A stretch of DNA of 25,031 nucleotides, from positions 1-25,031 of the IMG/VR virus record IMGVR_UViG_3300023443_000876. One strand, written 5' to 3'. Positions within the stretch are counted from its first letter, which is position 1. Each line of letters opens with the position of its first letter. The position numbers and the translations under genes were made by a program. Source of the DNA: a virus. This document shows, piece after piece, positions 1 through 25,031 of this stretch. Below the pieces are notes generated by a model. It saw nothing but the letters and a program-made list of their open reading frames with translations. It made no database searches and was not told where the DNA came from.

Positions 1-5
1 CAGCC

Positions 6-269
6 ATGAGAATAAGCGATTTAGTTATCCTAGTAGGAACTAACGGTAAAAGTGAAGCTATGGATGTAGGTGTAGCAGTAAACGGTGTAATTCAGCCACC
101 ATTAACTATAACTATTCAAACTAGTGAGGCAAATCAAGTTATACCAAGTACAGGATTTGTTGATGTAGCCATAGGTGAAAGAATTTCATTTTTTATAGAA
201 TCTTCTACTGGATCAGGAGATATTGAAATAATTAGCTTTGCGTGTCTAATGACTCAATTAGGATCATAA
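6..269 (+). CDS. Small beta-rich protein, possibly the end of a longer structural protein
   Basis: I do not recognise this 87-residue protein. It has no charged catalytic cluster and alternates short hydrophobic stretches with Ser/Thr/Gly turns (for example LTITIQTSE and ISFFIESSTGSG). That pattern is typical of beta-sandwich virion or fibre-tip modules. The frame stays open to the left edge of the window (GCC precedes the ATG), so the true start may lie outside and this may be a C-terminal fragment. The next gene starts 4 nt after its stop, suggesting one operon. A structural or fibre role is inferred from composition and from the structural genes found elsewhere in the window. Confidence 0.55.
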   Translation: MRISDLVILVGTNGKSEAMDVGVAVNGVIQPPLTITIQTSEANQVIPSTGFVDVAIGERISFFIESSTGSGDIEIISFACLMTQLGS

Positions 270-273
270 TAAA

Positions 274-636
274 TTGAATTATCGAGTATTTACTGACACG
301 CAAAATCCTAGACTCTTATCCAACTTTGAGAAACCAGTAGCACTAAAGCCAGGTATAGGGGATATAATACTAATTGGTGCATCATTTATTCCATGGGTAA
401 TAACTCGAGAGCAAGTAAATTCATTGATTCCACCCTTCTTTAGAATTTTAGAGGATGGGGTATCCCCCAGAATAACTGAAGAAGGCGACATTAGAGTGTT
501 GGAAGGACCAACACCTGATCTTTCTAAAGATACTTCCTTTGATTTCTTTGTGAGAGTTCAAAATACATCCCCTGATTCAGTATCACTAAGAAGAAGTGAT
601 GATAACGTTCAAAGAAAATTAAACATGTTTGGATAA
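274..636 (+). CDS. Hypothetical 120-residue protein
   Basis: Not recognised. The best start is the TTG four bases after the preceding stop. No signal peptide or membrane segment is visible. The first half is mixed hydrophobic/beta (GDIILIGASFIPWVI) and the second half is acidic and proline-containing, ending in RRSDDNVQRKLNMFG. Close spacing to the upstream gene suggests co-transcription and perhaps a role in the same structural module. Its last 18 bases overlap the 3' end of the minus-strand methyltransferase gene, so the two transcription units converge with no terminator between them. Confidence 0.55.
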   Translation: MNYRVFTDTQNPRLLSNFEKPVALKPGIGDIILIGASFIPWVITREQVNSLIPPFFRILEDGVSPRITEEGDIRVLEGPTPDLSKDTSFDFFVRVQNTSPDSVSLRRSDDNVQRKLNMFG

Positions 637-1818
637 TTTTATTAATTCAGCCTTTTTACCTGTAAAGTTTTGCCATCTAGTAATTATAACATCTATGTAT
701 CCAGGATCTATCTCCATTCCATAGCAGATTCTGTTTGTTTGCTCACAAGCTATTAGTGTACTCCCTGACCCTAAAAACGGATCATATACTATCATATCTT
801 TTTTTGTGCTTTCTATAATTAACTCTGCAATCATTTCGGGTGGTTTCATAGTGGGATGTAATTTGTTTGCAAGTGGTTTATCATATTCTAAAATATCGGT
901 TTTGAATCCACCATAGAATTTGTGTTGTCCCTTCCATCCATAAAAACATAATTCATGTTTTGGATTATGATCTAGTCTTCCCAATACATGATTGTTTTTA
1001 ATCCATATCAAAGTCTGGTGATATTTTATCTGGCATTCTTTAACCGCATCAAGTATTTCATTTGAACGTAAATTACTCATCCAAAAGTATATGGTATTAT
1101 ATTTTGAGAATGGTATGATTTCAAGAAAGCTTTTTGCAAATTTTTTATAATCTTGAATTGTAGAATCGTTGGCTAATGGTTTTTCTATTCTATTACCACC
1201 CAAGTTTTTGTTTAGTTCTGCATTCTTATTGCCATACTCTATTCCATATGGAGGATCAGTTTGTAATGAATCAACAGTTGAATCTTCTAATAATATACTA
1301 ACAGATTCCTTGTTGGTGCAATCTCCACATATCACTCTATGATTACCCATTTGATACACCTCACCTAGTTTACTCTTAGGCTCTGCAGGAACATCTGGGA
1401 TCTCATCATTCTCATCTAGGGTAATCCCCAAAATATCATTAAAATCAACTTGAAACTCTTCTAACTCTATCTGTGGTATTTCACCTAACAGAATCTTTAC
1501 GTTATCCATTACCCAAGGCGATTCATTAATCTGGTTATCCATGTACATGAATAATTTCTTTTGTGACTCTGAGAGATCCTCCAAGTAAATACATGGGACT
1601 AACTCCATATCCAATCTATATGCAGCTTCTAGTCTCCCATGGCCTGCCCAAATAATATTATCCTTATCTATCACTATAGGATCTTTGAATCCTACCATCT
1701 GGATTAACTTCATTAAATTATTAATCTGCTGTACAGGGTGCTCCTTTACGTTTAATTCATGTTTAACTAATTCCCCAATTTTTAATAATATGGGGGTGGG
1801 TATCTTTATCTCACTCAA
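619..1818 (-). CDS. ParB-like domain fused to a beta-class DNA methyltransferase
   Basis: An adenine-N6 or cytosine-N4 DNA methyltransferase. Residues 1 to about 85 form a ParB/sulfiredoxin-like domain with the signature AGHGRLEAA at 58-66. The methyltransferase follows: GEVYQMGNHRVICGDC at 152-167, catalytic DPPY at 188-191, a target-recognition stretch with HPTMKPPEM at 321-329, and the AdoMet-binding DPFLGSGST at 346-354. Catalytic motif before AdoMet motif is the beta-group order. The start codon is TTG at 1818. An upstream TATA-like ATATTTAA lies about 28 nt before it, consistent with a leaderless transcript. No restriction endonuclease is adjacent, so it is an orphan methylase that may shield viral DNA or mark it for packaging. 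Specificity cannot be read from sequence. The family call is secure; the biological role is inferred. Confidence 0.93.
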   Translation of the reverse strand: MSEIKIPTPILLKIGELVKHELNVKEHPVQQINNLMKLIQMVGFKDPIVIDKDNIIWAGHGRLEAAYRLDMELVPCIYLEDLSESQKKLFMYMDNQINESPWVMDNVKILLGEIPQIELEEFQVDFNDILGITLDENDEIPDVPAEPKSKLGEVYQMGNHRVICGDCTNKESVSILLEDSTVDSLQTDPPYGIEYGNKNAELNKNLGGNRIEKPLANDSTIQDYKKFAKSFLEIIPFSKYNTIYFWMSNLRSNEILDAVKECQIKYHQTLIWIKNNHVLGRLDHNPKHELCFYGWKGQHKFYGGFKTDILEYDKPLANKLHPTMKPPEMIAELIIESTKKDMIVYDPFLGSGSTLIACEQTNRICYGMEIDPGYIDVIITRWQNFTGKKAELIKLSKHV

Positions 1819-1840
1819 TACAAATAATCAGATTTGTATT
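1817..1840 (-). promoter_or_regulatory. Perfect inverted repeat over the methyltransferase start (candidate operator)
   Basis: Arms AATACAAAT (1817-1825) and ATTTGTATT (1832-1840) pair perfectly over 9 bp with a 6-nt centre. The repeat lies between the TATA-like box and the TTG start codon and overlaps that codon. A bound protein here would block transcription start, so autoregulation or repression of the methylase is plausible. If the region is transcribed, the RNA could also form a hairpin. Confidence 0.55.
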
Positions 1841-1850
1841 AGTTAAATAT
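1841..1850 (-). promoter_or_regulatory. TATA-like promoter of the methyltransferase gene
   Basis: On the minus strand this reads ATATTTAACT, centred about 28 nt upstream of the TTG start codon. That is the usual archaeal TATA spacing for a leaderless transcript. It adjoins the inverted repeat at 1817-1840. Confidence 0.45.
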
Positions 1851-1913
1851 GCATATTTCCCCATTTTTAGGGATTTTATACATGTAATACCACTAATTTC
1901 AACAAAGAGGTAA

Positions 1914-1945
1914 TTTTAATAACTTATTGTATAATTCTTAATAAC
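1914..1945 (+). promoter_or_regulatory. Promoter of the packaging operon
   Basis: TTTTAATAAC at 1914-1923 is a TATA-like box centred 29 nt before the ATG at 1947, predicting a leaderless mRNA. TTCTTAATAAC at 1935-1945, immediately before the ATG, matches half of the palindromic element seen upstream of the later structural operons. Confidence 0.45.
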
Positions 1946-1946
1946 A

Positions 1947-2333
1947 ATGAAACAAGAAGTAATGCAACGCAGAAATGACATTTCTCGTCTCATGGCAAAG
2001 TCTGTTGTAAGGCCTGAGGATATTGCCAAGAATTTAAAGATAAATGTAAAAACAGTTTATGAGGATTTTAAATATTTTAAAAATAACTCTAAAAAGTGGT
2101 TATACGGATATGCAAACGAAGGCTATGTGTTTGTCACAAGACAGACAATAGACTCTCTATACGATATTGAGTTAGAGTTACAACAACTCAGGCAAAACGC
2201 CAAAACACAAAACGACAAACTCAAAGTGATTAGAGAACTGCGTGAAACAATCAATACTCGATGGGTAATGCAGGGGGAGGGACCAACCATAATGGCACTA
2301 ATGAAAACTAATGAGCGTAAAATTACCACGTAA
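1947..2333 (+). CDS. Small terminase subunit-like HTH protein (TerS)
   Basis: Residues about 12-46 form a helix-turn-helix (RPEDIAKNLKINVKTVYEDF lies inside it), resembling the N-terminal DNA-binding domain of small terminases. A charged helical, coiled-coil-like segment follows (about 67-102) that would serve oligomerisation, and the tail is short. The 128-residue length and the position directly before the terminase ATPase gene, which it overlaps by 23 nt in another frame, support TerS. TerS recognises viral DNA and stimulates the large subunit. A plain transcription regulator is the main alternative, because the HTH alone is not specific and TerS proteins diverge strongly. Confidence 0.7.
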   Translation: MKQEVMQRRNDISRLMAKSVVRPEDIAKNLKINVKTVYEDFKYFKNNSKKWLYGYANEGYVFVTRQTIDSLYDIELELQQLRQNAKTQNDKLKVIRELRETINTRWVMQGEGPTIMALMKTNERKITT

Positions 2334-3369
2334 ACTTTTACAAATATTACAAAAGCAACAAGAAGAGCAAGATGGTAATAATTTTGACTCAAACTCCCTT
2401 TTAATCCCTCAAGAAATTCTTACAAAAATGAAGAATCTGCCCTTTTGGTGTGGAGATAATACAAAACACAAAGAGAACCCACAGTATTATACCGATTTTT
2501 GCTGTACTCAACATGTAGCAGGATTGCCTGTCCATCCAGCATTACACATTGAAATGCCCCCAACTCCATTCCAACTAGAATTCATAGAGGAGATAATCAA
2601 GGCAGTCACAAAACCCGAGGGTATGGACCAAACAGAGTGGGACAGACTAGCCCACATGTTTCATATTCTAAAGGGAAGGCAGATGGGATTTACAGAATTT
2701 GTATTGAGATTAATATTTCATTTCTGCTTTACCAGGTATGCGGATAATTCTAATATCGCAATAATTGCAGCAGTAAACGGCAATCTTGCTAGAAAGAACC
2801 TAAAACGGTTCATGAGGCTATTTACACATATTCGTAATGTAGTACCTAATGGAATCAAATCAAATATTGTGGAAATATACAATGGCATTCAGGTGGAGGC
2901 ATTCCCTGCATCAGAAGAAGCAATAACTGGATTAACAAAATTTGCAGCAGTATTCAAAGACGAATCAGCCAAATGGAAACTAGTAGATGACTCACCTGTG
3001 TTTAATTCCGTATTGCCCATTATACGTTCCAATGGTGCTGACTTGTATTTGGTATCAACATTCAAAGGTCCAATTAAAACATTTTATAAAATATGGCGAG
3101 ATAAGGATCCCGACTATACATTTTTGGAATATACCATAGAGCGAGCAGTGGGTAATCTTTACACAAAAGAGCAAGTCAATAACATGATGAATGCAAGTAC
3201 AGAAGATCCACAACAAGAATACATGTGCATTCCTACGAGTGGACGAGACTCTATTTTTGGAACAGTTACAAAAGATGACCAGCACGGAATGGATGAATGG
3301 GGTGTAGATGAAGAAGAAGATGATACACCAGAGAAAGAAGATGTAGGGTGGGAAGAGGTAACATCATAA
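2311..3369 (+). CDS. terL: Terminase large subunit, ATPase domain (split gene, part 1)
   Basis: The DNA-packaging motor ATPase. Residues 121-129 (KGRQMGFTE) are the terminase-type Walker A region. The hydrophobic strand before D217-E218 (FAAVFKDE, 211-218) is Walker B with its catalytic glutamate. YLVSTFKG at 246-253 is the coupling motif. An adenine-site glutamine is plausible around PTPFQLEF (85-92). The chain ends with an acidic tail, residues about 325-350, at the point where the nuclease domain normally begins. No nuclease residues are present here. They are in the next ORF, in the -1 frame, overlapping by 22 nt. The two ORFs together would give about 535 residues, a normal TerL length. 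The ATPase assignment is strong; whether a fused form is made is unknown. Confidence 0.88.
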   Translation: MSVKLPRKLLQILQKQQEEQDGNNFDSNSLLIPQEILTKMKNLPFWCGDNTKHKENPQYYTDFCCTQHVAGLPVHPALHIEMPPTPFQLEFIEEIIKAVTKPEGMDQTEWDRLAHMFHILKGRQMGFTEFVLRLIFHFCFTRYADNSNIAIIAAVNGNLARKNLKRFMRLFTHIRNVVPNGIKSNIVEIYNGIQVEAFPASEEAITGLTKFAAVFKDESAKWKLVDDSPVFNSVLPIIRSNGADLYLVSTFKGPIKTFYKIWRDKDPDYTFLEYTIERAVGNLYTKEQVNNMMNASTEDPQQEYMCIPTSGRDSIFGTVTKDDQHGMDEWGVDEEEDDTPEKEDVGWEEVTS

Positions 3370-3917
3370 AGTCTCTAAAGTTATTAATTGGTGATCCTGC
3401 AAAAAGTGGAGATGCGTTTGGTGTATTAGGATTACAGGGAACATGGCCTGAAAGAAAAATCTACATTAGACATGCAAAGCAGTTCTGGAATGAGCCATAT
3501 GGAATAGTTGCAAATCACTTTGTCACACTACAACATAAAGTAAAGCCTGACATGATGATACTAGAAAAGAACTTTGACTATGATGGTATATCAAAGGCAT
3601 TTGCACATTTACCAATTATCTATGTATCAACTACTGGGAATCTCACAGAACAGAATCGTTCCAAAGGATGGGCAGTAGACAAACCATACATGATAGACTG
3701 GCTCAAAACAGAATATACAAGACACACCATCCAATACCCTGCAAACAAATCTGCAGATATGGCAGAGCTGGTAAACCAACAAAATGAGATGGTAGGAATT
3801 ACTTTACCAACAGGGCATGTATCTTATAAGAGACAACGAAATCGTCATGATGATTTGTTTTTATGTAAATTAATTGGATGTAATGCGATTAGAATTTGGT
3901 GGGATCAACAGAGTTAA
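3348..3917 (+). CDS. terL: Terminase large subunit, RNase H-fold nuclease domain (split gene, part 2)
   Basis: The headful-packaging nuclease half of TerL, 189 residues. Metal-binding acidic residues expected of the fold are visible: D16 in LLIGDPAKSGD (with D22), E73 in MMILEKN, and D168/D169 in RHDDLF. This is the D...E...D order of terminase nucleases. The likely start is GTG at 3348, inside the end of the ATPase ORF. Its frame is open only from 3324, so any frameshift fusion must occur between 3324 and 3369. No good slippery heptamer is visible there. Translational coupling to give two interacting polypeptides is therefore as likely as a fused protein or a one-base lesion. The next gene but one is a degenerate copy of this domain. 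Confidence 0.85.
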   Translation: MGRGNIIKSLKLLIGDPAKSGDAFGVLGLQGTWPERKIYIRHAKQFWNEPYGIVANHFVTLQHKVKPDMMILEKNFDYDGISKAFAHLPIIYVSTTGNLTEQNRSKGWAVDKPYMIDWLKTEYTRHTIQYPANKSADMAELVNQQNEMVGITLPTGHVSYKRQRNRHDDLFLCKLIGCNAIRIWWDQQS

Positions 3918-3936
3918 TCTTAATAATTACTAAGAT

Positions 3937-4062
3937 ATGAAAAATAATATGAATGATGAAAATAGAATTATGGGAAGATACATACCATTTAATTTTAAAG
4001 CACCCATTCCCCACAAAGCTAATCCAGGTGAAATTATAATAGTAGAATTAAATAATGAATAA
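3937..4062 (+). CDS. 41-residue ORF between the two terminase nuclease copies
   Basis: A small ORF starting at ATG 3937 and ending with TAA at 4060-4062. It overlaps the start of the next gene (4055) by 8 nt. The peptide begins MKNNMNDENRIMGRYIPF and ends GEIIIVELNNE. It is not recognised. The tight overlap with the downstream gene and the TCTTAATAA element just upstream (3918-3926) argue that it is translated, perhaps only to couple translation of the next gene. It fills the only gap in the packaging operon. Confidence 0.5.
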   Translation: MKNNMNDENRIMGRYIPFNFKAPIPHKANPGEIIIVELNNE

Positions 4063-4774
4063 TGATACAATCGTAGCATTCTCTCACTCCAAACATAGAA
4101 ATCAATTTGGAATGGTTGGGATAGAGCTAGATGAAAAGGAAAAAACAGCATATGTAAGACTGGCAAAGCAATGGAGCAGAGATAACCTAAATCAAATACC
4201 ATCAGATGTCAAATCTATATACACAAAGATAAAATGGACTGACACCTTTGCTGATCAACTGATTGGTCAGTCCCTAATTAGAAACATCGAGCATACCGTA
4301 GGCTTTGTAATGCATACCATAACCACCCAGAAAAACCTCAAGGACCCTGAAGATATTGAAAAAATAAAAATAATGGACCAGACAGAAATGACTCAGTTAT
4401 TCTTGTCCCTAAAGCAGGATCATAAAATACAGTTCCCCCCAAACCCAACTGATACCATGAAAAAGCTAATGTCTCAGGTGGAGATGTTCACAGAGTACAC
4501 TACAGAGTCCGGTACCATCTCATATTATGCACCAGGAGATGAGTGGGATAATTTAACTCGAGCATTAATGATTTGTTGTTTTGCAGGAAGACACCACCTA
4601 CAGCATGGGGTCATGCCATTTATAATTCAGAAAGGCGTAACACCAGATAAACCAAAGCATCCATCATATGAAGAGGAATTGTTAGGTGAATTATTTGTAG
4701 ATCATAAGACTAGCTCAAAAATTAAAAACAACATGGATACATACAATATTTTTAAAAGTAGAAGGTATTTCTAA
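4055..4774 (+). CDS. Degenerate paralogue of the terminase nuclease domain
   Basis: This 239-residue protein aligns along its length with the nuclease ORF at 3348-3917. NQFGMVGIELDEKEKTAYVRLAKQW (read as two pieces, residues 16-24 and 25-40) matches DAFGVLGLQG and ERKIYIRHAKQF. The later stretch around IQFPPNPTDTM, LMSQVEMF and GTISYYAP matches IQYPANKSADM, LVNQQNEM and GHVSYKRQ. WDNLTRALMICC matches HDDLFLCKLIGC. The catalytic positions are mostly lost: D16 becomes S10, D22 becomes N16, and E73 falls on Gly/Gln. Only D165 of the final acidic pair remains. A C-terminal extension of about 65 residues is unique to this copy. It probably lacks nuclease activity and may be a structural or regulatory partner of the motor. 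The homology is seen directly; the role is inferred. Confidence 0.72.
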   Translation: MNNDTIVAFSHSKHRNQFGMVGIELDEKEKTAYVRLAKQWSRDNLNQIPSDVKSIYTKIKWTDTFADQLIGQSLIRNIEHTVGFVMHTITTQKNLKDPEDIEKIKIMDQTEMTQLFLSLKQDHKIQFPPNPTDTMKKLMSQVEMFTEYTTESGTISYYAPGDEWDNLTRALMICCFAGRHHLQHGVMPFIIQKGVTPDKPKHPSYEEELLGELFVDHKTSSKIKNNMDTYNIFKSRRYF

Positions 4775-4811
4775 TATTACACAATTCTAAAAACAATTAC
4801 CAAACTTTAAT

Positions 4812-4842
4812 TTCTTAATAAGAATATGATATTATTTTTATT
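4812..4842 (+). promoter_or_regulatory. Portal-operon promoter with TTCTTA-A-TAAGAA palindrome
   Basis: A perfect palindrome (arms TTCTTA and TAAGAA around one A, 4812-4824) is centred 45 nt before the portal ATG. The A/T-rich TATA-like stretch TATTATTTTTATTC (4829-4842) is centred about 28 nt before it. The same palindrome core recurs before three other structural operons, so it is a candidate activator or TFB-related site upstream of the TATA box. Confidence 0.5.
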
Positions 4843-4862
4843 CTAAATTTTATTGATTTTAA

Positions 4863-6569
4863 ATGATGGGCAAAAACAAAAAACAAGTAAAGCCCTTTGC
4901 AAGATCAGTACCAGCATTAGAGCTTGACCTTGATGTAAAGGCATTTACTGCAGGTCCCCAAAGATTTGCACAAGTTCCTTCTTGGGCAACAACTGGAATG
5001 CGTAAACCAACCACAAGACGAGGGCTTGAAACCAGCAAAGATTCAAAAGCATTAAAGAAAATTGCACCATTCAAAAACCTTACAATATACCCGTCAGTTG
5101 ATCCATCCCTCCCAGAAGAGCGAGCATTATGGAGGGTACTAATGAGAAATAATTGGGCTGTCCTCAAAGCCAATCAAATTTTACAACAACTAACCATACA
5201 AAAATCAACTAGGTCTGTCCTCCCCAGATTAAACCAGGAGATACGAGAAGAAGAGTTAGACACCTGGAGAACTGAAAAGATTGACGTTCCTTTACTAGGT
5301 GAGAAAATGACACCAGATGAAATTAGAATATGGATGGATGAGTACGCCACAACACTGGATTTGGATAGTTTAGTGTATGATGCGTTTCTCTTTGAGCGGG
5401 AACAGGGAAGGACTGCAATTGGAATGTTTCCTGAAACTAGAAATAAAAATGGACAATACGTTTTACCTGTAGCGTTACGATTAATCAGGCCAGACCTACT
5501 AAGAAGGCCTATAGTAAATTTTGATAATGGAGAACTTGTAGGAGTAGAAGTAACAGGACTATCATCAAATGGCTCATTGCTTGATGCTAATCGCTGTATC
5601 TATTTTAATAATTCAAAAAACCTGGAACTCTTTGGGGACTTTTATGGAGTCTCAGCAGTACAAGCCATCGATGACTTGGGGCAGGTACTACTAATCATAT
5701 ATGCAAGAGATTTGATAAATGCTGCAAATAGAACATGGAGGACACCAAACATTTACCAGCATGATTTACCAACCTCAAAATATTCAGAAGCCAAAGCAAT
5801 CCTTGAGGATTTTAATGCAGATATTGCCAATGTTGGAAACGCGGATGTATCAGTACCGCATTCAGTAAGTGTAGTTAGTGGGGCTACTAATTCTGGGAAT
5901 ATTTCAGCTTTATTGGAAATTGAGCGGACATGTATAGAGGGAATTGCTGGGTATAACCACGTTCCATTGTTCCAGTTATCAAAGGGGGTTACTGGAAATA
6001 TGGGAGGAAATGCCAACAGAGAGGAAAATGATTCTCTACTAAATGATGAGATTAAACCATCTCAGGAAAGATATGAAAAGACGTTAGAAAACCAGTTCTA
6101 TGATAGAATATTAGCTATACTATTCATGGTAGAGCCTGAGGATATAAATCAAGTTCCAGTAAAAATTACACAAAACTATGAAAAGCCAGTCTTTGCTACA
6201 GAGATTCCCCCTGAGGAATGGAATATTATGATGCAGCTAGTGGATAATGGATTTACCACAATGGAGTTGGTAATGGAGAGATACGGATTACGTGACATGA
6301 TGAAAGATTCCCCAACTCAGGGAACTGATACATCCCCTACAAGAAAGACATGGGAAAAACAGAATCACTCCACATGGGGGAACAGAGGGAACAGTTGGCA
6401 TACCCCCTCCACATGGGGAAATGACAGGCCAGAACTTGCCAAAAACTGGCACACACATGGAAACCAATGGAGTGAGATTCAACAAAATAAGATAGATGTG
6501 CTAAAGGTAGCAAAGGAGCATCTTGAAATTCAAAACAAAATATCCAAAAAGAAACTATCCCGACAATAA
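4863..6569 (+). CDS. Portal protein
   Basis: The dodecameric portal through which DNA enters the head. The 568-residue length is typical. The call rests on the position after the terminase and before a MuF-like gene, and on portal-like features. Those are an N-terminal clip/wing-type region with a conserved-looking FEREQGRTAIGMF segment, the LRLIRPDLLRRP strand-turn, and a long helical stem region (about 265-300). The stretch KGVTGNMGGNANREENDSLL (about 373-392) is the loop-and-helix region that commonly precedes the portal C-terminal part. The C-terminus carries an unusual Trp/His-rich stretch (W497, W505, W512, W518, W529, W536), followed by a lysine-rich helix. ATG at 4863 is chosen; a second ATG follows at once. 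The transcript is probably leaderless. Confidence 0.82.
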   Translation: MMGKNKKQVKPFARSVPALELDLDVKAFTAGPQRFAQVPSWATTGMRKPTTRRGLETSKDSKALKKIAPFKNLTIYPSVDPSLPEERALWRVLMRNNWAVLKANQILQQLTIQKSTRSVLPRLNQEIREEELDTWRTEKIDVPLLGEKMTPDEIRIWMDEYATTLDLDSLVYDAFLFEREQGRTAIGMFPETRNKNGQYVLPVALRLIRPDLLRRPIVNFDNGELVGVEVTGLSSNGSLLDANRCIYFNNSKNLELFGDFYGVSAVQAIDDLGQVLLIIYARDLINAANRTWRTPNIYQHDLPTSKYSEAKAILEDFNADIANVGNADVSVPHSVSVVSGATNSGNISALLEIERTCIEGIAGYNHVPLFQLSKGVTGNMGGNANREENDSLLNDEIKPSQERYEKTLENQFYDRILAILFMVEPEDINQVPVKITQNYEKPVFATEIPPEEWNIMMQLVDNGFTTMELVMERYGLRDMMKDSPTQGTDTSPTRKTWEKQNHSTWGNRGNSWHTPSTWGNDRPELAKNWHTHGNQWSEIQQNKIDVLKVAKEHLEIQNKISKKKLSRQ

Positions 6570-6576
6570 TAATTAA

Positions 6577-7170
6577 ATGTCAGCCAAAGTAGAAACAGAA
6601 AATGAGCGTTTCATAAAATCATTGTTATCTTCAGGGTTTGCAGTTGGTACGGCATCCCTGGTGTTAAATAATTTATCAGGCAATCAGGGACTCATTAGAA
6701 TTATAGGCTCTGGGACTAATTTCACCCTCTCAGACAGACAGTCAAGTGTATTCACAAAAGCATTAACTGATGCAGGACTCTCAAAAAAACTATCCATAGA
6801 TGTAACTCAATCAGTCCAGCTAGTAGAGTTAAAGAATCCGCCAAATATTCCCAAAGTAAAAGGTATAACTAATTCAGCCTTTACTAATGCTTTAATCTCT
6901 GGGGGACTAGCTGTATCGTTTTCAAAGATACTCACCACTGCACTAAATGATGATGAGCAAATAGTCAGTTTGGTTTCCCAAAAGAAACGCCCAGTAATAT
7001 TCATGACACAGCGAGACAACAAGGTAGATGACATTATCTGTCTTCCCTTAGAGGGAGTAGTGTATTCCATAGATGATGTAAAAAGAATAAAAATTCCCAG
7101 TCAGACTCATCCTAACTGCAGATGTTTTTATCTGGATGGAGTGACAGGTGAGAACCTTGGACAATTTTAA
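6577..7170 (+). CDS. MuF-like head morphogenesis protein
   Basis: The C-terminal signature of the phage Mu gpF / SPP1 gp7 minor head family is clear: R146-D-N-K ... C155 ... then IKIPSQTHPNCRC, with H178, C181 and C183. These proteins bind the portal, are packaged in small numbers, and help start head assembly or DNA ejection. At 197 residues it is short. Before the MuF region, three weakly repeated helical units are visible: FIKSLLSSGFAV (12-23), FTKALTDAGLSK (59-70) and FTNALISGGLAV (102-113). Each is spaced by about 43-47 residues. The gene follows the portal by 7 nt and is certainly co-transcribed with it. Confidence 0.78.
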   Translation: MSAKVETENERFIKSLLSSGFAVGTASLVLNNLSGNQGLIRIIGSGTNFTLSDRQSSVFTKALTDAGLSKKLSIDVTQSVQLVELKNPPNIPKVKGITNSAFTNALISGGLAVSFSKILTTALNDDEQIVSLVSQKKRPVIFMTQRDNKVDDIICLPLEGVVYSIDDVKRIKIPSQTHPNCRCFYLDGVTGENLGQF

Positions 7171-7192
7171 ATTTTCATTTCAAAACAAAACC

Positions 7193-7206
7193 TTAATTAT
7201 AATATG
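7193..7206 (+). promoter_or_regulatory. Internal TATA-like promoter before the prohead protease gene
   Basis: TTAATTATAATATG is centred about 23 nt upstream of the ATG at 7222. This spacing predicts a leaderless transcript and allows the protease/scaffold segment to be expressed separately from the portal operon. Confidence 0.4.
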
Positions 7207-7221
7207 TGACAATTATTCATC

Positions 7222-7419
7222 ATGGTATCTGCAGAATCTGAATGTGTAAGCAAAGAGGTTAGAGCAGGAAAACCACAAGATCAGGCAGTAGCCATATGTA
7301 TAAACAAACAGAAAGAATCCTTACAGAGATTTAGCAGGGAAGCACAGCTCACACAGGTTAATTTATTGTCATACTCTATTAGAAATAAATTTGCTCAAAA
7401 AAAAAGCTTAGGGTATTAA
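7222..7419 (+). CDS. N-terminal part of a prohead-protease-like protein (zero-frame product)
   Basis: A 65-residue ORF with the motif C8VSKEVRAGKPQDQAVAIC. This Cys...Gly-x-Pro...QAVAIC helix pattern recurs in phage head and protease proteins; I recall it but cannot cite a family name. The ORF ends four codons after a run of nine A (7397-7405). In the zero frame the run reads A AAA AAA, a canonical slippery heptamer. A -1 slip gives continuous translation into the following frame (see 7404-8138), producing a 305-residue protein. Without the slip this short protein would be released. Programmed frameshift, recent mutation and homopolymer sequencing error are all possible. Confidence 0.62.
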   Translation: MVSAESECVSKEVRAGKPQDQAVAICINKQKESLQRFSREAQLTQVNLLSYSIRNKFAQKKSLGY

Positions 7420-8138
7420 CTGCTTCTTTAGATACAGAATTTACACCAGATCCAGACATTGAGGGACAGCAGGATTCGTACTTTCTAATTGCAGGCGATG
7501 AGATAAATGGGAACGAATGGGGAGTAACTGAGCAATCAATTCCTAAAAACATTGAATCAGCAATAGGAAGACCATTTGTTATATCATCAAATGAATTTAT
7601 TCCAAATTCCCCATACGGGGACAAGTTCATGCATCCAAATATTTTACACTTTTTAAAAAACCATGCAGACCAAGTTGCAGGATTAAACCCTGATATTTTT
7701 GAGGACAATCTAAAGTTTCAAGAACCATATCATGTGGCAGAAATGAAAAAAGTATTTTTTGATACTGAGAAACAATTTTGGAGAACCATAATGACTAGAG
7801 ATCCTAAATTTACAAATCACCAAATGCCACCGTTCTGCAGCATCTCAATATTTCAAGACGACATGTCAGAACCAGAAGGACAAATATCAAAGTGGAGAGT
7901 TACAAATCTTACTGGGTTAAAGGACAGGCCCGCATATGGAAGTCAGGCCACATATGATGGCACATGTAATGGAACCATCACACAATGTACCAAATCATTT
8001 GCATCAGACATGTCACTCCTTGCAACTGAAACAAAGTTTGCAAAAGAAAAAGTATCAGCATTGTTATCTACAGACATTACAGAAACTCAAGCTGTTCCAA
8101 TTTATGGCATGAGAAGAAAAAAGAATATAGAAAAATAA
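7404..8138 (+). CDS. Prohead-protease-like domain reached by -1 frameshift
   Basis: The frame is open from the A-run at 7397-7405 to 8138, but its first ATG is only at 7629. Starting there would delete conserved-looking sequence such as FLIAGDEINGNEWGVTEQ and AIGRPFVISSNEF. Fused to the 61 residues before the slip it makes a 305-residue protein. FCSISIF (fused residues about 206-212, serine candidates 207 and 209) and DRPAYGSQAT (235-244) resemble the serine-nucleophile strand and following segment of HK97-type prohead proteases. Its place between the MuF gene and the scaffold/capsid genes fits the same role: cutting scaffold and capsid arms during maturation. I cannot assign the catalytic histidine with confidence. 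The frame relationship is certain; the protease call is moderate. Confidence 0.52.
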   Translation, partial: KLRVLTASLDTEFTPDPDIEGQQDSYFLIAGDEINGNEWGVTEQSIPKNIESAIGRPFVISSNEFIPNSPYGDKFMHPNILHFLKNHADQVAGLNPDIFEDNLKFQEPYHVAEMKKVFFDTEKQFWRTIMTRDPKFTNHQMPPFCSISIFQDDMSEPEGQISKWRVTNLTGLKDRPAYGSQATYDGTCNGTITQCTKSFASDMSLLATETKFAKEKVSALLSTDITETQAVPIYGMRRKKNIEK

Positions 8139-8170
8139 TTAAATTAAAGAAATTGAGACTGCAATGATTG

Positions 8171-8181
8171 CATATAATTAC
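8171..8181 (+). promoter_or_regulatory. TATA-like promoter of the 64-residue protein
   Basis: CATATAATTAC is centred about 34 nt upstream of the ATG at 8210. It supports that ATG over the TTG at 8168, which would lie inside the promoter. Confidence 0.4.
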
Positions 8182-8209
8182 TTTTATCTTTCCTTTGTTA
8201 TTACTAAAC

Positions 8210-8404
8210 ATGGAACCAGAACTACAAATAGCTGATGAGTTGAATCTATCTACAGTTACATTCACTTTTGACAAAGTTGTGTATAAAGAAAAATCAGTAG
8301 AAGCCATATCTAAAGAAGGATTGCCTTTAGACATGGACAATATTAACAAACTAGTATTCATTCTGAAAGATAAAACTCACACATTTAAAAAAGTACAAAG
8401 TTAA
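8210..8404 (+). CDS. Small hypothetical protein (64 residues)
   Basis: Not recognised. Starting at ATG 8210 gives a small, mostly beta/alpha protein beginning MEPELQIADELNLSTVTFTF, with a charged lysine-rich end (KDKTHTFKKVQS). A longer version from TTG 8168 would add a hydrophobic stretch, but that sequence contains the TATA-like box and is better explained as untranslated. It lies between the protease and the scaffold gene with its own promoter-like and T-rich terminator-like flanks, so it may be expressed separately. A role in head assembly is only positional inference. Confidence 0.5.
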   Translation: MEPELQIADELNLSTVTFTFDKVVYKEKSVEAISKEGLPLDMDNINKLVFILKDKTHTFKKVQS

Positions 8405-8410
8405 CGCCAA

Positions 8411-8431
8411 CTTTTTATTCTTATTTTTTTA
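8411..8431 (+). terminator. T-rich archaeal-type terminator
   Basis: Two T-runs (CTTTTTATTC and TTATTTTTTT) follow the stop codon at 8404 directly and precede the next promoter. Archaeal RNA polymerase commonly stops at such non-hairpin T-tracts. Confidence 0.45.
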
Positions 8432-8444
8432 TTAATAATTTACA

Positions 8445-8477
8445 AACTTAATAAGAAAATCGAGTTAGTTATAACTC
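8445..8477 (+). promoter_or_regulatory. Scaffold/capsid operon promoter with CTTAATAAG element
   Basis: The CTTAATAAG palindrome core (8447-8455) is centred 48 nt before the ATG at 8499. TTAGTTATAACTC (8465-8477), itself containing AGTTATAACT, is centred about 29 nt before the ATG and is the best TATA candidate. This would be the promoter for the most abundant virion protein. Confidence 0.5.
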
Positions 8478-8498
8478 ATTGTTAAAATAATTTTTTAA

Positions 8499-9140
8499 AT
8501 GGCAGCTAAAATTTCAATTAAACAAGCTAGTTTGACACTGGCATCAACTGTAGATAAATTCAAAACAGCACAGCTAGGTGGCACAATGTCACCTGATGAG
8601 GCAATTGAAGCTATTAATCCTATTATCGAAATGGCAGCAACCATAGCTGAAATCGGTTCTGAAATTCAAGAATCAATCCCTGGTGAGCAAGGAGGTGAGG
8701 GCATTGATGTTACTCAAAATAATCAAGAGAAACCTGAAGAAGATAATTCAATGCATGGGGCAGCAGACCATGGGTTGGGTGATGAATCAGAAGATGATAA
8801 TGATCTTAGAAATAGATTCTCACAATTACAAGCTCAGTTTGAAGAATTAAAAAAAGAAAATGAAACAATTAAAGAAGACTCTCAGAAAGAAAAACTCGCT
8901 CAGAAATATGCACAACTCTTCCCAGTGCCAATGCGAGAATCAAAAATCTCAGAATTTATGAGCAGGGTACAACCTGTAGGAATTTTAGAAGCTCAAGTTA
9001 ATGAGGCTCAAGCATTGCTTGGTGGCAAAGTTGCAGCATCAATAAAGCAAGCCCAAATAGAGGAAGGCACCTTTGATTTGAATAATAATTTCGATGACAC
9101 TGAAACAAATCAAAATTATTTACCTGGAGGCAAGTTCTAA
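8499..9140 (+). CDS. Head scaffolding-type protein
   Basis: A 213-residue, strongly acidic and helical protein directly upstream of the decoration and capsid genes. The middle (about 75-103) is very acidic (GDESEDDNDLRNRF). A heptad-rich coiled coil follows, RFSQLQAQFEELKKENETIK (about 106-125). The C-terminus is helical and then polar (NYLPGGKF). Scaffolds of HK97-fold viruses are usually helical, low-complexity and encoded exactly here. They guide capsid assembly and are removed before packaging. No sequence signature proves this; an internal head protein is the alternative. The transcript is probably leaderless from the promoter at 8445-8477. Confidence 0.62.
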   Translation: MAAKISIKQASLTLASTVDKFKTAQLGGTMSPDEAIEAINPIIEMAATIAEIGSEIQESIPGEQGGEGIDVTQNNQEKPEEDNSMHGAADHGLGDESEDDNDLRNRFSQLQAQFEELKKENETIKEDSQKEKLAQKYAQLFPVPMRESKISEFMSRVQPVGILEAQVNEAQALLGGKVAASIKQAQIEEGTFDLNNNFDDTETNQNYLPGGKF

Positions 9141-9142
9141 TG
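9124..9142 (+). promoter_or_regulatory. Shine-Dalgarno element for the decoration gene
   Basis: GGAGG at 9126-9130 lies 9 nt before the ATG at 9140, which overlaps the stop codon of the scaffold gene (TAATG). It sits inside the 12-mer CTGGAGGCAAGT, which is repeated exactly at 9650-9661 before the capsid gene. Confidence 0.5.
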
Positions 9143-9667
9143 AGTTCTGAATCATTTAGCACATCTCCTACTAGACAAATTGAAGCAGGTGACACTCCTG
9201 GTTTCAATGACGACCAAATATCAAGAAATATGGCAGTCGAAAATATTCCAAAAGGAACACCAACTTTTCAAAAAGATGGTGTGATAACTATCACAACAAA
9301 CGGTGACGCAACTGGAAACTTTGCACCATTTGTCCCCATAGAATCTAAAGACAACTCAAATGATGATGATTTAGAAATCCGAGGTGTAGGACCACTACAA
9401 CAAGTGGCACTAGAATTATTCAGTGGAACATTAAACCCTGGCGATTATGCTCAGGTGAATACTTCAGGTTCAGGTGAATTAATTCCTTGGACAAAAGCTG
9501 CTAACGAAAGAAGATATGCTCGTTACTTTGGTAGGGAAGCTGGCGTATTTAGTCGAGACTCTCTAGTAACGCCATTTCCTGAAGATCTTAGTGTTGGTGT
9601 AATTCCAGACCAACCACTCACAGCAGGCGAAATAGGATGGTTCACGTTACTGGAGGCAAGTGATTAA
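9140..9667 (+). CDS. Capsid decoration-type protein
   Basis: A 175-residue, beta-rich protein between scaffold and major capsid genes, the classical place for a head decoration or head-fibre protein. The middle has a segment typical of small beta-tulip/barrel decoration proteins: ALELFSGTLNPGDYAQVNTS (about 94-113), where GDYAQV resembles the GD-V pattern of DUF2190-like decoration proteins. A hydrophobic C-terminal strand GEIGWFTLLEA ends it. Its start overlaps the scaffold stop codon (TAATG) with a good Shine-Dalgarno. I infer that it cements capsomers from outside. An N-terminal capsid accessory domain is the alternative. Confidence 0.6.
   Translation: MSSESFSTSPTRQIEAGDTPGFNDDQISRNMAVENIPKGTPTFQKDGVITITTNGDATGNFAPFVPIESKDNSNDDDLEIRGVGPLQQVALELFSGTLNPGDYAQVNTSGSGELIPWTKAANERRYARYFGREAGVFSRDSLVTPFPEDLSVGVIPDQPLTAGEIGWFTLLEASD
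9650..9661 (+). promoter_or_regulatory. Shine-Dalgarno-containing repeat before the capsid gene
   Basis: CTGGAGGCAAGT is identical to the 12-mer at 9124-9135, though the two are read in different protein frames (LLEASD here, LPGGKF there). It places GGAGG 12 nt before the ATG at 9669 and only 3 nt before a GTG at 9660. This favours the ATG start. Confidence 0.4.
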
Positions 9668-9668
9668 A

Positions 9669-10853
9669 ATGACTAAAATGCGAATGCGTCATGATAATCA
9701 TGGCCAGATGTTTGATCAGTTCTGGATCAATCCAAAAGACAACATTGTATACACAACACTTGAACAGCCAGATCATGGCTTTACAAATGAAATTAATGCA
9801 ACTGCCATATACAACGCAGAGACTGGTTCAAACAATGTTCGTTTAATTGACCAAGCAAGAATAGATGGAACAGACTCTCAAAACTTTAGAGATGGTTTGC
9901 CATCTGCAAGTTTAGATGGTGATCTTACTACTGATTTGGATGAATTTCATTCTCATCTGTCAGGACATAGAGTAAAAGAAGCAGCAATGCTATCCACTGA
10001 TAACCCGGCAGTAAATGTTGTCAGAATTTTCTCACAATTGTATGGTCTTAAAGATAGGGCATATGCAGGTGTAGAACTCATGAAAAGGGTTGCTACTGAA
10101 GAATTAATTTTAAACTTTGATAAAGTAATCAAAATGGAGGGAATGGAACAAATTCCAGAAATGACAATGCCAAGAGTCAAAAGTATAGAGTATGAAAGAC
10201 GACTCTTGGAAACTAACAAGTTTGGCATGTGGATTAGAATTTCTGATGAGTCCATTAGAAAGAACGTACACAATCCGTTCCAAGATTCCGTAACAGTTGC
10301 TGGAACCAAAGTGTTACAACGCAAATCATTTAATGTAGTAACTGCATTAATTGCAGAACTTGACACTATAGCCGGAACTGCATGGGATACATTTGTTGCA
10401 GGAACTGATCGTTCTACAAATGATCCAACTACTGATATCACTAGAATAGTCACACAAAGTATTGAGGGTACTAATGTCGGTGGCAAGTTTGATAGAATAG
10501 GATTACACCAAATAGGTGGAAAAATATACGATACAAACTCTTTCCTCAGAGGTATAGTTAATCCTGTAGATACTACAGAACTAGCTCCTGGAACAAGACC
10601 ATTCAAAGGATTCACCGGAGTAACTGAAGTTAATGACCAGTTCATCACACAAGGAGTAGCACTACTCACAGATGTGGGAAGTGAGGCAACAGGCATTCTA
10701 TTGGAGGGACCAACTAGGATTGCTACCAAAGTAGATGAATTCTTGGCAACTCAAAACTATGCTATACTAGATCATCACTTGGCTGCAGTATTAAACAAAG
10801 TTACAGGTATTCAAATGACTGGTGTATACACGCCATTAGCACCACCATCTTAG
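9669..10853 (+). CDS. Major capsid protein (HK97 fold)
   Basis: The shell protein, 394 residues from ATG 9669; a GTG at 9660 would add three. About 100 polar N-terminal residues (to LDEFHSHLSGHRVKEAAML) may be an arm removed in maturation. HK97-like features follow: a long helical spine region (about 115-160), an E-loop/P-domain stretch with MPRVKSIEYERRLLETNKF, and WIRISDESIRKNVHNPFQDS before an A-domain with many small residues. The end, YAILDHHLAAVLNKVTGIQMTG, is typical of archaeal and phage capsid proteins. It is the last gene of its operon and is followed by a T-rich stretch. Cross-linking residues cannot be judged from sequence alone. Confidence 0.83.
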   Translation: MTKMRMRHDNHGQMFDQFWINPKDNIVYTTLEQPDHGFTNEINATAIYNAETGSNNVRLIDQARIDGTDSQNFRDGLPSASLDGDLTTDLDEFHSHLSGHRVKEAAMLSTDNPAVNVVRIFSQLYGLKDRAYAGVELMKRVATEELILNFDKVIKMEGMEQIPEMTMPRVKSIEYERRLLETNKFGMWIRISDESIRKNVHNPFQDSVTVAGTKVLQRKSFNVVTALIAELDTIAGTAWDTFVAGTDRSTNDPTTDITRIVTQSIEGTNVGGKFDRIGLHQIGGKIYDTNSFLRGIVNPVDTTELAPGTRPFKGFTGVTEVNDQFITQGVALLTDVGSEATGILLEGPTRIATKVDEFLATQNYAILDHHLAAVLNKVTGIQMTGVYTPLAPPS

Positions 10854-10859
10854 AGATTT

Positions 10860-10900
10860 ATTTTTTCTCTTTTATCTTATTTTATTCTTATTAATTTTCT
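10860..10900 (+). terminator. T-rich terminator region after the capsid gene
   Basis: About 40 nt of almost pure T with interspersed A/C (ATTTTTTCTC, TTTTATCTTA, TTTTATTCTT) directly after the capsid stop. There is no hairpin. This is a plausible archaeal T-tract terminator before the next promoter. Confidence 0.45.
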
Positions 10901-10905
10901 AATTA

Positions 10906-10949
10906 AATCTTAATAAGATTAATATAGTATTTACTTTATTCTTAATAAC
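10906..10949 (+). promoter_or_regulatory. Connector-operon promoter with AATCTTA-A-TAAGATT palindrome
   Basis: A perfect 7-bp-arm palindrome (10906-10920) is centred 37 nt before the ATG at 10950. TTAATATA (10919-10926) is centred 28 nt before the ATG and overlaps its end. A further half-element, TTCTTAATAAC (10939-10949), abuts the start codon, as at the packaging operon. Confidence 0.5.
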
Positions 10950-11525
10950 ATGAGCCTAATTATCCATCCTACATATATCACTGATCTTAAAAAATTTGAA
11001 TGGAGTAAAAAATGGAGGGCAATTACCATATCCAAAGAAAAGAGAACCAAGGGTGAATTTTACTTTGCATATATTGTACGATTTTACGGTGAGGATGAAC
11101 AGAGAGGGGATTATGATGTGTCAGAAGAATCAAAAGACTTTGCTTGGCTGGGCAGAAATGTTACAGCCATTGGCAAAAGAACATTCTCAAAAGATCCAGA
11201 AACTCCGGGGAAACGTATCTATGAAGAGGCACAATGGGAAGAAAGAGAAAACCAAGTAACAAAAGAGAAATACAAAGTTCTAGTTAAAGGAAAACGCATA
11301 TGGGATTATACCATACCAGTAAATGAGCAAAACACCAAACTAATGAAAAGTATTGTGGGTGATATTGGACTAAACCAGATTACAACATTTCAGATGCTAA
11401 AGGGGACTACATACCCAATCTCTGTAGATGAGGATACATTCTTTAAGACACCAGTAGATGAGGTAATGAAAAATCACATTGAAAAGATAGTACGTGTCAA
11501 AAGTACCACATCCAAGAAAGAGTAA
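10950..11525 (+). CDS. Hypothetical protein after the capsid gene (head-tail region)
   Basis: Not recognised. It has 191 residues, is rich in Lys, Glu, Trp and Tyr, and appears to mix beta and alpha structure. It has no signal peptide or membrane segment. The start has GEFYFAYIVRFYGEDE, and the middle IWDYTIPVNEQNTKLMKSI looks like a strand followed by a helix. It is the first gene of the operon that continues into tail genes. An adaptor or head-completion role is therefore possible by position, but single-strand-binding or regulatory roles cannot be excluded. Its stop codon overlaps the next start (TAATG). Confidence 0.6.
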   Translation: MSLIIHPTYITDLKKFEWSKKWRAITISKEKRTKGEFYFAYIVRFYGEDEQRGDYDVSEESKDFAWLGRNVTAIGKRTFSKDPETPGKRIYEEAQWEERENQVTKEKYKVLVKGKRIWDYTIPVNEQNTKLMKSIVGDIGLNQITTFQMLKGTTYPISVDEDTFFKTPVDEVMKNHIEKIVRVKSTTSKKE

Positions 11526-11689
11526 TGCAGTTCAAAAAGAATCTAAAAAAGCCATTGTGTATTTCTGTACATGCAGATCAAATACGAGGGATACAATATT
11601 ACAAAAGAACCACTCCCAATCAAAATCTAAACGAACAGATTGAAGACTTTATAGCAACTATTGTACCATCCATATCAGAAGTTCCATGA
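11525..11689 (+). CDS. 54-residue ORF in the connector operon
   Basis: A small ORF that exactly fills the gap between two larger genes. Its ATG (11525) overlaps the upstream stop as TAATG, and its TGA (11687-11689) overlaps the next ATG (11686) as ATGA. The peptide begins MQFKKNLKKPLCISVHADQI and continues with RGIQYYKR, then an acidic helix NEQIEDFIATI. Two stop/start overlaps are strong evidence that it is translated and coupled. Function unknown; a small head-tail joining protein is one option. Confidence 0.65.
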   Translation: MQFKKNLKKPLCISVHADQIRGIQYYKRTTPNQNLNEQIEDFIATIVPSISEVP

Positions 11690-12453
11690 CACTTACTGCA
11701 GCACAAATAAAAACACAGTTAGATGCCATAATTTTTTCTAATATTGAGATAAAGCGAATAAACGCATATGTAGAGAAAAATGAATCTCACAGAAAATATC
11801 CCAGTATCGATATACAAAACATTACAGGTCAGGAAGAAATTGAAGGACTCCCAACTAAAATAACCAAACAAGTTTTCCTAGTACACCTATACGTTAGAAC
11901 TAGAGCCACAGGAGCTGACCAGGAGCCTGACATTAAAGTTACCGAAAATCAGATCTTTGATTCCTTGGACTCACTGCAAACCATGGATGAATTCGTTCAG
12001 GTAATACAAGGATGGGACAGAAAGTCAGAAACTTTCCCACTATCCAGAGTGGTAAGTACCATCAGAGTTACATCTGAGGCCATATCCTCAACTGATGGGG
12101 AAGGGATTGTAGGTGATAATGTTTCCATAACTCTCCCCATAGTTGGATCACTTGATGTAATCAATGTAATCACTGATGAGGCAGGAATTATCAAGGACTT
12201 GGATTTGGGTACTGCTTCTGAGGAAATATTTACTAAAATACGCAATGATGGTATCTTATCAGTTGAGGTGGCAATATCAGTGTCAGATGAAAACAGCATA
12301 AAGACTCAAATCTTTGCAGGGGAAGATATAACCATCACATTTACAAAAGGAGGCGTATCTGATCAAAGAACAGTAAACCTCTCTACACTTACAGCATCTG
12401 GTCCAAGAAGTGAAGTACAAACTCAGATACTTGCAATGGATGTGTTAAATTAA
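11686..12453 (+). CDS. Tail-terminator/connector-like protein with added beta domain
   Basis: A 255-residue protein in the place of tail completion genes. The first about 130 residues look like the alpha/beta fold of tail terminators: a start helix TAAQIKTQLDAIIFSNIEI, strands KYPSIDIQNITG and KQVFLVHLYVRTRA, and a helix TENQIFDSLDSLQTM. The second half is a Ser/Thr/Val-rich beta region (about 150-255) that could be an Ig-like or other surface domain. The family is not certain. A simple tail terminator is usually only the first half, so the extension is noteworthy. The start overlaps the previous stop by 4 nt. Confidence 0.5.
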   Translation: MTLTAAQIKTQLDAIIFSNIEIKRINAYVEKNESHRKYPSIDIQNITGQEEIEGLPTKITKQVFLVHLYVRTRATGADQEPDIKVTENQIFDSLDSLQTMDEFVQVIQGWDRKSETFPLSRVVSTIRVTSEAISSTDGEGIVGDNVSITLPIVGSLDVINVITDEAGIIKDLDLGTASEEIFTKIRNDGILSVEVAISVSDENSIKTQIFAGEDITITFTKGGVSDQRTVNLSTLTASGPRSEVQTQILAMDVLN

Positions 12454-12466
12454 TTCTTAATAAGAA
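12454..12466 (+). promoter_or_regulatory. TTCTTA-A-TAAGAA palindrome before the tail operon
   Basis: A perfect 6-bp-arm palindrome identical to the one at 4812-4824. It is centred 46 nt before the GTG start at 12506 and begins one base after the preceding stop codon. The TATA box between it and the start is less clear than at the other copies. Confidence 0.5.
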
Positions 12467-12505
12467 ATTAACAAAGGTAAAAAACTTTATCCAAAAATCT
12501 ATTTT

Positions 12506-13021
12506 GTGACGCAAACTATTCTTGACACTAAAGACCGTACAGGCACATATGAGGAGAACGGCACATTTGTTCAATGGACAGATAGTACAAACGCCAAGAA
12601 ACTAGCATTTGCCACAGCCTGGAATTTTACCCCCTCCATGGATGAGTGGGATATAGATAGGATTGATACTGCAGGACCAATATACACCAAAGTAAATGAT
12701 ATTTTAGGAATATATTCATTTAATCTCAAAAATCTTGTGTCTCTATATGATACTGCAGCTAGTCCTTCTGATGAATTGTTATTATCCAAATGGATTGAAA
12801 ATATTGCAAACGGCACACCATCAAGTATTATCTTTGCACCAGTAATGAAGGCAGTAAATGCTGATAGTAATAGCTTCCTTAACTTGATATTTACAGGAAG
12901 GGTAACGGATGTACCACTAGACCAGGTGTTAGATCAAGGTGTGCAGGATGTGGTAATTTCAGGTGAGATAACTGCCATCACCCAAGTGAGAAGGCAAGCC
13001 ACTGCAAACAATGAGGGTTAA
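12506..13021 (+). CDS. Probable major tail (tube) protein
   Basis: A 171-residue protein starting at GTG 12506, the first gene of a new operon after the palindrome at 12454. It is probably a tail tube subunit. Length and the beta-sandwich-like pattern fit: KKLAFATAWNFTPSMDEWDI near the start, GIYSFNLKNLVSLY in the middle, then LIFTGRVTDVPLDQVLDQGV and VVISGEITAI at the end. The FTGRVTDVP...VVISGEI ending resembles the final strands of tail-tube folds, which bind and propagate along the tube. It comes before a tail-completion-like gene and a short candidate tape measure. A neck protein is the main alternative. Confidence 0.5.
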   Translation: MTQTILDTKDRTGTYEENGTFVQWTDSTNAKKLAFATAWNFTPSMDEWDIDRIDTAGPIYTKVNDILGIYSFNLKNLVSLYDTAASPSDELLLSKWIENIANGTPSSIIFAPVMKAVNADSNSFLNLIFTGRVTDVPLDQVLDQGVQDVVISGEITAITQVRRQATANNEG

Positions 13022-13538
13022 AGAAATAATGACTAAAATTGTAATTCGCACCCTATCTGAACTAAAGGCATTCAACCAAAAACTAAGAGCCTTATCTGCA
13101 AATATTATCCCACTGCAAAAAAAGGCACTAGAGAGGGCAGCAGATGAAGCTGTACTAACTGGAATTCATACTGATATGGAATCAAATGATTTCTCAAAAA
13201 AAATCATAGATAAGACATTTGTTGGTTCTATAGAGCAAACAACACAGGGAGCAAAAATTCATTTTATTTCTGAATATGTATCTGATTCAGGATTTGATGT
13301 TTCAAATGCCAGAGAAGAGGGAACTTTTCATCCTAATCCTACTTTACCAATAAAAGGTAAATCACTATCCTGGATTGACAAACAAAGTGGGAAAAGGATT
13401 TTTAGAAAAAAATCTCACCCCAGTGGAATAAAACGATTACTAATAATTGAAACAAACATCAACAAAAATGAAAAAGCATTTCAAGATAGTTATGAGAAGC
13501 AGATAGCAGCTAGCCTGAACCAGATGGTAGGTGTGTAA
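13011..13538 (+). CDS. HK97 gp10-like tail completion protein
   Basis: A 175-residue protein resembling the HK97 gp10 / tail completion group. It has an N-terminal helical half (SELKAFNQKLRALSANIIPL, then KKALERAADEAVLTGIHTDM). The family-like core follows: a YV...AREEGTFHPNPTLPIKGK region, LSWIDKQSGKRIFRKKS, then HPSGIKRLLIIET near residue 138. The G-T ... P ... L-x-W ... G-x-R-x-F ... HPSG order is characteristic. It overlaps the upstream gene by 11 nt; ATG 13029 is an alternative start. This family acts at the head-tail interface. Confidence 0.65.
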   Translation: MRVKEIMTKIVIRTLSELKAFNQKLRALSANIIPLQKKALERAADEAVLTGIHTDMESNDFSKKIIDKTFVGSIEQTTQGAKIHFISEYVSDSGFDVSNAREEGTFHPNPTLPIKGKSLSWIDKQSGKRIFRKKSHPSGIKRLLIIETNINKNEKAFQDSYEKQIAASLNQMVGV

Positions 13539-13540
13539 TA

Positions 13541-14083
13541 ATGGCAGTAAACAAAACTCTGGAACTTGTATATGATTTATCATCCATAAACCAGGAGCAG
13601 GCAAATAATTTAATCAAGGCAAATGATAATGTAATAAAACAAGCACAGAAACAAAAAAAGAAGAAGCAAAAAACAAAACAAACAAAAAAAGAAAAACAGA
13701 TTACCAAAAGAGAGTTTGCAGAAGAATTTCCAGTAGATCAATTATCAGGAACTAAAGGGATTAATCTTTTTGTTAATCAATTCAAAACAGCTATCCCACT
13801 CATTACACCCATTCTTTTAGCCTCAGGATTTTTCATCAGCAAACTGCTCAACCTAAGCAAGATTAACAAAAAATTCATAGACATAGCTGATGATAGGATA
13901 AGCGTATTCATATCACGACAACAACAGGCATTACTTGAATCAAGGCAGATTCAAACCATCTACACCATAACCCCTGGTACCTCTGAAGTTAGAGATTCGT
14001 ATAATTCTTTTAATGATTTTGATAATGCATTAACTAGGAATGGTGTAGAGCGAGACACTTCATCATTTGGGGGTGTTGATTAA
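13541..14083 (+). CDS. Short coiled-coil/membrane-segment protein in tape-measure position
   Basis: 180 residues. Helical N-terminus, then a very Lys/Gln-rich stretch (32-57, with KKKKQK) encoded by an A-rich tract, one hydrophobic segment at about 84-103 (AIPLITPILLASGFFISKLL), and a polar helical-to-disordered tail. Tape-measure proteins are helical, carry hydrophobic segments and lie between tail-tube/completion genes and the baseplate. This protein is exactly there, and no larger candidate exists in the window. Using the general rule of about 0.15 nm of tail per residue, 180 residues would predict a stubby tail of some 27 nm. A holin or unrelated membrane protein is an alternative. Confidence 0.45.
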   Translation: MAVNKTLELVYDLSSINQEQANNLIKANDNVIKQAQKQKKKKQKTKQTKKEKQITKREFAEEFPVDQLSGTKGINLFVNQFKTAIPLITPILLASGFFISKLLNLSKINKKFIDIADDRISVFISRQQQALLESRQIQTIYTITPGTSEVRDSYNSFNDFDNALTRNGVERDTSSFGGVD

Positions 14084-14085
14084 CT

Positions 14086-14625
14086 ATGGGAGGACAATTA
14101 CCTGCAAAGATTATCAACATCTTTAGAGTTACTAATACAAATGATGATCAAACTGTTTCAGATAGAATTGACTTTAACAATTTAGGAATTACAAATCCAA
14201 AAGATACTGCCGAAGAAAGAGCATTCATCTTCAATATCGAAAAAAGAGATACAGAAGGAATTGGTGCAAACCTTACTGCAGAAAAACCAGATGGAATAGT
14301 TCAACCCCTAGCAATTATCGGGGGAACTTATACCATTACTGGAAGAATTACTAATACTCAAGGGGATGGAGATGATGGGAATAATGATTTTTTAATATTA
14401 TTACAAGAGTGGAAAGATGAACCACAAGTAATTAAAAATGTGTGGAATGCAGGACGGTTTGGAATTCTAGATAACAATGATAGTACCAATACACTAATCC
14501 CCAGTAATACCGAAGGTTCTGAAGTAGGGCTAATCTTTGTTGATTTTAAAAAGACAAACAACTACAACACAAATCAATCAGACATAGTTTTAATTTTTAG
14601 ACGAAGCCGCGGACTAGATGTTTAA
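14086..14625 (+). CDS. Baseplate/distal tail-type protein
   Basis: A 179-residue beta-rich protein with no membrane segment, lying directly before the large tail hub, whose start overlaps its stop (TAATG). Visible pattern: strand-rich LPAKIINIFRVTNTN at the start, QPLAIIGGTYTITGRITNTQ in the middle, and a second half ending SDIVLIFRRSRGLDV. Position suggests a distal tail or baseplate subunit that joins tail tube to hub. The fold cannot be confirmed by eye. It has the same Asn/Asp-rich composition as its neighbours. Confidence 0.45.
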   Translation: MGGQLPAKIINIFRVTNTNDDQTVSDRIDFNNLGITNPKDTAEERAFIFNIEKRDTEGIGANLTAEKPDGIVQPLAIIGGTYTITGRITNTQGDGDDGNNDFLILLQEWKDEPQVIKNVWNAGRFGILDNNDSTNTLIPSNTEGSEVGLIFVDFKKTNNYNTNQSDIVLIFRRSRGLDV

Positions 14626-17567
14626 TGGGTGAGTTCACTCCTTACAGTAATGTACTATTAATCCTAAAAGATCATGGTGCAGATGTTGATTTATCAAACG
14701 CATTTACGGTTATAGAATGGACTGAGACAATTCCACAAAGTATTATCGTTACCCTATCTAGTGCAAACGGAGAGTTTCTAACTCAGGGGGAGGAAATCCA
14801 ACTCTTTGACAGGTTCTATCTGGAATATGAAGGGGTTAATGGGAATGTGGAAAGAGATGTGTTTCACGTGAGAAATATCAATCGAAAAAGACTTGCAGGC
14901 TCTGGGATGCAGCTAATATTGACATGTCCACACCAGTCAGAGAATATTTGGAAGAGAACCATAGATCTTGTAGTAAGGGAACGCTCAAACCAAGAAACAC
15001 TAAACCAAGTTATATCACAACTAAACATAAACAAAGGATCAGAGGATCCTACGGTCTTATCTCCCACTTTTAATCCTATAACTAAAATTGGTAACAATCT
15101 ATCTAGTGACACAAACAACAGTTTTTACTTTGATGGGAAGAAACTGAAAAATGTCTTTGATGAGATAGGTGATATAGAAGGACAGCCAGTGGAGGGAGGG
15201 GGAACATTCCAGCCACCATACATCAGATTCAAGTCAAACTATGATCATGATGCCAATACGGGGTTAGATGAGGTAAACATTCAGGCATACGCACAGGGAT
15301 TTAATGAAAATAATGATACACAGACCTTTACTAATATTCCAAATGTTACACTAGCACATTTCCCACGTGGAGATCCCCAAGAATCAGATACCAACATACT
15401 AGAGAACCACTCAGATGAAGACCCAGAACGAGCCACAAACATCACATTACGGTGCAGTCAGGAATCAGGGGATTACCTCGGGGACTGGACCAAATATCAG
15501 GGAGCTCAAGATTTCTTTACACGAGCTCGAAGGTGGAATCCTACTGTCACATTCAAGTTTGGTGCATTTGTTGTGGGACCTGACGGATTGAGATATGAGG
15601 CTACTGCTACATCTACAAACCAAGAACCACCAAATGCGTTATTTTGGATTCAGCGGACATTTGTTATCCCTTTTGAATGGCAAGCAGGTAATTTCTTTAA
15701 TGTCAATGCGGTAACTAAAAAATTCAAAATATCCTGGAAGTCCATAAAGGCACATACAGCTATTGAAGCTAATGAGCCACCAAATGCAGAGTTCTGGACT
15801 AGAATATACTATGCACCACCAGTTGATTACTCTCCTGAAACTAAAAACAATGCTCAAGACTGGATAAACAGCTTTGCAGGAGCTATTCATGCAGATAATC
15901 CAGATGGACTAACTAGAGCAGTCGATGCCAACTGTATCATTGAGGATAACCAACACCCACGTACATACGTAAGATTTGTTGGACAGAATCCTGATGATAT
16001 ACCTGCCATACTAAAATTTGGAGGAACAAGAATTCCTGATGCATTTAAAATGTTAGTAATTAATCCCACTACTGGAGAAGATTCTGGTACTGGTGAATTT
16101 GCTGGAAATGATCCTAATGATGTACCATTTGCTGGAAATGTAGCTCAGTATGTAGACCGTGATTTAGATGGAACAGGAACGTGGTTTGTATTCAAAGAAA
16201 AACAAACACTCCAAGATCAGGAAGTAATGGATTTTCATCAAGGGGATTCATGGGTAAAGAATCCATGTCAAAATTCAATTCCATTAATTTCATCATTTGT
16301 GGATGGGAATGGCGTATGTAACTTAGGAACTAGAAATGCCAACTGGGTAAAGGGGTCATACCAAATAATAGACTTTTTAGATGTCACTGCAATATTTGGA
16401 GACCTTGGAGCATTGTTAAAGTTTGGGCAGTTTATAGAGGATAGACCCTTTGAATGTCTGCACAGAATAAAGTATGACACCACCAACAACAGAATAGATG
16501 TAGGAAACAAACAGATACTAGCCGATGATATAGATCAAAACTCGGCAATATTTGTAAAGACTGAACCTGATGCAACACCATCAGCTACTCAGTTATTTGA
16601 CTGGAATCGGGGAATATGGCTTAACTTTTGGGCTACTAATCCTGTATCATCTAATACTGTACCCTTTGGTGGTGCAACAATTGGTGAGATTGTAGCATTA
16701 TCTACATTTGATTTTGATAATTTGAATAGAGGACCTGACGGAACACTAAAAATATTTGGACCAGAGATAGAAACACGCTACCCAATTCAGGGATTTGCCA
16801 CATGGATTCAGTTAATCACCACATTTGGTTCAGGTTCCCTAATTGAAAATACACTAGACTCTAAAGGTGATTATTCTTTTGGAATATTTCTAGTTGACAG
16901 GAATGATAAGATACGTGTAATTGACAATCTCACTATTGGCAGAACTAATGATGCTATCGAAGTAGTAGGAAGTCTCCCAGGTAAACAATACAAAGGAGTC
17001 CCAGGAATACCATTATTTTTTAGTGCTCAAGAACCAGATAGTACAGATGGATTTGATCCGCGAGAATTTGTATTTGGTGGAATATTCTCAAAGGATTCCT
17101 ATGACAACCAAGGAAGATATAAAATAACTGGAAACCCGTTTGATCTAAAATCAGAAGTAGAACTAGATATAGACGGATGGCGTAGACCAAAACCACTAAT
17201 AATTACAAACAATGATACTCCTGACTCCCTACCGTCTCGAAACATAGAGACTCAAACAGTGGACAATGAAAGCATATTCCGCTATCCTCAAGGAAAGAAT
17301 CTAGTATTAGGACTGGAGAAAATATTCGGATTCAAGAGTCAGAAATTCACACTATCCACATCAGGACGATTCAAAGTTGATTTGAGACATGGTGATCCAG
17401 TGTATGTTACTGATGCTGAAATGATTAGTGAGACTACAGATGAAATACCCAATACCATAAAAATGGTAGTGGATAAAATAACTAGAACATTCTCAAAGAC
17501 TCCTTCAGGTCCTGGTGGTGTTGAGGAAACTTATGGTGTAATTACGAGGTTGTATCCTGATGAGTAA
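14625..17567 (+). CDS. Tail hub / baseplate protein with carbohydrate-binding-like inserts
   Basis: 980 residues. The N-terminal about 130 residues and the C-terminal about 90 residues look like a tail hub: strands YSNVLLILKDHG, TVTLSSANGEFLTQGEEI-like turns and HVRNINRKRLAGSGMQLILT at the start, and HGDPVYVTDAEM plus MVVDKITRTFSKTPSGPGG at the end. Two short modules lie between (about 303-342 and 358-395). They share EPPNA-x-FW and resemble CBM5/12 chitin-binding modules (aromatic, G-x-x-Y-x-A, P...FW). Further beta-rich domains follow at 480-860. It would close the tail and touch the cell surface. Its stop overlaps the fibre start by 8 nt. Hub role likely; inserts inferred. Confidence 0.6.
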   Translation: MGEFTPYSNVLLILKDHGADVDLSNAFTVIEWTETIPQSIIVTLSSANGEFLTQGEEIQLFDRFYLEYEGVNGNVERDVFHVRNINRKRLAGSGMQLILTCPHQSENIWKRTIDLVVRERSNQETLNQVISQLNINKGSEDPTVLSPTFNPITKIGNNLSSDTNNSFYFDGKKLKNVFDEIGDIEGQPVEGGGTFQPPYIRFKSNYDHDANTGLDEVNIQAYAQGFNENNDTQTFTNIPNVTLAHFPRGDPQESDTNILENHSDEDPERATNITLRCSQESGDYLGDWTKYQGAQDFFTRARRWNPTVTFKFGAFVVGPDGLRYEATATSTNQEPPNALFWIQRTFVIPFEWQAGNFFNVNAVTKKFKISWKSIKAHTAIEANEPPNAEFWTRIYYAPPVDYSPETKNNAQDWINSFAGAIHADNPDGLTRAVDANCIIEDNQHPRTYVRFVGQNPDDIPAILKFGGTRIPDAFKMLVINPTTGEDSGTGEFAGNDPNDVPFAGNVAQYVDRDLDGTGTWFVFKEKQTLQDQEVMDFHQGDSWVKNPCQNSIPLISSFVDGNGVCNLGTRNANWVKGSYQIIDFLDVTAIFGDLGALLKFGQFIEDRPFECLHRIKYDTTNNRIDVGNKQILADDIDQNSAIFVKTEPDATPSATQLFDWNRGIWLNFWATNPVSSNTVPFGGATIGEIVALSTFDFDNLNRGPDGTLKIFGPEIETRYPIQGFATWIQLITTFGSGSLIENTLDSKGDYSFGIFLVDRNDKIRVIDNLTIGRTNDAIEVVGSLPGKQYKGVPGIPLFFSAQEPDSTDGFDPREFVFGGIFSKDSYDNQGRYKITGNPFDLKSEVELDIDGWRRPKPLIITNNDTPDSLPSRNIETQTVDNESIFRYPQGKNLVLGLEKIFGFKSQKFTLSTSGRFKVDLRHGDPVYVTDAEMISETTDEIPNTIKMVVDKITRTFSKTPSGPGGVEETYGVITRLYPDE

Positions 17568-20500
17568 TAGTACAGGTGTTAGAAAACGTCGCACTCCAGA
17601 GGATAGAATTAATGAGGCAATAGATGGAGTGGGGGACGCATATCTTAGAAAGGCACGAAGATATTCTGATAAAGCACTAAGTCAAGGAGGTGCATTAGGG
17701 AATGGTCCCATTTATGGTCCTACTAATCCTGGTACTAACAGTCTTTTAACATCGGGGGGTGCAATGATTGGCAGTATAGCGTTTAATCCTATTGCTGTAG
17801 TTGTTTTTGAGGGAAGAATAAACATAGAGCCTGATCAAAATGGAGCATCAAAGGCATCCTCATATGTTCTAGTTGCAGGACAAGGATCCCCTGATGATTT
17901 ACTATTCATTGATGGAGCTGACAAGAACGGTCAGTATCTCATTTTACAGGGAACAGAAACCCAAATATTAGTTCTAAAGGCTGCTACGCTATCTAGCATT
18001 CAAAGTATTAGCGGAGTGTTAACTGTTACAGTAAATACTGATACCAATCACAACCTTGCAAATGGAAGCCTTGTAAACATTATTGGTACTGATAATTTCA
18101 ATATTAGTAATGTATCAGTTACAGTAATTACTCCAACTCAATTCACATATTCTGCAGTTGGAAGCATTATTCCTGAAACTGCAGGAATAGTACAGAATGG
18201 CAATATAGTAACCCCTGATGGAAACGATGTAATTTTAGATGCTACAGTAGTACCAAATGGAATTCCAATAGCCACTTTGATATTTGATCCTTCAGTTGAA
18301 GGATTTGGGGCATGGAGATTAATATCAGTAAGTACAGCTACTGGTGGAGGAGGGGGAGTATCCTTTCCTATACTATACCCCCAAGAATGCATCACATCAA
18401 CTGGCGTACTTGAAATTATAGATATTTCAGGGAATGCAGGACAAAACAAAAGAGTAACATTAGATCAGGACTTTCAGTTTTTCTTTAACAATCTTCCTTC
18501 AGATACGTTACTTGAGGAAATCTGGATTACATTTCTGCAAGATAATATTGGAGGTCACAGCATTACAGGATTTCCTAGTGGCTTAAAAAACGGCTCGCAG
18601 CTAGACGCTCTATTAGATAAAACTGCAAATGCCAAAACTACATTTCATTTTATCACAGAAGATAACGGGGTTACCTTTAGAGCAGAGTTAGTTGATCTTA
18701 CCAGCGGTGGTGGAACAGGATTAACTGAACCAATCATACTCACTCCAAATATCATAATTCCGCAACCACTTCCGGGTACATCTTTTGTAAACTGGAGTAA
18801 AAATCCAAACGTTATCACACTGGATAGAGATGTAGAATTTTCATTCGCTAATTTACCACCATCGGGGAAATACGAGGGTGTTCTAGTTATCATTGATGTT
18901 GTTGGTGCTGGCGGTTATGCATCACCAATTTGGCCTGCAAGTTTAGTTAATCCTCCTAATGTATCTACAGTAACTGGTACTAGAACTTCTGTAATGCTAT
19001 ACACAATAGATGGTGGAATTGTAGTTACTCATGCCACAAGTGTTGGAAGTAGTACTGGTGGAGAGTTCTTTGGTCCTTGGACTGCTAACCATAATGCAGG
19101 AATTAAGAGTCTTACTAATCTTGCAGCAACAGCTTATGTCGATCCAGGTGGATCACCCAGTGGTACAATTTTCGGGGATTCTGAAAATCTCGGAATATCT
19201 CTTGTAACTGGTAAAAAATTAGAAATTGCTGAGGTTATTACTCCTATCTTAGAAATTGATGATACTACAGGTCTAACCATGTTAGGTTCTCATGTAATTA
19301 ACATGAGTCAAAACATTATCAATACAATTGGTTCATTGCAATTTAATAATGCATTAGCATTTACTCCAAGTAATAGTAACGAAATTGGCTTTGATACTAC
19401 GAATAAGGAGCTAAGGTATGCTGTTGCACTAACTAGTGACGAACACGCTTGGTATGCTGCTTCTGACAGATTAGCCAGTATTTCGAGAACAGGAACAGAC
19501 ACAGGTAAATTAGTCATTGACACTATTGATACTACTAATTTAGTAGTCTCATCACAATTTTTAATTGCACCCTCTTCTGGTACTGATCCTGGCTTGAATG
19601 GTGAGTTTAGATTGAATGGTATAGATGTTAAAGTGTTTTCAGGCAATGCAATTAGAAATCTTAGCGATGTGGGTTCTCCTCAAAGTTCAATAGCTGATGG
19701 TACTACATCTGCTACAGTATTAGATGCTGCACCTTCTTTTGTAGTTGTTTTAGATGGGGTTCAAAAATATTCTATCTCAAATACTAGGGTGGATTTTGAG
19801 GAATTAGATCTGTTTGGAATTACTCAAATCAATCTGGTTGAGGATAGTGTACCAGCTACTCCAACTGACATTGCAACATTTACTCCAAGTACCACTCGTC
19901 TCTTACTAAACATTGTAGAGGCCGATGATTTCTTTGATATTGCATCCAATAATAGGATAGTATTCCATATTGATGAAGTAAGAACCAGAATCCAATCCAC
20001 AATTCCTAATTCCGACCCTGCTCGATTAGCCTTATTTAGAAATGACCCATCACCTACAACGCCTGCCGACAATGAAGTAGGGAGAATTTTATTTGAAGGT
20101 ACTAATGATAATTCCCCAACTCAAGACATAATCAATTATGCTCATGTAAGAACTACCATTGAAAGTTTTACAACGGATGATGAGTTTGGAAATTTCTTCA
20201 TCAATGTACAGCAACGAGGTCAAGAAGTAGACATGTTCAGACTTGTAAATGGTGTGATGACTTTGAGAACATTTAATGATAATTTTGATGAAGCTGCAAT
20301 ATTTAATTTGTTAAAGGAAGATAATGGGTCAGCTACTGGTGATTTGATTGCAAAAGTAGATTTTAGTATTTTAGATAGTGGCACAACTACTTTATATTCT
20401 GAAATAAAAGCTGAACTAAAAGAGAGTACAGATTCAGGAAAATTATCCATATCTGTCAGAGCTAATAATAATCAATTAACTGATGCACTAGTAATTAATG

Positions 20501-20865
20501 GAGGAAATAACAATGTTCGTTCATATCTTTCTATCCCAGCTAGAATCACATCTGGTTTGGGATTTGGTCTAATTGATGAGACAGGAGATGAATCTTATAA
20601 AATCTCTCCTTTAAGTGCTGCAACCAGATTGGGAGTTGTTGTTCAAGACAATGCATCTTTTACTGTTGGAACTTTAGGAACTTTAGCACCACCAATTTCG
20701 ACTACAAATAATAATCCTCCAACTAAATCAGAATTAGATGGATTATTTGGAACTCATGATGGTGCTGATGGAACGTATGGTGTAGGAACTTTATTGTCAA
20801 TTTATAGAAGATTGGGAAGTGGTGATTGGGCAAGGTTCCGAGTGGACAGTTTTATCACTGCATAA
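17560..20865 (+). CDS. Large tail fibre / receptor-binding protein
   Basis: 1101 residues, beta-rich, Asn/Thr/Ser/Gly-rich, following the hub directly. A short basic helical N-terminus (RKRRTPEDRINEAIDGVGDA) may attach to the tail. A Gly/Asn-rich region follows. Residues about 272-380 and 392-494 are tandem copies of one domain: VTLDQDFQFFFNNLP, then GLKNG and FHFITEDNGV in the first, and ITLDRDVEFSFANLPP, then SLVNPP and LYTIDGGIVV in the second. The rest is shaft-like, with many short repeated turns and INTIGSLQFNN-type strands. The end, SIYRRLGSGDWARFRVDSFI, is a compact tip. No chaperone is visible. The role in attachment is inferred from size, composition and position. Confidence 0.65.
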   Translation: MSNSTGVRKRRTPEDRINEAIDGVGDAYLRKARRYSDKALSQGGALGNGPIYGPTNPGTNSLLTSGGAMIGSIAFNPIAVVVFEGRINIEPDQNGASKASSYVLVAGQGSPDDLLFIDGADKNGQYLILQGTETQILVLKAATLSSIQSISGVLTVTVNTDTNHNLANGSLVNIIGTDNFNISNVSVTVITPTQFTYSAVGSIIPETAGIVQNGNIVTPDGNDVILDATVVPNGIPIATLIFDPSVEGFGAWRLISVSTATGGGGGVSFPILYPQECITSTGVLEIIDISGNAGQNKRVTLDQDFQFFFNNLPSDTLLEEIWITFLQDNIGGHSITGFPSGLKNGSQLDALLDKTANAKTTFHFITEDNGVTFRAELVDLTSGGGTGLTEPIILTPNIIIPQPLPGTSFVNWSKNPNVITLDRDVEFSFANLPPSGKYEGVLVIIDVVGAGGYASPIWPASLVNPPNVSTVTGTRTSVMLYTIDGGIVVTHATSVGSSTGGEFFGPWTANHNAGIKSLTNLAATAYVDPGGSPSGTIFGDSENLGISLVTGKKLEIAEVITPILEIDDTTGLTMLGSHVINMSQNIINTIGSLQFNNALAFTPSNSNEIGFDTTNKELRYAVALTSDEHAWYAASDRLASISRTGTDTGKLVIDTIDTTNLVVSSQFLIAPSSGTDPGLNGEFRLNGIDVKVFSGNAIRNLSDVGSPQSSIADGTTSATVLDAAPSFVVVLDGVQKYSISNTRVDFEELDLFGITQINLVEDSVPATPTDIATFTPSTTRLLLNIVEADDFFDIASNNRIVFHIDEVRTRIQSTIPNSDPARLALFRNDPSPTTPADNEVGRILFEGTNDNSPTQDIINYAHVRTTIESFTTDDEFGNFFINVQQRGQEVDMFRLVNGVMTLRTFNDNFDEAAIFNLLKEDNGSATGDLIAKVDFSILDSGTTTLYSEIKAELKESTDSGKLSISVRANNNQLTDALVINGGNNNVRSYLSIPARITSGLGFGLIDETGDESYKISPLSAATRLGVVVQDNASFTVGTLGTLAPPISTTNNNPPTKSELDGLFGTHDGADGTYGVGTLLSIYRRLGSGDWARFRVDSFITA

Positions 20866-20891
20866 TAAAAAAAAGAAAAAGTGATGTTGTT

Positions 20892-21896
20892 CTATTCATT
20901 ACAGTTATCATCTCCTCTTACAATTTCTCGTGGTACTTCCGAAAAATTGTGAGGTAGATAATCCCATTTAGGCTCATCTATCCAATCCATATTTGGTTCC
21001 CAAACACGAGTTCCTATTGAATATTCTATCTCAAAGTCCTCAGTGATTACACTGGAATAATTACCGTGTTGTGCTGTAACTTCCACATCATAACAAAGTC
21101 TGGGATAGAATAGTGGGTATATTAGATTATCTTGTATCTGTATGCGAAACATTCCACCTAGTATCGATTTTGTTTCTACAGTTTTTAAGACATAGCCATC
21201 TCTTGATATTTCAAGAGTTATAGTGGCATTTTCAATGCCTGTACTATTTCTAACAGTCCATACTTTACCTATGTACTCAAATTCAGCTCCAAGATGTATC
21301 TTATCTAATTTTGAATTTAAGGATGTTACAGCCATTAAAAATGACTTTGATCTGTCATTATCTCTTTTTAGATTTGTAGGTACATCATACTTTGATATAT
21401 CTGCACCAACATAACTTTGAGGATGTATTGTAGTGGTATTCGTATCAGTTGAGGGATTATGTTCACTAACTGCTGCCATTCTTCCCCATAAATCATAGGG
21501 ATTAACAGTATTTTCTTTCTTCTCTACTGATATATTTTTCTCAAATATTGCTGTGACATTATTTAATCTCTGTATCTGTATTTCTCCATTATCTTTTATG
21601 AGGAGTATCACCTTGTACTGATCATCAGACGTAGGTTGTGCAAATAACAATGCACCACTACCCCTCATTCTAAAACCGCCTGAATTGTAGTTTTTTACAT
21701 CAGAGTCAATGAATTCCGAATGACTATCTTTGGTATCTACTCGGATATAGTTATATTCACCATCAAAGGTTACTAACAACTCCACTTCATCATTAGTGCC
21801 CCCTAGGGTCAGTAATTTAGCTTCAGTATTGTGAATACTTCCTAACCCCAACACCAAAACAAATGTCAAAAGTAAAACTAATTCATTTTTATTCAT
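20892..21896 (-). CDS. Secreted Ig-like protein with many N-glycosylation sequons
   Basis: 334 residues. A signal peptide is clear: short basic start, hydrophobic core LVLLLTFVLVLGLG, likely cleavage after A26 (NTEA). Residues about 207-292 look like an Ig/CARDB-type domain: YIGKVWTVRNSTGIENATIT, then GYVLKTVETKSILGGMF. Seven N-x-S/T sequons are present (N113, N121, N153, N217, N223, N269, N307), so an archaeal surface glycoprotein is likely. A good Shine-Dalgarno (AGGTGA) precedes the ATG. It is transcribed against the late genes, as virus accessory genes often are. It may modify the host envelope or block superinfection, but nothing in the sequence proves function. A virion protein is also possible. 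Its end is only 26 nt from the fibre gene's end. Confidence 0.7.
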   Translation of the reverse strand: MNKNELVLLLTFVLVLGLGSIHNTEAKLLTLGGTNDEVELLVTFDGEYNYIRVDTKDSHSEFIDSDVKNYNSGGFRMRGSGALLFAQPTSDDQYKVILLIKDNGEIQIQRLNNVTAIFEKNISVEKKENTVNPYDLWGRMAAVSEHNPSTDTNTTTIHPQSYVGADISKYDVPTNLKRDNDRSKSFLMAVTSLNSKLDKIHLGAEFEYIGKVWTVRNSTGIENATITLEISRDGYVLKTVETKSILGGMFRIQIQDNLIYPLFYPRLCYDVEVTAQHGNYSSVITEDFEIEYSIGTRVWEPNMDWIDEPKWDYLPHNFSEVPREIVRGDDNCNE

Positions 21897-21929
21897 TTAC
21901 TTCACCTAATATCAAAAGTTATTTTTCAC

Positions 21930-21970
21930 GATCTGATCAGAAATACCATACATAATAAAAGATCCGATCA
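21930..21970 (-). promoter_or_regulatory. GATCYGATCA direct repeats flanking a TATA-like box
   Basis: GATCTGATCA (21930-21939) and GATCCGATCA (21961-21970) are direct repeats 31 bp apart, about three helical turns. Between them the minus strand reads TTTTATTAT (21952-21960), a TATA-like box for the secreted protein gene. A regulator binding both would control this divergent region. Confidence 0.45.
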
Positions 21971-22013
21971 AATCATATTAAAATAACATAATACAATTTT
22001 TGTAAACAGTCAA

Positions 22014-22060
22014 ATTTTTAAACAATATTGCTTTAGTATAAATGAGGTACAACAGGTGAT
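22014..22060 (+). promoter_or_regulatory. Promoter and Shine-Dalgarno of the HicB-like gene
   Basis: ATTTTTAAAC (22014-22023) is TATA-like and lies 44-53 nt before the ATG, predicting a leader of about 20 nt. That leader carries AGGTGAT (22054-22060), a strong match to the archaeal 16S rRNA tail, 6 nt before the ATG. This leadered type contrasts with the leaderless structural operons. Confidence 0.5.
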
Positions 22061-22066
22061 TAGATA

Positions 22067-22276
22067 ATGCAATATACGTATCAAATGAAAACTCTGGAAG
22101 GTGGGGGCTACATGGCATATTGCCCTGCTATGAAACCCGTAAGCGTATTTGGAAAAACAGAAGAAGATGCAGTAAAAAAATTAGACATAGCTGTATCATT
22201 ATTTGTAAAAAGACATCCTGAAATATTGGGAACATTACGATCCTCTGTTTTGGAGGATAATAATGAAACGAAATAA
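22067..22276 (+). CDS. HicB-like antitoxin protein
   Basis: A 69-residue HicB-family (partial RNase H-fold) protein. The signature pattern is plain: YQMKTLEGGGYMAYCPAMKP (6-25), then SVFGKTEEDAVKKLDIAVSL, corresponding to the Gly-Tyr-x-A-x-CP ... G-x-T-x-E-A-x-x core. It lacks the C-terminal DNA-binding domain found in many HicB antitoxins. The partner gene follows with a 14-nt overlap and an own Shine-Dalgarno, in the order antitoxin then HicA-like. It may neutralise the partner. Whether the pair is a working toxin-antitoxin system is doubtful (see the next gene). Confidence 0.7.
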   Translation: MQYTYQMKTLEGGGYMAYCPAMKPVSVFGKTEEDAVKKLDIAVSLFVKRHPEILGTLRSSVLEDNNETK

Positions 22277-22496
22277 TTATGAACCTAATAAAACATTTAA
22301 TGTTTTTAATAAATTAGGTTTTGAACATATTTCTGAAAGTGATAATGAATTTGTTTTTTATCTTTATCATCCAGTATTGCTCAAAGAAATTTTTATTGAC
22401 AGAAAGGATGAGGTTGATTATGGCTCCATACAGTATCAACTAGACCATATCGGATTTAATGATATATTTTTTGATTCTCTTTATGATAATCTATAA
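22263..22496 (+). CDS. HicA-like protein lacking the usual active-site histidine
   Basis: 77 residues resembling the small dsRBD-like HicA mRNA interferase. NVFNKLGFEHISESDNEF matches the first helix and the first strand, HP at 36-37 matches the RHPDG turn, and DYGSIQYQLDHIGFNDIFF matches the final helix with its G-x-(I/L)-x-x-I-L pattern. In HicA the GSHH motif supplies the catalytic histidine. The equivalent here reads D27-N28-E29, so the toxin is predicted to be inactive or altered. GGAGG (22252-22256) lies 6 nt before the ATG. The pairing with a HicB-like gene supports the family; the dead-toxin claim is inference. Confidence 0.55.
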   Translation: MKRNNYEPNKTFNVFNKLGFEHISESDNEFVFYLYHPVLLKEIFIDRKDEVDYGSIQYQLDHIGFNDIFFDSLYDNL

Positions 22497-22572
22497 TAAT
22501 TACATTTGCTACATAACAACAACAAATCAAAAATCTATTATATCATATCCATTTTATAAAAAATAATATATT

Positions 22573-22764
22573 ATGACAATGGAATCACTCCCAACTATCC
22601 TATTTCAAGTAATAGGCAACAGAGAATGGTATGAAAATGACACTATCTCAGTAAATAAAACAGGAATAAATGGAATAATATCACTAATAGGAACTGGAAC
22701 CACTGAAGATACTACAATTATAGTAAATAAAACAGGAATAATAGGAACTACTACCGAAATTTAG
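22573..22764 (+). CDS. Short repeat-containing hypothetical protein
   Basis: 63 residues, not recognised. The sequence VNKTGI(I/N)G appears twice (residues about 27-34 and 51-58), 24 residues apart, and the DNA repeat is exact over 18 bases. Asn-Lys-Thr and Asn-Asp-Thr sequons are present but no signal peptide is visible. A TATA-like TTTTATAAAA (22551-22560) lies about 18 nt before the ATG. The next gene starts 3 nt after its stop, so it probably co-operates with the adhesin-type protein. Confidence 0.5.
   Translation: MTMESLPTILFQVIGNREWYENDTISVNKTGINGIISLIGTGTTEDTTIIVNKTGIIGTTTEI
22651..22740 (+). repeat. Exact 18-bp in-frame direct repeat
   Basis: GTAAATAAAACAGGAATA occurs at 22651-22668 and 22723-22740, with a period of 72 bp (24 codons). 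Both copies lie in the same frame of the 63-residue protein. Confidence 0.8.
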
Positions 22765-22766
22765 AT

Positions 22767-23585
22767 ATGACAATAAAGAGACAAAGAGTAAACGCAGGAG
22801 CTTTGGTAGAAGTAGAAGCTGATAGTACGGATTCTGTTGATACAAATGGATTCTCTGATTCAATTAGTACAGTAGGAGCAGCTGAAACTGCTAAATTTTC
22901 AGGCGGTTCTACAATGCAACCAAATCCAGGGTTACGAATTGGTATAACTCAGGTAAAAGTAAACGCAGGGGCAGCCATAGTACCATTAGGCATCACAATA
23001 CCTACAACTAATGTCACTAATCCTGGAAATGTTGTTGATGGAAATCCTACATCCTCTTCTGGACCGGATGTTCTTGCTGCTGGTGTAACTGCTGTAACTG
23101 TTGATGTTGGCAGTTTAATCACGGCTCACATAAGAATTCGTTTTAATGCAACCACAGCTCTTAATGCTTTAAACACAATAGAATTTTCTACTGATAATGT
23201 TATTTGGAATTTTGCTTTTAATAGAGCAACAAACAGTACTACAATTCAAGATGTTACAAGTGCTGGGGAAATAACATTTAGATTTATGAGAGTAAGGGTA
23301 ACTTCTAATCCTTCTAGCATAGCATTTCAATATTTTTTACTTATTCCTGTAGTAGGTGTCTCAACTGATGTAAACATCAATATTCGTTCTAGTGCTTCTA
23401 TTAATACGGCAGATGGAACTATTTTGGATAATGTTATTTTATCCGAATCACAAAGTATAACGCTTGATACTGAATTATTTCTCGTAGAACCTTCTGAATT
23501 TTTTACTGTTGAAATTGTCAGTTTTGGTGGTCTTACAATTCCTGTCACACTCTCTGAGATAACTTCAATCAAAGAAGTTACATAA
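22767..23585 (+). CDS. Discoidin-like (F5/8-type) sugar-binding adhesin
   Basis: 272 residues with no signal peptide. Residues about 80-195 look like a discoidin / F5/8 type C jelly-roll: NVTNPGNVVDGNPTSSSGPD has the family-typical N-x-x-x-x-x-D-G-x-x-x-T loop, then strands VTVDVGSLITAHIRIRF, NTIEFSTDNVIWNFAFN and FRFMRVRVTS. Such domains bind galactose-type sugars. N-terminal ~70 residues repeat a VNAGA motif (8-12 and 65-69). The C-terminal about 70 residues are a separate beta module. A fibre accessory or receptor-binding role is likely from this and from the neighbouring tail genes. Confidence 0.6.
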   Translation: MTIKRQRVNAGALVEVEADSTDSVDTNGFSDSISTVGAAETAKFSGGSTMQPNPGLRIGITQVKVNAGAAIVPLGITIPTTNVTNPGNVVDGNPTSSSGPDVLAAGVTAVTVDVGSLITAHIRIRFNATTALNALNTIEFSTDNVIWNFAFNRATNSTTIQDVTSAGEITFRFMRVRVTSNPSSIAFQYFLLIPVVGVSTDVNINIRSSASINTADGTILDNVILSESQSITLDTELFLVEPSEFFTVEIVSFGGLTIPVTLSEITSIKEVT

Positions 23586-23610
23586 TATTTCATATTGTAA
23601 GTGAGTGAGT

Positions 23611-23632
23611 ATTTTAGAATTTTTTTTAAAAT
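23611..23632 (+). terminator. Weak hairpin/T-tract terminator after the adhesin gene
   Basis: ATTTTA (23611-23616) pairs with TAAAAT (23627-23632) around a T-run. It follows the stop codon at 23585. The 170-base gap 23586-23756 otherwise holds no ORF over 20 codons; the promoter at 23726-23740 is the other feature seen. Confidence 0.4.
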
Positions 23633-23725
23633 AAAAAATAATTTAAGGACTTGTATGGGTTATAAAGCGAGGATAAAGATATTTTTCAAAATCTCTGACT
23701 ATCTATAATATTCCTCATCAAAACC

Positions 23726-23740
23726 TTAATACCTTATTAA
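23726..23740 (+). promoter_or_regulatory. TATA-like promoter with TTAATA/TATTAA palindrome
   Basis: TTAATA (23726-23731) and TATTAA (23735-23740) pair around CCT. The first lies about 29 nt before the GTG at 23757 and is a fitting TATA box for a leaderless transcript. Confidence 0.4.
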
Positions 23741-23756
23741 CCATTAAAATAACCTA

Positions 23757-24407
23757 GTGGCCAAAACTATCACACTACACCTATCACCACAAATTATCGT
23801 AGACTTTCAGAGTTGTTTTGATAATCCCCAAAGCGAGAGAAAACATCTGTACGATACGGCCACACAAAGAATTAACCAAGAAACTGGAGAGGTTTTCATC
23901 AAAAAAACACTAGAGGTCACAACAATAGAGAATGGAAAAAAGACAAATACTTCCACTACTCTAGATGAGATTGAATTTGAAAAGACTGAAATTCCTACAA
24001 ACCCACAATGGATCACCAAAGAGATTTCAGGTAAACTAGAGGAATACGAGTATCTGATAGGCGATTCTTTCTGGATTAAAATAACAAACTGGTCCAAACT
24101 AAATTACATTTTGAACCATAAATATAATACATCCATGATTAAAGACGCCCAAAGTATAGTAGATAAATTAAAAACAGATGGAAAAATGCCGGACTCCCAG
24201 ATAAAACGACAGCAGGAACAAATTGATACGGCCAACCAAATCATAGAAAAAAAGATGACCACTGACTGTATAGAGGCATATGTTCATATCCTCTTTAGTG
24301 GGGTAATAATTGAAAAAATAAAATCATCTCAGCAACAACTACAGGACAAGGAATTTGCAGAGTTGAACAAAGTTAAAGAAGAAATACCAATCCCTAACAC
24401 AAAATAA
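23757..24407 (+). CDS. Hypothetical 216-residue protein with helical C-terminus
   Basis: Not recognised. Starts at GTG 23757 after a promoter-like element. The first half is a mixed beta region (MAKTITLHLSPQIIVDF; TLEVTTIENGKKTNTSTTLD). The middle has a Trp pair (SFWIKITNW, about 104-112). From about residue 125 it is helical and Gln/Lys/Glu-rich, with coiled-coil potential around QIKRQQEQIDTANQIIEKKM. No signal peptide or membrane segment. A later virion or regulatory role cannot be separated from sequence. The next gene follows after 38 nt. Confidence 0.5.
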   Translation: MAKTITLHLSPQIIVDFQSCFDNPQSERKHLYDTATQRINQETGEVFIKKTLEVTTIENGKKTNTSTTLDEIEFEKTEIPTNPQWITKEISGKLEEYEYLIGDSFWIKITNWSKLNYILNHKYNTSMIKDAQSIVDKLKTDGKMPDSQIKRQQEQIDTANQIIEKKMTTDCIEAYVHILFSGVIIEKIKSSQQQLQDKEFAELNKVKEEIPIPNTK

Positions 24408-24445
24408 AATTCACATAAATATACAATTAATCATATTAGATAATA

Positions 24446-24706
24446 ATGGTTGAAATAATAACCCAGATTGGAATTGATATTATTACGGGACTACTAGGTG
24501 CTATAATTTTGATAGTGGCTTCTTGGATGTATATTTTTTACAAGACTGTTAAAAAACAAAGTGCCGACATAAAACTAATGAAAAAGGCATCAGTCTTTGT
24601 TTTACGAAGACTGGTCCAGGAAACAAAAACACTACACCCAGAAGCCATAGAGGAAATAGAGGATCTAGAGCAGACATACAAGGATCTAGTTGAAAATGAT
24701 GATTAA
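24446..24706 (+). CDS. Small one-TM protein (holin-like candidate)
   Basis: 86 residues. One N-terminal membrane segment, about residues 9-31 (GIDIITGLLGAIILIVASWM), is followed by a Lys-rich stop (KTVKKQ) and a charged helical, coiled-coil-like C-terminus (about 60-86). This is the pattern of small phage holin-like or membrane-anchored virion proteins. No lysin gene is recognisable beside it, so lysis function is not shown. The preceding unknown gene may share its transcript. A terminator-like hairpin overlaps its stop codon. Confidence 0.45.
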   Translation: MVEIITQIGIDIITGLLGAIILIVASWMYIFYKTVKKQSADIKLMKKASVFVLRRLVQETKTLHPEAIEEIEDLEQTYKDLVENDD

Positions 24707-24720
24707 AACATCATCTTTTA
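24693..24720 (+). terminator. Hairpin terminator overlapping the stop of the one-TM gene
   Basis: GATGAT (24698-24703) pairs perfectly with ATCATC (24710-24715), and flanking A and T tracts extend the stem. A T-rich stretch follows. The stop codon lies in the loop. Confidence 0.45.
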
Positions 24721-24756
24721 TATATTAAAGATATATTTCTGATATACTTTAATATA
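24721..24756 (+). promoter_or_regulatory. 10-bp inverted repeat before the last gene
   Basis: TATATTAAAG (24721-24730) and CTTTAATATA (24747-24756) are perfect inverted arms 16 bp apart, 24-59 nt upstream of the ATG at 24780. AATATACTAATAATATA (24751-24767) contains TATA-like sequence. This could be an operator or a stem loop. Confidence 0.4.
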
Positions 24757-24779
24757 CTAATAATATATTCATACTATCA

Positions 24780-25031
24780 ATGGGTACAACAATCAGATTT
24801 ACATTGTTACTTTTATCGATTTTAGCTGTATCATCAATATCATTTGTTACATTTGAGGATGCTTTTGCTCATGATTCAGGTCTCCATGAAAAACCTACTG
24901 TTATTTTTTATGAAGGGGAATACAATCAAAATGACCTAATCGCTGCAACTTGTAGAAACAATGACCACCGTGATGTAAGAGAATATCACTGGGTTATTTC
25001 CGATATTACTAAAGATAGACCACAGCGTCAT
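24780..25031 (+). CDS. Start of a secreted protein (truncated by window end)
   Basis: 84 codons are open to the edge of the window from ATG 24780. A typical archaeal signal peptide is visible: basic/polar MGTTIR, hydrophobic core FTLLLLSILAVSSISFV, likely cleavage after FEDAFA, then HDSGLHEKPTVIFYEGEYNQ. One cysteine is seen so far in the mature part (C61). The AFA-HDSG junction resembles secreted proteins of Nitrosopumilus-type archaea. No function can be given from this fragment. It lies downstream of the inverted repeat at 24721-24756. Confidence 0.6.
   Translation, partial: MGTTIRFTLLLLSILAVSSISFVTFEDAFAHDSGLHEKPTVIFYEGEYNQNDLIAATCRNNDHRDVREYHWVISDITKDRPQRH

Follow-up and report, generated by a model that had tools for sequence, protein, structure and literature searches.

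In tailed phages, the nuclease domain of the large terminase subunit (TerL; Terminase_6C, as in G20c, P74-26, T4 gp17, SPP1 G2P, P22, and Sf6) has an RNase H-like fold, lies after the ATPase and before the portal gene, and ends in a C-terminal arm. The G20c terminase cannot do without D294, which binds metals A and B, D347, which binds metal B, or D429, which binds metal A; D428 and H427 have assisting roles, D300 is not essential, and the D294N and D429N mutants are inactive (PMC5389553). The nuclease domains of HK97 sit directly under the portal (PMC10359639), and C-terminal arms, which serve or are suggested to serve portal docking in other phages, have been proposed to mediate TerL-portal assembly (PMC5727402). 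In phi29, the C-terminal domain of the gp16 ATPase is a “vestigial nuclease” that has kept the terminase-nuclease fold, lost the catalytic residues including the motif I Asp, and remained in the packaging motor, where it binds DNA (PMC7672431). Among archaeal tailed proviruses, Nvie-Pro1 of Nitrososphaera viennensis (FR725450), whose ATPase shows distant similarity (E 1e-5) to the one described here, encodes a single fused 456-aa TerL, and from TerL to the portal gene its annotation shows no additional nuclease-like gene.

Here, we describe a viral locus in which these functions appear to be distributed differently. The window, meaning the whole stretch of DNA that was analysed, is an entire IMG/VR virus record of 25,031 bases. 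The product of its gene at 4055-4774, hereafter the dead copy, resembles the phage TerL nuclease domain in its predicted fold, its position after the ATPase and before the putative portal gene, its motif II and first motif III acids, and its C-terminal arm. Unlike that domain, it is encoded by a free-standing gene and lacks the metal-A ligands, a second and active nuclease gene coexists with it, and the ATPase is also a separate gene. The phi29 domain is fused to its ATPase, belongs to a pRNA-dependent motor that contains no nuclease, and has a trimmed fold, whereas the dead copy is a separate ORF lying beyond the active nuclease from the ATPase, has a fuller predicted fold, and coexists with a nuclease that has been kept. 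Rfam families have no match anywhere in the window at E <= 0.1.

Organization of the packaging operon

The packaging genes and the residues discussed below are as follows.

1947-2333, plus strand: putative small terminase or helix-turn-helix (HTH) protein, 128 aa, 5′ of the TerL ATPase gene; weak HTH matches only (E 0.05-0.12), role suggested by position
2311-3369, plus strand: free-standing TerL ATPase half, 352 aa (Pfam Terminase_6N, 3.4e-6; phrog_2 terminase large subunit, 1.7e-17)
3348-3917, plus strand: TerL nuclease half (active copy, P0001), 189 aa; catalytic residues invariant in the family, Foldseek matches to terminase nucleases
3393-3395, 3564-3566, and 3846-3854, plus strand: active-copy catalytic residues D16, E73, and H167-D168-D169, respectively, all intact
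3938-4063, plus strand: putative 41-aa ORF read from the sequence; lies in the gap between the two nuclease genes, its 3′ end overlapping the dead-copy start
4055-4774, plus strand: terminase-nuclease paralogue, almost certainly dead (P0002), 239 aa, ATG start; assigned from homology, predicted fold, lost residues, and selection
4082-4084, plus strand: motif I position, Ser10 replacing the essential Asp (G20c D294)
4253-4255, plus strand: retained motif II acid Asp67 (G20c D347 equivalent)
4541-4552, plus strand: motif III, E163-W164-D165-N166 replacing EHDD; G20c H427 and D429 equivalents lost, first Asp kept
4601-4771, plus strand: dead-copy C-terminal arm, residues 183-239, containing EEELLG; mostly low-confidence or disordered, present in single-copy relatives and missing from the active nuclease
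4863-6569, plus strand: putative portal protein, 568 aa, the next gene after the dead copy
6577-7170, plus strand: MuF-like gene (weak family matches)
9660-10853, plus strand: major head protein (phrog_1650, 6e-5)

The ATPase and nuclease thus occupy separate ORFs, in agreement with the split terminase proposed in an earlier note on this DNA. The ATPase half has a deviant Walker A motif, KGRQMGFT, and a Walker B motif of VFKDE. We considered a programmed frameshift that would join ATPase to nuclease and set it aside, as in L004-L006 and other viruses the two ORFs are separated by hundreds of bases that hold further ORFs. In L012, the ATPase itself is found in two overlapping frames (2286-2822 and 2773-3330), reflecting a frameshift, a sequencing error, or a further split. 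The 1947-2333 product has a homologue only in L003.

The 4863-6569 product has no Pfam or PHROG match of its own. We assign it as a putative portal from its position before the MuF-like gene, from synteny, and because L067:5137-6549, an analogous gene, has weak portal matches. On the strand opposite the packaging operon, positions 619-1818 encode a DNA methyltransferase (N6_N4_Mtase, 5.4e-20) whose N-terminal region is weakly ParB-like, and L039 carries a similar-looking gene near its packaging operon. No tRNA was found in the window or in the relatives scanned.

The host is likely archaeal. On the related 47-kb contig of L035 there is a PCNA gene (3.5e-21 with archaeal sliding-clamp models and about 6e-6 with archaeal PCNA structures), which fits the archaeal tailed-virus setting assumed earlier, and the contig of L011 carries an integrase gene whose product is distantly similar to archaeal XerA (1.9e-9). 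This archaeal-type PCNA gene of the L035 contig (L078:2608-3423) has as neighbours an ORF resembling DNA cytosine methylases and one for a primase-polymerase/D5 helicase.

Identity, fold, and active site of the 4055-4774 product

The earlier note had described 4055-4774 as a 239-residue ORF whose product aligns with the 3348-3917 nuclease, and had suggested an RNase H fold for it. The ORF is present, and BLASTP aligns the two proteins over 174 columns at 24% identity (E = 3e-9). Their Smith-Waterman score of 98 compares with a mean of 30.9 for shuffled sequences (sd 4.8, maximum 61, z = 14; 2000 shuffles) and with scores of 26-39 for 12 other window proteins aligned to the dead copy as controls. 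Profile-profile comparison of the two families with hhalign gives a probability of 99.1 and E = 6e-19 over 181 columns. The 4055-4774 product is a paralogue of the 3348-3917 terminase nuclease, and this identity is well supported. Because direct family look-ups with either copy (Pfam, PHROGs, and PDB sequences) returned nothing significant, and the Pfam Terminase_6C profile has no direct match to the dead copy, we established the identity from families gathered in IMG/VR, from predicted structures, and by way of single-copy relatives.

The AlphaFold2 model of the dead copy has a core pLDDT of about 90, with low confidence in the C-terminal residues 185-239. In a Foldseek search of the PDB, 22 of the 24 matches at E <= 1e-3 are terminase large-subunit structures, the best being 5m1f (E 1.1e-6). 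The top 11 are all terminase large subunits or nuclease domains (G20c, P74-26, T4 gp17, RB49, SPP1, and Sf6), and P22 follows closely. The TM-scores, at about 0.5-0.6, are moderate. Matches in a viral structure library are also mostly terminases. The active-copy model is less certain and has terminase nucleases among its best Foldseek matches, and the phiV-1 terminase-Avs3 structure appears among the matches of both copies. The RNase H/terminase-nuclease fold suggested earlier for 4055-4774 is found in its model, and the pairwise and profile matches to the active copy are both significant, so the observation withstands the refutation tests set in the earlier note.

The active copy keeps every G20c-equivalent residue (D16, E73, D169, D168, H167, and D22). 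Throughout the dead family, the D294 position is occupied by Ser, Thr, Ala, or Asn (17/17) and the H427 equivalent is lost (17/17). The D429 position holds Asn, Cys, Gly, Ser, or His in 16 of 17 members and Asp only in L066. The D347 position is Asp or Glu, and the D428 position Asp, in all 17. The dead copy thus retains just one of the three metal-binding catalytic acids, the D347 equivalent. These alignments modify the residue losses reported earlier: the D16 to S10 and D22 to N16 replacements are right, D22 being the equivalent of the non-essential G20c D300 (PMC5389553), while E73 is not lost, as the family alignment places D67 at its position. The change of D169, the second Asp of HDD and equivalent of the essential D429, to N166 had been missed. 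The decisive losses are those of both metal-A ligands, with motif II retained. Since the D294 equivalent is gone from all 17 members and the second metal-A aspartate from 16, catalysis has almost certainly been lost in the 4055-4774 product, although the retained D67, E163, and D165 could bind one metal ion.

Distribution, ancestry, and selection

The earlier note had called for a search for the tandem pair in other viruses. Profile and protein searches of IMG/VR recovered it in 17 distinct viruses including the window, with L010 and L011, which match identically, counted once. Every virus found with an active-copy family member also carries a dead-copy member (17/17), and the split order of ATPase, nuclease, and dead nuclease recurs in all of them. 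Five further viruses (L051/L067, L068, L069, L070, and L071) have a split ATPase and one nuclease ORF with all catalytic residues; this ORF precedes a portal-like gene in four, and L068 ends too early to tell. Where contigs reach that far, the order of ATPase, nuclease, and putative portal is constant in pair viruses and single-copy relatives. The single-copy nucleases match the dead-copy HMM at 1e-28 to 1e-40, and all four tested pass the Pfam Terminase_6C cutoff (L051, 7.9e-6; L068, 1.8e-11; L069, 6.3e-5; L071, 3.6e-8), tying the entire group to the terminase RNase H-like family. Relatives further away have ordinary fused TerLs of 522-536 aa. GenBank phages yielded no match to the dead copy and a chance-level match to the active copy (E = 3), the bacterial and archaeal genomes scanned contain no relative of either, and our search of the open-access literature for a split or pseudo-nuclease terminase found none.

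Other genes interrupt these operons. HNH endonuclease ORFs lie between the active and dead nuclease genes in two viruses (L066:2231-2719, PF13392, 2.6e-12; L022:5592-5996, PF01844, 2.8e-4), and the junctions of the packaging operon look like insertion hot spots. A glycosyltransferase-2-like ORF and a dual-specificity phosphatase ORF lie between ATPase and nuclease in single-copy relatives (L068:3120-3761; L071:7574-7966).

In phylogenetic trees, the active and dead families each form one clade (support 100/100 for both; 98/98 and 100/100 in the rooted tree). With fused TerLs as the root, dead copies and single-copy nucleases fall into one group (99/79) that excludes the active copy, and profile scores place all five single-copy nucleases closer to the dead than to the active family (for example, L068 at 131 versus 78 bits). 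On this rooted tree, the dead copy seems to descend directly from the ancestral single nuclease and not to be a spare copy of 3348-3917, although a sister relation of active and dead copies is not rejected in the AU test (p-AU 0.42). The C-terminal arm follows the same division. Residues after motif III number 43-77 in dead copies, 57-66 in single-copy relatives, and 20-30 in active nucleases; the arm is kept in the dead copy and lost from the active one. Arm sequences vary among dead copies; an [acidic]-LLG-like motif occurs in four of five single-copy proteins and nine of 17 dead copies, more than in shuffled tails.

The dead copy had been called degenerate, a description at odds with its evolution. 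Among the window and L003, L004, L005, and L006, its dN/dS is 0.047-0.078, while the active nuclease has values of 0.11-0.25 and the portal 0.04-0.07 in the same five viruses. It is under strong purifying selection, with a constraint like that of the portal and tighter than that of the active nuclease. A pseudogene is ruled out by these values (0.05-0.08).

The same viruses point to exchange of packaging modules. Between window/L003 and L004-L006, the ATPase differs by a dN of about 0.24 (dS 1.5-1.8), compared with 0.09-0.11 for the nuclease, 0.04-0.08 for the dead copy, and 0.02-0.04 for the portal. The small-terminase-like gene and ATPase of window/L003 (window 1947-3369) have an ancestry different from those of L004-L006, and the downstream genes are close. 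Divergence of the ATPase alongside close nuclease, dead-copy, and portal genes indicates that recombination has taken place between the gene for the ATPase and those for the nucleases, with a probable breakpoint where ATPase and nuclease are split. The cutter would then travel with the dead copy and the portal, while the ATPase is exchangeable. Plain linkage could account for the co-inheritance of dead copy and portal, since the active nuclease gene next to the dead copy is also co-inherited.

Possible roles in the packaging motor

We consider it somewhat more probable than its opposite that 4055-4774 encodes a catalytically dead terminase nuclease domain turned into a separate, essential-looking motor subunit, dividing labour with the cutter. 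A fuller version of this reading, which we hold more tentatively and to which we give a little less than an even chance, divides TerL into an ATPase, a cutter lacking the arm, and, as the third protein, a dead subunit of nuclease fold that makes up a portal-side, DNA-guiding ring, the dead subunit being the ancestral heir and the cutter having been duplicated or acquired. The dead copy would retain the non-catalytic jobs of the TerL C-terminal domain; it may dock on the portal clip via its C-terminal arm, line or grip the DNA path, and hold the ATPase ring and the cutter. The separate ATPase would supply force, and the smaller, arm-less active nuclease would be a recruited cutter, acting in trans at initiation and at headful or end cleavage. 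With the jobs separated in this way, translocation would proceed on a ring unable to cut, and cutting would come from another protein. The earlier proposal of an RNase H-fold “regulator or clamp” in the motor thus holds for fold, paralogy, and probable catalytic loss; for the role it had conjectured, the evidence points more toward a portal-docking, DNA-guiding subunit.

A regulatory partner is a rather unlikely alternative, in which the dead copy would form a heterodimer with the 3348-3917 product and restrain or position the cutter without bearing on the portal or DNA path. The two genes are adjacent, and their stop and start overlap by 4-11 nt in seven of the 17 viruses, which suggests coupled translation and fits the division of labour as well; the active and dead copies are also always found together and share the same predicted fold. 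However, the dead copy is more conserved than the enzyme it would regulate, possesses a C-terminal arm that the enzyme is without, and lies nearer the ancestral single nuclease.

We regard it as quite improbable that the 4055-4774 product is still an active nuclease with a metal site rearranged from D67, E163, and D165. These positions are acidic in all members, and L066 keeps both motif III aspartates. However, the motif I Asp, the residue that spans both metals and that G20c cannot lose (PMC5389553), is missing from all 17 members with no conserved compensating acid near motif I, and E163 and D165 already stand in the EHDD of the single-copy nuclease and were inherited from it, hence they form no new site.

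Less probable again is a role away from the motor, such as luring terminase-recognising host sensors (Avs-like) as a decoy or binding DNA in another capacity. Terminase is a known Avs ligand, and the phiV-1 terminase-Avs3 complex is among the structural matches, but a decoy gene would be expected to be patchy and fast-evolving, whereas this one has a fixed place in the packaging operon, is co-inherited with the portal, and has a portal-like dN/dS. Despite the lost catalytic residues, there is next to no chance that 4055-4774 is a functionless relic, given its low dN/dS, a frame intact in 17/17 viruses, and 41 invariant residues over 14 members.

The docking and translocation work of the TerL nuclease domain has been hard to test apart from cutting, as both jobs reside in one polypeptide. 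Here, evolution appears to have assigned each job to its own gene and to have stripped one of the two of its active site. If the proposed division of labour is true, the docking/translocation, cutting, and ATPase roles would be testable independently, and these viruses would join phi29 as the second case in which a terminase nuclease fold has been retained although catalysis is gone.
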